A stretch of 64,000 nucleotides of DNA from Brevibacillus ruminantium. GTDB lineage: Bacteria > Bacillota > Bacilli > Brevibacillales > Brevibacillaceae. Shown here one piece after another: positions 1 to 64,000 of this stretch (the stretch's first letter is position 1; each line of letters starts with the position of its first letter). The stretch covers positions 508,501-572,500 of the forward strand of contig NZ_CP098755.1 of NCBI RefSeq assembly GCF_023746555.1, in the 5' to 3' direction. The notes below the pieces were generated by a model. It did no database searches, had not been told where the DNA came from, and saw only the letters and a list, made by a program, of their open reading frames with translations. Both the position numbers and the translations under genes were made by a program.

Positions 1-1
1 G

Positions 2-607
2 GAACAAGTGATGGAAGCACGTCACAGTGTACGCAAATACGATGCGAGCCAAGCGATCCCTCGGGGAGTACTGAACGAAATCCTTCGGTTGGCGGCTACA
101 GCCCCATCCTCCTGGAACCTTCAACACTGGCGGTTCCTGGTCGTGACAGATCAGACCCACAAGGAGCGCCTGCTGCCGATTGCCTATGGACAACAGCAGG
201 TCGTAGATGCCCCAGCCGTGATTGTGATTTTGGCAGATCTGGAGGCAGACAAATCTGCGCTGCCGATTTACAATGATTCGCTTGCCAAGGGCCTCGTGAA
301 CGAGCAGGTGCGTGATACGCTGGTAGCTCAAATCGAAAATGCGTATCGTGACAATCCGCAGCTCGCCCGGGATGAAGCCATTCGCAATTCTTCTCTGGCC
401 GCCATGCAGCTCATGCTGGCAGCGAAGGCCAAAGGTTATGACACATGCCCCATGGGAGGGTTTGACCGGGATGCGCTGATCCAGGCATTCAACATTCCCG
501 GCCGCTATCTGCCATCGATGATCATCACTGTGGGCAAGGCGAGTGTACCGGCTCACCCCACATCGCGCTTTGGACTGGATGAGCTGGTTATTGAAAACAG
601 TTTCTGA
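2..607 (+). CDS. Nitroreductase family protein (5' end outside window)
   Basis: FMN-dependent nitroreductase-fold oxidoreductase that would reduce nitro or quinone-like compounds with NAD(P)H in the cytoplasm. The visible N-terminus, MEARHSVRKYD, matches the family's first motif, R-S-(V/I)-R-x-(Y/F), which binds the FMN phosphate. APSSWNLQHWRF and the late CPMGGFD stretch are also family-typical. The frame stays open to the first bases of the window, and the family normally has 5-15 residues before this motif, so the true start is probably upstream. Roughly 200 residues are visible, close to full length. A terminator follows directly. The natural substrate cannot be told from sequence. Confidence 0.9.
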   Translation, partial: EQVMEARHSVRKYDASQAIPRGVLNEILRLAATAPSSWNLQHWRFLVVTDQTHKERLLPIAYGQQQVVDAPAVIVILADLEADKSALPIYNDSLAKGLVNEQVRDTLVAQIENAYRDNPQLARDEAIRNSSLAAMQLMLAAKAKGYDTCPMGGFDRDALIQAFNIPGRYLPSMIITVGKASVPAHPTSRFGLDELVIENSF

Positions 608-626
608 TCAAACCCTCGATGAGGAG

Positions 627-660
627 GAACACCCGCAGTGCCGGGTGTTCTTTTTACTTT
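627..660 (+). terminator. Intrinsic terminator after nitroreductase gene
   Basis: Nine-base stem GAACACCCG (627-635) pairs with CGGGTGTTC (642-650), with a 6-nt loop, followed by TTTTTACTTT. The T-run lies only on the + side, so it ends the nitroreductase transcript and not the convergent kinase gene. Confidence 0.85.
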
Positions 661-694
661 TTCCTGTTGGACGTAGCTTTGATAGAGGTTTTCC

Positions 695-2098
695 TTACGA
701 TGATGGCAGGCTCTGGGCGAGAGGAAGCTCGACGGAGACGGTTGTTCCTGTTCCCTGCGTGCTATCGATGTGAAACTGGCCTTTATGCAAATGAATGAGT
801 TCCCGGCAGATAGACAAGCCCAGGCCGCTTCCCGGCTGTTTGGATTGGCCTTTGTAAAATCTCTCCGTGATGCGGGGCATGTCTGACGGGGAAATGCCAT
901 CACCGGTGTCGCGAACGAAGACCCGCACATGGCTTTGGTCCGTTTGGCAGGACACCTGAACGGAGCCGCCGCCGGGAGTAAATTTAAAGGCATTGTCCAG
1001 CAAGTTTACGAAAATCTGCTTCATTCGATTGGGATCAACCGAAACAGGCAGAGGAGCTGAGGGAATTTGGACATCAAAGTCCACATTTTTCTCCTGGGCG
1101 CGAACAGTAAACTGAATCCGCACATCCTCCAGGATATCGCGAAGATCCAGCCTTTCGACATGCAGCCGCAGTTCACCGGATTGAAATTTGGAAAAATCGA
1201 GAAGTTCTTCGACCAGCCCGATTAAACGGTCCGTTTCTTTGGAGATCACTTCCAGTCCCAGCATCGTCTCCTCTTTATCTTCGAGCCCGCCGGAAATCAG
1301 GGTTTCTCCCCAGCCCTTGATCGACGTAAGCGGCGTACGCAGCTCGTGGGAAACGGAAGAGATAAAGTCATTTTTCATTTCCTCGTTTTTGCCGATTTCT
1401 TCCGCCATGTAGTTAAAGGTTTCGGCCAGCGTACCGACCTCATCATCGAATTGTTTCTTGGCGCGCGTGGAGAAATTGCCGGTCGCCATTTGGGTGGCTG
1501 CGCGAGTCAAATCCTGAATGGGACCGACGATGCGGTTGGCGATGATCAAGCTGAGCGCAAAGGCAAATACGACGACGATCAAGCCGACGCCCGCTCCGTA
1601 CATAGCGATACGGTTCACGGCAGCGTAGAGCGGCTCTGCCGAGATGGAATAGCGCAATACGCCGACATGATCCCCCAGATACGTGAGGGGATTGGAAACA
1701 GCGATCACGCGCTCCTTTGTCTGCGGGGCTTTGCCGACGTACAAGCCCATGCCCGTTTGCAAGGCAGAAGAGACATCTGGCGTGCCGATCACTTCGGCTG
1801 TCTGGAAGCCGTATGAATTCAGCAGTACTCTCCCGTCCAGCGCGAGGACTTCAATCTTCGCATTTTCCTCTTTGGAGACATTCTCCAGGATGTAGCGGGA
1901 CTTGTCTTTGAGCCCATAGCCGCCCGCATACTTGTTAACAAAATTGGTGAAGGTTACGGATCGGGTGACGAGTGTTTCCGTGGCAGTTCCAAAGTAATAG
2001 GTGTGCACGGCCCAGTAAAACAATCCTTCCAACAGAAGGACGATCAAGAGCAAGATCAATCCAAAATGGATAATCAGCCGTGCTCTAATTCCCTTCAT
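695..2098 (-). CDS. HAMP-domain sensor histidine kinase
   Basis: Membrane sensor kinase of about 467 residues, partner of the OmpR-type regulator whose 3' end it overlaps by 14 nt. Order: membrane segment about 10-30; extracytoplasmic sensor region about 31-160; second membrane segment about 165-188; HAMP linker after it; HisKA box SHELRTPLTSIKG with phospho-acceptor His251; then HATPase with an N-box (NLLDNAFKFTP) and G-boxes (DTGDGI, GSGLGLSI). I chose the ATG at 2098 because MKGIRARLIIHFG begins a normal kinase N-terminus; the open frame further upstream lies inside the regulator gene. The signal sensed is unknown. The lipoprotein gene next door may act with it. Confidence 0.92.
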   Translation of the reverse strand: MKGIRARLIIHFGLILLLIVLLLEGLFYWAVHTYYFGTATETLVTRSVTFTNFVNKYAGGYGLKDKSRYILENVSKEENAKIEVLALDGRVLLNSYGFQTAEVIGTPDVSSALQTGMGLYVGKAPQTKERVIAVSNPLTYLGDHVGVLRYSISAEPLYAAVNRIAMYGAGVGLIVVVFAFALSLIIANRIVGPIQDLTRAATQMATGNFSTRAKKQFDDEVGTLAETFNYMAEEIGKNEEMKNDFISSVSHELRTPLTSIKGWGETLISGGLEDKEETMLGLEVISKETDRLIGLVEELLDFSKFQSGELRLHVERLDLRDILEDVRIQFTVRAQEKNVDFDVQIPSAPLPVSVDPNRMKQIFVNLLDNAFKFTPGGGSVQVSCQTDQSHVRVFVRDTGDGISPSDMPRITERFYKGQSKQPGSGLGLSICRELIHLHKGQFHIDSTQGTGTTVSVELPLAQSLPSS

Positions 2099-2795
2099 CG
2101 GTGCTTTCCTTTCTCCAGAGATAGCCGTAGCCCCAGACGGTTTCCACATAGGCAGGGTGGGCGGGATCATCCTCGATCTTTTGACGGATGCGGCGAATAT
2201 TGACATCCACCACTTTCAGATCGCCGACGTAAAACTGGCCCCACACCTCTGTCAAAATATCATCCCTGCTGATGGCCTTGTTGGCGTTTTCCGCCAGCAG
2301 CTTCAGGATGGCAAACTCTTTCGGCGTGAGATCAATCTCTTGTTTCTGTTTGACCAGCTTTCTTTCGTCCAGCAGCAATTGAAAGGGGGGAATGTCAATC
2401 ACATGCGGTTCCTCCGCTTTCACGTCAAGGGCGGTCAGCCTGCGATGCAATGCTTTCACGCGGGCCAAAAGCTCCGTCGGACTAAAGGGCTTGACCACGT
2501 AGTCATCCGCTCCGTACTCCAGCCCCATGACCTTGTCCTGCTCCTGACTTTTGGCGGTCAGCATGATAATTCCCATGCGCGGGTATTTGCGGCGCAGCCG
2601 GTCACATACCTCAAAACCATCGATGCCCGGGAGCATCACATCGAGGATGGCAATCTCAATATCGGTTTGCCTATCTGCGATCTCCAAAGCCTCTTCACCG
2701 GAGGAAGCCTCGATCACCTCGCAGTCGTGACGCTTGAGATTGATTCTGACGAAATCGCGGATCGACTTTTCATCTTCCAACAGCAACACTTTCAT
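2085..2795 (-). CDS. OmpR/PhoB-family response regulator
   Basis: DNA-binding regulator of 236 residues. It has a receiver domain (about 1-115) with acidic pocket LLLEDEK, phospho-acceptor Asp52 (AILDVMLPG) and conserved Lys (VVKPF), then an OmpR-type winged helix (about 135-230) ending in the usual VWGYGYLWR wing. It sits between the lipoprotein gene upstream and the kinase gene downstream on the same strand, so the three probably form one unit. Target genes cannot be read from the sequence; the adjacent lipoprotein is the natural candidate. Confidence 0.95.
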   Translation of the reverse strand: MKVLLLEDEKSIRDFVRINLKRHDCEVIEASSGEEALEIADRQTDIEIAILDVMLPGIDGFEVCDRLRRKYPRMGIIMLTAKSQEQDKVMGLEYGADDYVVKPFSPTELLARVKALHRRLTALDVKAEEPHVIDIPPFQLLLDERKLVKQKQEIDLTPKEFAILKLLAENANKAISRDDILTEVWGQFYVGDLKVVDVNIRRIRQKIEDDPAHPAYVETVWGYGYLWRKESTDEGN

Positions 2796-2831
2796 GATTG
2801 ACGTCTCCTTACAAAACCGAATCGGCCGATG

Positions 2832-4193
2832 TTACAACGGCATTTTTAACGGCCGGAACAACTGCCTGATCTCATCTGTGGTGAGCAGCAAGGAATTGTA
2901 CTCCCGCAGGGCAGCTCCACTCAGATTACCGGGTTTTTGCGGTTGAATGGCGACCAGAACTTTCTTGCTTGCTTCTGACAATACCAGATAAGGAGTCTGT
3001 TTGCCTTCAAAAGACTTTTCCATCTTGGCCCATTCCTGTTGGGGAATCATCTGGAACGTCAGCAGGGTCGCCTTGTTCTCTCCATTTTGGCCGTTATAAA
3101 CCATATGGACAACGTTTACCCCCGGATCAGGGTTTCGTTCGACGGTGAATTTGTCCTTCCATTTTTCCGGGATGCGGAAATCAAAGCCGAGGTTATAGCT
3201 TTGAAAGTGATCTTCGACATGCGTAAGTCCGGTTCCCCCGTCCCATTGATAATAGGAGGCAATCCAGGGGATTTCCGCCATGGACAGATCATCGGTACCT
3301 GGAGGCTGGGTATGAATGCCGATCTCGATAATCCCATCGCCGTTGATGTCTTCACTGTACAAGGAATAGGGCTTGAAGGTCGGGTTTTCCTCGCCGAGAT
3401 TTGCCAGGGGACGACGCAAATGGCCGTCGTCGAAAATCAACAGCTCCGTCATCGCCGAATGTGCGCCCAGTCCGGCCTCGATAAAGATCCCTTTTGTTGT
3501 GGCGGAGGCTTTCCCGATGATGGCTTTTTCGTAGCCGTTTATACTGCCTTCCAGTGAAATTTCCGTCCATTTGGTTAGGGTGTTGTCTGTCGCTCCGTAC
3601 ACCTCTGCCTTGGAGGTGAGGCTGCTGTGATCATGGATAATCAATGTCAGCTCTTGCTGCTCATCCCCGATGAGATCGCCAACAGCCATGACGGTGTACG
3701 ACTGCTTCAGCAGTTCCTGCGGTGTGTTTTCTTTAAACGAATAGACGGACAACTCTTTGTTCAGGCCGTCGCCTCCACCCCAGCCAATCAGCATTTCCGG
3801 GATTCCGTCCCCGGTCAAATCAACATATTGCACATAGTCCAGCTCACGACCGATCCCGGAGAAAGAAGCTGCCTTTTTCCAGTTTCCCCCGCTTTGCGTC
3901 AAGACCAGTACGCCAATCTCGTAGTCGGTTTTTTCCGTTTTGTAAAAGGCGATCACCTCAGGTGAACCGTCTCCGGTCAAATCCTGCAGGGACACAGCAC
4001 TGGATTCCTCCGGATGTAAGGGTACGGTCAACTGTGAGCCAGGGGGAAGGAATTGCATCACTGCTTGGTTGATCGACTGCTGATTGCCGTCGGCGGCAGG
4101 AGCCCGCATCAACTCAGTGGGAGTATCCGTAAAACCGCATCCGCCTGTCAAAATGACAGACAGGATAGCGAGAGACAGCCCAAGTTTTTTCAT
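2832..4193 (-). CDS. Secreted lipoprotein with FG-GAP/VCBS-like Asp-rich repeats
   Basis: Predicted lipoprotein of 453 residues. The signal peptide MKKLGLSLAILSVILTGGC ends in a lipobox with the lipid-bearing Cys at residue 19. The body carries several DxTGDGxxE-type segments (DLTGDGSPEV, DLTGDGIPEM, DINGDGIIEI), the calcium-binding loops of FG-GAP/VCBS beta-propeller blades. Start chosen at the ATG at 4193 behind AAAGGAACG; the longer open frame upstream reads antisense through the divergent secreted-protein gene. Its regulator and kinase genes follow at 37 nt, so it may be an accessory sensor or an output of that system (inference). Molecular function unknown. Confidence 0.85.
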   Translation of the reverse strand: MKKLGLSLAILSVILTGGCGFTDTPTELMRAPAADGNQQSINQAVMQFLPPGSQLTVPLHPEESSAVSLQDLTGDGSPEVIAFYKTEKTDYEIGVLVLTQSGGNWKKAASFSGIGRELDYVQYVDLTGDGIPEMLIGWGGGDGLNKELSVYSFKENTPQELLKQSYTVMAVGDLIGDEQQELTLIIHDHSSLTSKAEVYGATDNTLTKWTEISLEGSINGYEKAIIGKASATTKGIFIEAGLGAHSAMTELLIFDDGHLRRPLANLGEENPTFKPYSLYSEDINGDGIIEIGIHTQPPGTDDLSMAEIPWIASYYQWDGGTGLTHVEDHFQSYNLGFDFRIPEKWKDKFTVERNPDPGVNVVHMVYNGQNGENKATLLTFQMIPQQEWAKMEKSFEGKQTPYLVLSEASKKVLVAIQPQKPGNLSGAALREYNSLLLTTDEIRQLFRPLKMPL

Positions 4194-4479
4194 CTGTCTA
4201 TTCGTTCCTTTCTGTTGGTGCTTATCGAGAGGGATCATTTCCTTTTCTTTTATTGTAGCTTGCCAGATGGGCGAAGTTGTTGCAAACCGGTAAAAATAGA
4301 GAATCAGAATTTCCAAAAAAGTACAGGCTGAGAAAGGCTTCTTTTTGCAACTATTCGCGGAAAAACTCCGTTTATGTATGAGAGAACACATGGCATGCAG
4401 CAGCGCCACTCCAAGGCCTGTTTCCAATGACAGCGGGAGATACAGAGAAGAAGCATGGAGAATAAGGGAGGAAGAGAGC

Positions 4480-5439
4480 ATGAAAGCATGGCATCGATCA
4501 TTCTGGGCAGCCGTTTTGGGCGTCCTTATCACGACAACCTCTGCCTGGACGGGTGTCCCTGTACGAGCAGAAGAAAAACTGCAGAAGCCTGCCAGCATCG
4601 TACGTATTTTACCGGAGCAGACCATTTTGTTTAGCATACAATTCATGGATGGCTTTCGGGCCAAAGTGACGGACAACAAGACGAGAAAAACAACCTGGGT
4701 GGATTTGACGCCAAGCAGGGAAGAGTACTTGCTTAGAGGAATCTATGATGCCCAAGGGAGATTGAAAAAACCAACGAACGGCTTTGCGGAGCAGCTGGTA
4801 GAGCTGATCCCTTACCGGGCGATAGATGGATCGATTCATTACGTAGGCAGACAGATAATTTGGGGGATAAATGGAGAGAATCGGATTGCCAACGCCACGA
4901 GCGTGTGGTCAGTCAAGGATCAGAAGGCGGAGCTCGTCAGTTTGACGGTAACTTCGGGTGATTCAGACAACATGCCCTCTTTAGACGTGTTCATCAACAA
5001 CGGGTTTAGCATGTTTACAGATATTACCTTTGTACTGGATACCAAGTACGCCGATGTTACGGGGGATGGAATCAGAGATCACGTCCTGCTGATTGGCGAC
5101 AAACCCGGCCTATACCTGGGGCTGCCGGCGGAAAACCTCCACATCGTCGTCCTGGACGGGAAAACAAAACAGCAGACCCATGCGTCCGTCGGTGCCATGG
5201 ATAAAGGAGTCTTGCCAAAGCTGAGCATCGGTCCTGTTAATCAGGATGGGGGCAAGAACATTCTCGTAACGATTCCAACCGAACATGGCAATGTGTACAG
5301 CGCGATCAGCTGGAAGGATAGCCACCCGGTGGTCTTGATTGACCAGGCAGAGCTGAATAACCCGCAGGCCTACAAGGTCGTGACGGATACTCACGGGGTC
5401 GGATTCGCCGTGCAAAAGGCGGTGCCAGCCGGCGAATAA
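4480..5439 (+). CDS. Secreted protein with DxTGDG motif, function unknown
   Basis: Protein of 319 residues with a Sec signal peptide: positive MKAWHR, hydrophobic stretch, then a likely cut after VPVRAEE at about residue 30. Start chosen at 4480 behind GGGAGGAAGAG. It contains DVTGDGIRDHVLLIGD and NQDGGKNILVTI, the same type of Asp-rich loops as in the divergent lipoprotein, so both may share an FG-GAP-like fold (inference). The two start codons are 286 bp apart and may share a control region. I do not recognise a named family. A stem-loop terminator follows 15 nt after the stop. Confidence 0.8.
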   Translation: MKAWHRSFWAAVLGVLITTTSAWTGVPVRAEEKLQKPASIVRILPEQTILFSIQFMDGFRAKVTDNKTRKTTWVDLTPSREEYLLRGIYDAQGRLKKPTNGFAEQLVELIPYRAIDGSIHYVGRQIIWGINGENRIANATSVWSVKDQKAELVSLTVTSGDSDNMPSLDVFINNGFSMFTDITFVLDTKYADVTGDGIRDHVLLIGDKPGLYLGLPAENLHIVVLDGKTKQQTHASVGAMDKGVLPKLSIGPVNQDGGKNILVTIPTEHGNVYSAISWKDSHPVVLIDQAELNNPQAYKVVTDTHGVGFAVQKAVPAGE

Positions 5440-5454
5440 GGTACGCAATAAAAA

Positions 5455-5510
5455 AGAGAAGGTGCTTCCTCCTGTCTGGTGAAGACAGAAGGGGCACCTC
5501 TCTTGTTTTC
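5455..5510 (+). terminator. Intrinsic terminator after secreted-protein gene
   Basis: A long stem-loop: AGGTGC (5460-5465) pairs with GCACCT (5494-5499), extended by AGAG/CTCT and by an inner CTGTCT/AGACAG stem, followed by TTGTTTTC. Confidence 0.75.
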
Positions 5511-5754
5511 GGCCCTCCGATTTTCCAGCTTCGTGGATCGTCCCGATACGTTCCGGGCGTGTCGAAGAGAGAATCAAGCCGCCTTCGCCCATAATATTGA
5601 TATGCTGGCCAGTCTCTTCATGCAGAAGTTGTACAATCTCGTCAAAAAACCGTCCTGTAAAAAGGAAAATGAGCTCATCAGAATTCCCCGCATTTCCTGG
5701 AATGGTACCATGAATATACAGAAGTGGAACAGGTTTTTGCATGTGGCAGCGCAA
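5510..5754 (-). pseudogene. Remnant of CdaR-type sugar-diacid regulator (N-terminal fragment)
   Basis: On the minus strand the translated stretch FFDEIVQLLHEETGQHIN followed by IMGEGGLILSSTRPERIGTIHEAGK matches the start of the sugar-diacid recognition domain that opens CdaR-type regulators (about 5521-5665). Full-length members are about 370-400 residues with a C-terminal helix-turn-helix. Here similarity stops after about 50 residues and the frame then runs into the terminator of the neighbouring gene. There is no convincing ribosome-binding site and the N-terminal extension is not family-like. I read it as a decayed gene fragment; the match is from memory of the family pattern. Confidence 0.5.
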
Positions 5755-5852
5755 CCAAAAAATGTGCGAATAATTCAGTATTTTTTGGTTGTTCTAACTA
5801 AATGTTTATAATCTCTCACAAAAATATGCAGAGAATGACAGCGCTTGCCTTT

Positions 5853-5873
5853 TAATCGTAATGCTTACGATTT
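5853..5873. promoter_or_regulatory. Zur box 1
   Basis: TAATCGTAATGCTTACGATT(T) at 5853-5873 matches the Bacillus Zur consensus AAATCGTAAT-N-ATTACGATTT at nearly every position. It lies immediately upstream of the -35 element of the GTPase promoter. Confidence 0.9.
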
Positions 5874-5876
5874 GTC

Positions 5877-5905
5877 TTGACTCGGATGAAGAGTCGGGTT
5901 AGGAT
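5877..5905 (+). promoter_or_regulatory. Sigma-A promoter of the zinc-starvation operon
   Basis: TTGACT (5877-5882), 17-nt spacer, TAGGAT (5900-5905). It is flanked by the two Zur boxes, the arrangement expected for repression when zinc is sufficient. Confidence 0.75.
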
Positions 5906-5912
5906 AGTATTT

Positions 5913-5933
5913 AAATCGTAATCAATACGATTT
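5913..5933. promoter_or_regulatory. Zur box 2
   Basis: AAATCGTAAT at 5913-5922, a central C, then AATACGATTT at 5924-5933: a near-perfect Zur operator covering the expected transcription start just downstream of the -10 element. Confidence 0.92.
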
Positions 5934-5959
5934 ATATTTGTTCAGGGAGTGTACGGATC

Positions 5960-7168
5960 ATGACAGATAGAAGAATTCCGGTAACGGTGCTGAGCGGTTA
6001 TTTGGGTGCTGGGAAAACCACGATGCTGAATCACGTGCTGAATAACCGTGAGGGCATGAAAGTGGCGGTCATCGTCAACGATTTGAGTGAAGTGAATGTG
6101 GACGGAGAATTGATTGCCCAGGGCGGCGGACTCTCTCGGGTTGAGGAGAAGGTCGTCGAAATGTCGAATGGCTGCATCTGCTGCACCCTGCGGGAGGATT
6201 TGCTTACAGAGGTAGAGCGGCTGGCCACAGAGGGAAAATACGATTATATCCTGATCGAATCAACCGGAATCGGGGAGCCTGTCCCGGTTGCCCAGACCTT
6301 TACATACGTCGACGAAGAGATGGGGATCGATCTGTCCCGTTACTGCCGTCTTGATACGATGGTGACCGTGGTGGATGCGAATCGTTTTTGGCATGATTTC
6401 TCCTCTGGTGAAAGCTTGCTGGAACGGATGCAGGCGGCGGGGGATGAGGATACCCGGGACGTTGTCGATTTGTTGATGAACCAGATTGAATTTTGTGATG
6501 TGCTGATTCTCAACAAATGTGATCTCGTCGAACCGGATCAGTTGAACGAACTGGAAGCCGTCCTGCGCAAATTGCAGCCGGAAGCCAAGCTGATTCGCAC
6601 CAGCCGTGGAAAGATCGATCCGCGGGATATTCTGAATACCGGTCTGTTTGATTTTGAAAAGGCAAGCCGCTCTGCCGGCTGGATCAAAGAACTGGAGCAG
6701 GGAGAGCATGTGCCGGAAACGGATGAATACGGAATCTCTTCGTTCGTGTACCGCAGACGGACACCGTTTCATCCAGAGCGCTTGGGCAGATGGCTGGAGA
6801 ACTGGCCGGAAGAGGTAGTGCGGGCCAAAGGCTTTGTCTGGATTGCGACCCGCAATGACCTGGCGATGACCCTCAGTCAGGCGGGTACTTCGATCGAAAT
6901 CGGAGCTGCCGGCTACTGGGTAGCGGCTTTGCCTGAACCGGAAAAGGCAGCGATTATGGCAGAAGATCCGGAGTGGGTCAGCACTTGGGACCGGCAGCAC
7001 GGGGATCGGCAAAATGAATTGGTCTTTATCGGCATCGGGATGGATCGCGAGAGAATCGAGCGGGAGCTGGATGATTGTCTGCTGACGGACGTTGAGCTTC
7101 AAGGGGATTGGAGCACACTTCCCGACCCGCTTCCAACCAGTGACACCGTAGTGGAGACATTGGTCTAG
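5960..7168 (+). CDS. zagA: COG0523 zinc-responsive GTPase (ZagA/YciC-like metallochaperone)
   Basis: CobW/COG0523 G3E-family GTPase of 402 residues, thought to deliver zinc to client enzymes during zinc limitation. Walker A GYLGAGKT at 13-20, metal-binding CxCC motif in NGCICCTL at about 70-77, ESTGIGEP switch at 100-107, guanine-specificity NKCD at 185-188, and a C-terminal CobW_C domain (about 260-385). Two Zur boxes bracket its promoter, as known for B. subtilis zagA (yciC). The next gene, 76 nt downstream, encodes a cysteine-poor L33, fitting a zinc-sparing operon. Subfamily assignment rests on the Zur boxes and architecture. Confidence 0.92.
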
Positions 7169-7244
7169 GGCAAGGCCGCAAGCAAAACCGGGACCCGCTG
7201 CCTGCTCGATCCAGCACTATTTTCTACAAAAGGAGGAGTATGAC

Positions 7245-7394
7245 ATGCGTGTGCAGGTGACGTTGCAATGCACAGAAACAGGAGATCGTAACTACATCAC
7301 CACGAAAAATAAACGGAATCACCCGGAGCGTCTGGAACTGAGAAAATACTCGCCCCGGCTGAAAAAGCATACCCTTCATCGGGAAACAAAGTAA
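7245..7394 (+). CDS. rpmG: Ribosomal protein L33, zinc-independent (C-minus) paralogue
   Basis: Forty-nine residues: [20 protein letters not shown], then KNKR..., ending [16 protein letters not shown], a full-length L33 (bL33). Zinc-binding L33 has two CxxC pairs; here only one Cys remains (QCTETG, with YSPR in place of YCPR), so it cannot hold zinc. Such C-minus copies replace the zinc form under zinc starvation and free the metal, and are Zur-controlled in B. subtilis (established). It lies behind the Zur-controlled GTPase gene with no promoter of its own visible. Start ATG at 7245 follows AAAGGAGGAG; the overlapping ATG at 7240 hits a stop after six codons. Confidence 0.93.
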
Positions 7395-7410
7395 CATCTT
7401 TTTACACAAA

Positions 7411-7447
7411 AAACTCTCCCCTGAGCGTCCAGGAGGAGAGTTTTTGT
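7411..7447 (+). terminator. Terminator of the Zur operon
   Basis: AAACTCTCC (7411-7419) pairs with GGAGAGTTT (7435-7443), and the T-run continues to 7447. It ends the GTPase-L33 transcript. Confidence 0.85.
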
Positions 7448-7493
7448 TTAGATGAAGGAGATGACGGGGGGCGGTGAATACGACCGCCTGTCT

Positions 7494-8660
7494 TTACGCT
7501 TCTTTTCTCAAGGCGAGCTCTTCCGGCCTTGTCTTTTTCTCGGAGAAGAAGATCTTCATCATCGGCGGCGTCACCACGGTAGTGACCAGAACAACGACAA
7601 TCAGTACGGCAAACATGTCCTGTGCCAATAGTTTTGCTTCCAGCCCGATCGAGGCGATGATCAAGGCCACCTCTCCGCGGGAAACCATCGCGGAACCAAT
7701 TCCCCAGGAGCTGCGCCAGTCAAAGCCGGATATTTTCGCACCAAACGCACCGCCAATGAATTTAGTCAGTACTGCCAATAAGCTAAGGCTGATAATCAGC
7801 CACAGATGGTCGATGATCCCGGCGAATTGGGCAGATACCCCAATTGAGGTGAAAAAGACCGGAACAAACACGCTGTAACTGATGGTTTCCACCTTTTCCG
7901 TGACTTCCTCTTTGAACTTGGTCAGACTGATGGCAATACCCGCGATATAGGAGCCGATGATCGCGGCCACCCCGGTGTATTCAGCCAGATAAGCAAACAG
8001 GAAACAGATGATCAGCGCAGAAGCTACGACAGATTCGGTTACCTGCAGGCGAGCGAACTTCCGCAAAACCCACGGCACCACTTTCCAGGACAACAGGATG
8101 ACGATACCAAAGAAGAGCACTTTCTTCAGGACGATCATTCCCAGATTGACGTCGCCTCCGGCAAAGCTCATCACAAACGCCAGAATGAGAATCACGACGA
8201 CATCGTCGATGACAGCGGCACCCAGAATAGTAGCGCCTTCCCTTGATTTTAATTTGCCCAGCTCTTTCAGCGCCTGGACAGAAATACTAACAGAAGTAGC
8301 AGACAGCAACAGACCCAGGAATACGGATTCAAACGGCGGCAGACCAATGACCATACCGGCGACATAGCCCAGAGCAAGAGGAGCGATGATTCCGGCTATG
8401 CCGACATTCATGGAAGCCTTTCCGGTGCGTTTGAACTCGTCGATATCTGTTTCCAATCCAGCGATAAACATCAGCAGGATGACACCGATTTGACTGATTT
8501 CCTTCAAAATCTCCGTATCATTGACCAAGCCCAGAACAGACGGGCCCAGGATGATCCCGATCAGCAATTTGCCGAGAACGGAGGGCTGCCCCAAGCGCGC
8601 ACTGATGTCTCCGGCGATTTTGGAAGCGAGCAAGATGATAGCCAGTTGTAAGATTAGCAT
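7494..8660 (-). CDS. CPA2-family Na+(K+)/H+ antiporter (GerN/NapA-like)
   Basis: Integral membrane cation/proton antiporter of 388 residues with about 12 hydrophobic segments and no C-terminal TrkA domain, the size of GerN/NapA proteins. ISARLGQPSVLGKLLIGIILGPSVLG and IGVILLMFIAGLETD are typical first segments; IDDVVVILILAF holds the conserved Asp-Asp pair for ion transport. Start at 8660 follows AAAGGTGG; upstream sequence in frame is leader RNA, not coding. A consensus promoter and an attenuator-like stem-loop precede it, so expression may be controlled by transcription termination. Whether Na+ or K+ is the main ion cannot be decided here. Confidence 0.9.
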   Translation of the reverse strand: MLILQLAIILLASKIAGDISARLGQPSVLGKLLIGIILGPSVLGLVNDTEILKEISQIGVILLMFIAGLETDIDEFKRTGKASMNVGIAGIIAPLALGYVAGMVIGLPPFESVFLGLLLSATSVSISVQALKELGKLKSREGATILGAAVIDDVVVILILAFVMSFAGGDVNLGMIVLKKVLFFGIVILLSWKVVPWVLRKFARLQVTESVVASALIICFLFAYLAEYTGVAAIIGSYIAGIAISLTKFKEEVTEKVETISYSVFVPVFFTSIGVSAQFAGIIDHLWLIISLSLLAVLTKFIGGAFGAKISGFDWRSSWGIGSAMVSRGEVALIIASIGLEAKLLAQDMFAVLIVVVLVTTVVTPPMMKIFFSEKKTRPEELALRKEA

Positions 8661-8706
8661 ACGGTATCCCCACCTTTTTCTAAATAATGTGGCAAAAGCA
8701 AAGAAA

Positions 8707-8774
8707 CAAAAAAAGCCTGCCACCACTAGCTCCTTTGCCGAAAAAAGGCAAAAGAAAGCCACTGGTGACAGGCT
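8707..8774 (-). promoter_or_regulatory. Terminator-like structured leader (attenuator) of the antiporter gene
   Basis: On the minus strand the leader contains AGCCTGTCACCA, a long imperfect inner stem (TTTTGCC/GGCAAAG), then TGGTGGCAGGCT followed by seven T. It sits between a strong promoter and the antiporter start, about 45 nt before the ATG. That placement makes it an attenuator rather than an end terminator; the inner stem could be part of a ligand- or ion-sensing fold. I could not match it to a named riboswitch class. Confidence 0.6.
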
Positions 8775-8810
8775 CCTCCTAAAATTTCGTACGTTTTTAA
8801 TTATGAGTTG

Positions 8811-8839
8811 ATTATAACGTAGTAAAGGAGGGTTGTAAA
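8811..8839 (-). promoter_or_regulatory. Sigma-A promoter of the antiporter gene
   Basis: Minus-strand TTTACA (8834-8839), 17-nt spacer, perfect TATAAT (8811-8816). Transcription would start near 8804, giving a leader of about 145 nt. Confidence 0.8.
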
Positions 8840-8890
8840 CGCTTTTTTCGTACTTTTTTTGTAGAAAAACATGGATATCCTCCAAAAAAA

Positions 8891-8916
8891 GCCTGACCGC
8901 AGTCATACGGTCAGGC
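8891..8916 (-). terminator. Terminator of the small-protein pair
   Basis: On the minus strand GCCTGACCG, an 8-nt loop, CGGTCAGGC, then seven T. It lies 10 nt after the stop of the 44-residue gene. Confidence 0.85.
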
Positions 8917-8925
8917 GTTCTGTGC

Positions 8926-9060
8926 TTATTTCCAGTACATATAGTCGGACATTTGGGCGAAGACATCTGCAAGAGCATGCAGACCTTCTATCGTCTGATA
9001 CCCGAGCAACGGAAGTGCAACCACATACAACAGTGCTTCACCGATAAATTTCGCTACCAT
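8926..9060 (-). CDS. Small membrane protein, 44 residues
   Basis: Begins MVAKFIGEALLYVVALPLLG and ends MSDYMYWK. One hydrophobic segment (about 8-20) is followed by an amphipathic acidic tail. Start ATG at 9060 is preceded by AAGGAGG at good distance, and a clean terminator follows, so I take it as a real gene. It lies 29 nt after the 97-residue frame on the same strand and may share its transcript. No family recognised. Confidence 0.65.
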   Translation of the reverse strand: MVAKFIGEALLYVVALPLLGYQTIEGLHALADVFAQMSDYMYWK

Positions 9061-9089
9061 TCAAATCGTCCTCCTTATTTTTCGACTGA

Positions 9090-9383
9090 TCACCTAATCA
9101 TCATGCCGGAAAACAGGAGGGGAGACCCTTCGCAATCGCTGTCGACATACAACAGGCATCGCAGGATGTGCTTGCGATACGGCTGCCTTGCCGCCCTTGG
9201 ATACGTCTCGATCAAGCAGCGATTGATGGAGGGTTCGTAAGTATCAATGTTACGCCATCGAAGGGGCAACGACTGCGGACGGTAATATCTCTGCATAAAG
9301 ACCACAGAGGTATAGAAGCCCGCAAACAGGGAAAGCAAGGCGAAGAAATCATCCAGCGACAGGAGAAGAAGAAACTCTTCCAT
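9090..9383 (-). CDS. Possible small membrane protein, 97 residues
   Basis: Starts MEEFLLLLSLDDFFALLSLF, a hydrophobic N-terminal segment of about 28 residues, followed by a basic, Tyr/Arg-rich tail. Support for being real: ATG preceded by GGGGGG at about 8 nt, a promoter-like TTGCCG-17-TACAAT (9439-9467), and an inverted repeat between promoter and start. Against: the C-terminal half has no obvious protein-like pattern and no family is recognised. It may be the first gene of a two-gene unit with the 44-residue protein. Confidence 0.45.
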   Translation of the reverse strand: MEEFLLLLSLDDFFALLSLFAGFYTSVVFMQRYYRPQSLPLRWRNIDTYEPSINRCLIETYPRAARQPYRKHILRCLLYVDSDCEGSPLLFSGMMIR

Positions 9384-9412
9384 GGCGATTTCCCCCCTTT
9401 TTTAGCGCTTGC

Positions 9413-9428
9413 AAGAACCGTGGTTCTT
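9413..9428. promoter_or_regulatory. Inverted repeat, candidate operator
   Basis: AAGAACC-GT-GGTTCTT, a perfect 7-2-7 palindrome. It lies about 10 bp downstream of the -10 of the minus-strand small-protein promoter and about 140 bp upstream of the divergent regulator gene. Confidence 0.5.
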
Positions 9429-9501
9429 GGTATTGCTCATTGTAAATCGGAAAGGGCAATCCGGCAAGAGGAAAAGTTTTTTGATTCTGACTTCCAAACA
9501 T

Positions 9502-9531
9502 TTGACATTGACAAGCATAACGTAATAAAAT
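9502..9531 (+). promoter_or_regulatory. Promoter of winged-helix regulator gene
   Basis: TTGACA (9502-9507), 18-nt spacer, TAAAAT (9526-9531). A second TTGACA overlaps the spacer at 9508-9513. The regulator start codon follows 36 nt later. Confidence 0.6.
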
Positions 9532-9566
9532 GTTTTTACGTGAATGACAAATTTCCTGAGGTGTTT

Positions 9567-10169
9567 ATGGTGAAGCAACAAGTATTGGAATCGTATCTGG
9601 TGGAGTTGCCGGAGCAGGCCATGGCCTTGCTCAATCCGCTGCGTGCGGAAATTCTCGGCCGGTTGACTGAACCAGCCTCCGCTGCAGAACTGGCACGCGA
9701 AATCAATGAAATCCCGCAGCGCGTCAATTATCATTTGAAGGCGCTGGAAAAGGTGGGCTTGGTTCGCCGCGTCGGTACACGTCAGGTACGGAATTTGGTG
9801 GAAGTGCTGTATCAGGCCATCGCTCGCACCTATATTCTGTCAGAGACGCTAAACTGGCCCAAAGAAACGGTGGATCGCATCAAGGATCAGGGCTCTTTGT
9901 CCCACCTGGTAACGGCAGCCGAGCGAATCAAGCGGGACGCACTCGTGCTTCTGGAAAAATCAGATCAGCAGGAGGAGATTCCCAGTGCTACATTGGATGC
10001 GCTGATCCGGTTGGGCAGCAGTGAGCAGCGGAGTGCTTTTGTCCAGGAGTATGTGCAGTTGGTCAACCGGCTCGTGGAGAAATACCAGTCTGCGGACACA
10101 GGAGCAGCCTCGTATCAAGTCGTTTTGGCTTTGTATCCGAAGCCCGTTCAAGGAGGAGAAGAACAATGA
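9567..10169 (+). CDS. Winged-helix (ArsR/HTH_20-type) transcriptional regulator
   Basis: Cytoplasmic DNA-binding protein of about 200 residues. The N-terminal winged helix (about 18-85) has the ArsR-like order LLNPLRAEILGRLTEPASAAELA, then recognition helix PQRVNYHLKALEKVGLV and wing RRVGTRQVR. The rest (about 90-200) is helical with no recognised ligand site. ATG at 9567 is preceded by CTGAGGTG; sequence further upstream in frame holds the promoter. It overlaps the following 74-residue gene by 4 nt (ATGA), so the two are translationally coupled. Target unknown; the partner gene and the divergent small proteins are candidates. Confidence 0.85.
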   Translation: MVKQQVLESYLVELPEQAMALLNPLRAEILGRLTEPASAAELAREINEIPQRVNYHLKALEKVGLVRRVGTRQVRNLVEVLYQAIARTYILSETLNWPKETVDRIKDQGSLSHLVTAAERIKRDALVLLEKSDQQEEIPSATLDALIRLGSSEQRSAFVQEYVQLVNRLVEKYQSADTGAASYQVVLALYPKPVQGGEEQ

Positions 10170-10390
10170 TTGAGAAGCTGCAAAAACAGGCGGTCGTCAT
10201 CTGGGAAAATGATGCTGTCCGCCACAATACAAGACGCGTGGAGCAGGAAGCTACTGTGAGCAGCTGGACAGTGGGTCCTACGGAAAGACCGGCTACTGTC
10301 CGCATCGTCTCGTCAGGCTTTGAGACCAAACAGCAGCGGTCCCCGCAGGCAGCCCCTTCTGCCATGCTGGGTATGAGACTGGCTGCATAA
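10166..10390 (+). CDS. Hypothetical protein coupled to the regulator, 74 residues
   Basis: MIEKLQKQAVVIWENDAVRH, then a polar Ser/Thr/Pro-rich tail ending MLGMRLAA. Reality is supported by the ATGA overlap with the regulator and AAGGAGGAG before the ATG. No membrane segment, no recognised domain. It could be a small partner of the regulator (inference). Confidence 0.65.
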   Translation: MIEKLQKQAVVIWENDAVRHNTRRVEQEATVSSWTVGPTERPATVRIVSSGFETKQQRSPQAAPSAMLGMRLAA

Positions 10391-10436
10391 ACAAGAGCGG
10401 TGAACACCTAACCATCCATTAAAAGGAGGCATACCG

Positions 10437-11018
10437 ATGAATTTGATACCGGTAGTTGTTGAATCAACCAGTTACGGAGAGCGTTCCTATGATATTTACT
10501 CGCGGTTGTTAAAAGACCGCATCATCTTTTTGGGCAGTGCCATTGATGATCAGGTAGCCAATGCAGTCGTGGCCCAGATGCTTTTCCTGACAGCTGAGGA
10601 CCCGGAAAAGGATATTCACTTGTATATCCATTCTCCTGGCGGTTCGATTACCGCAGGCATGGCAATATACGATACCATGCAGTTCATCAAGCCGGATGTC
10701 TCCACGATCTGCATCGGAATGGCCGCTTCGATGGGCTCCTTTTTGCTACTTGCAGGTGCAGCCGGGAAACGGTATGCACTGCCGAATGCCGAGATCATGA
10801 TTCATCAGCCCTGGGGCGGGAGCCAAGGACAGGCCAGCGACATCAAGATTCAGGCTGACCGGATTTTGCGCCAGCGCCACCACTTGTATGAGATTATGGC
10901 CAAACACACGGGACAGCCGCTGGAAAAGATCGAGCGGGATGCAGACAGGGATAATTTCATGGGAGCAGAGGAATCACTGGCTTACGGGATCGTGGATAAG
11001 GTGATTGAGAAGCTGTAG
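10437..11018 (+). CDS. clpP: ATP-dependent Clp protease proteolytic subunit
   Basis: ClpP, serine protease chamber of the Clp system, which degrades misfolded and regulatory proteins fed by ClpC, ClpX or ClpE. At 193 residues it is full length. Catalytic triad Ser98 (GMAASMGS), His123 (MIHQPWGG) and Asp172 are all present. ATG follows AAAAGGAGGC. It stands behind the 74-residue gene (46-nt gap) and has its own terminator. I see no CtsR-type operator in the short upstream gap. Confidence 0.97.
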
Positions 11019-11035
11019 CAGGCATAAAGAAAAAA

Positions 11036-11076
11036 GAGGACACAGCCCGGTTTGCATCTTCGGGTTGTGTCCTTTT
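11036..11076 (+). terminator. Terminator after clpP
   Basis: GGACACA-CCCG stem pairs with CGGG-TGTGTCC, followed by TTTTT. Confidence 0.85.
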
Positions 11077-11142
11077 TGCTGGAGGATTTGCGTCATCTGG
11101 CCCGAACCGAAAATGTAGGATACATCTTTGGAATAGAAAAAT

Positions 11143-11186
11143 AGGGCTGCCCCTAGCGTAGAATGCTACGCGTGTAGGGACAGCCT
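11143..11186 (-). terminator. Terminator of the subtilase gene
   Basis: Minus-strand AGGCTGTCCCTA pairs with TAGGGGCAGCCCT around an inner GCGTAGC/CTACGC stem, followed by ATTTTT. Confidence 0.75.
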
Positions 11187-11205
11187 TACGAATTGGTTAC
11201 AGTTC

Positions 11206-14200
11206 TTATCCTTCGGTCAAGCCCTCAGATGCTTCGTCCGCGTCGTTTTCAGCCTCTTCTTTGGCCTCAGCCTTCAGCTTCACGTTTACTTTCACCTGTG
11301 CGGTCTCATCCGGGTTTTCTTTGGATGTCAGCGTGATCCACAGCGTGACGGTCTGTGCACCTTTTTCCGGCAGAGCAACCAGCACACCCTCATTGTCAAT
11401 CAGGTCCGGATGGGAGCTTTCTGTGACAGAGAAGGTCACCAGATCCGATTTCTCGGGCAGCTCCAGCACAGCTTTGCCCACTTCTTCCGTATTGACCACG
11501 TCTGCTTTGAATTGATCCGCGATTTGCTTCAGCTCTTTGGATGTACTCAAAGTGCTGCGGTTGCTCTTCGCTTCGACTTTGAAGGATTTCCAGATTTCAT
11601 AGGTTTCGACGATCTGTTCCCCTCTTGGCAGATCCGGGTCAACGATGTGACCAGCGAGTCGCAGCTTGTAGACGCCCGGCTCCAGCTTCTTCGGAATCAG
11701 AGAGCCGCTCACATAGGTGCCGTCGATGTTGGAGAAGGTGATAGGGCCCGGTGCAAATGGTTCGTAATTGTTGAACAGGGCAGCGAGGGTACCGACGTAT
11801 TCATCGTCCAGGTTCCAAGCTTCCAGCTCGATGACATTGACGCCTTCCGCTTGCAGCAATGCTTCAACGGTGATGGGATCGCCGCCTGGAGAGAGAATCG
11901 TGCTGGAGAGTGTCATGTTATCAAAGCCGAACTGTGTATCTTCCGGCTCGCCAACGTGAATCACGAATGGAAGGTGCAGTTCCGGATCATATCGGTTGCT
12001 GCTTGTCAGGAGCACTTCTCCTTCGTACACACCTTCCTCGGCGCCTTTAGTCGGCTGGACAGTAAGATTGAAGGTTTGGGTTTCTCCCCCTGGAACGGAC
12101 AGGGATGTGGAAGAGAGTTTGACCTTGATGTTATCCGGATCTGGCGTGTCCTTCGGACGATACGGATCGGTTGTCACGGAATCATGCAGCTTGACTTTCG
12201 CAGTATACGTAACAGCTTTGTTGGAGGTATTTTTCACCTGCAGGGTTTGGGAAACCGCTTTGCTGCCGGCTTGCAGCAGGCCAAAGCTGTAGTTGGAGCC
12301 GTAGTAGTCGATGGTTTCCGGCTCGTAGTTTTCGTTCAGAATCGTGAGCTTTTCCACGGTCTGCAGGAGAGCAGGCGTGTTCATGGCGGCGAATCCGTCA
12401 ACACGGCCTGCGCCTTGAGAGTAGACGTCGTAGAGAACGTCATCTTCTTCGTACAGCGGCTTGGATGTGTTGGACAGGGCTGCCTTCACATCAAACGGTG
12501 TCCACTCCGGATGAGCTTGTTTCAACAACAGGGCCAGACCGGCGACATGCGGCGCTGCCATGCTGGTACCGTTGCTGCGGGCATAAGCCTTCTCGTAGCT
12601 GGCGCCATCGATCAGTTTTGCCCAAGCAGGATAGGCCGAGAGAATGGAGACACCCGGAGCGCCTACATCAGGCTTGATGGAGTAATTGTCGCCCAGAACA
12701 GGACCGCGAGAGCTGAAGCTGGCGACCTGATCCCCTTCATCCTGTGTGGATGGATAATTAGCGGAGAAGGTGAGGGTGATGGGTGTCGCCGGGTTGGCGA
12801 GCAGCTCCAGAGCAAGAGCCCGTCCCTCTGTTCCCTTCATGTCGAAGGTTGGAATCGCATCCATCTGGTCGCCCAAAATGGTATCGATATAACCGCCGCG
12901 ATCATCCGGCGCAAGGTCGAGATCCGCTTGTCCATCACCGTCCTTGTCGTTTCCGTTAAAGATGATGGCGGCAACAGCGCCCGCTTTTTTCGCGTTCGCA
13001 ATCTTGTCTGTGAACGCCAGCGTTCCGCGAGACATGAGTGCGATCTTTCCGTTCACATCTACCTTTGCAAAATCCTGCTGGGAGCCCAGGTTGGCATAGA
13101 CAACAGGAAGTGGGTTGGTACCGATGATGTCACGGAAATTATCTTCTTTGATCTGCCAAGCAAAGACATGGAAGTTATAGTTTTGACCCAAAGACGAGGT
13201 GGCGGAACCATCGTAGAGCAAGCTGGGGGAGTTGACGGCTGCGACCGAGATCGGCAGCTTGGCGCCAGCCGGCGAGCCAGCCGTATAGTAAAATCTGCCG
13301 GGCTCGTTATTCGCAGCATTCCCGTTGGCTACGACCGTGATAACACCTGCACGCATCGCGTAATTGACCGCGATCGAATCCGGAGAATCAGCATTCTTTT
13401 CGTTGTCTGCGCCCAGCGACAGGTTGATCACATCCATGCCGTCGCGGACTGCTTTTTCAATCCCGTCGATAACCTGGGCGGAGGTGCCGCCATCTCGTCC
13501 GAGTACGCGATAGGCGTAGAGATCGGCCTCATAGGCAATCCCTTTTACCTGTACGTCGGACTGTTTGTTTTTGGCCCGGCCGACGATTGTGCCTGCGACG
13601 TGCGTGCCGTGGGAGGAGCCTTCGTAGCCGCCTTTGTTGGTCGCGTCATCATCAGGATCGATGGGCGCCTCTTCATAGGGGTCCTTGTCGTTGTCATAGG
13701 AGTCATAGCCGCCTTTATAGGCATCCTTTAAATCAGGGTGCAGATAGTCGACGCCGGTGTCGATGACCCCTACCTTCAGCCCTTTGCCCGTCAGGCCGGC
13801 ATCCCACATGTCCAGCACGCCAATTTGTTTCAGCGGAGCGATGTCGTACTTAAACTCGCGACCGCCGCCCAAACGGTTGATCTCCACATCGGGAATCGAG
13901 TAATGAGTGTTTTCAAAAATCGCCTTTACCTGTGGCAGGCTCGCCAGCTCTTCGATTTCGTTGGCCGGGAGCGTCACTTCCATTCCATTAAACACATGTG
14001 AAAATGTTCGCTCGACTTGCACGTCAATTTTCTTGTTGCGCGCTTCCTTCATAAAGGTGGATTGCTCGCGAGATACCCGGGATTCGGCAGAACGGATGGC
14101 GGTCGAGCGGGAACCGCGCTTGTACGATTGATCCGCAGCTGCAGGCTCCCCCTTCAACTGGACGATGACACTTACTTCTTTGCTTGACTTTGTGTTGAGA

Positions 14201-14379
14201 CGGGGAGAGATTTTGGCGGCAGATGAGCCTGCCTCCGCTGCTGCCTGGGTCACTTTGTTCAGTGAGGAAAGCTCTCGGGCGCTGAATCCCTCCGATGCAA
14301 AAGCGCTGCCAGGAATTGCGCTGAACAGCAAGGCGGCGGTGAGAGATAAGGGTACTAACGATTTCTTTCGCTTTTTCAC
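11206..14379 (-). CDS. Secreted subtilisin-like serine protease (Vpr-like, S8 family with PA domain)
   Basis: Extracellular protease of 1057 residues. Sec signal peptide (1-28, ending SAFAS); inhibitor I9-type propeptide (about 65-160) with VQVERTFSHVFNGMEV; S8 catalytic domain from about 190 with Asp207 (GVIDTGVD), His257 (SSHGTHVAGT) and Ser606 (NGTSMAAPHVAG). A protease-associated (PA) domain is inserted at about 430-535, as in Bacillus Vpr. The C-terminal 400 residues are beta-sandwich-like and end in an acidic tail. No LPxTG or S-layer motif, so it is probably released. GTG start at 14379 behind AGGAGGAG. It likely serves protein scavenging; substrate unknown. Confidence 0.95.
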   Translation of the reverse strand: MKKRKKSLVPLSLTAALLFSAIPGSAFASEGFSARELSSLNKVTQAAAEAGSSAAKISPRLNTKSSKEVSVIVQLKGEPAAADQSYKRGSRSTAIRSAESRVSREQSTFMKEARNKKIDVQVERTFSHVFNGMEVTLPANEIEELASLPQVKAIFENTHYSIPDVEINRLGGGREFKYDIAPLKQIGVLDMWDAGLTGKGLKVGVIDTGVDYLHPDLKDAYKGGYDSYDNDKDPYEEAPIDPDDDATNKGGYEGSSHGTHVAGTIVGRAKNKQSDVQVKGIAYEADLYAYRVLGRDGGTSAQVIDGIEKAVRDGMDVINLSLGADNEKNADSPDSIAVNYAMRAGVITVVANGNAANNEPGRFYYTAGSPAGAKLPISVAAVNSPSLLYDGSATSSLGQNYNFHVFAWQIKEDNFRDIIGTNPLPVVYANLGSQQDFAKVDVNGKIALMSRGTLAFTDKIANAKKAGAVAAIIFNGNDKDGDGQADLDLAPDDRGGYIDTILGDQMDAIPTFDMKGTEGRALALELLANPATPITLTFSANYPSTQDEGDQVASFSSRGPVLGDNYSIKPDVGAPGVSILSAYPAWAKLIDGASYEKAYARSNGTSMAAPHVAGLALLLKQAHPEWTPFDVKAALSNTSKPLYEEDDVLYDVYSQGAGRVDGFAAMNTPALLQTVEKLTILNENYEPETIDYYGSNYSFGLLQAGSKAVSQTLQVKNTSNKAVTYTAKVKLHDSVTTDPYRPKDTPDPDNIKVKLSSTSLSVPGGETQTFNLTVQPTKGAEEGVYEGEVLLTSSNRYDPELHLPFVIHVGEPEDTQFGFDNMTLSSTILSPGGDPITVEALLQAEGVNVIELEAWNLDDEYVGTLAALFNNYEPFAPGPITFSNIDGTYVSGSLIPKKLEPGVYKLRLAGHIVDPDLPRGEQIVETYEIWKSFKVEAKSNRSTLSTSKELKQIADQFKADVVNTEEVGKAVLELPEKSDLVTFSVTESSHPDLIDNEGVLVALPEKGAQTVTLWITLTSKENPDETAQVKVNVKLKAEAKEEAENDADEASEGLTEG

Positions 14380-14489
14380 TTCTTCTCCTCCTGTCTTGTA
14401 AATAAATTCAAAATATTGGTAATCATTCGACTGAAAGTAAGAATTTTCCTCTAGGATAAAAGTAATTTTTTTACTTTTTTTTATCGTTA

Positions 14490-14520
14490 AAAAAACTCCC
14501 TTTCTGGGTCGAAAGGGAGT
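14490..14520 (-). terminator. Terminator of the 551-residue membrane-anchored protein gene
   Basis: Minus-strand ACTCCCTTTC, 6-nt loop, GAAAGGGAGT, then a run of T. Confidence 0.85.
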
Positions 14521-14557
14521 GAGGCAGCTTTTTCGGTGCGAATTCGCCCGCGAATGG

Positions 14558-16213
14558 TTATTCCATCGACGGCATGAATTCCTGGAACAGCTCCATATTT
14601 TTCATCATGAAGGACTGGGCGGCGATGCCTACCTCTTCTTGAATCTCCATCATTTGCTGATCGGTGAGTGTGGTCAGGTTGATCGCATTGTCTGCACCCA
14701 GTGACGGCATGGATACAGCCTTGCCAAATTCCTCCTTGGTTTTGATGCTGAGCCCGATGCTCTTTGGCAAGTCAGGTGTCGATTGGTCAAAATTCAATTT
14801 CACCGTGCTGTCTGTGTCGCGGCCGTTCGCGGCTTTTGTCATCGAGGAGGTAATGTTTCCAGAGAGCGAAACCGTTTCAGGGTCTGTATCCGATTTTGCT
14901 TTCAGCGTGAAATCATACGTGCCCGTCTCTTTGTCGGCTTGCTTCGTCGTTTCAAACTTGGTGGAGAGGTCCAAAAGCACCTCTGGCTGTCCGTCGAACA
15001 GGAGGCTGACGGTACCTGTCGTTTTGTCGTTTTGTTTTGTTGCTTTGTAGCGGAATGTCATCTCGCCTTTTTCGCCATCTTCATCAATCTTCACAGAGTA
15101 GCGCTTGTACGTGTCAGCTCCGTTCGTGTAGCCGGCGCTTGTGTAAAAGCTCGAATCTTCTTTGCCCGCTTCGTCGACAATGACCAGCTTGCGGGAGAGG
15201 ATCTGATGGTTGTTGTCTACCAATACCGTCATTTTCAGTTGATCTTTCGAAGCTTTGGTATCCTTGGTGTCTTTCAGGAAATCGTCAAATACTTTCGTGT
15301 ATTCCTTTTTGAAATCCTCTTTGGACAGTGCTTTGACATCCGGGTATCCGCTGTCGATCAGCAGGGTGGATACATTGTGGTAGCGGGTGTAGAGCAGGTC
15401 GAACAGCTTTTCATCGGCTTTTGCTTTCTCTGCCAACTGTGTGAACAGGACTTTCGCTTCTTCATCGGATAAGGTCACCGTCAGCTCACGGGCGTTCGTC
15501 TGATAGCCATCCTCCGAGAAAGAGGCGTTTTTATTTATGGTCACCTGCGCGTCTTTCAAGCTGTTCACGTACAGCTCAGCGTATGGGGCGAGGGCACTGG
15601 ATACTTCTTCACGATTCATTTTCATCGCTTCGTACAAATCCTTGTTTGTCATCAGGCGTTTCGGCAGATCTTCACCAAATTTTTGTTTGATGGCATCGCG
15701 GTCATTCAGATCGAGATAGCCGTATTTGGGATAAAAGTCCGGCAAACGGAAGCCCATTTTGGTATCGTCCAAGAAATAATCTACGCTTGCCAGCTTGTTA
15801 TCTTTGAGATGGATTTCAAAATTTCCGTAGTGCTGCTTTTTCTGTTCGTCGGACTGGGATTGAACAACGAGTTTGGCTGTTTTCAGCAGATCCAGAACGA
15901 CTTGCGACTCTGGGTCTGGCATGTCTGCATCAATTTGAAACTGGCTCAGTTCCATGGTGGAGTGCACCGGCTGATCCAGGTACGGCTTTACATATGCTTC
16001 GTATTCCTCAAAGGAGCGGGAGAGGTCATCCGCCATTTGTTTCAGATTGTTTGCCTCTGCTTCTAGGTAAATTGCCTTAGGGCTTTTGAACAGATCAAGC
16101 TTGGCATAGGCCGTTCCCAATCCGCCCAGAATCGCGATCCCGGCCACTCCGGCGATGATCCACATCTTTTTGGAGCTCTTGCGTGGCGGGGTCACTTGTG
16201 TACTGGTTTCCAT
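14558..16213 (-). CDS. Membrane-anchored extracytoplasmic protein, function unknown
   Basis: 551 residues: short cytoplasmic tail rich in Lys/Ser (1-17), one membrane helix (about 18-38, MWIIAGVAGIAILGGLGTAYA), then a long polar extracytoplasmic part rich in Lys, Asp and Thr. Lysine-rich helical stretches alternate with beta-like segments such as RYSVKIDEDGEKGEMTFRY, suggesting repeated lipoprotein-like domains. ATG at 16213 follows AGGAGGAAG; the extra upstream frame contains no start with a binding site. I do not recognise a characterised family. It stands alone with its own terminator. Confidence 0.8.
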   Translation of the reverse strand: METSTQVTPPRKSSKKMWIIAGVAGIAILGGLGTAYAKLDLFKSPKAIYLEAEANNLKQMADDLSRSFEEYEAYVKPYLDQPVHSTMELSQFQIDADMPDPESQVVLDLLKTAKLVVQSQSDEQKKQHYGNFEIHLKDNKLASVDYFLDDTKMGFRLPDFYPKYGYLDLNDRDAIKQKFGEDLPKRLMTNKDLYEAMKMNREEVSSALAPYAELYVNSLKDAQVTINKNASFSEDGYQTNARELTVTLSDEEAKVLFTQLAEKAKADEKLFDLLYTRYHNVSTLLIDSGYPDVKALSKEDFKKEYTKVFDDFLKDTKDTKASKDQLKMTVLVDNNHQILSRKLVIVDEAGKEDSSFYTSAGYTNGADTYKRYSVKIDEDGEKGEMTFRYKATKQNDKTTGTVSLLFDGQPEVLLDLSTKFETTKQADKETGTYDFTLKAKSDTDPETVSLSGNITSSMTKAANGRDTDSTVKLNFDQSTPDLPKSIGLSIKTKEEFGKAVSMPSLGADNAINLTTLTDQQMMEIQEEVGIAAQSFMMKNMELFQEFMPSME

Positions 16214-16433
16214 TTTCTTCCTCCTCAATGATTTTCTCTCTGTAGGGCAAAAAAGTCCTTTTTCATACCCGATTTCGTATTGTACCACAAGTGAATAGAA
16301 AAGATGTCGAATTTTGGTAAATTCCTGAAAAAAGAGGAATATGGAACCAGGAAGAAAGGGTGATAACTTCAACCCTTTCGGTTATCCGCGCAAAATGGCA
16401 CAATAGTAGGAGGGGAGAAGGAGGTGCGCCCTT

Positions 16434-17333
16434 TTGGATTTTCGCGTGTTGCAGACTTTTGTGATGGCTGCTACGACAGAGAATTTTCACCAGACGGCGG
16501 AGGCGCTGTTCATTGCGCAGCCGACAGTCAGTCAGCATATACGGCTGCTGGAGAAGGAATTGGGCATTAAGCTCTTTGAACGCGTCGGAAAAAGGGTTCG
16601 ACTGACGCCAGCGGGCAAGCGCTATTTGCCGCATGCCAGAGGAATACTGGAACAATGGCATAACGGGATGGAGGATCTGATGGCGTGGCGGCAAGGGTAC
16701 CGCGAAAAGCTTCACGTGGCTGTCTCGCCGATCATCGCTCGCACCCGCCTGCCCCATTTGCTCCATCGCTACACCAAGCAGTATCCCGACGTGGATGTAT
16801 CCATCAAGCTGGCAGATTCTGTGGAGATCGGCCCTCTTGTCCAAAGCGGTCAGGCAGATATTGGCTTGACGCGGATGATTCCGGGAGAGCTGCAGCTATC
16901 GGTATACAAGCTGTATGAAGACCCGGTGGTGTTTGCCGTGCCGCATAACGGAGGAGACATGGATGCACCCCTTCCGGACTGGGAGCATGAATTGCAGACA
17001 CAACGGCTTTTGACCCATAATCATCCCGTCTACTGGGATGATCTGCTGCTGATGCTGCGGCAGCGCGGTCTGTCACTGCGGACGATGGCCGTTTCACATG
17101 TCGATATTACCAAATGGTTTATTGAGGAGGGGCTGGGTGTCTCTTTTTTGCCCCGTTCCGCGATTAGCCGTGAACTGTTTGAAAACCGTTTTATCGAACT
17201 TCCAACACCGGGCCTGCTGATGCCCAAGGCAGCTTCTTACCTGTTGGTACCGAAAACAGGCATCAGCGAGGCGGCACAAGGATTTACCGACATTTTGGCG
17301 GGCCTGTACGCACCGATGACGCCGATTCATTAG
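16434..17333 (+). CDS. LysR-family regulator (CitR-like position)
   Basis: LysR-type activator/repressor of 299 residues. The N-terminal winged helix (1-60) has the standard MDFRVLQTFVMAATTENFHQTAEALFIAQPTVSQHIRLLEKELG order; a co-inducer-binding periplasmic-binding-like domain follows (about 90-290). TTG start at 16434 behind GGAGGTG. The next gene encodes a CitA-type citrate synthase. In B. subtilis citA is controlled by the LysR protein CitR from a divergent gene; here the two genes point the same way, so the arrangement differs. The CitR role is inferred from the neighbour. Confidence 0.9.
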   Translation: MDFRVLQTFVMAATTENFHQTAEALFIAQPTVSQHIRLLEKELGIKLFERVGKRVRLTPAGKRYLPHARGILEQWHNGMEDLMAWRQGYREKLHVAVSPIIARTRLPHLLHRYTKQYPDVDVSIKLADSVEIGPLVQSGQADIGLTRMIPGELQLSVYKLYEDPVVFAVPHNGGDMDAPLPDWEHELQTQRLLTHNHPVYWDDLLLMLRQRGLSLRTMAVSHVDITKWFIEEGLGVSFLPRSAISRELFENRFIELPTPGLLMPKAASYLLVPKTGISEAAQGFTDILAGLYAPMTPIH

Positions 17334-17451
17334 TGACATGCAGATGATTAATTATAGTTTATGATCAAAAAGTGTCGTTTCTTTTATTTCACCTGTTGAT
17401 TTTTAATCGATATACTATAGGAAGAGATAAGGAATGAAGGAGTGGCGACCA

Positions 17452-18552
17452 ATGAGTACACATACGTTAGCAATTGGTTTGGATGGAATTGCGGTTGCGG
17501 AAACAGATTTGAGTCTGGTCGATGGAACCAACGGCCTGCTGGTTTACCGCGGTCACTGGGCACGTGATTTGGCGATTCATCATACGTTTGAAGAGGTAGC
17601 CTATCTGTTGTGGTACGGTCATCTTCCCAGCGAACGGGAATTGGCCGAGCTGCAAGACAAGCTGAAAGCAAATCGGGAGCTTCCCGCTCATGTCAAAGGC
17701 ATTCTTGATTTGATTCCATCTGATGTCGACATGATGAGTGTTCTGCGGACAGGTGTATCTGCGCTGGGTACTCCTGACCATGCATGGCCGCCTAGCCTGG
17801 AACAAGTGATTTCCCTGACGGCCAAAATGCCGACGATCGTTGCTCATCGCTATGCGCGTCTCGTTGGACGGGAGCCTCTTTCTCCTCGTACGGACCTGGG
17901 TCATACAGCCAACTACCTGTACATGCTGAAAGGCGCGGAGCCTCTTGCCGCTCATGTACGGGCATTGGATGCCTATCTGATCCTGACACAAGAGCATGGA
18001 ATGAACGCTTCTACCTTCTCTGGCCGTGTTGTCAGCTCCACACAGTCGGATCTGATCTCCGCGATCACGGCGGCGATCGGTGCGTTGAAGGGACCGCTGC
18101 ACGGCGGAGCGCCTTCCGAAGTTACCGAGATGATCGAAGCGATTGGGACCAAGGAAAACGCTGAGCCTTGGCTCCGGGCCAAGCTGGAGAGCGGCGGCCG
18201 TTTGATGGGCTTTGGACACCGCGTCTACAAAACCATCGACCCGCGCGCAACAGCACTGCGCGTCGTCGCCTCCGAGCTGTCCGCAGACGATCCGTGGTTT
18301 GATCTGGCGACACATGTGGAGCAGGTAGGCTTGAAGCTGCTGGACGAATACAAGCCGGGCCGCAAGCTGAACACCAACGTGGAGTTTTTCGCTGCTGCCG
18401 TGATGCGTGCCGTAGGACTGGATGATTCCCTCTTTACCCCGACCTTTGCTGTCAGCAGAGTGGTGGGCTGGAGCGCCCATGTTCTGGAGCAGGCGAGCAA
18501 TAACCGGATTATTCGTCCGCAATCCAATTACATCGGCTCGATGCCGGAATAA
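17452..18552 (+). CDS. citA: Citrate synthase (CitA-type)
   Basis: Condenses acetyl-CoA and oxaloacetate to citrate, entry to the TCA cycle. 366 residues, the same length as B. subtilis CitA. Signature segments: DGTNGLLVYRGH, HGGAPSEV, active-site GFGHRVYKTIDPRA and NVEFFAA, and the C-terminal FAVSRVVGWSAHVLEQ. I prefer ATG at 17452 (AAGGAG about 10 nt before) over the one at 17434, because family members begin close to this point. A LysR regulator gene precedes it by 118 nt. A terminator follows. No aconitase or isocitrate dehydrogenase gene nearby, which fits a stand-alone minor citrate synthase. Confidence 0.94.
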   Translation: MSTHTLAIGLDGIAVAETDLSLVDGTNGLLVYRGHWARDLAIHHTFEEVAYLLWYGHLPSERELAELQDKLKANRELPAHVKGILDLIPSDVDMMSVLRTGVSALGTPDHAWPPSLEQVISLTAKMPTIVAHRYARLVGREPLSPRTDLGHTANYLYMLKGAEPLAAHVRALDAYLILTQEHGMNASTFSGRVVSSTQSDLISAITAAIGALKGPLHGGAPSEVTEMIEAIGTKENAEPWLRAKLESGGRLMGFGHRVYKTIDPRATALRVVASELSADDPWFDLATHVEQVGLKLLDEYKPGRKLNTNVEFFAAAVMRAVGLDDSLFTPTFAVSRVVGWSAHVLEQASNNRIIRPQSNYIGSMPE

Positions 18553-18623
18553 ACCGTTGGTTGGGCACCGGGAACTGGCCAGATATCGGTCCGGCCCCAA
18601 GAGCCTAACGAGACGAAGAAGCA

Positions 18624-18666
18624 GAAACCCTTCAGGTGGAGTCGTACCCCTGAAGGGTTTTATCTT
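18624..18666 (+). terminator. Terminator after citrate synthase gene
   Basis: AAACCCTTCAGG pairs with CCTGAAGGGTTT, followed by TATCTTTT. Confidence 0.85.
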
Positions 18667-18848
18667 TTATAAGGCCCCGGCAGACAGTGGATTTCATATT
18701 CTTCTCCTAAATGTAAGAGGCGGGAAAGTCAGTGTATCGGGTAGCCTGGATTCCAAAAGCTGAAAGTGCAGAGAGGCTTTGCGTATCCCGGGAAGTTTTG
18801 AGATGATAACGGAAAGAAAGGATTTCGAGAAGGAGCTGGAGCCAAATT

Positions 18849-19877
18849 ATGACGAACATCAAGCTGGATTCGCCATTTCAATTCAAGGGATTGACACTGA
18901 AAAACCGCATTGTCATGCCTCCGATGTGCCAGTATTCCGTCGAAGCCAAGGACGGCGTGCCGAACGATTGGCATTTTGTTCACTACGTATCCCGGGCCGT
19001 AGGCGGAGCGGGTCTGATCATTATGGAAATGACGGATGTCCACCCGGATGGCCGGATTACCGATTATGATCTGGGATTGTGGTCGGATGAGCAGATTCCC
19101 GCATTCGCCTGGATCATCTCCGAAGTACATAAATACGGGGCGAAAATCGGCATCCAGATCGCCCACGCCGGACGCAAGGCCCAGGATGCCGAGGTCCCGG
19201 TCGCACCGTCTGCGCTCCCTTTTAATGAGAAGTTCAAGACGCCGCGCGAGCTGACGACCGCAGAAGTAAAAGAGATGGTGGAAAGGTTCCGCGACACAGC
19301 ACGCCGGGCAGTGGAAGCAGGGGTGGATACCATCGAGCTGCACGGAGCGCACGGCTACCTGATTCATCAGTTTCATTCTCCGCTGACCAACAGACGCGAG
19401 GATGAGTACGGACAAGACCCGGCGCTGTTCGGGATTGAAGTGATCCAGGCGGTGAAAAGCGTATTGCCGCCAGAGATGCCGCTGATTATGCGCGTATCAG
19501 CCGTAGAGTATGTGGACGGAGGCTACGGGCTGGACTACAGCACGGAGCTGTGCCGCCGTTATCAGGAAGCTGGCGTCGATCTCTTCCATATCACCAGCGG
19601 CGGAGAGGGGCCCATCGGTTCTGCAGGCAAACCCGGCATTCATCCCGGCTATCAGGTGCCGATGGCTCGCGCGATCAAGGAAGCGTTGAATGTTCCTGTC
19701 ATCGCGGTCGGCATTCTGGATGATCCGCATCTGGCAGCAGCCACGCTGGGGAATGGAGATGCCGATCTGGTCGCGATCGGGCGCGCTATGCTCCGCGATC
19801 CTTACTGGGCGCTTCATGCAATCAAAAGTCTCCGAGGGGAGCCAGCCGTTCCGAAGCAGTACGAGCGCGCTTTTTGA
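18849..19877 (+). CDS. namA: NADPH dehydrogenase, old yellow enzyme family (NamA/YqjM-type)
   Basis: FMN enzyme that reduces activated C=C bonds and quinone-like electrophiles with NADPH. 342 residues, close to B. subtilis YqjM (338). Visible family features: redox-tuning Cys in MPPMCQYS (about 27), substrate-binding His pair region HGAHGYLIHQF, HAGRKAQ, and phosphate-binding VGILDDP/IGRAMLRDP near the C-terminus. This is the thermophilic-like/YqjM subclass, where that Cys replaces Thr. The binding site before the ATG is weak (GGAG at about 12 nt). It is a single-gene unit. Confidence 0.93.
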   Translation: MTNIKLDSPFQFKGLTLKNRIVMPPMCQYSVEAKDGVPNDWHFVHYVSRAVGGAGLIIMEMTDVHPDGRITDYDLGLWSDEQIPAFAWIISEVHKYGAKIGIQIAHAGRKAQDAEVPVAPSALPFNEKFKTPRELTTAEVKEMVERFRDTARRAVEAGVDTIELHGAHGYLIHQFHSPLTNRREDEYGQDPALFGIEVIQAVKSVLPPEMPLIMRVSAVEYVDGGYGLDYSTELCRRYQEAGVDLFHITSGGEGPIGSAGKPGIHPGYQVPMARAIKEALNVPVIAVGILDDPHLAAATLGNGDADLVAIGRAMLRDPYWALHAIKSLRGEPAVPKQYERAF

Positions 19878-19986
19878 TTGAATTTTGATAGAAACAATAG
19901 ATCATACATCCGTTGTAATTGCCCGTGTGAGCAAAGTTCCTTGCTTGCGCGGGCTTTTTTTACGTTTGGGAGCGGGGCTGTGGTGG

Positions 19987-20182
19987 AGAAGCATGTTTCC
20001 CTGCTCAGCTCCGTATTCCGCCCGCAAGGGGGGTATACACTGTCCGCTCCAGGGCGATTCGCGGGGGAGACGCAAAAGCCGCATCGCTCCGAGGTCATCC
20101 CAAAGTTGCGCTCCTTTTTCCCGCGAATCACCCCTCCGCTGAGCAAGGGCTCCACAGTCGCACCGCAGGGAAACATGCTTCT
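19987..20182. repeat. Structured inverted-repeat element, copy 1
   Basis: About 195 bp bounded by a perfect 17-bp inverted repeat, GAAGCATGTTTCCCTGC (19988-20004) with GCAGGGAAACATGCTTC (20165-20181). Inside are nested stems TGCTCAGC/GCTGAGCA (20002-20009 with 20138-20145) and GATTCGCGGG/CCCGCGAATC (20056-20065 with 20120-20129). A second copy in opposite orientation lies at 20509-20709 with clear but diverged similarity along its whole length. No transposase and no convincing coding capacity. Could be a MITE or a structured-RNA repeat. Confidence 0.8.
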
Positions 20183-20190
20183 TCGCGATA

Positions 20191-20508
20191 CCGGTGCTGA
20201 TAAAAGAATTGTGGGTGAATCGATGATGAAAAGCAAAGATAGAAACAAAGATAGACTACACAGATCAAAAACGTTGAAAGTAATATTATGATACAACGTT
20301 GATCGGTTAAGTTCTTGGCTCTTTCACAGATGAAAATTAAATGATTTCTAATTCAATGAAATGTAAAAAATGGATGTAACGTTTCTTTAGTGTTTGATCT
20401 GCTGACCGAAAGGCACTAGGTTTTTTAAACAAAATTAATTTGTTTTTTTAGCGCTTGGTATTACCTTCTTTTTTCATCATTAAGATTCCGCGGAGAAGCA
20501 AATGTCCG
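20191..20508. other. AT-rich spacer between the two repeat copies
   Basis: About 320 bp with no supported gene. It is clearly more AT-rich than its surroundings and contains only short frames without binding sites. I see no terminator or operator worth naming. Confidence 0.5.
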
Positions 20509-20709
20509 GAGAAGAATCATGGTTCCCTGCGGTGCGACTGTGAAGCCCCACTCAGCGGAGCAGTGGATGGCGGGAAAAAGGGACGCAACCTTGGGATGAC
20601 CACGAAGCGCTACTGCTTTTGCGGACCCCCGCCAGCCGCTGTGGAGCGGACAGTGAACCCTCCCTTGCGGGCGGAGTACGGAGCCAAGCAGGGAACCATG
20701 ATTCTTCTC
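20509..20709. repeat. Structured inverted-repeat element, copy 2 (opposite orientation)
   Basis: About 200 bp bounded by a 22-bp perfect inverted repeat (20509-20530 with 20688-20709; core GAATCATGGTTCCCTGC). Reverse-complemented, it aligns with copy 1 end to end. The two differences in the outer 17 bases (G/T and T/G) are both mirrored in the opposite arm. The inner stem is GGATGGCGGG (20565-20574) with CCCGCCAGCC (20628-20637), again changed in matched fashion relative to copy 1 (one mismatch). Confidence 0.8.
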
Positions 20710-20756
20710 GCTATGGCCACGTAGCACGTTACCCAAGCATGGAAACTACCACAAAG

Positions 20757-20785
20757 TTGACAGATAACGTTTCTCTTCCTATAAT
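20757..20785 (+). promoter_or_regulatory. Perfect-consensus sigma-A promoter of the DUF2325 gene
   Basis: TTGACA (20757-20762), exactly 17 nt, TATAAT (20780-20785). The leader then has a small hairpin AACCT-G-CTGA / TCAG-G-AGGTT (20825-20848) before the ribosome-binding site. Confidence 0.85.
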
Positions 20786-20873
20786 TAAACAAAAACCTAT
20801 CTAAATACTCGGTATTAAAAAGATAACCTGCTGAAGCATCAGGAGGTTTCCTGTACAAGGAGGGGAGAAGCTA

Positions 20874-21143
20874 ATGTCAGCCGTTCTGGTTATTGGAGGA
20901 GACCGTTTAGGCAATATCACCGATCTGCTGCATGATCGAGGTTATCAGCAAATTTACCATGTCACGGGGAGAAAGCATTCGCAATACAAAGTGAACATCC
21001 CGTCAGACACAAAAATGATCGTAGTGTTTACCGACTTCGTCAATCACAATCTGTCCTATCACGTCAAAAGTCAGGCCAAAGCGAAAAAGCTCCCCATCCT
21101 CTTCTGTAGAAGGTCGTTTACGATGATGGAGAAGATGCTGTAG
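20874..21143 (+). CDS. DUF2325 domain protein
   Basis: 89-residue protein that is essentially one DUF2325 domain: MSAVLVIGGDRLGNI at the start, ITGRK-like VTGRKHSQYK, and the conserved VVFTDFVNHNLSYHV. Such proteins occur alone or fused to other domains in Firmicutes; no biochemical role is established that I know of. AAGGAGGGGAG precedes the ATG, and the promoter is perfect consensus, so it may be expressed strongly. A terminator follows 24 nt after the stop. Confidence 0.9.
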   Translation: MSAVLVIGGDRLGNITDLLHDRGYQQIYHVTGRKHSQYKVNIPSDTKMIVVFTDFVNHNLSYHVKSQAKAKKLPILFCRRSFTMMEKML

Positions 21144-21167
21144 CGGCTGGCTGATCCCCTTGGAAGA

Positions 21168-21220
21168 AACAAGCCCCCACGCTGACCTTGCAGAAGGTGC
21201 GCTGGAGGCTTGTTTTTTCT
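21168..21220 (+). terminator. Terminator after DUF2325 gene
   Basis: AACAAGCCCCCACGC pairs with GCGCTGGAGGCTTGTT with few mismatches, followed by TTTTTCTTG. It could also stop the convergent chemoreceptor transcript. Confidence 0.75.
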
Positions 21221-21240
21221 TGTTTCAAGGAAAAAAATAC

Positions 21241-22971
21241 CTACACGGCTGCCTCCAATTCCGTCAGCAGCGAGATCACCTGGCTGGAGGCGAGTTGAAG
21301 CTGTTCAAAGGCTGCCTGCGCCCCGGCGATATTGTCTTCTTCATAGCACTGCACCGCTTGTTTGGCATAGGTGTGCACGGCTTTGTGAGGCTCCTCGAGC
21401 TGTGCAAATACGGGATGACCTTTGACTTGGTCAGGCAAATCTCCATAGTACCAGGTTCCCAACCGGCAAGCATGGTGTGAGGCGACCTGGTTGGAGTTCA
21501 ATGTTTCCAATCCCAGCAGCATGTTGTAGATTCTCCACTTCCACAGCAGGTGGTCGGTTTTCGCTACGCGGACAATATCCTTGGAAGAGAACTTGACGTT
21601 GATTGAAAAAAAGCTTTGCCGATAATCATCCATGTATCTGCTGAGTTCCAAAATAATTTTGGCAGTCTCTTTTGAGATCTCCTGCGAATGCGTGCTCAAA
21701 TCAAAAATAGTGGAGTTGCGTTCGGCGATATCCATCACCGTGGAAGACTGCTCCTCCGTCATGGCGGCAATCTGGGAGGTGGATTGACTGAGCCCCTGCA
21801 TCGCGTCCACAATCTTTTCCAGAGCAGAATCGGCCGATTGTGCATCATGGACGCTCTGGCCCACCAGTTTTCCGGTCTCGCCAATTTGTTGCATGACCTG
21901 ATGGGATACTTCCTGCAACGACTCCATATTGGCTGTAATCCGGGAAATCTGTTCTTTGGTATGCTCAGCGAGCTTTCGCACCTCAGTCGCGACCACGGAA
22001 AAACCTCGTCCATGCTCTCCGGCCCTGGCCGCCTCGATGCTGGCATTGAGTGCGAGCAGATTGGTTTGTTCGGCGATGTCCCGGATGATTTTAATAACGT
22101 CCTGGTTCAAGCCGATATCTTGGTGAAGTCGCTGGACTTGTTGAGCAACTTCGGTATAGACGTGACCAACCTTTTGGATATCCTCCAGCGCTCTGTTGAT
22201 GACTTCTTTGCTTTGTTCGGCGGATTGAACGGCCTCGTCCGTTACCTCAGCTACTTTGACCGCGTGGTTGGCGACCTCTTGGATGGAGGCGCTCATTTCC
22301 TCTGTCGCGGCCGTCACACTATGACACTCCTCGATCTGCTGATCCATCACAGTAATGAGTTGCTTTGTTGTGTCCAGTTGGGTCATGTGATTAAGCATGT
22401 CGGAGACTCCGAAGAGGAAGGATTTAAACGTTTCTTCCATATAGATTTCCACGATCAGCTGCTGATCGAATGCGGCCAGCTTCTGCACAGCCAGTACAGC
22501 CCGCATCATTTGATCGGGGCGATGATGCCATTTTTCCATGAGAATCGAAGTCATGGCCTGAATGAGCAAATGGTGAGCGGAAATGAAATGCTCGGCTGTC
22601 AGATGAATGCGGCTATGAACTTGTCCGATAGTAACTCTGTTCATGACATACTCATGGTCAATCCGGGCCTGCAGGAATTGATCCAGATAGCGCACCATGG
22701 TCTTGCGCAGCCGGTCCACAGTAGAATTGATCTGGATCAACTGCTGGAGATGCTCCACAGAGGTGATCGATGCATAAAACTGGTCGATCATCTCAGACTT
22801 ATGCGGCGCAATCACGTGGGAAGCTTCTCTGATCGCATCCAGTGTGTCCTGGGTGATCCCCATAAAAGCCAGGCGTTCCTGAATGTGATCTTCCACTTGG
22901 GTGATATTTGTCGAATGGGAATACTCCAAATAGTTTTTCCATGACTTTGGCTTTTTCGTAAACAGGTTCAT
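21241..22971 (-). CDS. Globin-coupled methyl-accepting chemoreceptor with C-terminal CZB zinc domain
   Basis: Soluble chemoreceptor of 576 residues with no membrane segment. The N-terminal protoglobin domain (about 20-190) has the proximal heme His, H119, in [10 protein letters not shown], as in B. subtilis HemAT, which senses O2. It is followed by a long coiled-coil signalling domain with the hairpin tip [35 protein letters not shown] that contacts CheA/CheW. The last about 110 residues form a chemoreceptor zinc-binding (CZB) domain: [15 protein letters not shown] and a later PHKAVHTYA supply the His/Cys/His/His ligands. HemAT itself lacks CZB (432 residues). It probably combines O2 and zinc/oxidant sensing (inference). 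Confidence 0.92.
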
Positions 22972-23021
22972 TGTTTGCCCCCAGTGTTCCTATTTTTCAA
23001 TTTTTTGCCATGTAAAATCAA

Positions 23022-23053
23022 AACCGACCCTATCAGGAAGATTAGGGTCGGTT
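23022..23053 (-). promoter_or_regulatory. Terminator-like hairpin in the chemoreceptor leader
   Basis: Perfect 11-bp stem: minus-strand AACCGACCCTA, 10-nt loop, TAGGGTCGGTT, followed by TTGATTTT. No minus-strand gene lies upstream that it could end, while a promoter-like sequence does, so it sits in the 5' leader of the chemoreceptor gene as a possible attenuator. Confidence 0.5.
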
Positions 23054-23445
23054 GCACTACTTACTCCCCGCCATTCAAGTGCCCACGTACAAACGGCAGA
23101 TCATCGTTTCCTCAATGATGTGTATAGGTATATTCTCAATGTGAAGGGAAATTATGGGTATCGCTCTCTCTTATAATATAAACATTTTCTAATGGCTTGT
23201 CCACAGGGCGGGGGATGAAATCATCAGATCGTCAATTTCTGCTTCCATTTCGTGGTAGAATAAGCATGGTTGCTATCCGAATGGCCTTTCCCGCTTGTTT
23301 CGCAGTAAATCTCCTCGGGTCGTTCGCAGATTTTCCATTCGAATGATTCAAAAGAATGTATCAAAAAAGGAGAAAAAGCACAATGAAACCATACGAAAAT
23401 AGCCTCGGCTGTGATAATCTCGGCGAGAAAAAGAGGGGGAATCCC
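23054..23445. other. Intergenic control region between chemoreceptor and GNAT gene
   Basis: Non-coding as far as I can see. It holds a minus-strand promoter candidate TGGACA-17-TATATT (23175-23203) and a weak hairpin ATCATTG/CGATGAT near 23110 in the chemoreceptor leader. Toward the GNAT gene there is an alternative ATG at 23383 behind AAAGGAG that opens in frame with the GNAT protein. Confidence 0.5.
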
Positions 23446-23928
23446 ATGAACATCCGGCATGTACGTGAAAGCGACTATGTACCAGTGATTTCAGTGATTA
23501 ATGACTGGTGGGGAGGACGGCAGATGGCCGACATGCTCCCCAAGCTCTTTTTTCAGCATTTTCAGGACACCAGTCTGGTCATGGAAAAGGAGGGCGAATT
23601 GCTCGGCTTTTTGATCGGGCTTGTTTCGCAGACGGACCCAAACCAGGCCTATATCCACTTTGTCGGTGTTCACCCCGCGTATCGAAAAGACGGGATCGCC
23701 AAGCAGTTGTACGAATTGTTTTTTGAGAAAGTAAAGCGGAAAGGGTGCAGGACAGTCCGATGCGTAACCTCTCCGGTGAATAAAGTGTCGATCGCCTTTC
23801 ACACCCGCATGGGATTTCAGGTGGAAATGGGAGATGGCGAGGTAGACGGCGTCCCCGTCACCACCAATTACGATGGAAAAGGGCATGACCGGGTTTTGTT
23901 TCTGAAGCATTTGGAACCACTGTCCTGA
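23446..23928 (+). CDS. GNAT-family N-acetyltransferase
   Basis: Acetyl-CoA-dependent acetyltransferase of 160 residues. It has the GNAT order: N-terminal MNIRHVRESDY, central strand YIHFVGVHPAYRKDGIAKQLYELFF with the acetyl-CoA pyrophosphate loop (R/Q-x-x-G-x-(G/A) present as RKDGIA), then SIAFHTRMGFQ near the end. I start at ATG 23446 (GAGGGGGA before it), which matches family N-termini. An in-frame ATG at 23383 with its own AAAGGAG would add 21 residues. Acceptor substrate unknown. Confidence 0.88.
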   Translation: MNIRHVRESDYVPVISVINDWWGGRQMADMLPKLFFQHFQDTSLVMEKEGELLGFLIGLVSQTDPNQAYIHFVGVHPAYRKDGIAKQLYELFFEKVKRKGCRTVRCVTSPVNKVSIAFHTRMGFQVEMGDGEVDGVPVTTNYDGKGHDRVLFLKHLEPLS

Positions 23929-23949
23929 CTTTACTGGAACATCTACAGA

Positions 23950-24765
23950 TTAATAAAGGACCATATTGCCTGTGCGCTTCATATGCCGCTCTGCCCTTTT
24001 TAACAAAAAGACGGATGCTGCCACCAATAGCGACAGTACGCCGGCCAACAGGAAAAGCTCCTGCGCCAGCTCCGTCAGACCGGAGCCTTTCATCAGCAAA
24101 GCGCGGATCAGATCAAGCGCATAGGTGAGCGGAAAGCAAAAGGAGAGCAGCTTCGCCCAAAAGGGAAAGGCGAGCGGCGGGAGTCTGACGCCGGAAAAAA
24201 TCAGCATCGGTTCATCCAATACCGTGTACAAAAAGCTGGCATCTCGCGAAAAGAGAAACAAAACGCTGAGAAAACCGCCCCAGACCACAGCCGAGCTGAG
24301 CAGAATCAAAAAGGAGAGCGGAATCGCCCACCAGCCGCTGATCTGGATACCGCCGACAAGCACCACGGCGAGCAGGGCAAAGGTAAAAAACAGCCAGACG
24401 CCTTCGAGGAGAGAGGAAAGAGAGCGTCCGTAGATGAAGACAAGCCGGTTCACCGGACTGATAAAGATCATTTCCATCGTGCCCGCCTGTCTTTCGAAGC
24501 TCATCTGCCAAGCAGATTGGACCAGACACCAGAAAAAGATATACCCCAGATAACCGGTCAACAGAAAGAGCGGAAGCTGATCGGGGGCGACGAAGCGGGC
24601 GAGCGGGCTGTCGGCTCCCATGCGAAACGGCGCGAAGGAGTAATACGCCGTGACAAACATGACGACAGGCCAGATCAGCAGGCTGAAGTAGACCATCCGG
24701 CTGTGAAAGGAGTGGCGATGCTCTTTTTTGATTTCGGCTGCGAGCAGTTGGAAGGTCTGTTTCAT
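23950..24765 (-). CDS. ABC-2 type exporter permease (second)
   Basis: Membrane permease of 271 residues with six hydrophobic segments, starting MKQTFQLLAAEIKKEHRHSFHSR and carrying the ABC-2 pattern RQAGTMEMIFISPVNRL. It overlaps the ATPase gene by 4 nt and is the last gene of the unit. With the ATPase and the separate permease at 25934-26752 it forms a drug- or lipid-type export complex. Substrate unknown. Confidence 0.88.
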   Translation of the reverse strand: MKQTFQLLAAEIKKEHRHSFHSRMVYFSLLIWPVVMFVTAYYSFAPFRMGADSPLARFVAPDQLPLFLLTGYLGYIFFWCLVQSAWQMSFERQAGTMEMIFISPVNRLVFIYGRSLSSLLEGVWLFFTFALLAVVLVGGIQISGWWAIPLSFLILLSSAVVWGGFLSVLFLFSRDASFLYTVLDEPMLIFSGVRLPPLAFPFWAKLLSFCFPLTYALDLIRALLMKGSGLTELAQELFLLAGVLSLLVAASVFLLKRAERHMKRTGNMVLY

Positions 24766-25748
24766 GCGCTTCTCCTTTCAGCCAGCTCCAAAATGACGTC
24801 CTCCAGTGAAGGCTGCTGTGTGCGAAGCTGCAGAACAGGGGACTGGTGGGCAGCCAGCAAGGAGAGCAGGGGAGCTGTCATATCCGTCTCACTTTGCAGA
24901 AGAACGCTCCAGCTTTGGGCGGGCGTCTCCACGATGTGCCACGTCCCGCCATGCTGGGTCACCATTTTTTGCAGGTCACGCTGGAGAGCGTCGGAGAGGG
25001 CAGGAATCTCCACCTCCAGTCTGGTCCCGTGTGCCAGCATCCGCGTCAGTGCGGCCGGAGTATCATGGGCGATGAGCCGGCCTTTGTCGATGATAAACAC
25101 CTCGTCACATAATTCCTCGACTTCATGGATGTAATGGCTGGTCAGAAGGATAGCTTTTCCTTGCTCCGCAGCCAAATGCTTGACATGTCGGCGCAACTGA
25201 CGGGCGATCGGGGCGTCCAGACCGAGCGTCGGCTCGTCGAGAAAGAGGTATTTCGGGTCATTGATCAGTCCGCGGGCGATTTGCAAACGCTGCTTCATCC
25301 CTTTGGAATAGCGCTCTACCGGGGTATCGGCTGCTTCCGTCAAACCGACCTGCTCCAGCAAAAAGTCGATTCTCTCTGTCATGCGGCTGCCAAACAGCCC
25401 GTAGAGACTGGCAAAATACTGGAGGTTTTCTCTTCCGGTCAGGCGCCAGTACAGCATTCGTTCACCGCCGGCGATCATGTTGACGAGCGCCTTTACCTGC
25501 CGATCCTCCCGTACAGCATCATAACCGTCTACCGTAATCGTTCCGTCGGTTGGTTCCAGCAGAGTGCTGCACATTTTGATCGTGGTGGTCTTCCCCGCCC
25601 CGTTGATTCCCAATAATCCGATAATTTTCCCCGGGCGCATGTGAAAAGAGAGGCCGCCCACGGCTTCCACCTCTCGCCATTGGCTGCGAAACAAGCCGCT
25701 TCTCTCCTTTACCCGGTAAATTTTCCGCACATCGTCAACGATCAACAT
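24762..25748 (-). CDS. ABC exporter ATP-binding protein (DrrA-like)
   Basis: ATPase of 328 residues that powers the adjacent ABC-2 permeases. Walker A GINGAGKTT (about 49-57), signature YSKGMKQRL, Walker B KYLFLDEPTLGLD, H-loop LLTSHYIHEVEEL. The N-terminal part resembles antibiotic-export ATPases such as DrrA, and the C-terminal 90 residues are the usual variable tail. AGGAGGG precedes the ATG. The expected permease partners are one on each side, both ABC-2 type. Confidence 0.93.
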   Translation of the reverse strand: MLIVDDVRKIYRVKERSGLFRSQWREVEAVGGLSFHMRPGKIIGLLGINGAGKTTTIKMCSTLLEPTDGTITVDGYDAVREDRQVKALVNMIAGGERMLYWRLTGRENLQYFASLYGLFGSRMTERIDFLLEQVGLTEAADTPVERYSKGMKQRLQIARGLINDPKYLFLDEPTLGLDAPIARQLRRHVKHLAAEQGKAILLTSHYIHEVEELCDEVFIIDKGRLIAHDTPAALTRMLAHGTRLEVEIPALSDALQRDLQKMVTQHGGTWHIVETPAQSWSVLLQSETDMTAPLLSLLAAHQSPVLQLRTQQPSLEDVILELAERRSA

Positions 25749-25933
25749 CTGCGAATCCCTCCTGTTTTTATCAAAATCCGGCAGCTACAGTCGTTTCTGC
25801 CGCTTGGGGAAACACCAAAGCCGGTATCGTCAGCCCTATCGGCCGACGCGTACACACGACAGTGTTTAAACACTTGATTAAAGCCGAGCACATTGCGCAA
25901 ACAACCTGAAAAAAGCCAAGCTTCCGCGCTAAA
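25749..25933. other. Gap inside the exporter cluster with a 14-bp palindrome
   Basis: 185 bp between permease 1 and the ATPase gene, unlike the otherwise tight spacing. It contains the perfect palindrome AGTGTTTAAACACT at 25861-25874, which could be an operator for a second promoter serving the ATPase and permease 2. No gene seen. Confidence 0.5.
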
Positions 25934-26752
25934 TTAGCCGAATATGGATTCCAGCACCCGCTTTTCCATGCGCCTGATCGCGGCGGTGCCAAGTGCCAGG
26001 TAGATCAGCGAAAGGATTCCCAGATGCAAAAGCGCAGGAGCACTCGTCGCAAGCGGTTTTCCCAGAATAACGCAAGCGCGAAAGGCTTCGAGGGCAGGGG
26101 TGAGCGGCATCAGCATGCTGAGCGGCTGCAGCCATTCCGGGAGGTACGCCACCGGATAGGTGACGCCGGAGAGAAAGGCCATAGCCACAAACAGCGTGTT
26201 CTGGGTGATGTAGGTATCGCGGAAGCGCAGCATCAGCGCACCCAAAACCAGGGCCTGACAGAAAAAAGCTGCTGTCGAAAACAGCCACACCGCGATCGCG
26301 CCGCCGCTATTGGCCCCGCCCAGCGTCAGACCAAACAGCGAACCAGCCAGCAAAATAACAGCAAACTCAAAGATCGTCCGCATGAGCTGCTGAGAGACGT
26401 TGCCGAGAAAGTAGCCTTTGCGGGAAGAAGGAGTCAGCAGCAGCGCTTCCAGCGTCCCTTCGCGCAGCTCGGTAATCAGTGACCGGCTGACGTTCATCAG
26501 GGTGGAAACGGCGAACGAGTAAAAGGCGCCGCCCAAAATGGCGTAGCTCAGGTAGTCCGGCGACCCGGCGTAGCTGGCAAAGCGGGGGTCCAACTGTCGG
26601 TCGAATACATACTGGTATGCAAAAAAAGCAAACAGCACGGTGTACACACCGGCCAGGATATGACCGATGACAAAAGACCACGGGTAAGCTCGAAGCATGA
26701 CCCGCGTATTGCGGATAAAGGTGGCTTTGGCCACTTGCAGGATGGCATACAT
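25934..26752 (-). CDS. ABC-2 type exporter permease (first)
   Basis: Membrane permease of 272 residues, six hydrophobic segments, start MYAILQVAKATFIRNTRVML at 26752, one nucleotide past the regulator's stop. ABC-2 pattern ELREGTLEALLLTPSSRKGYFLGN is clear. It probably forms a heterodimer with the permease at 23950-24765 (inference from the two-permease, one-ATPase set). Translation is likely coupled to the ArsR-like regulator upstream. Confidence 0.88.
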   Translation of the reverse strand: MYAILQVAKATFIRNTRVMLRAYPWSFVIGHILAGVYTVLFAFFAYQYVFDRQLDPRFASYAGSPDYLSYAILGGAFYSFAVSTLMNVSRSLITELREGTLEALLLTPSSRKGYFLGNVSQQLMRTIFEFAVILLAGSLFGLTLGGANSGGAIAVWLFSTAAFFCQALVLGALMLRFRDTYITQNTLFVAMAFLSGVTYPVAYLPEWLQPLSMLMPLTPALEAFRACVILGKPLATSAPALLHLGILSLIYLALGTAAIRRMEKRVLESIFG

Positions 26753-26753
26753 C

Positions 26754-27842
26754 TTAGGTCCCCCGTTCCGTCGTGTCGTTTTCCAGAAGAAAGCTGGGGT
26801 CCGGCATGTCGATAAACTCATGGATATCGACAGCGAGTTTTTCCAGTCGCGCAGGTACCCCCCGGTAGAAGACAAACCGCCCCCGTCTTTCGCTCCAGGC
26901 AAAGCCGGCGTCGACGATCAGCTTCATATGCTTGACGACAGCCGGTTCGCTGATTTTATGCAAACAAGCTAACTGCTGGATACAGTACGGATGATTGAGC
27001 AAGGATTTCAAGATAGCGATGCGGGTCGGATCGCTGAACACCTTCATTTTGGCCACAAAGTCTGCGGCAATCACCGGTTTTTCTGCCCGCCCCGGCACGT
27101 TCACTTGAATCCCAGTCAAAATCCGCTGGGGATAGACGCCGAGCAGCAGATGCGGCGAAATAAAGCTGGAGACGAACAGATGGATATGGGACAGATCTTC
27201 ATAGGCGAACTGATAGGTTTTCGCCTTGTGAAACTGGACAAACCGATCACGGATGTGCAGGCGCGGATGAATCTGCGAGAGAAAGGCTATCGGGTCCTTT
27301 TGCAGAACCTCCACGCTTTCATGGACAGAGCGAATCAGCCAGGGCTCGATGCGTCGCTCTTCCTCTTTGAAAAAAGGCAAGTAGGCGTAACAGAACTCCA
27401 GAAACAATCGCTGGGCTCGCAACGGACGGCGGATCAGCTCCCGATGCTCCGGCTTCAACTGTTCGAAGGCGCTGTCAGTATGGCCGTCGATCCAGCTTTT
27501 TACCAATCGGCGATGGTGGATCGGACCAATCATCGCCTCGACGAATTCCTCCGGACTCATCTTCTCAATCCGTTCCAGCCCGGCTTCCACGGAATGCTGG
27601 TATTTCTCTTCCCAGGGAAACAAAAAGTCCATGACCTCCAGGAAGTGGTTGGAAATGACATCAAATGATTTCAAATCGCGCAGCAGCGTGCGGGGGAGCT
27701 GATCCTGGGTCTCGCGAATCCAACTGATGCGGGAGGTGTGGTGTTCAGGATTTCCCAGCACGTGCAGACTGAGGAAAAATTCATATCCGGGTATGTAAGA
27801 GACGGTGACCCGTTTGCGAAGCCACTGCTGCAAGTCTTGCAT
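26754..27842 (-). CDS. ArsR-type regulator with long N-terminal domain (DUF5937-like)
   Basis: 362 residues: a long N-terminal region of unknown fold (1-255) and a C-terminal ArsR winged helix (about 262-340) with AKMKVFSDPTRIAILKSLLNHPYC, recognition helix SEPAVVKHMKLIVDAG and wing RRGRFVFYRG. No metal-binding Cys motif. It is the first gene of the exporter unit and directly abuts permease 1, so it likely controls export genes. A related two-part regulator occurs at 33374-34405 beside an MFS exporter. The DUF5937 name is from memory of the family layout. Confidence 0.85.
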   Translation of the reverse strand: MQDLQQWLRKRVTVSYIPGYEFFLSLHVLGNPEHHTSRISWIRETQDQLPRTLLRDLKSFDVISNHFLEVMDFLFPWEEKYQHSVEAGLERIEKMSPEEFVEAMIGPIHHRRLVKSWIDGHTDSAFEQLKPEHRELIRRPLRAQRLFLEFCYAYLPFFKEEERRIEPWLIRSVHESVEVLQKDPIAFLSQIHPRLHIRDRFVQFHKAKTYQFAYEDLSHIHLFVSSFISPHLLLGVYPQRILTGIQVNVPGRAEKPVIAADFVAKMKVFSDPTRIAILKSLLNHPYCIQQLACLHKISEPAVVKHMKLIVDAGFAWSERRGRFVFYRGVPARLEKLAVDIHEFIDMPDPSFLLENDTTERGT

Positions 27843-27858
27843 CCTATCCCTCCTGATT

Positions 27859-27878
27859 AATTAACAAAATGGTTAATT
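27859..27878. promoter_or_regulatory. Inverted repeat upstream of ArsR-like regulator
   Basis: AATTAAC-AAAATG-GTTAATT, 7-6-7, 17 bp before the regulator start codon. Its position fits an autoregulatory operator. Confidence 0.5.
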
Positions 27879-28040
27879 GAAATTTTAAAAGGGCAAAAGT
27901 GAAGATATTATGCATGGGGGAGAGGATTCTGTCAACGGGAAAGGTCTGATTTTTTGAAGGCGGGGAAAAGCGAGGATTCGTGCCATTGTTCCGATTTGAA
28001 AAAATGGTAATATATAGGTTGTGCTGAAAGGGGGAAAATT

Positions 28041-28448
28041 ATGAGACGTGCCTTGCTATTTCTGATTGTTGCCAGCTTTGCTTTTTTGCTTATGACGGGC
28101 TGTTCAGAACAGCCTTACGATATCGCAAAAAACAGCTTGAAAATTGAGGAAGAGTCATTCGAAAGATTGCGAGAGGTTGTCCAAACCGCTGAGAATGATG
28201 CAAAAGGTTTGGGCTATGAGGTAAATGTGGTTTCTCTTCCTGACCCAAGAGTTATCTATCAGGACGGGAAAATGGTAGGTGCCTATTTTGTGCGCGCCGC
28301 TACCAAATCCCTTAAAGACCCAAAAGAGGATGTTACCATCTGGTATTATTTCTCGGCAGAAAAAGAGCTAATGGTTCGAATGCCGATTGGTGAGAATCAG
28401 GAGCTGTACGATAAGTATGAGATTCGGCCAGAAAATCTTGCTTTTTAA
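28041..28448 (+). CDS. Small lipoprotein, function unknown
   Basis: 135 residues. Signal peptide MRRALLFLIVASFAFLLMTGC with a good lipobox (LMTGC, Cys21). The mature part is acidic and helical at first, then beta-like (VIYQDGKMVGAYFVRAATKS, WYYFSAEKELMVRMP). AAAGGGGGA precedes the ATG, and a TTGTTC...TAATAT promoter-like pair lies about 20-55 nt upstream. Single-gene unit between the exporter cluster and the MoxR operon. No family recognised. Confidence 0.8.
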   Translation: MRRALLFLIVASFAFLLMTGCSEQPYDIAKNSLKIEEESFERLREVVQTAENDAKGLGYEVNVVSLPDPRVIYQDGKMVGAYFVRAATKSLKDPKEDVTIWYYFSAEKELMVRMPIGENQELYDKYEIRPENLAF

Positions 28449-28489
28449 AATGAATCCGGAAATAGTTTTATTCTGCCCCGGACAAAGAA

Positions 28490-28540
28490 AACAGCGGTAA
28501 TCTAGGAAGAGCGTTTAAAGCCCTAGACTGCCGCTGTTTC
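28490..28540. terminator. Bidirectional terminator
   Basis: AACAGCGGTAATCTAGG pairs with CCTAGACTGCCGCTGTT around a 14-nt loop. The minus side has TTTTCTTT, the plus side TTTCTG, so it mainly ends the DUF4129 operon and perhaps also the lipoprotein gene. Confidence 0.75.
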
Positions 28541-28554
28541 TGTCAGCGCCCCGT

Positions 28555-29886
28555 TCAGTTGCCTTTTTCCTTCAGAAGAGCTTCCAGGCACTGCTGCAAA
28601 TGCGCCAGCTCTTCCGCTGTCAGCGGCTTCTCCACATACCGGGATTGCTCATAGTATCTCGTGATGTGGGCAGCCAGCTCCAGCTTTGCAGGATCAGGCC
28701 ATTGCTGGCGCAGACGGCGCAGGTATTCCTGTGTTGTTTCGTAGGGCGCAATCCGCAGACCGATCCCAACCATGTGAAGCAAAAAGCGAAAGTAGCTGTA
28801 GTGAACCGGATCATCCTCCGAGTTGGCTACGCTTTGGCGGAGCGCCTCCAAGTCCCAGGCAGGTTTACTTTCATCCGCGTGATCGGAAGGCAGCTCGCTC
28901 AGCAGCACCTCCGGGATAGCGGAAGCGTCTGCAATCTCTGTTGTACGAATCGATGTCTTTCTACGTTTCCAGATGACCCAGCCCAGGACGACTGCGATGA
29001 TCGCCACAGCACCGGCGATCAGATAGGGCTGCCACAAAGTCATCAGGGGGTCACCTGTATGAACGGCTTCCTCCAGCGGTATTTCTTGATTCGATTCGTT
29101 TTTTTGGTCCAGCAGATCGTGCACCTTCTGGTTCTTGTTCAGGAAGGCTGCGAGATTTTCCACCATGTCGCTGACTGCCTGAACAACAGGGCCCAATAGC
29201 CAGGTGAGCAAATCGCCGAGCGGCTTTTTGATCAGTCCCCAAAATAGATTCAAAATCGCAAGGCAAAGGGTGCCTGCAGCCATATACCCAACCACCAGCA
29301 GCAGACGGGAGCCGACAAGCTGACCGCCCATCCACAGAGGCAGGCGGGATGAGGCAGAAGTATTGCCATTTTGCTCGCGGGTCAGGTACTCTACGAAACT
29401 GGTCAGGAGATAGCCGGCAAGCAACAGAGCCAGAACGGGAAAGAGCTGATCTGGCGCGGTTTGTACCTCCTTCATCATCGATCCGAATAAGGCCGTGATC
29501 GCCAGATGAAACAGACAGATGGCCAGTGTAATCAAAAACATGCGCTGCAGTGAATCACTCGTGTAGGAGAGAGACGAGAGAGTGTGAATTCTCCAAAACA
29601 AGAGAGCGGCCGCCAAAGCAGCAAGCAGCAAGGAATCAAACGTCTGGTACATCAAAATTCCCGCTGCGATCACCAGTGGGTAGAGCAGCAGGTGGAGCGC
29701 AGACCGTCCGCTGCTGCCTTCGTACAGCCACAGGCCGATCGCCAGCAGAATGGTTGCGGAAACGGCGAATCCGGCGAAGCTCTCCAGCGTGGATGGCAGC
29801 CAACCGACCAGCATCAACAGGATGGCCGCCAACGTTGATTCCTGCCAGAACATCATCGACTGTCGGATCAGATGGGCACGGTTCAT
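28555..29886 (-). CDS. DUF4129 membrane protein
   Basis: 443 residues. N-terminal hydrophobic segments (about 15-160), more helices at about 180-250 and 290-310, then a cytoplasmic C-terminal DUF4129 domain (about 360-430) with YETTQEYLRRL and ITRYYEQSRYVEKPLTAEE. ATG overlaps the DUF58 stop by 4 nt (ATGA). In MoxR operons this place is usually held by a transglutaminase-like protein carrying DUF4129 at its C-terminus; here I see no transglutaminase Cys-His-Asp motif. Role unknown, probably with the MoxR ATPase and DUF58 protein. Confidence 0.85.
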   Translation of the reverse strand: MNRAHLIRQSMMFWQESTLAAILLMLVGWLPSTLESFAGFAVSATILLAIGLWLYEGSSGRSALHLLLYPLVIAAGILMYQTFDSLLLAALAAALLFWRIHTLSSLSYTSDSLQRMFLITLAICLFHLAITALFGSMMKEVQTAPDQLFPVLALLLAGYLLTSFVEYLTREQNGNTSASSRLPLWMGGQLVGSRLLLVVGYMAAGTLCLAILNLFWGLIKKPLGDLLTWLLGPVVQAVSDMVENLAAFLNKNQKVHDLLDQKNESNQEIPLEEAVHTGDPLMTLWQPYLIAGAVAIIAVVLGWVIWKRRKTSIRTTEIADASAIPEVLLSELPSDHADESKPAWDLEALRQSVANSEDDPVHYSYFRFLLHMVGIGLRIAPYETTQEYLRRLRQQWPDPAKLELAAHITRYYEQSRYVEKPLTAEELAHLQQCLEALLKEKGN

Positions 29887-31085
29887 TGCTGGCTCACCTT
29901 CCTTTTACGAGCGGAGGCGGAGCCGACCTGCTCAAATCGGCGGATGACAGGCTGCTCCTCCGATACATCCAATACCGTAAAGCGATGGCCGCGCCGCGCG
30001 AGCCTTTCGATCATGTCCCGGGCCTGCTCGTCCAGCCGAGGCGTGACGACCATAATCATTTCTCCGGCAGCGCTTTGATGCTCCAGCCGATGGAGAACAG
30101 CAGCCAGCGAGGTTGGCCCGTATTGATGAAGCTTCGCCAGATGCGTCATGACCTGGACATGATGCGCTTTGCCGCTGCCTGCATGGAGGTGATAATGCTC
30201 CCGCCCGCGCTGTTTGACCGTCAACAGCAGCTCATAGGTAAGAGACTGCTTCCGGCACTGGACCGAAAGAGCGGCCAATGCAGAGATGGTGCGCTCATTG
30301 ACGGTGTCGTTGTATTTTTGCAGCAGCGGTTCGTAGGAGGGCAAAATATGTCCGATCAGCTTCCATTTTGGGCTGGCCGTTGGCTCAAACAGCCGTGTTT
30401 GCAGCTGACCGGTTTTGGCGCTCGCTTTCCAGTGAATATGCTTCAGGCGATCCCCTAGAGTATAGGCCCTGACCCCTCGCAAAAAAGTCACATCCTCCAT
30501 CCGATGGCGTCTGGTGACGACTGTTCCTTCCGGCTCGGTCGCTGTCAGATCGAGAGGAGGCAGCGGCAGGGGCAGCGGATAGACAAGCACGGAAAAAGAG
30601 AGCGGGAGCGGCAGCGAAACAGACTCTTCTCCAAACAACGGAATGGTTTCGAACTGCGCCTCGCTCAACCAGAGCACGCCCCTTTTGTGGGGGGTGATGA
30701 CGAACAGCCGCTCCGCACTTTTTCGCAGTGGCAAATGAAAGTGAAAACGAAGAAATGTCCGCTGGTTCCGCATCACGACTTCATCCGCCTGCTCGCAAAC
30801 CACATGGTCAGGAAAGGAAAACTGGACGAGCGTACCCGGCAGCGGAAGCCAGGAGCGATTATGCAGGCGGAGGCGAATTGTAATCGGAGTCCCCGGCATG
30901 ACGCGGCTTTGATCCGCTTCCCATTCTACTTGCACCCATTGGGGAAGACGGCGATTCCACCAGGCGGTAAACAAGGCCATGAAGAAAAAGAACGCGCCAA
31001 ACAGCCAGAGAAACAAACTGCCCGAGAAAAGGGCGAACAGCAGGATGATAAAGCCGAATCCGTGATACTTCTGCCTGGTGCTCAT
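29883..31085 (-). CDS. DUF58 domain protein
   Basis: 400 residues, two N-terminal membrane helices (about 10-45), a beta-sandwich-like region, then the DUF58 core with RGVRAYTLGDRLKHIHWKASAKTGQLQTRLFE (about 205-240), the family's most conserved motif. The C-terminal half resembles a von Willebrand factor A-like fold. It follows the MoxR ATPase gene by 3 nt and overlaps the DUF4129 gene by 4 nt, the standard operon order. Thought to be an assembly or stress module partner of MoxR; exact job unknown. Confidence 0.9.
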   Translation of the reverse strand: MSTRQKYHGFGFIILLFALFSGSLFLWLFGAFFFFMALFTAWWNRRLPQWVQVEWEADQSRVMPGTPITIRLRLHNRSWLPLPGTLVQFSFPDHVVCEQADEVVMRNQRTFLRFHFHLPLRKSAERLFVITPHKRGVLWLSEAQFETIPLFGEESVSLPLPLSFSVLVYPLPLPLPPLDLTATEPEGTVVTRRHRMEDVTFLRGVRAYTLGDRLKHIHWKASAKTGQLQTRLFEPTASPKWKLIGHILPSYEPLLQKYNDTVNERTISALAALSVQCRKQSLTYELLLTVKQRGREHYHLHAGSGKAHHVQVMTHLAKLHQYGPTSLAAVLHRLEHQSAAGEMIMVVTPRLDEQARDMIERLARRGHRFTVLDVSEEQPVIRRFEQVGSASARKRKVSQQ

Positions 31086-31088
31086 CGG

Positions 31089-32027
31089 CTACACGCCCTT
31101 TTCTACCGGAGCGGGCACTTCTTTCAGGATTTCCCGGATCACTTCCTGTTCGGTTGTGTGAAGCTCCGCTTCCAGTGAAAGCCGTACCCGATGCACAGCA
31201 AGTGGAGTGAATACCTGTTTGACATCATCAGGCAGTACATAGGTACGGCCGTCCAGATAGGCAGCGGCTTGTGATGAACGAAGCAAAGCCAGCATCGCCC
31301 GGGGGCTGATCCCGATGTCGATGGCGCGGTGATGGCGGGTCGCCTCAGTCAGGTTGATCACGTAATCCTCTACGGCTGGACTGACGTGAACAGTCGTCGT
31401 CTCAAGCTGCATCTGGGCAATTTCATCCGGGGTGACGATCGCCTGTACACGCTCTAACGGAGACTGGCCTCGGAAGCGGCGCAAAATCTCGCGCGCATCC
31501 TCTCGGGTTCCGTATCCGAGGGAGAGGCGGAACAAAAATCGGTCGAGCTGCGCTTCCGGCAGCGGATAGGTACCTTCCGACTCGATTGGGTTTTGCGTAG
31601 CGATCACCAGCAGGGAAGCGGGCAGCGGCAGCGTGACCCCTTCAATCGTCACCTGACGCTCCTCCATGCATTCCAGCAGGCCGGATTGCGTACGGGGCGT
31701 CGCGCGGTTGATCTCATCGGCCAGCAGCACATCGGCAAAAACGGGTCCGCGCCGCAGCTCAAAGGAATGGGACTGAGGGTTGAAGACGTGAAGCCCCACA
31801 ACATCCGAAGGGAGCAGGTCTGCGGTAAACTGGACGCGGTTGTAAGTGCCGCCAATCGCCTGGGCCAAGGTTTTGGCGAGAACCGTTTTGCCCATGCCGG
31901 GCAGATCCTCCAGCAGGATGTGGCCACGGGCCAGCATCGCTGTCAGCAAAAGGCGAACCTGCTCTTCTTTGCCGACGATTACCCGGTTGATGGTATCAAG
32001 TAATAGCTGTAATTTTGGATGTGTCAT
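31089..32027 (-). CDS. MoxR-family AAA ATPase
   Basis: 312 residues, chaperone-like AAA+ ATPase. Walker A GMGKT in LEDLPGMGKTVLAKTLA (about 40-55), Walker B VLLADEINRA, sensor-1 VIATQNPIE, and the MoxR-specific lid near the C-terminus (SPRAMLALLRSSQAAAYLDGR). First gene of the MoxR-DUF58-DUF4129 unit. Known relatives act on von Willebrand-type partner proteins during maturation or stress. Confidence 0.94.
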   Translation of the reverse strand: MTHPKLQLLLDTINRVIVGKEEQVRLLLTAMLARGHILLEDLPGMGKTVLAKTLAQAIGGTYNRVQFTADLLPSDVVGLHVFNPQSHSFELRRGPVFADVLLADEINRATPRTQSGLLECMEERQVTIEGVTLPLPASLLVIATQNPIESEGTYPLPEAQLDRFLFRLSLGYGTREDAREILRRFRGQSPLERVQAIVTPDEIAQMQLETTTVHVSPAVEDYVINLTEATRHHRAIDIGISPRAMLALLRSSQAAAYLDGRTYVLPDDVKQVFTPLAVHRVRLSLEAELHTTEQEVIREILKEVPAPVEKGV

Positions 32028-32136
32028 GTTCGGAAATTCCCCTTTTTTCGAAGAAATGGAAAATCGAATACTCGCTCTCCATTATACAATCAGGAATCCT
32101 GACATTGCCAAATTTTCACAAAATTTTATCGGTTGA

Positions 32137-33369
32137 TCAAGAATACTTGACCGCTGACTCCCTTTTCTCTGCCTCCAGGTAGCGCGCTCGCAGCGGAAGG
32201 AGCGCGGCCGCAATCACGACCAGCAGGCCCATGCCGGCATAGACGGGGCGAATCCCAACTGATTCACCCAGGAGGCCACCCAGCCAAACGCCGAGCGGCA
32301 TGGTAACGCGGATAATCAGCAGCCGGACAGAGAGCACCCGCCCGAGCAAATGGCTGGGAACTCTGGTCTGGTACAGACTGGTGCTGTGAACGTGGAAAAA
32401 GGGAGCCGTTATCCCGGCTAAAATCTCGATCAGGATGGCCAGCCAGATGGAATGGACCAGAGCCAGCAGGACAAAGCTGGCGCCGCCGGCCAAGAGGGAG
32501 AACATCATGAGCGCGGAGCGGGACCATTTGCGAGAGAGCGGGACTACCAGCATGGAACCGCAGACATACCCCAGCGGAAAACCGGCTAACAGCAGGCCTG
32601 CATGTGCCGAAGTCCCCTGAAGCTCGGCGGTCACATAGGGCAAGGTCAGCACCATGGAAACCCCGACGGCAAACTGGACAAACGAGAGCAATACGCCCAA
32701 ACGGAGCAGCAGCGGTTCCTCCCGAAAGACCCGTAAACCGGCGGCAAACATGGACACCCAGGCCTCTTGCTTCGCTCGTTCAAGAGGGGTGCTGCTTTGG
32801 CAAAATGACAGCAGAACGCCGCTGATGGCAAAAGCTCCTGCCGTCAAAGCAAGGGCTCCCGGGCCGTCGAGAAGGCCGATCAGCAGACCGCCCAGCGTTG
32901 GTCCGGCGATCATGGCCAGCCGCAGGGAGCCGTCCAGCGCAGCATTCGCCCGCGTCAGGGTATCCGGCCGCACCACAGAAGGCAAAAGTGACAAACTGGC
33001 CGGAACGTACAAAGGCTGCACCAGTCCATTGACCAGGGAGGTGAGATAGACCGGCCACAAGCCTGCAAATCCCGCGGAGGTGGCCGCAAAGCTGCAGGCA
33101 AAAGCCGCACCGCGGGCCAGCTGGGAGGCAATCATCACCCGCTTCGGGTCCCAGCGGTCCAGATAAGGACCGATAAAGAGCTGAACCATAAGAGAGGGCA
33201 GAAAGTAGAGCAGCCACATGCTGCCTACGGCTGTTGGAGAGCCGGTAGCCTGCAAAAGCACCCAGCTGTTGGCCAGCGTCCCCAGGCTGGCCCCCATCTC
33301 GGACACTGCTTGTCCCGAGAGAATCAGCCAAAAAGAAGCAGGAAAGCCTGTTTGGCCCGTCTTTTTCAT
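32137..33369 (-). CDS. MFS exporter
   Basis: Major facilitator of 410 residues with 12 hydrophobic segments. The loop between segments 2 and 3 reads GPYLDRWDPKRVMIASQLARG, the MFS motif A; the C-terminal half has LSRKWSRSALMMFS in the matching place. Most like drug-export members of the EntS/MdfA-type group. It begins 4 nt after the stop of an ArsR-like regulator, which probably controls it. Substrate unknown. Confidence 0.9.
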   Translation of the reverse strand: MKKTGQTGFPASFWLILSGQAVSEMGASLGTLANSWVLLQATGSPTAVGSMWLLYFLPSLMVQLFIGPYLDRWDPKRVMIASQLARGAAFACSFAATSAGFAGLWPVYLTSLVNGLVQPLYVPASLSLLPSVVRPDTLTRANAALDGSLRLAMIAGPTLGGLLIGLLDGPGALALTAGAFAISGVLLSFCQSSTPLERAKQEAWVSMFAAGLRVFREEPLLLRLGVLLSFVQFAVGVSMVLTLPYVTAELQGTSAHAGLLLAGFPLGYVCGSMLVVPLSRKWSRSALMMFSLLAGGASFVLLALVHSIWLAILIEILAGITAPFFHVHSTSLYQTRVPSHLLGRVLSVRLLIIRVTMPLGVWLGGLLGESVGIRPVYAGMGLLVVIAAALLPLRARYLEAEKRESAVKYS

Positions 33370-33373
33370 CCGA

Positions 33374-34405
33374 TTACCCCCTGCCGAGATAGTCGTCCAA
33401 AAAGAGCGGAAGCTGCCCCAGGACGTGAGGACGCAACTGATATCTCGTGCCGTTCATCTCGATTACTTGTGCAGAACGTAGCATCGACAGGTGGTGATGC
33501 AGTGTAGACTTGGCCATTTCCATCCGTTCTGTCAGTTCCTGCAAGCTATGTGCCCGTTCCGTCAAAAATTTGATGATTCGCAGACGATGCTCATCGCCTA
33601 CTGCTTTGTACAGCTGGATCAGCCGAAGCGGCGGTTGGTAGGGATCGATCTCTTCCGCCATATTTTCATCGGCCACGGGATAATAAAAGATTTTCGTGCC
33701 CTTGGCATCGGCCTGAATGGTCCAGGGGCGATAGAGTGTGTGCGGGATCAGCAGAACCCGACTGATGGAAGGCTCTGGAGGATAGGCCGCACCACCGAGG
33801 GCCCACTCGACCAAGGCTTCCGGCGAGAGCTTTTCCCGCATGCCGCTTTTTTGGTCGCAATCTCGCTGCAAAAGGCGGCGGAGCTCGTCTTCTCTCGGCA
33901 TGACATGAAGGGTGTACCAGCCTTGAAAAAGCGTAATCAGGTGACGGCGCAGAACACCCATATCCAACTGACAGAGATACGAGAGATATGCAGGGAAAAA
34001 CTTGTGCGCGCTGCATGCGGCCAAAAGTTCTTCCACGGCCGCCGCATCCCCTTCGACTGCTCGCCGCCGCGCTTCCTCACGCTCTTGTCCCAAACAGGGG
34101 AGCGCCTCATAGAGGAGCTGCTGATCGGGAAGGTTTTCCAAAAAGGAGAGAAAGGCTTCCAGGTCGGGAAAGGGATGGGTGTGCAGCAACTGAAGCAGCG
34201 TTTTCCAGGTGTTATGCCGTTTGGCGTAGAGTAACTCCGCTTGGACCCGGTCAGGCAAAGCCTCGATCATCATCTGCCAATACTCCCGAGGTTTCTCCAA
34301 AGTCGGATGGATTTCGTCATAGGTAGCGGCTGCTATTCCCAATGCCCCTTCGAAGAGGGGAGAGGAATAGAAACTGACATGGTAACTGTTGCGTCCAAAA
34401 CTCAT
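33374..34405 (-). CDS. ArsR-type regulator with long N-terminal domain
   Basis: About 343 residues. The N-terminal 250 residues are of unknown fold and resemble in layout the regulator at 26754-27842; the C-terminal winged helix has LYKAVGDEHRLRIIKFLTERAHSLQELTERMEMAKSTLHHHLSMLRSAQVIE. No metal Cys motif. I start at ATG 34405; a TTG at 34426 in frame would add seven residues, and neither has a strong binding site. First gene of a unit with the MFS exporter. Two direct repeats lie in its promoter region. Confidence 0.82.
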   Translation of the reverse strand: MSFGRNSYHVSFYSSPLFEGALGIAAATYDEIHPTLEKPREYWQMMIEALPDRVQAELLYAKRHNTWKTLLQLLHTHPFPDLEAFLSFLENLPDQQLLYEALPCLGQEREEARRRAVEGDAAAVEELLAACSAHKFFPAYLSYLCQLDMGVLRRHLITLFQGWYTLHVMPREDELRRLLQRDCDQKSGMREKLSPEALVEWALGGAAYPPEPSISRVLLIPHTLYRPWTIQADAKGTKIFYYPVADENMAEEIDPYQPPLRLIQLYKAVGDEHRLRIIKFLTERAHSLQELTERMEMAKSTLHHHLSMLRSAQVIEMNGTRYQLRPHVLGQLPLFLDDYLGRG

Positions 34406-34463
34406 ATCCAGTATTTTCAAGATCAATGCACCACTTTCCAGAAAAAGTTTCTAACTATATCCT

Positions 34464-34501
34464 ATATTTTTCGAACAACATATTCAATATTTTTCGAACA
34501 A
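34464..34501. promoter_or_regulatory. Direct repeats upstream of the ArsR-like/MFS unit
   Basis: ATATTTTTCGAACAA occurs twice (34464-34478 and 34487-34501), 23 bp apart, each with a central palindromic TTCGAA. The pair overlaps the likely minus-strand promoter region, fitting a two-site operator for the regulator. Confidence 0.6.
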
Positions 34502-34674
34502 GGCAGGAAAACGATTCGTTCAGAGCTTGTTGGCCGCCGTCGAAATGTCTGAAAATGAAAGGGGCAAATCGACCTTTTTCCTTATTGTAAATCTTTGGCA
34601 GTTACAGTACGATAAGGTCGTCTGTTATGTAAATCGGTCTATGGACTCCCTGGGCCGCGCATTGAGGGATTCAA

Positions 34675-36234
34675 ATGAATCAAATCCTGAAAGAAATCCG
34701 TTTGATGCTGTATGTGCTGCAATGGATTCTGTTTCTGTTCTTTTTTTACTTCTACATAAATTCCCATTCCCAACAAAACTCCCTGTTTTTCCTCTTGCTT
34801 GGCCTGATTATCATCTACGCTGCATGTTTGTGGTATGCACTCCCGAGAAGACGCTGGCTCCTGATGGGATTGGTCGATTTGGGGATGGCGCTCTTTTTCA
34901 TTACCCTGACGGGAAAGTGGAATAGTCCGTTCATGCTGTATGCGTACACCACGCTCTTGTGGCTGACAGCGATTTTACGGTTCGAGCAGTTTCTTGTTGT
35001 CGCCTTGATCGTTCTCTTCGCATACCCTTCTTTTCAAGCATGGCTGCCTCACGATTTGCTCCTTCCACAATCCGATCTGAATCTTCTTCGTTTTCTGCTC
35101 GATCTTTTGCTATGGGCCAGTTTGTCTTACTGGGTATTTATGATCATTTATTTAGGAAAAGGGGCCTATTCCAAAGCTTTGCAAATCTATCTGTTCATGA
35201 GAAAAGTGGCGGAGTCCAAACCAGACCTTCTATTGAGTGAAGAATCAGAAAAAACGCTGAAACGCCTTTTTCGTGCAGATAGTGCCTATCTTTGTCTGTT
35301 TGAAGAACGGGAGGGTGAGGGGAACTGGCGGAGGGATTATTTTGTTCAGCGATTGCTCGATCTGGGAGCGGAAGGGTGGGGGCGCTACCAAACAATTTCA
35401 CTGCAAGACTTTACGGGGAAAGAAGATACATACGTATGCTGGCCGTTGAGACAGAAAGGACATTCCTGGGGGTGCCTGCTTTTTTCCGTCCATCCGAAAA
35501 AACAACTGAGCCGTTTTGAGCAGTTTTTACTTCGGTTTATGGCGGTCTCTCTTTTCCAGTATTTGCAGCAAAACCGGATTCGCTATCAGATGGCTCGCTC
35601 CCTTCATGAAGAAATGAGAAGAAAGCTGGCGCAAGACATGCATGATGGTTTGGCCCAACAGTTATTTCTTTTGTCCGCCCAGCTTTTTCGAATCAAACAG
35701 ACACTGCCCCCCGAAGAAAGGGAAAACCTGCTGGAGAAGCTGCGCCAGATGGAAGAACGCATTCAATGGTGCCACGGCGAGGTGCGCAATTACATCACCC
35801 ATCTGCGCGATGCCCGGCCCAATCAGGGTATCGAAGAGGCTGTTCAGCAATTGCTGACACGAATTACGGTGGGCACAGACCTGCAGGTGGAATTCGTGAA
35901 ACGGGGGCGATTGGGAGAAGAGCCTCTGCCGGTCCTGGATGCGATCTACCGGTTGGTGGAAGAGGCGTCGGCCAATGTCGTCAAGCATGCGGCTGCCACC
36001 ATGCTGGAGGTCAGCGTGGAGTCGTCTGCCTTGCAAATCACAATCCGCATCAAGGACAACGGCATCGGGTTTGTTCCCGAGGAAAAGGCTGGTCTTGCCG
36101 ACAGCTATGGACTTCTGGGGATGAGGGAGCGCATCGCCGATGTCGGGGGAACCCTGCATATACGCTCGAAACCGGAGCAAGGAACGGAGATCATCGCGAT
36201 CGTACCGAAAAAAGGAGTGGAGAGATATGGATAA
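34675..36234 (+). CDS. NarL-type sensor histidine kinase (HisKA_3) with GAF-like domain
   Basis: 519 residues. Five to six membrane helices in the first 165 residues with short loops, a GAF-like cytoplasmic domain (about 180-295), then the HisKA_3 dimerisation box LAQDMHDGLAQQLFLLSAQL with phospho-acceptor His323 and a HATPase with EEASANVVKHA, DNGIGF and GLLGMRERI. It overlaps its response regulator by 8 nt. The signal is probably sensed in or near the membrane. It stands upstream of the HD-type and matrix genes, which may be its targets (inference from position). Confidence 0.93.
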   Translation: MNQILKEIRLMLYVLQWILFLFFFYFYINSHSQQNSLFFLLLGLIIIYAACLWYALPRRRWLLMGLVDLGMALFFITLTGKWNSPFMLYAYTTLLWLTAILRFEQFLVVALIVLFAYPSFQAWLPHDLLLPQSDLNLLRFLLDLLLWASLSYWVFMIIYLGKGAYSKALQIYLFMRKVAESKPDLLLSEESEKTLKRLFRADSAYLCLFEEREGEGNWRRDYFVQRLLDLGAEGWGRYQTISLQDFTGKEDTYVCWPLRQKGHSWGCLLFSVHPKKQLSRFEQFLLRFMAVSLFQYLQQNRIRYQMARSLHEEMRRKLAQDMHDGLAQQLFLLSAQLFRIKQTLPPEERENLLEKLRQMEERIQWCHGEVRNYITHLRDARPNQGIEEAVQQLLTRITVGTDLQVEFVKRGRLGEEPLPVLDAIYRLVEEASANVVKHAAATMLEVSVESSALQITIRIKDNGIGFVPEEKAGLADSYGLLGMRERIADVGGTLHIRSKPEQGTEIIAIVPKKGVERYG

Positions 36235-36850
36235 GGTGAGATTGCTGCTTGCAGATGATCACCGGATCGTACGCGAGGGTCTGAAAATGATCCTGGAAAG
36301 TTCGTCCAAATACGCCGTGATTGAGGAAGCGAACAATGGCGACGAGCTGGTAGCCAAGGCGATGAGCTGCAAGCCGGACCTGATTGTGTCCGATCTGAAA
36401 ATGCCGGGAACCTCCATCATCGATAGCTGCAGATCGATGAAGGAGGAGATGCCTGAACTGAAAGTGATGATTTTGACCGCGTATGATGAGAGTGAAGACG
36501 TATTCCGGGCACTTGACTCCCAGGTGGATGGGTATGTCATGAAGGATACCGTGCCCGAACAAATCCTGCACACGATGGATATGGTCATGATGGGCTACTC
36601 TTGCTTCCACTCCAAGCTGCAGAGAAGACGGAAGGAAGAGACGAATGTTCTTTTGACCGAACGGGAACAGGAAATTTTTGAACTGATCGTCGAGAATCTC
36701 AGCAATCAGGAGATTGCCCAACGGCTGTTTATATCCGAGGCAACCGTCAAAACGCACGTCAGCAGCATCCTTCGCAAGACGGGCCAACCCAATCGCTCGC
36801 AAGCCGTCTTGTACGGGCTGAAAAAAGGTATGGTGAAAGTAGTCCGCTAG
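36227..36850 (+). CDS. NarL/LuxR-family response regulator
   Basis: 207 residues. Receiver domain with LLADDHRIVREGL and phospho-acceptor Asp56 (IVSDLKMPG), then a LuxR-type helix-turn-helix (about 142-200) with LTEREQEIFELIVENLSNQEIAQRLFISEATVKTHVSSILRKTG. The start at 36227 is set by GGAGTGG and homology; it overlaps the kinase by 8 nt. The conserved receiver Lys appears as VMKDT, typical of NarL members. Confidence 0.94.
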   Translation: MDKVRLLLADDHRIVREGLKMILESSSKYAVIEEANNGDELVAKAMSCKPDLIVSDLKMPGTSIIDSCRSMKEEMPELKVMILTAYDESEDVFRALDSQVDGYVMKDTVPEQILHTMDMVMMGYSCFHSKLQRRRKEETNVLLTEREQEIFELIVENLSNQEIAQRLFISEATVKTHVSSILRKTGQPNRSQAVLYGLKKGMVKVVR

Positions 36851-36891
36851 TCTCGGGAAACCTTTTGTAAAAACGGTAAAGAGGGTATTTC

Positions 36892-38046
36892 ATGGAACTG
36901 CGAAAGAGGAAAGGAAATCATACCGAAGTTTTGGCTGACAGCATGTTTTACTGGCTGTCGGTGCTGGTCACGGCTGGTGCGGCCATGGCTGTGTTTCTGG
37001 TTTCGGCGGGTCTCGTCTCTTCGACCTGGTCAAACGTCATCGGGCTTACCATCTGCGGAGCGGTCTCTTGGACGGTGTACTTCCTGCACCAGCGCTACGT
37101 GTTGCCAGATACGGATTCACGGCATCCATCTGCTTTTCTCGGTATCGCTTTGCTGCTGTTCCTTTGTCTCTACAACCCCCTTGAATTCACCGGTATCTGG
37201 AACGTGTTTTTGATCTATCCGTTGTACTTGAGCTTCTTTCACGAAAAATGGCTTCTGTTTACTTGGGGGACGATCAGCGGTCTGGTCTATTTGCTTTCCG
37301 TTGTTGCAGGAATGGAGCAGCACGCCTTGATGGATGTCTTTGCCCATGTCACGCTCGCGATGGGCAGTGTGATTTGTGCCTGGTTAGGCTTCTTCTCGCT
37401 CAGCAAATGGGTCGGGGGGGCGAAGCGGGAAGCAGATATCAAAAAGCGGGAATACGTCATGAGCCTGCTGAATGAACTGGTTCCGGTAGTTGAGCGAAAA
37501 ACGCACACCAGCAGCCGGGAAATCGAACAGATGGGGCGATTGATCAAAAGGCTGCTCCAGGAGTTTCCCGAGGAAACGGTGAGCGACTGGGAGATCAATT
37601 TACTCTCCCTCCTGCACTATGTCAGTCGTATCAAATGGCCGGACTATCTGTTTGAAAAAGAAGGCAAGCTGACGACGTATGAATATCAGTTGATCCAGGA
37701 GCATTGTTACATGGGCACGGAGCTGTTCAAGGATGATCCGTCCTACCAACGGGTGATTACGGCTCTTCGCCATCATCATGAGAGGTATGACGGTACGGGT
37801 TATCCAGCCCAATTGAAAGAGAAGGAAATCCCTTTGCTGGCACAAGCGCTTGGGATTGTCGAGTGCTTCATCGCTATGACGGCAGTGAGGGCGTACCGAG
37901 GCCCATTCACTGTAGAAGAGGCCTACGAGCAAATCTGCCTGATGGCCGGGACAGCCTATGATGAGCAAATCGTGCAAGCTTTTACGCGAACCGTGCAGAT
38001 CCAAGCCTCGAAAAGAGTACCTGATGTGCCCCCCATGGTGGGCTAG
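36892..38046 (+). CDS. Membrane protein with degenerate HD-GYP domain
   Basis: 384 residues: six membrane helices (about 18-175), then a cytoplasmic HD-GYP-like domain (about 195-370). The GYP part is intact (HHHERYDGTGYP, 294-305), and the third-helix His is present (IQEHCYMGTELF). However, the HD pair itself reads LLHYVSRI (His242-Tyr243) and the later metal Asp reads as Glu (GIVECFIAMTA). HD-GYP enzymes degrade cyclic di-GMP; with two metal ligands changed, catalysis is doubtful and a sensing role is possible. It follows the response regulator gene by 41 nt. Confidence 0.8.
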   Translation: MELRKRKGNHTEVLADSMFYWLSVLVTAGAAMAVFLVSAGLVSSTWSNVIGLTICGAVSWTVYFLHQRYVLPDTDSRHPSAFLGIALLLFLCLYNPLEFTGIWNVFLIYPLYLSFFHEKWLLFTWGTISGLVYLLSVVAGMEQHALMDVFAHVTLAMGSVICAWLGFFSLSKWVGGAKREADIKKREYVMSLLNELVPVVERKTHTSSREIEQMGRLIKRLLQEFPEETVSDWEINLLSLLHYVSRIKWPDYLFEKEGKLTTYEYQLIQEHCYMGTELFKDDPSYQRVITALRHHHERYDGTGYPAQLKEKEIPLLAQALGIVECFIAMTAVRAYRGPFTVEEAYEQICLMAGTAYDEQIVQAFTRTVQIQASKRVPDVPPMVG

Positions 38047-38151
38047 AACTACACCTGAAAGCTAGGCATTTACATTCTCAGTGATGATACCGATATATGG
38101 AAATTATGGTAATGTATTTGGAAAGAGTTGGTGGCTCAGGAGGGAAGGACT

Positions 38152-38361
38152 GTGTGGCAGAAACGGTGTCTGGATTGCCAAAAGCGTTCGTACAGCAGCC
38201 AGGAGTGGTATGAGTGGCTTTGCCCCTATTGCGGCAAGAATCTTACCCTCTTGCGTGCCACCCCGGCATCCGTCCACTTTGTTCCCATCCGTCTTGTCCC
38301 TCCCTGTCCGCAGCACCCCTCAGGAGAAAAAGCGCCGGAGGGGAAGCGGATCAGCCTGTAG
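38152..38361 (+). CDS. Small zinc-ribbon protein
   Basis: 69 residues. Two CxxC pairs (RCLDCQKRSYSS and WLCPYCGKNL) form a zinc ribbon; the tail is Pro-rich without membrane segments. GTG start at 38152 behind AGGAGGGAAGG. It lies between the HD-type gene and the first SipW-like peptidase gene and ends at a terminator. Function unknown; the ribbon is of the type seen in small nucleic-acid-binding or redox proteins. Confidence 0.7.
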   Translation: MWQKRCLDCQKRSYSSQEWYEWLCPYCGKNLTLLRATPASVHFVPIRLVPPCPQHPSGEKAPEGKRISL

Positions 38362-38397
38362 ACCCGCAGCCGAAAAGCAGGTCTGCAGGCTTTTTCA
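38353..38397 (+). terminator. Terminator after zinc-ribbon gene
   Basis: AGCCTGTAGACC pairs with GGTCTGCAGGCT, then TTTTC. The stem overlaps the last codons of the gene. Confidence 0.75.
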
Positions 38398-38541
38398 TTT
38401 TCCCCCTTCCTCATTCTTCAGTATGAGATCCTCCCATCCCCGCGAATAAAAATCTTCCTCCTCATGTGTATCCGCTGTCCTTCCCGTGGTGGAAGATGCC
38501 CCCCTGAATTCTGCGTAAAATGGGGGAAAGAGGTGAGCGGC

Positions 38542-39063
38542 GTGGCTTCTCGTGTGACCAAAAGAATCTGCATCGTCCTGTTGGGGCTTTTTGTCTTTAT
38601 CAATCTGTTTTTGTACATAACCAGTCATCTGAATGATGACCGCATGCCCGGGGTCGGCGGCTGGCGCGTGCTCTCGGTCATTACGGGAAGTATGTCCCCT
38701 GCAATCGAAGCGGGGGATATGGTCATTGTCCGGGCGTACGGGAAAGAGGAGCCGCTCGTAGGGGATATTGTCACCTACTGGCAGGAGAAACACAGCCAAT
38801 CCCTCACCACTCACCGGATCGTGCAGCGATTGGAAAACGGCTATCTGCAAACCAAGGGAGACGCGAATCAGGATTTGGATGGAGGCTGGACCGATCCCGA
38901 ACGGCTGGTAGGCAAAGTGGTCGCCAGGATTCCCTACGCCGCTGCCGTGCAGGAGGGGCTGCAAAAGCCGCCCGTTTTCCTGTCTGTTCTGGCTCTTTTT
39001 ATCATCGTCCTGATGTATTCGCATCGCCGGGAGCGAAGCGGTCCCGCACAGATACAATCTTAA
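38542..39063 (+). CDS. Signal peptidase I, SipW/ER type (first copy)
   Basis: Membrane signal peptidase of the Ser-His (S26B) type, 173 residues. N-terminal helix (about 8-28), catalytic Ser51 in VITGSMSPAI, His92 in SLTTHRIV in place of the bacterial Lys, KGDAN motif, and a C-terminal helix (about 145-165). B. subtilis SipW of this type processes TasA and TapA. GTG at 38542 follows GAGGTGA with 5-nt spacing; an in-frame GTG lies at 38533. The gene 21 nt downstream encodes a TasA-like protein, its probable substrate. Confidence 0.9.
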   Translation: MASRVTKRICIVLLGLFVFINLFLYITSHLNDDRMPGVGGWRVLSVITGSMSPAIEAGDMVIVRAYGKEEPLVGDIVTYWQEKHSQSLTTHRIVQRLENGYLQTKGDANQDLDGGWTDPERLVGKVVARIPYAAAVQEGLQKPPVFLSVLALFIIVLMYSHRRERSGPAQIQS

Positions 39064-39084
39064 GACCATTGAGGGGGAACGTTC

Positions 39085-40353
39085 ATGAAGTGGGAACAGG
39101 TCAAACACTGGCCATGGAAGCGGATCGCGCTTGGAACGGCTGTGATTTCCTCGATTATCATCAGTACCGGCTTTGGGACTTATGCGTACTTTACCAGTTC
39201 CGTGGAGGAATCCAGTACATTTGCCGCGGGCAAGCTGGAGATTTCACTGGGGGAGAACAAAGCCCGGTTTGAGACCGATGACGACCGTCCGTTTTTGCCC
39301 GGCGTCCGGTTCAGCAAAACACTGACGGTTCAAAATCGCAGTGACGTTCCGGTCAAATATGCGCTTTTGGCGGAAAAAGAAGACGGTGATGACATCGTCT
39401 ACAATCAGTTGGTCGTGGAAGTAAGAAGAGAGGGCGAGGGCGGCGAGCTGCTCTACCACGGGCGGGTCAATCAGCTCAACCAGGCCAATGTCGTGATTGC
39501 CGAACTGCCCAAAAATGACAGCGACCAGCTTCATTTTTCTGTGTATCTGCCGGAGAGCACGGGAAATGACGTCCAGCAAAAGTCGGCAGATGTGACATTC
39601 GGATTTTTAGCCACCCAGCAGGAAAACGGTCATTATTTTGCCCAGGGCGGCCCTGTCATGACCTTTACCCCGCAGGACCTGAACGGAATCAAGCTGGCGG
39701 AAACCTTGCGGCTGGCCAGCAAGGAAGCGGAGCGGGACAGCGCCAAAGGAATGACCTTTGTGCTGGAGGAAGGCAGTTATGATCTGTCCTCCATGAAACT
39801 GCCGGAAAAGATCACGTGGAAAGCGGCCCCCGGCAAAGAGGGCAAGGTGATCGTGCGTGCTGATGAACTGCAGGTGAGCAACGCGGCGTTTGAGGGAATC
39901 CGCTTTGAGGGCAGGGGGACAGGCTTGTATGTGGGGTCCAATGTCAGCTTTAGCGGCTGCACCTTTGACGGCAGCTTCGATGCGGCGATCCGGCCAAAAC
40001 CGGATCTCTCCGGTGAGAAGACGCTGGAGGGACTGACGGTTAAAGACAGCGTCTTTAGCGGGGCGCAGGAAGCGATCGTGGTGGATCAGACGATGAAGGC
40101 GGTGTTCATTGCCAACAATACATTCCAGGCTGTCAATCACGCTGTCGTCGTTGCCAGTCAAAAAGAGTCCGAGGTTCAAATGGTCGGCAATGACTTTACG
40201 CGGGTAAACAAATACGCAGTAGACAGCGGCGGTGTTCGGGTAGGAGATGGAATCGAGGGATTCAGGGAGACAAGCGAGGTGAACGGAGATGTCCAAAAAC
40301 TCGCCCTTCATCTCTTCAAAGCAGACCTCTATTTCGAAGACAACAAATACTGA
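39085..40353 (+). CDS. TasA/camelysin-like domain fused to a right-handed beta-helix
   Basis: 422 residues. The N-terminal SipW-type signal (membrane stretch about 17-34, AYFTSSVEESSTFAAGKLEISLG) and the first about 180 residues match TasA/CalY matrix proteins. The rest (about 195-400) is a series of short beta-strands with FEGIRFEG, VSFSGCTFDG, VKDSVFSG and VFIANNTFQA spaced about 22 residues apart, typical of a parallel beta-helix (pectate-lyase-like) without evident catalytic residues. TasA and CalY are only about 200-260 residues, so this is an unusual fusion. The beta-helix may bind polysaccharide (inference). Confidence 0.85.
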   Translation: MKWEQVKHWPWKRIALGTAVISSIIISTGFGTYAYFTSSVEESSTFAAGKLEISLGENKARFETDDDRPFLPGVRFSKTLTVQNRSDVPVKYALLAEKEDGDDIVYNQLVVEVRREGEGGELLYHGRVNQLNQANVVIAELPKNDSDQLHFSVYLPESTGNDVQQKSADVTFGFLATQQENGHYFAQGGPVMTFTPQDLNGIKLAETLRLASKEAERDSAKGMTFVLEEGSYDLSSMKLPEKITWKAAPGKEGKVIVRADELQVSNAAFEGIRFEGRGTGLYVGSNVSFSGCTFDGSFDAAIRPKPDLSGEKTLEGLTVKDSVFSGAQEAIVVDQTMKAVFIANNTFQAVNHAVVVASQKESEVQMVGNDFTRVNKYAVDSGGVRVGDGIEGFRETSEVNGDVQKLALHLFKADLYFEDNKY

Positions 40354-41014
40354 AAACCCCGGCAGACGTAAAATCAAACGGAATCATTCACGCCTTTTGG
40401 AGCGATGGGCAGGGGGAGTGTTTCTGCTCGGGCTGACGACTGCGCTGTGGACACAGCCAGCGGGGACTTACAGCTGGATGTGGAAGGAAGCCAGAGATAC
40501 GGGGCACAGCTTTGTTATCGGTCTGTTGGACATCACCAGCAGCTCTTTTGGGGAGAAGTGGCGGGTTCTGGAGGGAGGCAATCAGACGTTTGATTTAGCT
40601 CGGATGATTCCGGGAGATGCCCGCGAGCTCGAAGCTACACTCTCACGGGGAGAGAGCGACCTGGCGTTTGACTACAAGATCGTCGCCAGAGTGGTGAACC
40701 CAGAAAAAAAGGAAGATGCAGAAAAGCTGGAGGAAGCCGAAAAGCTGGAGGAAGTCCTGCACATGCGCATCGAGAGCGGCGGCTCTCTGGTGTATGACGG
40801 ACCGGTGAGCGGCCTTCATCAGGAAAAGCCCGGTCTGCGCCATCTCAACGGGACAGAAGATCACTTTTCAGCGGATCAGCGGAAGAAAACCTTTCTGATC
40901 ACGGTCTATTTGCCGAAAGAGGGTGTCGATCACACCTATCAAGCGCTTGCCGGTGAGCTGGAAATTCGATTTCTGGCCAAACAGGCGACACCGGATGCAA
41001 TCTTTTCGGAATAG
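40289..41014 (+). CDS. SipW-dependent-type secreted protein (TasA-like)
   Basis: 241 residues. A basic N-terminus (KIKRNHSRLLERW), a membrane/signal stretch at about 42-60, then a beta-rich part with DITSSSFGEKWRVL and VYLPKEGVDHTYQALAGELEIRFLA, matching the end of TasA-like domains. It contains a charged repeat EDAEKLEEAEKLEEVLH. The gene begins 65 nt inside the previous one in another frame, with GAGGTGA 6 nt before the ATG, so translation is probably coupled. Likely a second fibre or anchor subunit. Confidence 0.8.
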   Translation: MSKNSPFISSKQTSISKTTNTENPGRRKIKRNHSRLLERWAGGVFLLGLTTALWTQPAGTYSWMWKEARDTGHSFVIGLLDITSSSFGEKWRVLEGGNQTFDLARMIPGDARELEATLSRGESDLAFDYKIVARVVNPEKKEDAEKLEEAEKLEEVLHMRIESGGSLVYDGPVSGLHQEKPGLRHLNGTEDHFSADQRKKTFLITVYLPKEGVDHTYQALAGELEIRFLAKQATPDAIFSE

Positions 41015-41025
41015 GGGGGAGTGCA

Positions 41026-42144
41026 TTGAAAAAGCTGGTGTCTGTTGTCATGGCAGTAGCGTTGATCAGTATGCTCCATCCCCTTGAGACGACGGTCTCA
41101 TTTTTGACCAGCGAAAAAAAGCAGAGGGCTCCTGTCAGCCTGGGAACGAATGAGGATGTATTTCTGACCGAAACGGAATCCATCCAGATCGTGACTGAAG
41201 TAACCAAAAAGGTGACGATTACCAGAAAATCAGTGGACGGGGAGGAAGGCGGCGGAGAAGAGGCCTCGGAAGAGCGTGATGTGAAATTTAGCATACAGGA
41301 AGGGGCTTTTTATCTGAGGTTGAAGCCGCAGCGTCCACATTTGGATCTGGATGAACAAGATTTACAAGTGACGGGGGAGGCGAAAGATCTTCTCCAGATT
41401 GAGCGGCAGGACAGCGAGGAGGACATCGTTTTTCGGATTGGCCATATCCGCAGCAAGGTGGAATACAGCGATGACCTCCTGACAGGGGAGCTGCATATCA
41501 CCGCGTTGGGCGGCTTTTACCAGCATGTCATTCCGTTGACTGTGGAGACCCAGTATAAAGAGAGCACACATGTGATCAGTGTTCCAAGTCCGCCTCCCAT
41601 CCCTGGGGTGCCGGGCAGTCCGCCTCCGGGAGGGACTCCCGCACCAGTCCCCAACCCGCTGCCGCCTGAACAGCCGCCGACAGAAACACCGCCCGTACCA
41701 CCGGTGCCCGGCACAGAAAATCCGGCACCGCCCAGTCCGGGAGAGGCGGCAAATCCATCGCCACCAGGTACGGGAGGCGAGAATCCACCGGCGCCGGGAA
41801 CGGGAGGAGAACCCGCGCCGCGACCGGGAACGGGCAGCGGAAACCCGTCACCGCCGGGAGCAGGAGGAGAACCCGCGCCGTCACCGGGCCAAGGAGGCGG
41901 GAACCCGTCACCGCCGGGTGCAGGAGGAGAACCCGCGCCGCAACCGGGACCGGGCAGCGGAAACCCGTCACCACCGGGAACAGGGGGAGAACCCGCGCCG
42001 CACCCGGGAACGGGCAGCGAGAATCCGTCCCTGCCAGGAGCAGGAGGAGAACCCGCGCCGTCAGCGGGCACGGGTAGCGAGAAACCATCCCCGCCGGGAG
42101 CAGGGGGAGACAAAGCGCCGTCTCCAGATGCGGGAGGTGTTTAG
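41026..42144 (+). CDS. Secreted protein with Pro/Gly-rich tandem repeats
   Basis: 372 residues. Signal peptide (1 to about 25), an acidic beta-rich globular part (about 40-185), then a Pro/Gly/Ser-rich tail to the end. The tail has five exact 20-residue repeats of the form EPAPxPGxGSxNPSPPGxGG, plus degenerate flanks. TTG start at 41026 behind GGGGGGAG. No LPxTG or membrane anchor at the C-terminus. It follows the TasA-like genes by 11 nt and is probably a matrix or wall-associated component (inference). Confidence 0.85.
   Translation: MKKLVSVVMAVALISMLHPLETTVSFLTSEKKQRAPVSLGTNEDVFLTETESIQIVTEVTKKVTITRKSVDGEEGGGEEASEERDVKFSIQEGAFYLRLKPQRPHLDLDEQDLQVTGEAKDLLQIERQDSEEDIVFRIGHIRSKVEYSDDLLTGELHITALGGFYQHVIPLTVETQYKESTHVISVPSPPPIPGVPGSPPPGGTPAPVPNPLPPEQPPTETPPVPPVPGTENPAPPSPGEAANPSPPGTGGENPPAPGTGGEPAPRPGTGSGNPSPPGAGGEPAPSPGQGGGNPSPPGAGGEPAPQPGPGSGNPSPPGTGGEPAPHPGTGSENPSLPGAGGEPAPSAGTGSEKPSPPGAGGDKAPSPDAGGV
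41809..42108 (+). repeat. Five 60-bp tandem repeats encoding Pro/Gly-rich units
   Basis: Exact 60-bp period, five full units starting at GAACCCGCGCCG. Units vary mostly at a few codons. The reading frame is kept throughout; copy number could change by slippage or recombination. Confidence 0.92.
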
Positions 42145-42523
42145 ACCCTTCGCCACCAACGTCGAAACGGAGAGACCCGCCGGATTCCACAGGGGCTTCC
42201 TCGTTTCAGCAAAAGCCATCTTTCCGTACAGCATAAACGTACCAGCGGGCAGCAGCTTGCTGGTACTTCTTTTTTTCACCAAGGCAGGCATCTGCGAGGA
42301 CTATTTTCAGATACCTGAGGCATCGTTCCCATTATTTTTCCGCAAAGCGGAGACGAGATCATCCCTCAGTATGAGGCGGCATCCATACCAGATGATACAA
42401 CGGTTCATCCCGATCATACAGGAAGTTCACCCTGACGCAGGAAGATGGGAAATGGAAAAAAACGTAAGATGAAAACAGTGAACGGCACACAGCCAAACAC
42501 CAGGAAAGCGAGGAGATAAACCA
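42145..42523 (+). other. Intergenic region with terminator before second sipW-like gene
   Basis: 380 bp without a supported gene. A stem-loop GTACCAGC (42239-42246) / GCTGGTAC (42259-42266), followed by TTCTTTTTTT, ends the upstream transcript, so the second peptidase unit must have its own promoter between about 42280 and 42500. I cannot point to a clear one. Confidence 0.6.
42239..42277 (+). terminator. Terminator after Pro/Gly-repeat protein gene
   Basis: Perfect 8-bp stem GTACCAGC/GCTGGTAC with a 12-nt loop and TTCTTTTTTT. Confidence 0.85.
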
Positions 42524-43063
42524 GTGAAGCTACTGAAAAAAAGCATATCGATTCTGACGAGTCTGTTCCTGATCCTGGTCATAGTGATTACGGGTATTCT
42601 CTTCGTCGGCAAGATCAGCGGGGGAAAAACAGTCCTGTTCGGAAGTCAGATCATGGTGGTACTCAGCGGCTCGATGTCTCCGGCCTTTGACACTGGCAGT
42701 ATTGTCGCTGTCAAGCCGGTCGATTTCAAGGATGTGAAAGAGAACGACATCATTACCTTCAAGGACCCGGAAGGCCTGACGATCACCCACCGCGTCGTTG
42801 AGGTAGGAGAGGGACAACTGATTACCAAAGGGGACGCCAATGACGGCAAGGACACAGCCCCGGTCACGCCAGATCGTCTGATCGGTAAAGTGCAGTATTC
42901 CGTTCCTTGGGTCGGATACTTCATCGAGTTTGCCAAATCGGGTCTGGGAATGCTGATCATGCTCGCAGTGCCGGGAATCTATCTGATCGTCAGCCAGGTC
43001 TGGAAGCTGCTTCGGATGATCAAGGAAGAGGAAGCAAAGACGGCAGCCAAAACGCAGCCATAA
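42524..43063 (+). CDS. sipW: Signal peptidase I, SipW type (second copy)
   Basis: 179 residues, S26B Ser-His signal peptidase. N-terminal helix (about 8-30), catalytic Ser50 in VVLSGSMSPAF, His89 in LTITHRVVEV, KGDAND motif, and a C-terminal helix (about 140-165) followed by a Lys-rich tail. GTG start behind AGGAGA. It is followed after 100 nt by a camelysin/TasA gene, its likely substrate, as in B. subtilis sipW-tasA. Closer in layout to canonical SipW than the copy at 38542. Confidence 0.93.
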   Translation: MKLLKKSISILTSLFLILVIVITGILFVGKISGGKTVLFGSQIMVVLSGSMSPAFDTGSIVAVKPVDFKDVKENDIITFKDPEGLTITHRVVEVGEGQLITKGDANDGKDTAPVTPDRLIGKVQYSVPWVGYFIEFAKSGLGMLIMLAVPGIYLIVSQVWKLLRMIKEEEAKTAAKTQP

Positions 43064-43114
43064 TCACCCAGCGTGGTGATACCTTGTGGGCTGATAACAG
43101 GAATTCTGGTATCA
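43063..43114 (+). promoter_or_regulatory. Two mutually exclusive hairpins between sipW and the camelysin gene
   Basis: ATCACC (43063-43068) can pair with GGTGAT (43075-43080), or TGATACC (43077-43083) with GGTATCA (43108-43114). They share bases 43077-43080, so only one can form at a time. No T-run. Could adjust read-through or mRNA stability between peptidase and fibre gene. Confidence 0.4.
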
Positions 43115-43163
43115 GGCTTCAAGTCATCATAAAAATTATATTGAAGATGTGGGAGGAAGAAAA

Positions 43164-43772
43164 ATGGGCTTGAAAAAGCAATTTGCAGTCACACTGGCTT
43201 CCGTAGGACTGGGCGCAGCGTTGATCGGCGGGGGAACCTTTGCATGGTTTAACGCTACGACAGCGATCGAAAACAACACATTTGCCGCTGGTAAAATGGA
43301 AATCGGCGCGACACCCGCTGAATCCGTATTCCAAGTGGAGAACATGAAGCCGGGCGACTGGTTTGAAAGAACATTCGAAATCACCAATACAGGCACCATC
43401 GACATTAACAAATTGCTCATGAGCATTGATTACAGCATTAATGACGTAAAAGGTGACAACGGTGCAGACGATCTCGACAACCATCTGAAAGTGTATTGGC
43501 TGTCCAGTGCTGACCCGAACATCCCGGTTTCCGAGCGCATCATCATCCACCCGCGCAACGGAAAAACTCTGAAAGAACTGAAAGCCGGCGGCGATTTGGA
43601 TATCAGCAGCTGGGCGACAAAACTGCTCACTCTGCCTCCTGACACGACTGACGAAATCTACCTGGGTATCGAGTTCCATGATGACAACACCGACCAAAAC
43701 CGCTTCCAGGAAGACAGCCTCAACCTGACGCTGAAGCTCGAAGGCAAGCAAACAGCTGGCGAGCCAAAATAA
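43164..43772 (+). CDS. TasA/CalY (camelysin) family matrix protein
   Basis: 202 residues. SipW-type signal MGLKKQFAVTLASVGLGAAL with cleavage expected near FAWFNATT, followed by the family's NTFAAGKMEIGAT, MKPGDWFERTFEITNTGTIDI and the ending EIYLGIEFHDDNTDQNRFQEDSLNLTLKLEGKQ. TasA is the major amyloid-like fibre of Bacillus biofilms, and camelysin is its relative in the B. cereus group. ATG at 43164 with GGGAGGAAG. A terminator follows. Of the three TasA-like genes here, this is the most canonical. Confidence 0.93.
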   Translation: MGLKKQFAVTLASVGLGAALIGGGTFAWFNATTAIENNTFAAGKMEIGATPAESVFQVENMKPGDWFERTFEITNTGTIDINKLLMSIDYSINDVKGDNGADDLDNHLKVYWLSSADPNIPVSERIIIHPRNGKTLKELKAGGDLDISSWATKLLTLPPDTTDEIYLGIEFHDDNTDQNRFQEDSLNLTLKLEGKQTAGEPK

Positions 43773-43804
43773 GTCCCTACAACCGCACCATATATAATGA
43801 AGAA

Positions 43805-43836
43805 AGAGACCGGGAGAAATCTCGGTCTCTTTTCTG
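43805..43836 (+). terminator. Terminator after camelysin gene
   Basis: GAGACCGGGA pairs with TCTCGGTCTC around a short loop, then TTTTC. Confidence 0.85.
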
Positions 43837-43902
43837 GTGATGGAGCCGTGCTGATCCATCAGATAGCTATTCGCATGCGTTGCAATCTTATCCGCTCCGA
43901 GC

Positions 43903-45219
<1,317 letters not shown>

Positions 45220-45232
45220 TCATCCATTTTAT

Positions 45233-45387
45233 AAAAAAACAAAGCCTTCTCCTGAGAGGGAAGGCTTCGGTCATACCGCGCGGTTTCATCTCTCAGAATC
45301 AATGATTCTGCAGGATTTGGCACCAAGCGTATCAAAAACGCAGGTTGCCGGGTTTCATTGGGCCTGTCCCTCCACCACTCTTGATGA
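45233..45387 (-). promoter_or_regulatory. SAM-I riboswitch with terminator, controls metY
   Basis: Minus strand reads ATCAAGAGTGGTGGAGGGA, then GGCCCAATGAAACCCGGCAA, GGTGCCAAATCCTGCAGA and TGAGAGATGA, the conserved S-box blocks in order. The expression platform is GAAGCCTTCCCTC / GGAGAAGGCTTT followed by seven T (45233-45267). SAM binding would favour the terminator. Confidence 0.96.
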
Positions 45388-45424
45388 AATGTTTGAAATT
45401 TTCGTATAGCGTTTCTTATCTGCT

Positions 45425-45453
45425 ATTATAATAGGACGATCGCCCGAGGTCAA
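45425..45453 (-). promoter_or_regulatory. Promoter of metY
   Basis: Minus-strand TTGACC (45448-45453), 17 nt, TATAAT (45425-45430), about 40 nt before the riboswitch. Confidence 0.85.
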
Positions 45454-45545
45454 TCAAATTTCCGACTAAGCTGAGGGGAATTTCAGTGATTTTCTGTCTG
45501 TGCGTTTTCTACAGGCGCATTGTTTATGAAAGGAAGAGATCGCTT

Positions 45546-45716
45546 ATGGAAAATGAGTGTTTTGTGGGATGGGGCACCTTGGCCTTGATTAACGCAGGCT
45601 TGGCCCAAGGGAAGAACCGCAGCGGGCTGAATTGGTTTTTTCTGTCGCTGTTTCTCGGACCGATCGCTACGCTGATCATCGTCGTCTGGGACAAACTTCC
45701 GGAAGCAAAAGAATAG
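45546..45716 (+). CDS. Small membrane protein, 56 residues
   Basis: MENECFVGWGTLALINAGLA, then GKNRSGLNWFFLSLFLGPIA and a second hydrophobic stretch ending in WDKLPEAKE. The GKNRSGLNWFFLSLFLGPIA segment is like small membrane proteins common in bacteria that carry an (R/K)xGLxWFxLGLxxGPxA pattern. AGGAAGAG precedes the ATG. Function unknown. Confidence 0.75.
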   Translation: MENECFVGWGTLALINAGLAQGKNRSGLNWFFLSLFLGPIATLIIVVWDKLPEAKE

Positions 45717-45728
45717 AGGATAAGGGCT

Positions 45729-45798
45729 TACGGAAACTGCCCGGTAGGAACTTCTGCCTTATTTCCGTAACCAATTTGACCTGATTCCGTAACCAATT
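45729..45798. repeat. Repeated TTCCGTAA motif upstream of cydA
   Basis: TTCCGTAACCAATT occurs at 45763-45776 and 45785-45798 (22-bp period); an inverted TTACGGAA lies at 45728-45735. Placed about 100 bp before the cydA promoter; candidate regulator sites or part of a transcript end structure for the preceding small gene. Confidence 0.5.
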
Positions 45799-45837
45799 CG
45801 TCCTTCGTTGTTCACAGCCAGCAGCCGGAATCAGCCA

Positions 45838-45868
45838 TATAATAAAAGTGATTGTGATCACATTCACA
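45838..45868 (+). promoter_or_regulatory. cydA -10 element and TGTGA-N6-TCACA operator
   Basis: TATAAT at 45838-45843, then TTGTGATCACATTCACA (45852-45868), an exact TGTGA-N6-TCACA. The half-sites fit both CRP/FNR-family and Rex (TTGTGA...TCACA) boxes. Because it lies 9 bp downstream of the -10, over the start site, repression is expected, which favours Rex (NADH-sensing) as known for cyd operons in Gram-positives. Confidence 0.65.
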
Positions 45869-45909
45869 TAAGCACTGTGAGAAGGTTGTTTTCGGGAGGG
45901 GAGACAACG

Positions 45910-47223
45910 ATGGAACTGGATAATACCATGCTTGCACGCATTTTGACGTCGCTGACGCTGGGATTTCACATCATCTTCGCGGCATTGGGCGTCGGTATTC
46001 CGATTATCATTTCGATTGCCGAGTGGCTGGGAATCCGCAAAAAGGACCCGATGTATACACTGATGGCCCGCCGCTGGGTAAAAGGCTTTACCGTTACCGT
46101 TGCGGTCGGTGTCGTGACCGGTACATGTATCGGTCTGCAGCTCAGCTTACTGTGGCCAAGCTTTATGAAGGTAGCCGGTGAGGCCATTGCCCTGCCTCTG
46201 TTTTTGGAGACGTTTGCTTTTTTCTTTGAAGCGATTTTCCTGGGGATCTATCTCTATACCTGGGATCGGTTTAAAAATCCGTATATTCACTGGCTGTTCT
46301 CGATACCGGTTGTCATCGGTTCGACGGCTTCTGCTTTCTTCATTATGACGGTGAACGCTTTTATGAATGCGCCTCAGGGCTTTACCCTGGTAGACGGCTC
46401 GATTGTCGACGTTCAACCGTTGGCAGCGATGTTCAATCCGGCGACGCCGACCAAAGCGGGCCACATGATTTTGTCCTCGTATGCGACCTCGGCCTTTGTC
46501 CTTGCGGCGATTGCAGCGTGGAAGCTGCTCCGGGGAAACGGGCACGAATACCATCGCAAGGCGCTGAATTTTACCGTGGCACTGGCCCTGCTGTTTTCCT
46601 TTGGAACCGCGCTGTACGGCGATTTTGCGGGGAAGTATCTGGCCAAATACCAACCGGCCAAGCTGGCCGCAGCCGAGTGGCATTTTGAGACAAAGCCGCA
46701 GTCTCCTTTGATTCTGGGCGGAGTTCTCGACCCCGAGACCATGGAAGTGAGAAACGCCCTGAAGCTTCCCTATGCACTCAGTATCCTGGCGACCGGTTCA
46801 CCTAACGGGGAAGTGATGGGACTGGACCAAATCCCTCGGGAGCTTTGGCCGCCGCTGTTTATTCACTATCTTTTTGACGGCATGGTCGCCATCGGCATGT
46901 ACATGCTGGTTGTCCCGATTCTGTACTTTATCTGGCGCCGCTGGAAAAAAGGGCAGGTGCCGCGAGCGATTCTGCATGCGATCTTCTGGGGCGCTCCGCT
47001 GGCGATCCTGGCGATCGAGCTGGGCTGGATTTTCAGTGAGATCGGACGGCAGCCATGGATTCTCGTCGGCTACATGAAGACGCAGCACGCGGCGACGACA
47101 GCAGACAACGTCGGCGAAATGCTCGTGATGTTCAGCCTTCTGTACGCGTTCCTGGCGATCGTCAGCTCGATTGTGCTGAAGCGGATGTTCAAAAACAAGC
47201 CAGTTGAGCTGGAACTGAAGTAA
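45910..47223 (+). CDS. cydA: Cytochrome bd-type ubiquinol/menaquinol oxidase subunit I
   Basis: Membrane quinol oxidase subunit of 437 residues, nine helices, carrying the heme ligands: His20 (TLGFHIIFA), the later His in the fifth helix region and Met in the EIGRQPWILVGYM-proximal segment. GRQPW is the subunit I hallmark. The Q-loop is short (as in Firmicutes and CIO-type oxidases). Start at ATG 45910 behind GGAGGGGAG. With cydB it makes a high-affinity O2-reducing complex. The layout resembles B. subtilis ythA-ythB; no cydCD genes are adjacent. Confidence 0.94.
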   Translation: MELDNTMLARILTSLTLGFHIIFAALGVGIPIIISIAEWLGIRKKDPMYTLMARRWVKGFTVTVAVGVVTGTCIGLQLSLLWPSFMKVAGEAIALPLFLETFAFFFEAIFLGIYLYTWDRFKNPYIHWLFSIPVVIGSTASAFFIMTVNAFMNAPQGFTLVDGSIVDVQPLAAMFNPATPTKAGHMILSSYATSAFVLAAIAAWKLLRGNGHEYHRKALNFTVALALLFSFGTALYGDFAGKYLAKYQPAKLAAAEWHFETKPQSPLILGGVLDPETMEVRNALKLPYALSILATGSPNGEVMGLDQIPRELWPPLFIHYLFDGMVAIGMYMLVVPILYFIWRRWKKGQVPRAILHAIFWGAPLAILAIELGWIFSEIGRQPWILVGYMKTQHAATTADNVGEMLVMFSLLYAFLAIVSSIVLKRMFKNKPVELELK

Positions 47224-47244
47224 CAGGAGAGGAGGGGCTTTGAC

Positions 47245-48270
47245 ATGTCTATGGAAACATTGGCGATCACGGTGCTGTGGATTTTCCTGTACGGCTACAT
47301 CATCGTCGCTTCGATTGACTTTGGTGCCGGGTTCTTCTCGTTTTTCAGCAAAATCACGAAGCGCGACCATATTGTCAACGGGATCATCGAGCGGTATCTG
47401 TCGCCTGTCTGGGAAGTGACCAACGTCTTTTTGATCTTCTTCATGGTCGGCCTGATCGGGTTTTTCCCGGATACGGCGTACTACTACGGTACCGCACTGT
47501 TGGTTCCTGGGAGCATCTTTCTCGTTCTGCAGTCGCTACGGGGCTCGTTTTACGCGTTTGCCCACTACGGCGCGCGCAACAGTACGGCGTACCTCTTTGT
47601 CTACGGGGTGACGGGTCTGTTTATCCCGGCCTCTTTGTCCACCATCCTGACGATTTCGGAGGGCGGATATATCGAGCAGACGGCTGGCGGTGAAGTGATC
47701 TTGAACATGGGCAAGCTGTTGACCAGCTCCTATTCGTGGTCCGTGGTGGCGCTCGCCCTGGTCAGCGTGCTGTACATCAGCGCCAGCTTCCTGACCTTTT
47801 ATGCAGACCGGGCGCAAGATACAGCGGCAGTCAAGCTGCTTCGCTCTTTCGCGATCGGCTGGAGCCTGCCGACGATCTTTGCCAGCTTCCTGGTGTTTCT
47901 CTCGATTCACCGGCACAACCCCGAGCACTTTGACAAAATGATGGATGTGAGCTGGCTGTTTCTGCTCTCCTTTGCCAGCTTCTGCGGTGCCTTGGCCCTG
48001 CAACTGAAAAGGCGCAATTACGGCTGGGCGTTCGTCCTGGTCATGCTGCAATTTGCCTTTGCCTTCTTTGGCTACGGCATCGCTCATCTGCCGTACCTGC
48101 TTTACCCGTATGTCACGATTACGGACAGCATCAACAGTCCGGCCATGGGGCAGGCGCTGGTGATTGGCTTGATCGCAGGACTATTCCTGCTGATTCCGTC
48201 GCTCATTCTGCTCTTGAAGCTGTTCCTCTTTGACGCCAAATACGTGCAGGGTCGTCCGATTCAAAAATAG
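47245..48270 (+). CDS. cydB: Cytochrome bd oxidase subunit II
   Basis: 341 residues, eight to nine helices. Starts MSMETLAITVLWIFLYGYII and holds SIDFGAGFFS and the conserved SPVWEVTNVFLIFFMVGLIGFFPD segment. GAGAGGAGG precedes the ATG, 21 nt after cydA. Subunit II carries no heme but is needed for assembly and oxygen access. YthB-like by length and partner. Confidence 0.92.
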   Translation: MSMETLAITVLWIFLYGYIIVASIDFGAGFFSFFSKITKRDHIVNGIIERYLSPVWEVTNVFLIFFMVGLIGFFPDTAYYYGTALLVPGSIFLVLQSLRGSFYAFAHYGARNSTAYLFVYGVTGLFIPASLSTILTISEGGYIEQTAGGEVILNMGKLLTSSYSWSVVALALVSVLYISASFLTFYADRAQDTAAVKLLRSFAIGWSLPTIFASFLVFLSIHRHNPEHFDKMMDVSWLFLLSFASFCGALALQLKRRNYGWAFVLVMLQFAFAFFGYGIAHLPYLLYPYVTITDSINSPAMGQALVIGLIAGLFLLIPSLILLLKLFLFDAKYVQGRPIQK

Positions 48271-48337
48271 GCCGTGCCTATGGTATGATGGGAGACAGTG
48301 AAATCGAGAGTATACTCGAATACAGGAGGCATTTGAG

Positions 48338-48655
48338 ATGAGCGAGCAAGACGTAAAGGAAATGACCCCGCAGGAACTGATGGAGAAGCTGGCAGCGGGA
48401 GAGAAACTGCAAGTGGTAGATGTGCGCGAAGTGGAGGAGTGGAATTCCGGCCATATCAAAGAGGCCCAGCTGATTCCGCTCGGCTTTTTGCCGCATCGTG
48501 TCGATGAGCTGGATAAGGATGTGCCGATTGTGCTGGTTTGCCGGAGCGGTGCACGCAGCCACAACGCGACGGCGTACTTGACCCATCTGGGCTTTGACGC
48601 GACCAACATGGTAGGCGGCATGCTCGCCTGGCCGGGAGAAAAAGAAGTGGAGTAA
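48338..48655 (+). CDS. Rhodanese-like sulfurtransferase
   Basis: Single rhodanese domain, 105 residues. Active-site loop VCRSGARSHNA with catalytic Cys, and VVDVREVEEWNSGHI near the start, are standard. It could move sulfane sulfur or act in redox repair. It follows cydB by 67 nt on the same strand and precedes an Sco protein, suggesting a link to respiratory or thiol chemistry (inference). ATG behind AGGAGG. Confidence 0.9.
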   Translation: MSEQDVKEMTPQELMEKLAAGEKLQVVDVREVEEWNSGHIKEAQLIPLGFLPHRVDELDKDVPIVLVCRSGARSHNATAYLTHLGFDATNMVGGMLAWPGEKEVE

Positions 48656-48682
48656 GAAAGAGCAAACAGGGAGAGGATTGTC

Positions 48683-49306
48683 TTGAGCGAAATAAGCCGA
48701 GAGCAGGTCTCGTTTTGGAAGCGGCACTGGTTTACGGTTGCGGCTGGAGTGTTGGCCCTGCTGGTCGTGGGTGTCTTTGGCTACCAGTATATGCAAAAAA
48801 GCCAGATTCCCGTTTTAAAACAGACGAATGACTTTACCTTGGACAGCATCGACGGTTCCAAATACACCATGTTTGAGCATAATGGAAAGGTGCGGCTGGT
48901 GGAGTTTATGTTTACCCACTGCCCGGACATTTGCCCGGCGACCACCTTTAACATGTCCAAGCTGCAAGAGAAATTGAAGGAAAAGGGGACTTTTGGCAAC
49001 AAAGTCGAGTTTGTGACCATCACGTTTGACCCCGAACGCGATACGGTCGACGTTCTGCAAAAATACGCGGAGCAATTCAACGTAGATTTCAGCGGCTGGC
49101 ATTTCCTTCGGGGAGAAGAGGCTGACATCGAAAAGGTGACAAAGGATTACGGCATGGCTGTACTGAAACAGCCGGACGGCTCCTTTGCACATACGGCTCG
49201 CATCTTCCTCATCGACAAAGAGGGAAAAATGCGCCGCGCTTACGGTATGGCGTCGGATATGGATCAGGATCTGATCTTGCAAGAGATGAGCCAGTTGGCG
49301 AAGTAG
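48683..49306 (+). CDS. Sco1/SenC/PrrC family copper or thiol protein
   Basis: 207 residues, N-terminal membrane anchor (about 15-35), then a thioredoxin-like fold. Copper-binding CxxxC motif HCPDICPAT and distal His in FAHTARIFLIDKEG are both present, so metal binding is likely intact. Sco proteins supply copper to cytochrome c oxidase CuA or act as thiol reductases. Bd oxidases hold no copper, so its partner is probably elsewhere. TTG start at 48683 behind GGGAGAGG. Confidence 0.9.
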   Translation: MSEISREQVSFWKRHWFTVAAGVLALLVVGVFGYQYMQKSQIPVLKQTNDFTLDSIDGSKYTMFEHNGKVRLVEFMFTHCPDICPATTFNMSKLQEKLKEKGTFGNKVEFVTITFDPERDTVDVLQKYAEQFNVDFSGWHFLRGEEADIEKVTKDYGMAVLKQPDGSFAHTARIFLIDKEGKMRRAYGMASDMDQDLILQEMSQLAK

Positions 49307-49386
49307 GCCAAGTAGACAGGGGCAACTCGTTAGCTGATAGAGGGAAGAAACGTGGAATGTGGTCGGATGTGTTCGGCCCGGAAAAA

Positions 49387-49451
49387 AACACTCCGCTGAT
49401 GGAAGTGTGTGCGTGCTTAGGGGCTGCTCACACCTTTGTCAGCGGAGTGTT
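49387..49451 (-). terminator. Terminator of the 171-residue secreted-protein gene
   Basis: Minus-strand AACACTCCGCTGA pairs with TCAGCGGAGTGTT (13 bp) over a 39-nt loop, followed by TTTTTCC. It may also slow the convergent Sco transcript. Confidence 0.7.
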
Positions 49452-49472
49452 GTATGTTTGGGCATGTATTCT

Positions 49473-49988
49473 CTATTTGCGGTTATGAACCGGAGGGCTG
49501 TATTTCTTTCTCCAGGAGTCGCTTTCTTTTATATACTCCTCGCCACGGGAGCCATTACTGCCGTCCAGGTAATAAGGTCCTCCGTACAACGGTTCCTCTG
49601 TTATGGGGAAGGAGGTTCCACCAATCACTTTGTTTCCGGACATGAAGAGAAAAACGCTGACACCTTTGGGGTGATACTGTTCAAGTCGCTTCTCCAGCGG
49701 ATGGTTCGTTACTTCAAACCAGTATACCTGTATCTTCTTCCCAATGTACTCATCGGGTGAAAAAGGCTGTACAAACCAGAATGCCATCTCGTCTTCGACC
49801 AGCAGCTCATTCGTTAGAGTATAGCTTTTATACAAACCAAGAGCAGCTTTCATTTGATACCCTTTCTCTTGTAAAAACGATGTGGCGCTCCCGATTTGCT
49901 CGTTCCTTTGGATGACGTATGTGTTTACTTGATCGGTCAGGACAACTTGTGGAGCGAGAGTCAGAACGAGAGCGAGAAGGATGTTCAT
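49473..49988 (-). CDS. Secreted protein of unknown function
   Basis: 171 residues. Short signal peptide (MNILLALVLTLAPQVVLTDQ), then a mixed alpha/beta domain with aromatic segments such as DEMAFWFVQPFSPDEYIGKKIQVYWFEV. AAAGGAGGT precedes the ATG. No family recognised with confidence. A dedicated terminator follows. Confidence 0.75.
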   Translation of the reverse strand: MNILLALVLTLAPQVVLTDQVNTYVIQRNEQIGSATSFLQEKGYQMKAALGLYKSYTLTNELLVEDEMAFWFVQPFSPDEYIGKKIQVYWFEVTNHPLEKRLEQYHPKGVSVFLFMSGNKVIGGTSFPITEEPLYGGPYYLDGSNGSRGEEYIKESDSWRKKYSPPVHNRK

Positions 49989-50066
49989 ATCGAGACCTCC
50001 TTTATTTGTTATGGGGAGTGAAGCCTAAAGGTGAGTAATTTTAAGAGGTAGTGCAAATCCATGTGG

Positions 50067-50207
50067 CTACCTTTTTTTGTATATTATGGTTAGAAGCAAT
50101 GCCACAATGATAACGAGATTAATCTCAATAAAAAAAGGTTCAGCAATTACGAATAAAGGAAACTCAAACAAAATGGTAAGAACCAAAATCGGAAAGAATT
50201 TTGACAA
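50067..50207 (-). CDS. Small two-helix membrane protein, 46 residues
   Basis: TTG start at 50207 with a perfect AGGAGGAG at 6 nt; two hydrophobic stretches, FFPILVLTILFEFPLFVIA and INLVIIVALLLTII, and a basic end YKKR. A longer frame from a GTG at 50249 exists but has no binding site. No family recognised. Confidence 0.55.
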   Translation of the reverse strand: MSKFFPILVLTILFEFPLFVIAEPFFIEINLVIIVALLLTIIYKKR

Positions 50208-50315
50208 TCTGCTCTCCTCCTGCACAGAAAACTCCAAAACACCGCTCACAACTGGTCAAGGTTTTTCCCAATCAAAAAGAGCCGGTCAACGATGCGACCA
50301 GGCTCACAATTTCAC

Positions 50316-50756
50316 CTATTCCCCGCGCTTCTTTTTCTTCCACTCCAGCTTTTCGACCCTGTCTACATGCCAGTCCCCATTCTCCTTTTTGAGGACGTGG
50401 ACATAGGAGATGCCCTCCTGGGTATTTTCCAGCACGTAGCCTTCGTCTGCATCATCATTGAGGTAGAGAGAGGTAATCACACTGTCCTTTTGTTTGGAGG
50501 CGACGACGGAGCGGACGGCATCCTCGTAATCTTCGTCCTTGTCGTTGCCCATGATGGTCCGGACAGGGATCGATTTGTAGTTCAGGAAGTTGGGGCTGAT
50601 GGGGCGGTTCTCTTTTTTGCTTTTGTCATAGGCAAATCTTTCGATCGGCAATTCTCCGGTGAAGTCGTCTTCTGCAGCACGGGTTGTCGAGTAATTCCAG
50701 CCGAGTGTCGCGGCGACCAGCAGGGCACAAGTGCCCACAGTAGCCAATTTTTTCAT
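50316..50756 (-). CDS. Secreted protein of unknown function
   Basis: 146 residues. Sec signal peptide (1-27, cleavage after TTRAA), then a polar domain rich in Asp, Glu and Lys ending in EWKKKKRGE. Late segments (GYVLENTQEGISYVHVLKKENGDWHVDRVEKLEW) are strand-like, similar to the shape of small NTF2-like or YycI-type extracellular domains, without recognised motifs. AGGTGG before the ATG. Confidence 0.75.
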   Translation of the reverse strand: MKKLATVGTCALLVAATLGWNYSTTRAAEDDFTGELPIERFAYDKSKKENRPISPNFLNYKSIPVRTIMGNDKDEDYEDAVRSVVASKQKDSVITSLYLNDDADEGYVLENTQEGISYVHVLKKENGDWHVDRVEKLEWKKKKRGE

Positions 50757-51213
50757 TACGCTACCACCTGCTTCTTAACCGGTATTTTTGGTCTTGCTTT
50801 TGGACGGCCCAATCAGACGAGCACTTCGCTCAGTATAACACAAAATGCATGGTTTGTAAATTTGTCCCAATTGTGATTCTAGCCAATTTTTGCTCTGCGG
50901 CAACGCTTCCTTTCAAATTTTCTTTTATTCCTCCTGCTAGCTGTTAAACAATGAATCACGGCTCAATCAAGCAGCCAGATAGGCGAGCAATAAAACTCCC
51001 GGGCATAGCATGTATGGCAAAAGGCTTTTGTGGCAATAGTATGTAGCTATTCCGCAGATCATGCGTGTACGAGAAAAAGGGGGAGGTCTTCCCCGCCTGC
51101 AATTTTGGCAAGACTGGATGAAAAGAACGCCCCGCGTTGTGATACAATAAGAGTGGCATGCATTGGTTCGGGTTTCCAACAAAACATGCACGTTGAGGTA
51201 GGAGGAAAGCAGA
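50757..51213. other. Intergenic region upstream of RNase J
   Basis: About 455 bp with no supported gene. A TACAAT -10 (51143-51148) with a poor -35 lies 65 nt before the RNase J start. Short minus-strand frames here run into the RNase J gene and have no binding sites. I see no regulatory structure that I can name. Confidence 0.5.
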
Positions 51214-52866
51214 TTGAGTGACGTGAAGATTTTCGCGATGGGCGGTCTCGGCGAAATCGGGAAAAATATGTACTGTGTCGAGTACGAAGACGAGATCGTG
51301 ATTATCGACTGCGGGGTGAAATTCCCTGAAAACGAGATGTTCGGGATTGATTTGGTCATCCCCGACGTTTCTTATCTGGTGAACAACCAGCATAAGATCA
51401 AGGCGCTTTTGTTGACACACGGCCATGAGGATCACATTGGCGCCATCCCGTACGTGTTGAAGCAAATCAAGGTGCCGATTTACGGTGGACGCCTGACCCT
51501 GGGCTTGGTCAAGGCAAAGCTGGAAGAGCACCGGATGCAAAATGACGTGACCCTGATTCCCATTTCGGAGGATACGGAAATTCCGTTTGAGAAACTGAAG
51601 GCGACGTTTTTCCGGACCAATCACAGCATCCCGGACTCATTCGGGGTTGTGATCGATACACCGGAGGGAATGGTCATTCACACAGGGGACTTTAAATTTG
51701 ACATGACCCCGGTCGGAAAGACTACAGAGTACGGCAAAATCGCCCGGATCGGAAGCTCTGGAGATGTGCTCGCGCTTCTTTCCGACAGTACAAACAGCGA
51801 GCGCTACGGGTTTACGATGTCGGAGCGGACTGTCGGCGAAGGCATTCTGGACGTCGTCCAAAAAGCGCGGGGACGCATTATCCTGGCTACTTTTGCGTCC
51901 AACGTACACCGCTTGCAGCAGGTCGTGGATGCCGCAGCCGAGTGCAACCGCAAAGTAGCGGTCATCGGCCGCAGCATGGAAAAGGTCTTTCTCATCGGCC
52001 AAGAGCTGGGGTATATCACGATGCCCGAGGGCATGCTGATCGACATCAAGCATATCGACAACTACGCGGACAACCAGGTGCTGATTATCTGCACAGGCAG
52101 CCAGGGTGAGCCGATGGCCGCACTGACCAGAATCGCTTCCGGTTCCCATCGGAGTGTGACGATCTACCCGGAAGACACAGTGATTATCTCGGCATCGCCG
52201 ATTCCGGGGAACACGGTCAATGTCAGCCGCACGATTGACAAACTGTATCGCGCCGGTGCCAATGTCGTGCTCAGCTCCGTCTTTGACATCCACGCCTCCG
52301 GTCACGGCAGCAGTGAAGAGCTGAAGCTGATGCTAAACTTCATCCGGCCGAAGTACTTCATCCCGATTCACGGGGAGTATCGGATGCTGAAGACACACTC
52401 CAAGCTGGCACAGCAGGTTGGGATTGACGAGAGCAACATCTACATCATGGACAACGGGGAAGTTCTCAACTGCAGCCGCGAAAAAGCCTGGCTCAGCAAG
52501 GTTCCGGCAGGTATCGTCCTGATTGATGGCAGCGGTGTGGGCGATGTGGGCAATATCGTGCTCAGAGACCGCAAACATCTGGCGGAGGATGGCCTGATGG
52601 TGGTCGTGGTCAGCCTGGACATGAAAAACTTCAAAATCCTCACGGGACCTGACATCGTCAGCCGAGGTTTCGTCTACGTGCGCGGGTCGGAGTCACTGAT
52701 CCAGGAGGCAACCGTACTGGTGCGCCAGCGACTGCAGGAGGCGCTGGACAAAAAGATCAAGGAATGGTCCGAGCTGAAGTCGCAGATAAATGAAGTGATC
52801 AAGCCGTTCATTTATGAAAAAACGGGACGAAATCCGATGATCTTGACAATCCTGATGGAAGTTTAG
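51214..52866 (+). CDS. rnj: Ribonuclease J
   Basis: Metallo-beta-lactamase/beta-CASP ribonuclease, 550 residues, for mRNA decay and RNA maturation with both endo- and 5'-exonuclease action. Metal motif HGHEDHIG (69-76) is complete, with further ligands in HTGDFKFD and HASGHG; the ending INEVIKPFIYEKTGRNPMIL matches the C-terminal domain. An intact HGHEDH indicates an active J1-like enzyme (J2 of B. subtilis reads HGHDEN). TTG start behind AGGAGG. It is a single-gene unit here. Confidence 0.95.
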   Translation: MSDVKIFAMGGLGEIGKNMYCVEYEDEIVIIDCGVKFPENEMFGIDLVIPDVSYLVNNQHKIKALLLTHGHEDHIGAIPYVLKQIKVPIYGGRLTLGLVKAKLEEHRMQNDVTLIPISEDTEIPFEKLKATFFRTNHSIPDSFGVVIDTPEGMVIHTGDFKFDMTPVGKTTEYGKIARIGSSGDVLALLSDSTNSERYGFTMSERTVGEGILDVVQKARGRIILATFASNVHRLQQVVDAAAECNRKVAVIGRSMEKVFLIGQELGYITMPEGMLIDIKHIDNYADNQVLIICTGSQGEPMAALTRIASGSHRSVTIYPEDTVIISASPIPGNTVNVSRTIDKLYRAGANVVLSSVFDIHASGHGSSEELKLMLNFIRPKYFIPIHGEYRMLKTHSKLAQQVGIDESNIYIMDNGEVLNCSREKAWLSKVPAGIVLIDGSGVGDVGNIVLRDRKHLAEDGLMVVVVSLDMKNFKILTGPDIVSRGFVYVRGSESLIQEATVLVRQRLQEALDKKIKEWSELKSQINEVIKPFIYEKTGRNPMILTILMEV

Positions 52867-52884
52867 GCAGCGTGAACATGTAAG

Positions 52885-52930
52885 TAAAAAGGTCATTGTC
52901 ATTTGTGAGCAAATGATAGTGGCCTTTTGT
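52885..52930 (+). terminator. Terminator after RNase J gene
   Basis: AAAAAGGTCATTGTCATTTG pairs, with a few mismatches, with CAAATGATAGTGGCCTTTT. Confidence 0.75.
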
Positions 52931-53042
52931 GTGTATGGACCGACGATTTTACATCATTCGACAATTTACACTGGATATTCTGAATTCGGTGAATTATAAT
53001 GATAGTTAATTTTTTAAATATATATAAATAGGAGTGTTTAGA

Positions 53043-53981
53043 GTGAAAACGCTGGAGAAAGTTAGTGATTTTGTCGGCAAGACGTTTGCCATCTGGGTTC
53101 TGCTATTTGCTTGCCTGGCATTTTTCTCACCGGATACGTTTAAATGGATCGGCAAATACATCACGCCTTTGCTCGGTATCATCATGTTCGGGATGGGGCT
53201 GACCGTATCACCGTCCGACTTTCGGGAGGTATTCCGCCGTCCCAAGGATGTCGCGATTGGGGTGCTCGGCCAATTTCTGATCATGCCGCTGCTGGCTTTT
53301 GGTTTGGCGAAAGGACTGCAGCTTCCGCCTGAAATCGCCGTTGGTGTCATCCTGGTCGGATGCTGCCCGGGCGGTACCGCATCCAACGTCATGACTTTCC
53401 TGGCCAAAGGGGACGTCCCGTTGTCTGTGTCGATTACGTCGGTTACCACCTTGCTGGCGCCGATCGTCACACCTGCACTGATTCTGCTGTTTGCCAGCCA
53501 ATGGGTGCCGGTGGATGCAATGGCGCTGCTCTGGTCCATTCTGCAAATTGTGATCATTCCGATTGTTCTCGGTTTTATAGTGAAAACGTTGTTTAAAAAG
53601 CCAGCGGAAGCAGGGGCGAAAGCTCTCCCGCTGATCTCCACCTTTGCGATCGTGGCGATCGTGGCAGCCGTAGTAGCAGGCAGCCAGCAAAAAATCGCGA
53701 CCACAGGACTTGCCATTTTTGCGGTTGTGATCCTGCACAACGGTTTGGGGCTTTTGCTTGGCTACTTCTTTGGCAAACTGTTCGGCATGGATCGGGCGAA
53801 ACAAAAAGCAATTTCCATCGAAGTCGGCATGCAGAACTCCGGGTTGGGCGTAGCGATTGCAACGGCTCACTTCTCACCGCTGTCCGCAGTTCCCAGCGCG
53901 ATTTTCAGCGTCTGGCACAATATCTCCGGCCCAATCGTGGCGACGATCTTCAGCCGGATGAAAAACGACAAAGAATCATAA
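53043..53981 (+). CDS. BASS-family (bile acid:Na+ symporter-like) transporter
   Basis: 312 residues, ten hydrophobic segments. Family segments: LLGIIMFGMGLTVSPSDF, VGVILVGCCPGGTASNVMTFLAKGD (sodium-site region), and EVGMQNSGLGVAIATAHF. Bacterial members carry organic acids, pantoate or similar with Na+. GTG start at 53043 behind AGGAG; the GTG at 53034 overlaps that site. Promoter candidates lie in the AT-rich upstream stretch. Terminator follows. Confidence 0.93.
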   Translation: MKTLEKVSDFVGKTFAIWVLLFACLAFFSPDTFKWIGKYITPLLGIIMFGMGLTVSPSDFREVFRRPKDVAIGVLGQFLIMPLLAFGLAKGLQLPPEIAVGVILVGCCPGGTASNVMTFLAKGDVPLSVSITSVTTLLAPIVTPALILLFASQWVPVDAMALLWSILQIVIIPIVLGFIVKTLFKKPAEAGAKALPLISTFAIVAIVAAVVAGSQQKIATTGLAIFAVVILHNGLGLLLGYFFGKLFGMDRAKQKAISIEVGMQNSGLGVAIATAHFSPLSAVPSAIFSVWHNISGPIVATIFSRMKNDKES

Positions 53982-53992
53982 GCTGCACAAAA

Positions 53993-54020
53993 AAACACCC
54001 ATTGCGGGTGTTTTTTATTT
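53993..54020 (+). terminator. Terminator after BASS transporter gene
   Basis: AAAACACCC pairs with GGGTGTTTT over a 5-nt loop, followed by a T-rich run. Confidence 0.88.
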
Positions 54021-54057
54021 TGCCGAGGAAAGCGGGCGAAAAAACACGATGAGCACC

Positions 54058-54843
54058 CTAGAATTCAATGTGAATGGTCCGGATGGGGCCGTCACTACTC
54101 TTCCAGGTCAAAATGTCCTCATAGGCAGAGGTCGCCACATCGGGTATGCTCACTTCCAGCGTAACTTCGTCTTTCCATGAAAGGTGTACAACGGGCCAGC
54201 GAAATTGGCTGTCAAACAGGTCGACATCGTCCGAAGACTCACGGTTTTCTTTTCTCGCAACGGAAGACAGATCAGCGCTGTCTAAAACCAGAAGGGAATG
54301 CCGGATTACCTGTTCGCCTTCGTTTCGGCCAAATTGGAACAGCAGCTTTGAACGATCAGGCGATGGCTCGATACCGGAAAACATCGCCGCTTCCATGAGA
54401 AAACGGGTTTGCAGCCGTCCGTCTGATTCTTTGACCAGAGATAAATCGCACAGTTTGTTCCCGCAACCAGACATCACCACAAAAAAACGGGAATGATCCT
54501 GATCCGTATAAACAAAGCGGGCTTGTATCCGCGCCAGCTCCTTCGCACGCTCTTCTCCCTGATAGAGTTCCAGATAGGCTTCCAGATAGGCTTCCAGCTC
54601 GGGAAGCGCGTGAAGCGGGATTTCCAGCGACTGCCCGTCATCACTCAGTCTCAATTTTTCGGGCTGTGAGAAGGGAGGGGCTTCGTCCTCGATAACCGAT
54701 GTGTCGGGAGCGACCGCACCTGAGCATCCGCCAATAAGGGCGAGGAGTATGAAACTGACCAAAACGGCTCCTTTTTCCATGGGCAGCAACAAACGGGCTG
54801 GCTTGCTAAGGAAATTCATCAATCGAATATACACTTCCGACAT
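54058..54843 (-). CDS. Lipoprotein of unknown function
   Basis: About 261 residues. The lipobox is LIGGC in MEKGAVLVSFILLALIGGC; from the chosen start this leaves a long basic n-region (about 22 residues), so the true start may be an internal codon closer to the lipobox. Acidic, beta-rich mature part with DDGQSLEIPLH and a short in-frame tandem duplication (EAYLEAYLE). ATG 54843 follows GGGGGAGAAGG; a GTG at 54834 is an alternative. No family recognised. Confidence 0.65.
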   Translation of the reverse strand: MSEVYIRLMNFLSKPARLLLPMEKGAVLVSFILLALIGGCSGAVAPDTSVIEDEAPPFSQPEKLRLSDDGQSLEIPLHALPELEAYLEAYLELYQGEERAKELARIQARFVYTDQDHSRFFVVMSGCGNKLCDLSLVKESDGRLQTRFLMEAAMFSGIEPSPDRSKLLFQFGRNEGEQVIRHSLLVLDSADLSSVARKENRESSDDVDLFDSQFRWPVVHLSWKDEVTLEVSIPDVATSAYEDILTWKSSDGPIRTIHIEF

Positions 54844-54911
54844 TCTCCTTCTCCCCCAGACAGGGTATAATAAGAATAAGTGAAACGTGATACACAAAGG
54901 AGAGAGTGCCA

Positions 54912-55343
54912 ATGATGTCCTATGAGGCATATATGAGTCAAGTAATCCAGCCCATGCGTGATGAACTGACACGCGTAGGGTTTACCGAACTGAAAACAGT
55001 AGAAGAAGTGGAAAAAGCACTGTCTGAGCTGAAAGGAACGGCTCTGGTCGTCGTCAATTCCGTCTGCGGCTGCGCGGCTGGACTGGCTCGTCCCGCAGTA
55101 GCTCACTCCTTGAACCATGCGAAAAAGCCGGACCATCTGTACACCGTCTTCGCCGGTCAGGATAAAGAAGCGACGGCAAAAGCACGCGAGTATTTTGAAG
55201 GCTATGCTCCGTCTTCGCCATCCTTTGCTGTGATGAAGGACGGCAAGATCATGACCATGATCGAGCGCCACCAAATCGAGAACAATGATTTGGGCACTAT
55301 TTCCAAGCTGCTGACAGACGCCTACGACACCTATTGCGAATAA
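54912..55343 (+). CDS. Bacilliredoxin (BrxA/BrxB, YphP/YqiW family)
   Basis: 143 residues. It removes bacillithiol from mixed disulfides on proteins. The CGC motif in VVVNSVCGCAAGLARPAVAHS and the conserved TVFAGQDKEATAKAREYFEGYAPSSPSFA are diagnostic. AAAGGAGAG precedes the ATGs at 54912/54915. It is divergent from the lipoprotein gene (about 70 bp apart) and followed by a perfect 13-bp hairpin. Which paralogue (BrxA or BrxB) is not resolved. Confidence 0.94.
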   Translation: MMSYEAYMSQVIQPMRDELTRVGFTELKTVEEVEKALSELKGTALVVVNSVCGCAAGLARPAVAHSLNHAKKPDHLYTVFAGQDKEATAKAREYFEGYAPSSPSFAVMKDGKIMTMIERHQIENNDLGTISKLLTDAYDTYCE

Positions 55344-55380
55344 GGGCCCAAGCAGCGGCCATTTGAGAATAATAGACACC

Positions 55381-55409
55381 AACGAGACGCTCCTGTGGAG
55401 CGTCTCGTT
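55381..55409 (+). terminator. Stem-loop after bacilliredoxin gene
   Basis: Perfect 13-bp stem AACGAGACGCTCC / GGAGCGTCTCGTT with a 3-nt loop. It lacks a T-run, so termination may be weak or it may be a mRNA end-processing hairpin. Confidence 0.55.
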
Positions 55410-55447
55410 ACATCATAAGCCCCTTTTTTAGGAAGGATGAGAGAAAG

Positions 55448-56320
55448 ATGCATACCCGTTCGTTCGGACGCGACCCCCATCAGGTCTCCCTGCTCGGCTT
55501 CGGCGCACAGCGCATCGTAGATGAGCATGACTGCACAGAGGAGCAGGCGATTGCGATCATCCGGCGTGCCGTGGAGCTGGGGGTCAACTATTTTGATACA
55601 GCGCCCAGCTACAGCGACGGCCAATCAGAAGCCCGGGTCGGAATGGGCTTGCGCGGTTTGCGCGACCAGGTTTGGATTGCCACCAAAACAGGCGGCCGCA
55701 CAAGAGATTTGGCGTGGAAGGATCTGGAGGGCAGTCTGAAGCGGCTGGGCACAGACTACATCGATGAATGGCGCATCCACAACGTCATGCAGCCGCATGA
55801 TCTGGACGCGATTTTTGCCAAAGGCGGAGCGCTGGAAGCCTTGGTCGAGGCGCGGGAGCAGGGGGTGGTCCGCAAACTGAGCATCAGCGGACATACCGAC
55901 CCGAGACTGCTTTCCGAAGCCATTCGCCGCTTTCCGTTTGACAGTGCATTGGTTGCGCTGTCCGCCCTGGATCATTTCATCTACAGCTTCGCGCATGAGT
56001 TCGTCCCGCTGGCGGTGGAAAAGGGAGTAGCGGTAATCGGGATGAAGGTCATGGCGCTGGGACAGTTGGCCCCATGGACAGAGCAGGCGCTTCGCTACAC
56101 CTGGAGCCTGCCTGTCTCCACTGCGATTCTGGGTGTCAGCAAAATGGACCAGCTGGAAGCGGATGTGGAGATTGCCAAGCGGTTCACCCCGATGACCGAT
56201 ATTGAACGAGTCCAGTTTTTTCAGGAAATCATGCCGTTGGTTCGAGCGGATGTATTGCGCTGGAAAGCAAGCGAGTGGATGTCTGGCGAGTGGTACAAGC
56301 TCCCGGAGCTGAACCGGTAA
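55448..56320 (+). CDS. Aldo/keto reductase family oxidoreductase
   Basis: 290 residues, TIM-barrel NAD(P)H-dependent reductase. It has GVNYFDTAPSYSDGQSEARVGMGLRG with the catalytic Asp and Tyr, Lys in IATKTGGRT, and DYIDEWRIHNV in the usual place. The ending TAILGVSKMDQLEADVEI carries cofactor-binding residues. GGAAGGATGAGAG precedes the ATG. Substrate unknown. Confidence 0.9.
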   Translation: MHTRSFGRDPHQVSLLGFGAQRIVDEHDCTEEQAIAIIRRAVELGVNYFDTAPSYSDGQSEARVGMGLRGLRDQVWIATKTGGRTRDLAWKDLEGSLKRLGTDYIDEWRIHNVMQPHDLDAIFAKGGALEALVEAREQGVVRKLSISGHTDPRLLSEAIRRFPFDSALVALSALDHFIYSFAHEFVPLAVEKGVAVIGMKVMALGQLAPWTEQALRYTWSLPVSTAILGVSKMDQLEADVEIAKRFTPMTDIERVQFFQEIMPLVRADVLRWKASEWMSGEWYKLPELNR

Positions 56321-56455
56321 GCTGGCGAAGAATTTGAATGGAGAAATTATAAAGAAGTACGCTCTACAGGTAGATTATGGCGATACTCTCTGGCAAACTC
56401 AGTGTTAAAAATCAATGCATCAGAGATACGGATACCCGATTAGGCTAACAAAAGA

Positions 56456-56490
56456 GAGACCGAAACAAGAGTGCATGTTTCGGTCTCAAA
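56456..56490 (-). terminator. Terminator of MFS transporter gene
   Basis: Minus-strand GAGACCGAAAC pairs with GTTTCGGTCTC (11 bp), followed by TCTTTTG. Confidence 0.8.
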
Positions 56491-56503
56491 AGTATGTCCC
56501 CAA

Positions 56504-57751
56504 CTATCCCCTCAATACACCTCGAACCACATTCGCCCTCCCTTTTCGCTCGCGGTGAAAAGATGCGTGGATCAGGCACAGGATGACGGCAGCAAAGGAA
56601 ATCACCGTCGCCAGTGTCAGTGCCGGGACAATCCCGCCGGCATCGTACATCTGCCCAAAAAAGAGCGGACCCAGCAACCGGCCTCCCGAAGTAATCGATC
56701 CGACAGCGCCCAGATAAAACGGGGCGGACTCGCCTGTTTTTTCGCTGATAAATGTGGGAACCGTAGGAGCAATCAGCATTTCGCCAAAAGTCGTAATCAC
56801 CATGCCCGTCATGAAAGCGGCGTAGCTTTGGTGGAAAAACAACATGAAGCCAAATCCGCTGCCATAGAGAACAGCGCTTGCGACAAGCTGGGAAGAGAGA
56901 TTCTGCTTCAAAATTCTTTTAATCCAGGAGACGACAGGCTGTCCGGCAAAAATAATGATGCCATTCACCGTCCACAGCCAACTGTATGCGGCAAGCGGCA
57001 TTCCGGTAGAGGTGAGATGGGGAGCAACTCCTGTATTCCAAACGGTAGTGGAGAAGAAAATAAAAGCAGATCCCAAAGCCATAAACAGATAGACCCGATA
57101 CCGCAACAACAGATGCAGAGAGCCTTCCTGCCGCTGTTTGGCCTTGCGTTCATCTGCGGCCCCGATTAATTGTTCATGAGACAGGTTTCGCATGAATAGG
57201 AAGAAAAAAGCGGCAAATAAAAACGTGCTCACACTATTGAACAAAAACGTAAAGCTGAAGGAAATCGCTGCAATCACTCCGGCCAAAGCGGTACCGACAG
57301 CCATCCCCAGATTATTGCCGACATAAACAATATTGAACAGCTCCCGCCGCTGTTCTTTCCAACGGAAACCAATAAAGGCCTGGATCGCCGGATTGGACAC
57401 ATTAAACAGAAAGCCGAGCCCCACCATGAAACCGATGTACACATACCAGCTATCCGTAAACAGGATGCCCAGCATACAGCTTGCCTGCAGGACCAGGGAA
57501 CCGACAATCAAGCGTTTGGCCCCGATCCGGTGAAACAGGGTGCCGCCGGTAAATTGACCGACAATTCCTGCCAGCGATTGCATCATCAGGACAAAACCCG
57601 CCTCCGTCATGGAGCGATGCAACTGGGTATGAACGTATAAAGTCGTTAACGGCCACATAAAGGCGCTGCCCGAGGAATTGATAAAACTGGCGATCAAAAA
57701 GAGCCAGGCTTCGCGGGGATAGCGGTGGAGCCAGGTTTTGGGTGAAATCAT
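56504..57751 (-). CDS. MFS transporter (multidrug-export-like)
   Basis: 415 residues, 12 hydrophobic segments. The 2-3 loop GGTLFHRIGAKRLIVGSLVLQ fits MFS motif A, and PTFISEKTGESAPFYLG is in the C-terminal half. Similar in layout to the MdtH/YttB type. ATG follows GGGAGG. No linked regulator. Substrate unknown. Confidence 0.9.
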   Translation of the reverse strand: MISPKTWLHRYPREAWLFLIASFINSSGSAFMWPLTTLYVHTQLHRSMTEAGFVLMMQSLAGIVGQFTGGTLFHRIGAKRLIVGSLVLQASCMLGILFTDSWYVYIGFMVGLGFLFNVSNPAIQAFIGFRWKEQRRELFNIVYVGNNLGMAVGTALAGVIAAISFSFTFLFNSVSTFLFAAFFFLFMRNLSHEQLIGAADERKAKQRQEGSLHLLLRYRVYLFMALGSAFIFFSTTVWNTGVAPHLTSTGMPLAAYSWLWTVNGIIIFAGQPVVSWIKRILKQNLSSQLVASAVLYGSGFGFMLFFHQSYAAFMTGMVITTFGEMLIAPTVPTFISEKTGESAPFYLGAVGSITSGGRLLGPLFFGQMYDAGGIVPALTLATVISFAAVILCLIHASFHRERKGRANVVRGVLRG

Positions 57752-57939
57752 AGGAGGCCTCCCCCTTTTCGGTAGGTTTTGGAAATAGTATAGTTCATTT
57801 TACATACTTTGTAAACTAAAAAGTTTAAAAAATGATCGAATCAGGCAAATAAAGGCTGCCCCATTTTAACATGATTCGCGTATACTAAACAAAGTGGAAT
57901 CGTCTTGGTTATCTTGTTAGAACAAAGGTGGAGTTTCCC

Positions 57940-58947
57940 TTGATTCGAAAAATAAAACGACTGGTTATGTTTCTGCTCCTGATTGGCATTCTGGCAGGGG
58001 GCTATTACGGATACGCGTTTTATCAATTTGCGGAAGATATCCAGCAGCCGAATCTGGTCGATCACCGACTGGAACCGGGTGAGACCAAAGCAGCCGAGCT
58101 GCCCGTTTGGAATGGCAAGGAACGGGTCAATATTCTGCTCATGGGTGTAGACCGGCGAGGGATGAAAAACAGTGGACTTCCCCGCTCAGACAGCATGATG
58201 CTGGTCAGTGTCGATCCTGTCACCAAACGATATGATCTTTTTTCCATCTTGCGAGACACTTATGTGGATATTCCTGATCACGGCAGCTCACGGATCAATG
58301 CGGCCATCGTGGAAGGCGGGCCGGAGTTAGCCATGGAAACGGTCAGCAATCTGACCGGTCTTGATGTAGACAGATATGTCATTACGGATTTTGAAGGGTT
58401 CAAGCATCTGATAGACGCCGTTGGCGGGGTGGAAATCGATGTAGAAAAAAACATGCGCTATCATGATCCTACGGACAAAGGTGTGTATGATATCAATCTG
58501 AAAAAGGGCGTGCAGCGGCTGGATGGCACCAAGGCTCTCCAGTATGTACGCTTCCGGCATGATGCTACATCTGACTATACGCGGACCGAGCGTCAGCGAA
58601 AGCTGATGTCGGCACTGGCCAGTCAGATGAAAAGCGGTACAACCTTGTTCCAGCTTCCGTCTATTTTGAAGCAGGTGACGCCGTACATCCAGACCAATAT
58701 CAGTTCGATGGATATGCTGAAGCTGGCCGGATTGGGCCTTTCGCTGGATACGCAAAATCCTGGCAAATACCAGCTTCCGCCGATGGGGGCCTTTCATGAA
58801 TCGCATCGAGCGGGATCGGTGCTCATTCCGGATGTGGAGCAGGTTCAGGAGTTTATCCAGGAAGCACTCCAGCCAGCGCCTCCGGAAGATAAGGAGCCCG
58901 GTTCAACAACAGCAACGAAAAAAACACCAAACGACACGCAAAGCTGA
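57940..58947 (+). CDS. LytR-CpsA-Psr (LCP) family cell-wall ligase
   Basis: 335 residues. Short cytoplasmic tail, one membrane helix (about 8-28), then the LCP catalytic domain outside (about 65-260): NILLMGVDRRG, SDSMMLVSVDP, RDTYVDIPDHGSSRINAA, GGVEIDV and RFRHDATSDYTRTERQR, which hold the Arg/Asp residues that bind polyprenyl phosphate and Mg. LCP enzymes attach teichoic acid or polysaccharide to peptidoglycan. TTG at 57940 follows AAAGGTGGAG; the GTG at 57928 overlaps that site. The C-terminal tail is Pro/Thr rich. Confidence 0.93.
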   Translation: MIRKIKRLVMFLLLIGILAGGYYGYAFYQFAEDIQQPNLVDHRLEPGETKAAELPVWNGKERVNILLMGVDRRGMKNSGLPRSDSMMLVSVDPVTKRYDLFSILRDTYVDIPDHGSSRINAAIVEGGPELAMETVSNLTGLDVDRYVITDFEGFKHLIDAVGGVEIDVEKNMRYHDPTDKGVYDINLKKGVQRLDGTKALQYVRFRHDATSDYTRTERQRKLMSALASQMKSGTTLFQLPSILKQVTPYIQTNISSMDMLKLAGLGLSLDTQNPGKYQLPPMGAFHESHRAGSVLIPDVEQVQEFIQEALQPAPPEDKEPGSTTATKKTPNDTQS

Positions 58948-58966
58948 GCGTGTCGTTTTCTTTTTG
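58929..58966 (+). terminator. Terminator after LCP gene
   Basis: AAACGACACGC pairs with GCGTGTCGTTT over an 8-nt loop, then TCTTTTT. It overlaps the end of the coding region. Confidence 0.88.
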
Positions 58967-59028
58967 CCATGTTTTCGGAAAAAGTGGGAAAACTACCTTT
59001 ATCCTTTCATCAAAAAGGAGGGGGACGG

Positions 59029-60486
59029 GTGAATACCGAGATCATTCGCAAATGGTTTTCCCATACAGCAGAACTGATCATCGAGGACATCGAGGAGAGG
59101 GATTCGCACGTTCGCGTTTATTTTCTAAAGAGCATGGCAGACACGAAGCTCATTTACACGAAGATATTGCCTGAGCTTCGCAAGCTTTCGCCCCATCCCT
59201 TGAAGATTGAAGACGTGGAGAGTCATCTCGGTGTGCCCACCTCCCAGCGCTTGGCCAAGCAACAGGATGTGATCAACCACCTCTTGAAGGGGTCTGTCTA
59301 TATCCATGTCAACCAGGCCCCCTATGGGCTGGCGATACCTGTGGCTGCTGAAAACAAACGAAACATTGCCAGACCTGAGATCGAGACCAATGTTCTTGGG
59401 CCGCAGCAGGCATTTGTTGAAGATCTGGATACCAATATTGCGATCATCCGAAAATACCTGACCTCTCCCCAGTTGTTTCACGAGCAGCTCTGGGTCGGGG
59501 AAAGCGCTCGGCAAGAAGTGGCGCTGCTTTATATGGAAGAGATCGTCAACCCTGAGAATGTACAGACCATTCGGCAGCGTATACAGGATTTACAGACAGA
59601 TGGGCTTATAGACACCAACATGCTCTCCCAGTACATTTCGGACAACGAGCTCTCCCTTTTCCCGACCCTGCTTCAGACAGAAAGACCGGATCGGGTGGCG
59701 GATGGTTTGCAGAACGGGCAGGTGGCGATTCTGATTGAAGGCAGTCCTTTTGTCCTTTTGGGTCCCACTGCACTGTTCCATTTTTTTGAGTCTCCGGATG
59801 ATTATTATTTTCGCTGGAGCCTCGGTACATTTACCCGACTGCTTCGAATGATAGCCATGCTGGTGTCCCTGCTCCTCACGCCGCTCTATGTGGCAGCGCT
59901 CACCTTTCACTACGAAATGATTCCGGCTGATCTTCTGCTGTCTCTGGCTCAGTCGCGAGCACGCGTGCCATTCCCGCCCTTGTTTGAAGCACTCATGATG
60001 GAAATTATTATCGAACTGCTGAGGGAGGCCGGGGCCCGACTGCCGACCAAGGTCGGGCAAACGATCGGGATTGTGGGAGGGATTGTGATTGGGCAAGCAG
60101 CCGTCCAGGCGGGAATTACGAGCAATATTCTCATTATCATCGTCGCTTTTGGCGCATTGTCATCCTTCATCGCGCCCAGCTACGTGATCGGGTCTACGAT
60201 TCGGGTCATTCGCTTCCCGGTTATTGTGCTGGCAGGCATTTTGGGGTTGATGGGGATCATGGTGGCTATGAGCTTTTTGATCAGTCATCTGCTGAGAATC
60301 ACCAGTCTGGGACGGCCGTATATGTCCCCTCTGTATCCGGTTCGCTTGGGTGACTGGAAAAACACCTATTTCCGAGCTCCGTACTCTTTTTTGGCGAAAC
60401 GGCTCTCGATTTTTCAAAGCCGCAATCCGCTTCGCTATGGAAGGAAAGAAGCGCACCAAATTCATAACCTGGATGAAGACGAGTAG
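59029..60486 (+). CDS. Spore germination receptor subunit A (GerA family)
   Basis: 485 residues, inner spore-membrane receptor subunit. Soluble N-terminal domain (about 1-290) with LKGSVYIHVN, ETNVLGPQQAFVEDLDTNIAIIRK and VAILIEGSPFVLLGPT, then four to five membrane helices with PFPPLFEALMMEIIIELLREAG and PTKVGQTIGIVGGIVIGQAAVQAG, the family core. GTG at 59029 follows AAGGAGGGGG. First of three ger genes; the germinant is unknown. Expected to be made in the forespore under sigma-G (established for this family, not visible here). Confidence 0.96.
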   Translation: MNTEIIRKWFSHTAELIIEDIEERDSHVRVYFLKSMADTKLIYTKILPELRKLSPHPLKIEDVESHLGVPTSQRLAKQQDVINHLLKGSVYIHVNQAPYGLAIPVAAENKRNIARPEIETNVLGPQQAFVEDLDTNIAIIRKYLTSPQLFHEQLWVGESARQEVALLYMEEIVNPENVQTIRQRIQDLQTDGLIDTNMLSQYISDNELSLFPTLLQTERPDRVADGLQNGQVAILIEGSPFVLLGPTALFHFFESPDDYYFRWSLGTFTRLLRMIAMLVSLLLTPLYVAALTFHYEMIPADLLLSLAQSRARVPFPPLFEALMMEIIIELLREAGARLPTKVGQTIGIVGGIVIGQAAVQAGITSNILIIIVAFGALSSFIAPSYVIGSTIRVIRFPVIVLAGILGLMGIMVAMSFLISHLLRITSLGRPYMSPLYPVRLGDWKNTYFRAPYSFLAKRLSIFQSRNPLRYGRKEAHQIHNLDEDE

Positions 60487-60504
60487 GGGAGCGGGATCAG
60501 ACAA

Positions 60505-61629
60505 ATGAAGGTCAATGTCCAGCACAGTCTTACAACTACCATCGCTCCGTATATGGTGGGGTTTCTGATTTTCGCCAATCAAGTGGGATTGGGGATGCTG
60601 GGGTATCAACGGCCGGTCGCAGCCAGAGCGGGCCATGACGCATGGATTTCCGTCATCATCGCGGGTCTCATTTCGCATCTCGCGGTGTGGGTTATCTGTC
60701 GCACCCTGCAAAAGTATCCTTCAGCCGATTTGTTTGGCATCCATCAGGATGTCTATGGAAAATTCCTCGGCAGGTTGCTCAGTCTGATGTATATCCTCTA
60801 TTTCAGCGGGATGACACTGATCTTTTTGCGCGGGTACATTGAAGTGGTCCAATCCTGGATGTTTCCCCAGCTCGCTACCTGGCTGCTGGGCATCATTCTG
60901 GTGTTCCTGACCCTCTATACAGTTCTCGGCGGGATTCGCATCATCACGGGGTATGTGATCCTTTCCGTTTTTATTACCATTTGGCTGTTTTTTGATCTTT
61001 ATTTCACGCTTCATTATGCCCGGTGGTACTATTTGCTGCCGATCTTGGAGGCTGATTTCAGGCAGTTGATTGCCGGGGCTTTGGTGATGGCGTTTACTTC
61101 GGTGGGTTACGAGATTTTATACATCGTTTACCCATATGTTCAGGACAAAAAGCGGATTCATCGCAGTGCGCAGCTTGGCGTGTTGTGTACGAACATCATT
61201 TACATCGCGGTGATGGTCATCACGCTGGTTTTTTTCAGCGAGGAACAGCTCCAGCGAACTATCTGGCCGACGCTGATGATCAAAACCGTCGTCTCCTTTC
61301 CCTTTCTGGAGCGGCTTGAACTTTTGGGGATTTCATTGTGGGTCTTCATCGTCCTGCCGAACATCATGCTGTACATCTGGTCTGCTTCCAAAGGCTGTTA
61401 CAGACTGTTTGGCTGGAAGCAGAAAAAGGTCCTGTATGCTCTCATGATGGTGATTTTTATCGCGATGCAGTTTTTTTCCACCAGGCAATCGATCAATTTC
61501 ATCATTGATTACATGTCGAAAATCAGCTTGTACGTCGCTGTGTACTACCCCTTTATCTTGTTTCTGCTGGTTTTGATCAAACAGCGCCGGAACAGAAAGG
61601 AGACGAATCATGAGGAGATGCAGAGGTGA
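60505..61629 (+). CDS. Spore germination receptor subunit B (GerB family)
   Basis: 374 residues, ten membrane helices, amino-acid-transporter-like fold that carries germinant specificity in known receptors. Visible: SLTTTIAPYMVGFLIFANQVGLGMLGYQRP-like start, SAFTSVGYEILYIVYPYVQD-like central part (AFTSVGYEILYIVYPYVQ) and late FIIDYMSKISLYVAVYYPF. It follows subunit A by 18 nt and overlaps subunit C by 20 nt, so the three are translationally linked. Confidence 0.95.
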   Translation: MKVNVQHSLTTTIAPYMVGFLIFANQVGLGMLGYQRPVAARAGHDAWISVIIAGLISHLAVWVICRTLQKYPSADLFGIHQDVYGKFLGRLLSLMYILYFSGMTLIFLRGYIEVVQSWMFPQLATWLLGIILVFLTLYTVLGGIRIITGYVILSVFITIWLFFDLYFTLHYARWYYLLPILEADFRQLIAGALVMAFTSVGYEILYIVYPYVQDKKRIHRSAQLGVLCTNIIYIAVMVITLVFFSEEQLQRTIWPTLMIKTVVSFPFLERLELLGISLWVFIVLPNIMLYIWSASKGCYRLFGWKQKKVLYALMMVIFIAMQFFSTRQSINFIIDYMSKISLYVAVYYPFILFLLVLIKQRRNRKETNHEEMQR

Positions 61630-62761
61630 GCGCTATCTGCGGCGGGAGGTATGGCTGATATTGCTTGCACTCCTGATGACGGGCTGTGTGAAAACGGAGA
61701 TTTTTGACGATCTGGGGTTGATGACGGTATCGGGATACGATTTGCTGAACGACGATCGGATCTACGGCACGGCGGTCATCCCGACAATCAATCCAGAGGC
61801 CAAAGAAAAGGTGCAGATTCTCTCAGGCGAAAGCATGACCACCAAAGGCTTTCGCGACAAAGCAAACCTTCAGTCAGATAAAGAGATGGTAAGCGGGCAG
61901 CTGCGCGTCGTGATGTACAATGTAGAGCTTGCCAAGAAGGGCGTAGGCAATTTGGTGGACACCCTGTACCGGGACCCCTCGGTCGGCAGCCGCGTCTATC
62001 TGTGTGTGTTTGATGGATTGACGAAGGATTTGCTCTCGACCAGGTTCGAAGCGAAAGGGAACGTCGGCATGTACCTCTATCGGATGATTGAGCACAACGT
62101 CGAGCAGGATAAAATTCCATCCCCGACACTGCATGAATTCATACGCACTTATTTTGGCGAGGGCATTGATCCATACCTTCCCCTTCTTGAGAAAAAGGGA
62201 AAAAACGTGGGGATTAAAGGAGTGGCCTTGTTTCGCGATGATAAGTACGTCGATTGGGTACCGCCGAAGGAAGCCTTTTTTATTAAACTGGTACATGAAA
62301 ACTATCGAACGGCCACCTATGAGATGAGAACATCGCGGAAGCGCTTGGAGCTTGAGCCAAACTCCGGTGGAGACAAAGAAACGGATTTTCGGCTGGTATT
62401 TGACACCATCAGCAGCAAGGCAAGCATCAAGGTTGTCAGCCAGAAACCACTGATATTTGACGTCAAAATCAAATTGAAGGCCCGCATTCTGGAGATGTCG
62501 GAACCAGTAAAGCTGGAGAATCCGAAAATGACAAAGCAACTCGACAAGGTCCTTTCAGAAAATCTGAAACAAGAGCTGGAGAAGGTCGTTCGGAAGATCC
62601 AAAAAATGGGTGTGGACCCGTTTGGTTTTGGGGAAAGGTACCGGTCTCAAGTGCGGGGAGCGGGAAAGCTTTCACATGAAGAATTGCAAAAACGTTTTCA
62701 AGAGGCGGAGTTCCGCTTTCACGTAGATGCCGAGGTCATCCGCAATGGAGTCATGGATTAA
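61610..62761 (+). CDS. Spore germination receptor subunit C (Ger(x)C lipoprotein)
   Basis: 383 residues, lipoprotein with LALLMTGC lipobox after a basic N-terminus. Three-domain body with VKTEIFDDLGLMTVSGYD, LGVKGVALF-type IKGVALFRDDKYVDWVP and C-terminal LKQELEKVVRKIQKMGVDPFGFGERYR, hallmarks of Ger(x)C. It overlaps the subunit B gene by 20 nt. Anchored to the inner spore membrane with subunits A and B. Confidence 0.96.
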   Translation: MRRCRGERYLRREVWLILLALLMTGCVKTEIFDDLGLMTVSGYDLLNDDRIYGTAVIPTINPEAKEKVQILSGESMTTKGFRDKANLQSDKEMVSGQLRVVMYNVELAKKGVGNLVDTLYRDPSVGSRVYLCVFDGLTKDLLSTRFEAKGNVGMYLYRMIEHNVEQDKIPSPTLHEFIRTYFGEGIDPYLPLLEKKGKNVGIKGVALFRDDKYVDWVPPKEAFFIKLVHENYRTATYEMRTSRKRLELEPNSGGDKETDFRLVFDTISSKASIKVVSQKPLIFDVKIKLKARILEMSEPVKLENPKMTKQLDKVLSENLKQELEKVVRKIQKMGVDPFGFGERYRSQVRGAGKLSHEELQKRFQEAEFRFHVDAEVIRNGVMD

Positions 62762-62768
62762 ATTCTCA

Positions 62769-62798
62769 TTGACTTTTTATTTCGCGATAGCATATAAT
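62769..62798 (+). promoter_or_regulatory. Promoter of the metN operon
   Basis: TTGACT (62769-62774), 18-nt spacer, TATAAT (62793-62798), followed by the SAM riboswitch 55 nt later. Confidence 0.85.
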
Positions 62799-62854
62799 CC
62801 AATTTGTATCAAGACGGTACATTTCTATTAATTGAATCTAACGTAGATATTCTT

Positions 62855-63035
62855 CTTATCCAGAGAGGCGGAGGGAAAGGCCCTATGAAGCCCGGCAACC
62901 GGCTCATCGATCATTCGATGGGTGGCGCGGTGCCAATTCCTACAAGATGTAGATCTTGTACAGATGAGAAGGGTGGATGCGATCGTATATTACGGTGCAG
63001 CCCCTTTTTCGTATAGGAAAAAGGGGTTTTTATTT
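62855..63035 (+). promoter_or_regulatory. SAM-I riboswitch with terminator, controls metN
   Basis: Order CTTATCCAGAGAGGCGGAGG, GGCCCTATGAAGCCCGGCAA, GGTGCCAATTCC, ACAGATGAGAAGG is the S-box core. The variable stem P3 (CCGGCTCATCGATC...) and the P4 (TACAAGATGT/AGATCTTGTA) are visible. Expression platform: CCCCTTTTTC / GAAAAAGGGG then TTTTTATTTT (63001-63035). Confidence 0.96.
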
Positions 63036-63053
63036 TATACGGGAGGTGAGCGG

Positions 63054-64000
63054 ATGATACAGTTGCATGATCTGAAAAAAGACTACGTGGTCAACGGAAA
63101 GGCGATACCTGCTTTGCGAGGGATCGACCTTACGATCAAAAAGGGAGAAATATACGGGGTCATTGGACACTCCGGGGCGGGAAAAAGCACACTGATCCGC
63201 TGTATCAATCTGCTGGAGCGCCCGACATCAGGCAGAGTGATCGTCGATGGAGTCGATCTGACGAAACTGGACGAGGGCAAGCTTCAGGAGCAGCGCAGAC
63301 ATATTGGGATGATTTTCCAGCATTTTAACCTCCTGTCGTCCGCGACCGTAGCGGAGAATGTGGCTTTTCCGTTAAAACTGGCGAAGCGGCCCAAAAACCA
63401 AATTGATAAGAAGGTTAAGGAAATGCTGGAGCTGGTGGGGCTCAGTGAGCATCGGGACAAGTATCCGTCACAATTGTCGGGTGGGCAGAAACAGCGCGTT
63501 GGCATCGCCCGTGCACTGGCGAGTGACCCCAAAGTGCTGCTCTGCGACGAGGCGACCTCAGCTCTCGACCCGCAGACAACCAACTCTATTCTCGCTCTCT
63601 TGCTCGATATCAACCGAAAACTGGGACTGACCATCGTGCTGATCACCCACGAGATGCATGTGATCCGCTCCATCTGTGATCGGGTAGGTGTGATTGACGG
63701 CGGACATATCGTCGAAACCGGCGAGGTTCTGGAAGTGTTCCTGAAGCCGCAGCATCCGACGACACAGGAGTTTGTCGAGCAGGTAGCGGACTCCAGTGAA
63801 TTGCGTAAAGTCGTTTCCCTGGAAAAAGCGTCGGGCGAACGGATGATTCTTCGCGTGACCTTCCTGGGCGAGCAAACCTACCAGCCGATCCTTTTTGAAA
63901 CGATGCAGGAGACAGGGACGGTATTCAGCATCCTGCAGGGGACCATCTCACGGATGAAAGACACCCCATACGGTCAGCTCGTGGTCGAGTTGGGCGGGAA
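63054..64000 (+). CDS. metN: Methionine ABC transporter ATP-binding protein (3' end outside window)
   Basis: ATPase of the MetNPQ methionine importer; about 315 residues visible. Walker A GHSGAGKST (38-46), Q-loop FQHFNLL, signature LSGGQKQR, Walker B VLLCDEATSALD, H-loop ITHEMHVI, then the C-terminal NIL domain (from about 265) that binds methionine for transinhibition. ATG at 63054 behind GGGAGGTGAG. The SAM-I riboswitch just upstream supports a methionine role. The frame is open at the window end; metP and metQ would be expected next. Confidence 0.96.
   Translation, partial: MIQLHDLKKDYVVNGKAIPALRGIDLTIKKGEIYGVIGHSGAGKSTLIRCINLLERPTSGRVIVDGVDLTKLDEGKLQEQRRHIGMIFQHFNLLSSATVAENVAFPLKLAKRPKNQIDKKVKEMLELVGLSEHRDKYPSQLSGGQKQRVGIARALASDPKVLLCDEATSALDPQTTNSILALLLDINRKLGLTIVLITHEMHVIRSICDRVGVIDGGHIVETGEVLEVFLKPQHPTTQEFVEQVADSSELRKVVSLEKASGERMILRVTFLGEQTYQPILFETMQETGTVFSILQGTISRMKDTPYGQLVVELGG

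Follow-up and report, generated by a model that had tools for sequence, protein, structure and literature searches.

A strongly constrained giant-hairpin repeat of the REP/BIME kind in Brevibacillus ruminantium

Introduction

Folded repeats in bacterial genomes are usually short and lineage-specific, and binding of gyrase, IHF or Pol I is a trait ascribed to REP/BIME sequences. In Gammaproteobacteria, REP/BIME are described as intergenic palindromic units of 20-40 nt that form inverted pairs and alternating tandem arrays, with mutations that keep the palindrome and inter-unit segments that are non-homologous (PMC2817692). A stem-loop repeat of Bacillota, bcr1, is described as measuring 147-167 bp (PMC2267715).

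The present study concerns a pair of inverted hairpins in a 64,000-nucleotide stretch of the Brevibacillus ruminantium genome, henceforth referred to as the window. The family to which this pair belongs shares with REP/BIME intergenic palindromes, inverted pairs, tandem arrays, palindrome-keeping changes and non-homologous segments between units, and differs from their 20-40 nt units in its unit length of ~200 nt, branched fold and conserved unpaired blocks. It further departs from REP/BIME in showing a strand lean of mismatches and no link to a RAYT gene. Like bcr1-type families, it is intergenic, repeated, folded and of a similar size range; judged by description, inverted pairing and occurrence in several genera with wholly changed stems set it apart from bcr1. 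Stem covariation and conserved unpaired blocks are also features of the structured RNAs of Rfam 15, but no Rfam 15 family matched the element at gathering score, and only three sub-threshold matches (E up to 5) were returned. No paper on such a repeat family in this group was found in the open-licence PMC literature.

Results

Structure of the window pair

The original prediction described two inverted copies of about 200 bp that match end to end, and alignment bears this out: copy 1 (unit A) and copy 2 (unit B) align over their whole length in opposite orientation (Table 1). Two mirrored substitutions proposed for the outer stem (GAAGCATGTTTCCC vs GAATCATGGTTCCC) are present, and the inner stem differs between the copies as described, in the alignment as well as in the folds. 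G-U-type changes, to which the keeping of the middle stem had been ascribed, are not the main means by which stems are kept, as G-U cells are rare (8/1630) in the alignment of genus copies described below. Folded as RNA in a common orientation, copy 1 reaches a z of -6.25 and copy 2 of -5.17, with 0 of 200 shuffles as good, and both copies beat shuffles on either strand. A covariance model, R1, recovered 19984-20186 at 210.7 bits and 20509-20708 at 217.6 bits, and no third place in the 64-kb window.

Table 1 Features of the window pair and its surroundings (positions are those of the window).
Feature	Position	Strand	Details
Intrinsic terminator of upstream gene (ORF 18849-19877)	19921..19961	+	14-pair stem and T tract; context, outside element
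Outer flank of unit A	19968..19985	+	GGGAGCGGGGCTGTGGTG; kept among copies (flank alignment and listing)
Hairpin unit A (copy 1), ~200 nt	19985..20184	+	Perfect outer arms 19987-20004/20165-20182; inner arms 20052-20065/20120-20133
Conserved blocks of unit A	20039-20050; 20150-20161	+	ACTGTCCGCTCC; CTCCACAGTCGC
Inner flank of unit A	20185..20233	+	Kept among this genome's copies
Spacer	20185..20508	.	AT-rich, 324 bp, 33% G+C
Inner flank of unit B	20469..20508	-	Kept among this genome's copies
Hairpin unit B (copy 2), inverted relative to A	20509..20709	-	Perfect outer arms 20509-20530/20688-20709
Outer flank of unit B	20710..20728	-	CGTGCTACGTGGCCATAGC on the minus strand; kept among B copies
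Promoter of next gene (ORF 20874-21143)	20757..20785	+	TTGACA-17-TATAAT, 12/12 consensus match

Copies and pairs in the genome

After merging of BLAST matches (40 candidates scored per query), 55 copies (25 A and 30 B) were identified in the 5.6 Mb genome (G000). They fall into two subfamilies, with ~90% likeness within a subfamily and 81% between A and B. Above a cut-off of 130 bits the covariance model recovers 56 places; its 112 matches do not represent 112 elements because the palindrome also matches on the other strand, at 30-42 bits. Forty-six copies form 23 pairs, always in the layout A→...←B, and the window pair is one of these. Nine copies have no partner in the BLAST list. The model contributes a further full place (1226691) as well as shorter ones, including 1010878 and 1535643, which lie where the A partner of an unpaired B is expected.

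The spacers of the 23 pairs range from 31 to 2421 bp and their middle is unrelated in most. Three carry transposase genes (G000:C1:1486294-1488632, 3835967-3838387 and 443075-443505), which we take to be an IS200/IS605-like tnpA/tnpB pair, an ISL3-like transposase and a transposase fragment; a Y1 match at 1486704 lies within the first. The spacers act as landing places for insertion sequences. Separately, the outer 40-95 bp of unit B is tandemly repeated beside full copies at L237 3420-3595 and in the flanks of B443506 and B4635199, a pattern that points to slippage or recurrent partial copying.

Orientation follows the replication arm in all 23 pairs and, apart from 1352309 and 4579303, in every copy (53 of 55). 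With 149 of 170 scored genes co-oriented with replication, the corresponding p values are 0.048 (23/23) and 0.027, and replication-linked insertion was rejected as an explanation, being inseparable from gene direction. The same orientation, the BIME-like layout and the lack of observed duplications would suit a REP-associated Y1 transposase (RAYT) that moves the ends on single-stranded lagging-strand DNA. We consider this very improbable, as the orientation is largely explained by gene direction, the units are inverted and ~200 nt, unlike REPs, and 10 of 26 genus genomes, several of them hairpin-rich, gave no match to Y1_Tnp (PF01797). These include G010, G012, G013, G014 and G022, each with 18 to 31 model matches among the matches listed, counts that other-strand matches of the palindrome can inflate as in G000. 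Such genomes do not support RAYT as the mover.

The terminus region (2.05-3.23 Mb, 1.18 Mb) holds zero full-length copies (p 0.023 under random placement), which is suggestive only of a real pattern.

Distribution across genomes

Using stricter filters and with up to 31 matches scored per genome, model R1 matched 35 of 79 genomes, belonging to 7 of 42 genera: 25 of 26 in the genus (own genome included), 9 of 13 in the rest of the family and 1 of 40 outside the family. Together with the 55 copies in G000, this distribution agrees with the REP- or MITE-like repeat that had been proposed. BLAST with copy 1 detected 25 of 60 genomes, namely the own genome, 23 of the 25 others of the genus and G028, which belongs to another genus. 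Many A→←B pairs, 46-62 bp apart, were found in G062 (another genus), and G033 contains one pair, whose 278-bp spacer is AT-rich. No match was obtained in plasmids, or in phages with queries other than copy 1, and a pattern scan of genome contigs returned two metagenome matches that look unrelated.

Brevis-like genomes carry A and, ~70 bp on, a second hairpin, "C". C hairpins were rejected as B homologues: their conserved blocks look alike, but R1 scores are weak, with 24.5 bits (E 1.5e-4) in G009, a partial match (E 0.0028) in G023 and no match at E up to 1 in G006, G019, G011 and G024.

Covariation and rates of change

Model R1 was built from an alignment (A3) of 39 genus copies; of 41 aligned at first, two were left out, their coordinates having been displaced by contig ends. 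Double changes occur in 22 of the 46 pairs in A3. A second alignment (A4) drew its 38 matches from outside the genus, where they came from seven genomes. Being fitted to the structure of the model and including one reverse-strand reading of L361, a hairpin already in the set, A4 yields counts that lean towards the structure: 93.5% of cells pair, both-side changes are seen in 41 of 46 pairs, covariation amounts to 469 cells vs 133 in shuffles, none of 500 shuffles reaches any of five measures, and the score is 0.686 vs at most 0.132 for slid structures. Covariation, whose absence would have spoken against the original prediction, is far above background. Stem letters vary widely across genera, the outer arms of L332 sharing little with those of the window, and the unpaired blocks are conserved across genera.

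Most elements in 400-kb stretches of G006, G012 and G014 lie at common sites. At orthologous sites of these three sister genomes, 3 of 286 outer-arm positions differ (1.0%, 8 genome pairs) when site s5 is omitted as a divergent subtype, and 7 of 322 (2.2%, 9 genome pairs) when it is added. The other parts of the element differ at 3.2% (inner arms), 8.3% (apical part) and 10.1% (small-hairpin region). Comparison rates from one neighbouring gene are 20.6-21.9% at 4-fold sites and ~1% at codon positions 1+2. A structure-based count, for which the structure was derived from the same sequences, gave 2.7% and 3.0% at paired sites and 10.5% and 11.4% at unpaired sites.

These rates bear on the possibility of a plain MITE, meaning leftover transposon ends devoid of host function, with arms matched only via recent spread or template switching. 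Repeated, intergenic copies with an AT-rich middle and similar outer ends, and the presence of other insertion sequences in three spacers, are what a MITE would display. However, at fixed sites the arms change about ten- to twentyfold more slowly than 4-fold sites, which template switching alone should not produce, and both the unpaired blocks conserved across genera and the lack of any target-site duplication or encoded transposase seen for the composite count against it as well. Because the outer arms are far slower than 4-fold sites, the hairpins are not dead transposon ends, and we regard a plain MITE as quite unlikely. That the paired changes reflect selection for a fold, as originally predicted, is well supported both by covariation across genera and by the slow change of stems where sites are orthologous.

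Concerted evolution of all copies was rejected, orthologous copies being 93.5% and 93.0% identical vs 81-87% between sites. Some copies group across sites in trees, yet orthologues are more alike, so exchange occurs without homogenising the copies.

Mobility and loss

A 1975-bp element, bounded by inverted ends of 16 bp, is present in seven near-identical copies in G011 and in one copy in G025. Its transposase belongs to the IS1182 family (in G011 by a Pfam match and NCBIfam NF033551, E 5.4e-114). All eight copies were examined in full; in each, hairpin A precedes the transposase gene, at a distance of 97 bp from the element's left end. A diverged copy of an IS1182-family element in G028, another genus, also has the hairpin. 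The IS1182-family carriers (L227-L235; G011, G028 and G025) are inserted in terminator-like palindromes; IS1272, a member of the same family, is likewise reported to sit in terminator-like hairpins (PMC4923244). Short matching flanks were observed at several ends of L227-L235.

Given this location, the hairpin could be a regular component of the IS1182-family leader, and the chromosomal pairs could be what remains of such elements. We consider this very improbable, since the leader recurs without the hairpin in a related G006 element (84% aa), none was found in G004, and no close relative of that transposase was found in G000 (best fragment 49 aa) despite its 55 hairpin copies. The G006 relative implies that the hairpin was gained or lost in the IS1182-family element, and IS1182 as the hairpin's origin is not supported, given this relative and the lack of a close transposase relative in G000. 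Only the G011, G025 and G028 carriers encode an IS1182 transposase between IS1182-type ends. Unlike the IS1182 family, the pairs have no transposase; in the window pair its absence had been correctly predicted, and IS1182 ends are missing there too.

Tandem arrays were found in G008 (three pairs), G006 (four A-C units), G019 (two) and G009 (A-A-A-C). Past movement is indicated by these arrays and, in two genera, by the presence of the hairpin within an IS1182-family element. The outer ends of copies are similar inverted motifs. Transposon ends with target-site duplications, and a transposase elsewhere, were the outcome that the original prediction had set against a selected fold; no composite with such terminal inverted repeats or duplications was found, whereas the transposase part is partially realised through the IS1182 link. 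No target-site duplication of the composite was seen, with ends that are not fixed precisely without a clean empty site. Nor was a recent insertion of the composite into an empty site seen in the three 400-kb stretches, where sites of the brevis-like clade are mostly common.

At three sites the element is present in only part of the genomes, the rest having other sequence there; one of these sites has a stub consistent with hairpin loss. At the window's own site, all that is left of B in G008 is an 18-base remnant; G024 bears a different large hairpin there. Comparison of G006:C1:563340-564130 with G014:C1:578250-578680 reveals an A hairpin in G014 and, in G006, only its outer edges GTGGGGGAGAAGC/TTCTTAAG together with a small ORF that resembles an acetyltransferase, which looks like loss of the whole hairpin. 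At G014:C1:386325-392818, 6.5 kb with ABC transporter genes occupies the place of the G006/G012 element, with breaks near the element's ends.

Neighbouring genes

The terminator of the upstream gene directly precedes the element (Table 1). A script detected terminators reading towards the element on the A side in 11 of 25 cases and on the B side in 4 of 30. By ORF scoring, the best-scoring ORF on the A side runs towards A in all 23 pairs, a tally that includes two low-scoring ORFs and one at a distance of 1035 bp. On the B side it points away from B in 19 of 23 pairs; the window pair's minus-strand ORF there is a scoring artefact, ORF 20874-21143 lying on the plus strand. In other genera the 3' end of the nearest scored ORF faces the hairpin at 23 of 30 loci (hand count).

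An AT-rich spacer of ~320 bp and a promoter after copy 2 had both been reported with the original prediction. The spacer stands as described, but the promoter belongs to the next gene and not to the element, because the same gene in G008 has a similar promoter and leader where the element survives as a remnant only. The leader of this small ORF (20786-20873) contains blocks AACAAAAACCTAT...ATACTCGG that are kept in G008 and G024, has no Rfam match, and could be a cis-regulatory leader not yet filed; in G022 and G010 the leader ends in a hairpin near GACTAGACCACTAGAGGTTTTT. Riboswitches above Rfam thresholds in the window are two SAM and one cyclic di-GMP-II (45283-45390, minus strand; 62853-62970, plus strand; 23037-23120, minus strand).

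Strand and molecule

On the A-orientation strand, column events A·C : G·U number 20:4 in the own genome (A 12:2, B 8:2) and 55:28 in the other genus genomes (p 0.004), or 75:32 for the genus in total. An A·C here corresponds to a G·U on the opposite strand, so the latter (outward) strand appears to be wobble-tolerant in both inverted partners, and since A and B are opposite in orientation, replication-strand mutational bias cannot yield the same lean in both. The outward strand also folds lower (-102.5 vs -95.1; -104.4 vs -95.8) and has more purine at unpaired positions (57.8%). Near-even ratios were obtained for brevis-like C (10:11), the G022 group (2:2), the G009 group (6:5) and other genera (29:36), and an earlier, smaller brevis-like A set leaned the opposite way (8 G·U : 4 A·C cells). 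For real RNA of these genomes, G·U : A·C is 21:0 in tRNA and 22:0 or 6:1, depending on fold setting, in the SAM riboswitch; the hairpins' G·U share is far below the 6.2% of tRNA. The sequences support, with moderate confidence, a strand-specific fold of the outward strand, for which RNA would be the simplest carrier.

Alternatively, the element may act at the DNA level, as cruciforms or single-stranded DNA hairpins that would be bound by a topology or nucleoid protein at transcription-unit ends, as has been reported of E. coli BIMEs with gyrase and IHF. We know of no protein that binds the hairpins. Inverted pairing and alternating tandem arrays are BIME architecture (PMC2817692); DNA folding is good for both copies (z -6.62 and -6.20), placement beside gene 3' ends fits, and so do the scarcity of G·U relative to tRNA and the about equal frequency of A·C outside the genus. 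A symmetric cruciform should lack strand preference, however, and the genus total leans to A·C. A pure DNA cruciform is weakened by this lean in both sets of genus genomes, and we consider a DNA-level element rather unlikely.

Discussion

The pair is a real, strongly constrained giant-hairpin repeat of the REP/BIME kind and possibly a structured RNA family of its own; its function we infer as follows. The window element is one copy of a BIME-like composite, in which two inverted ~200-nt hairpin units surround an AT-rich spacer beside a gene 3' end. The unit would have spread as a non-autonomous passenger, through tandem duplication, inter-copy exchange and capture by insertion sequences, and would afterwards have been retained by selection on its fold. 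Less firmly, the selected feature may be the fold of one strand per unit, reading outward from the spacer, most likely as a structured RNA that would arise from outward or read-through transcription and act where neighbouring transcripts end. The outward strand could instead serve as single-stranded DNA, and the 46-bp spacers of G062, with little room for two divergent promoters, count against outward RNA. We tentatively favour this account of a BIME-like composite that spread as a passenger and was then selected for its fold, with the outward strand and probably RNA at transcript ends as its weaker parts.

A more far-reaching description, which we see as possible but doubtful, is a new large structured RNA family of divergent, outward-reading inverted pairs, present in dozens per genome across a bacterial family and combining the roles of mobile passenger and selected gene-end part. 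The interpretation given in the original prediction is partly supported overall. Beyond it lie the recurring A→...←B unit, the A-side genes that end towards A, and the passenger within IS1182-family elements elsewhere.

The unit is ten times the length of a REP, and its intricate shape has been kept over several genera, with nearly all stem letters replaced, and at fixed sites. It thereby offers a test case for the old question of whether folded repeats are tolerated passengers or working parts, and its many natural variants make the strand, the molecule (RNA or DNA) and the partner protein directly testable.
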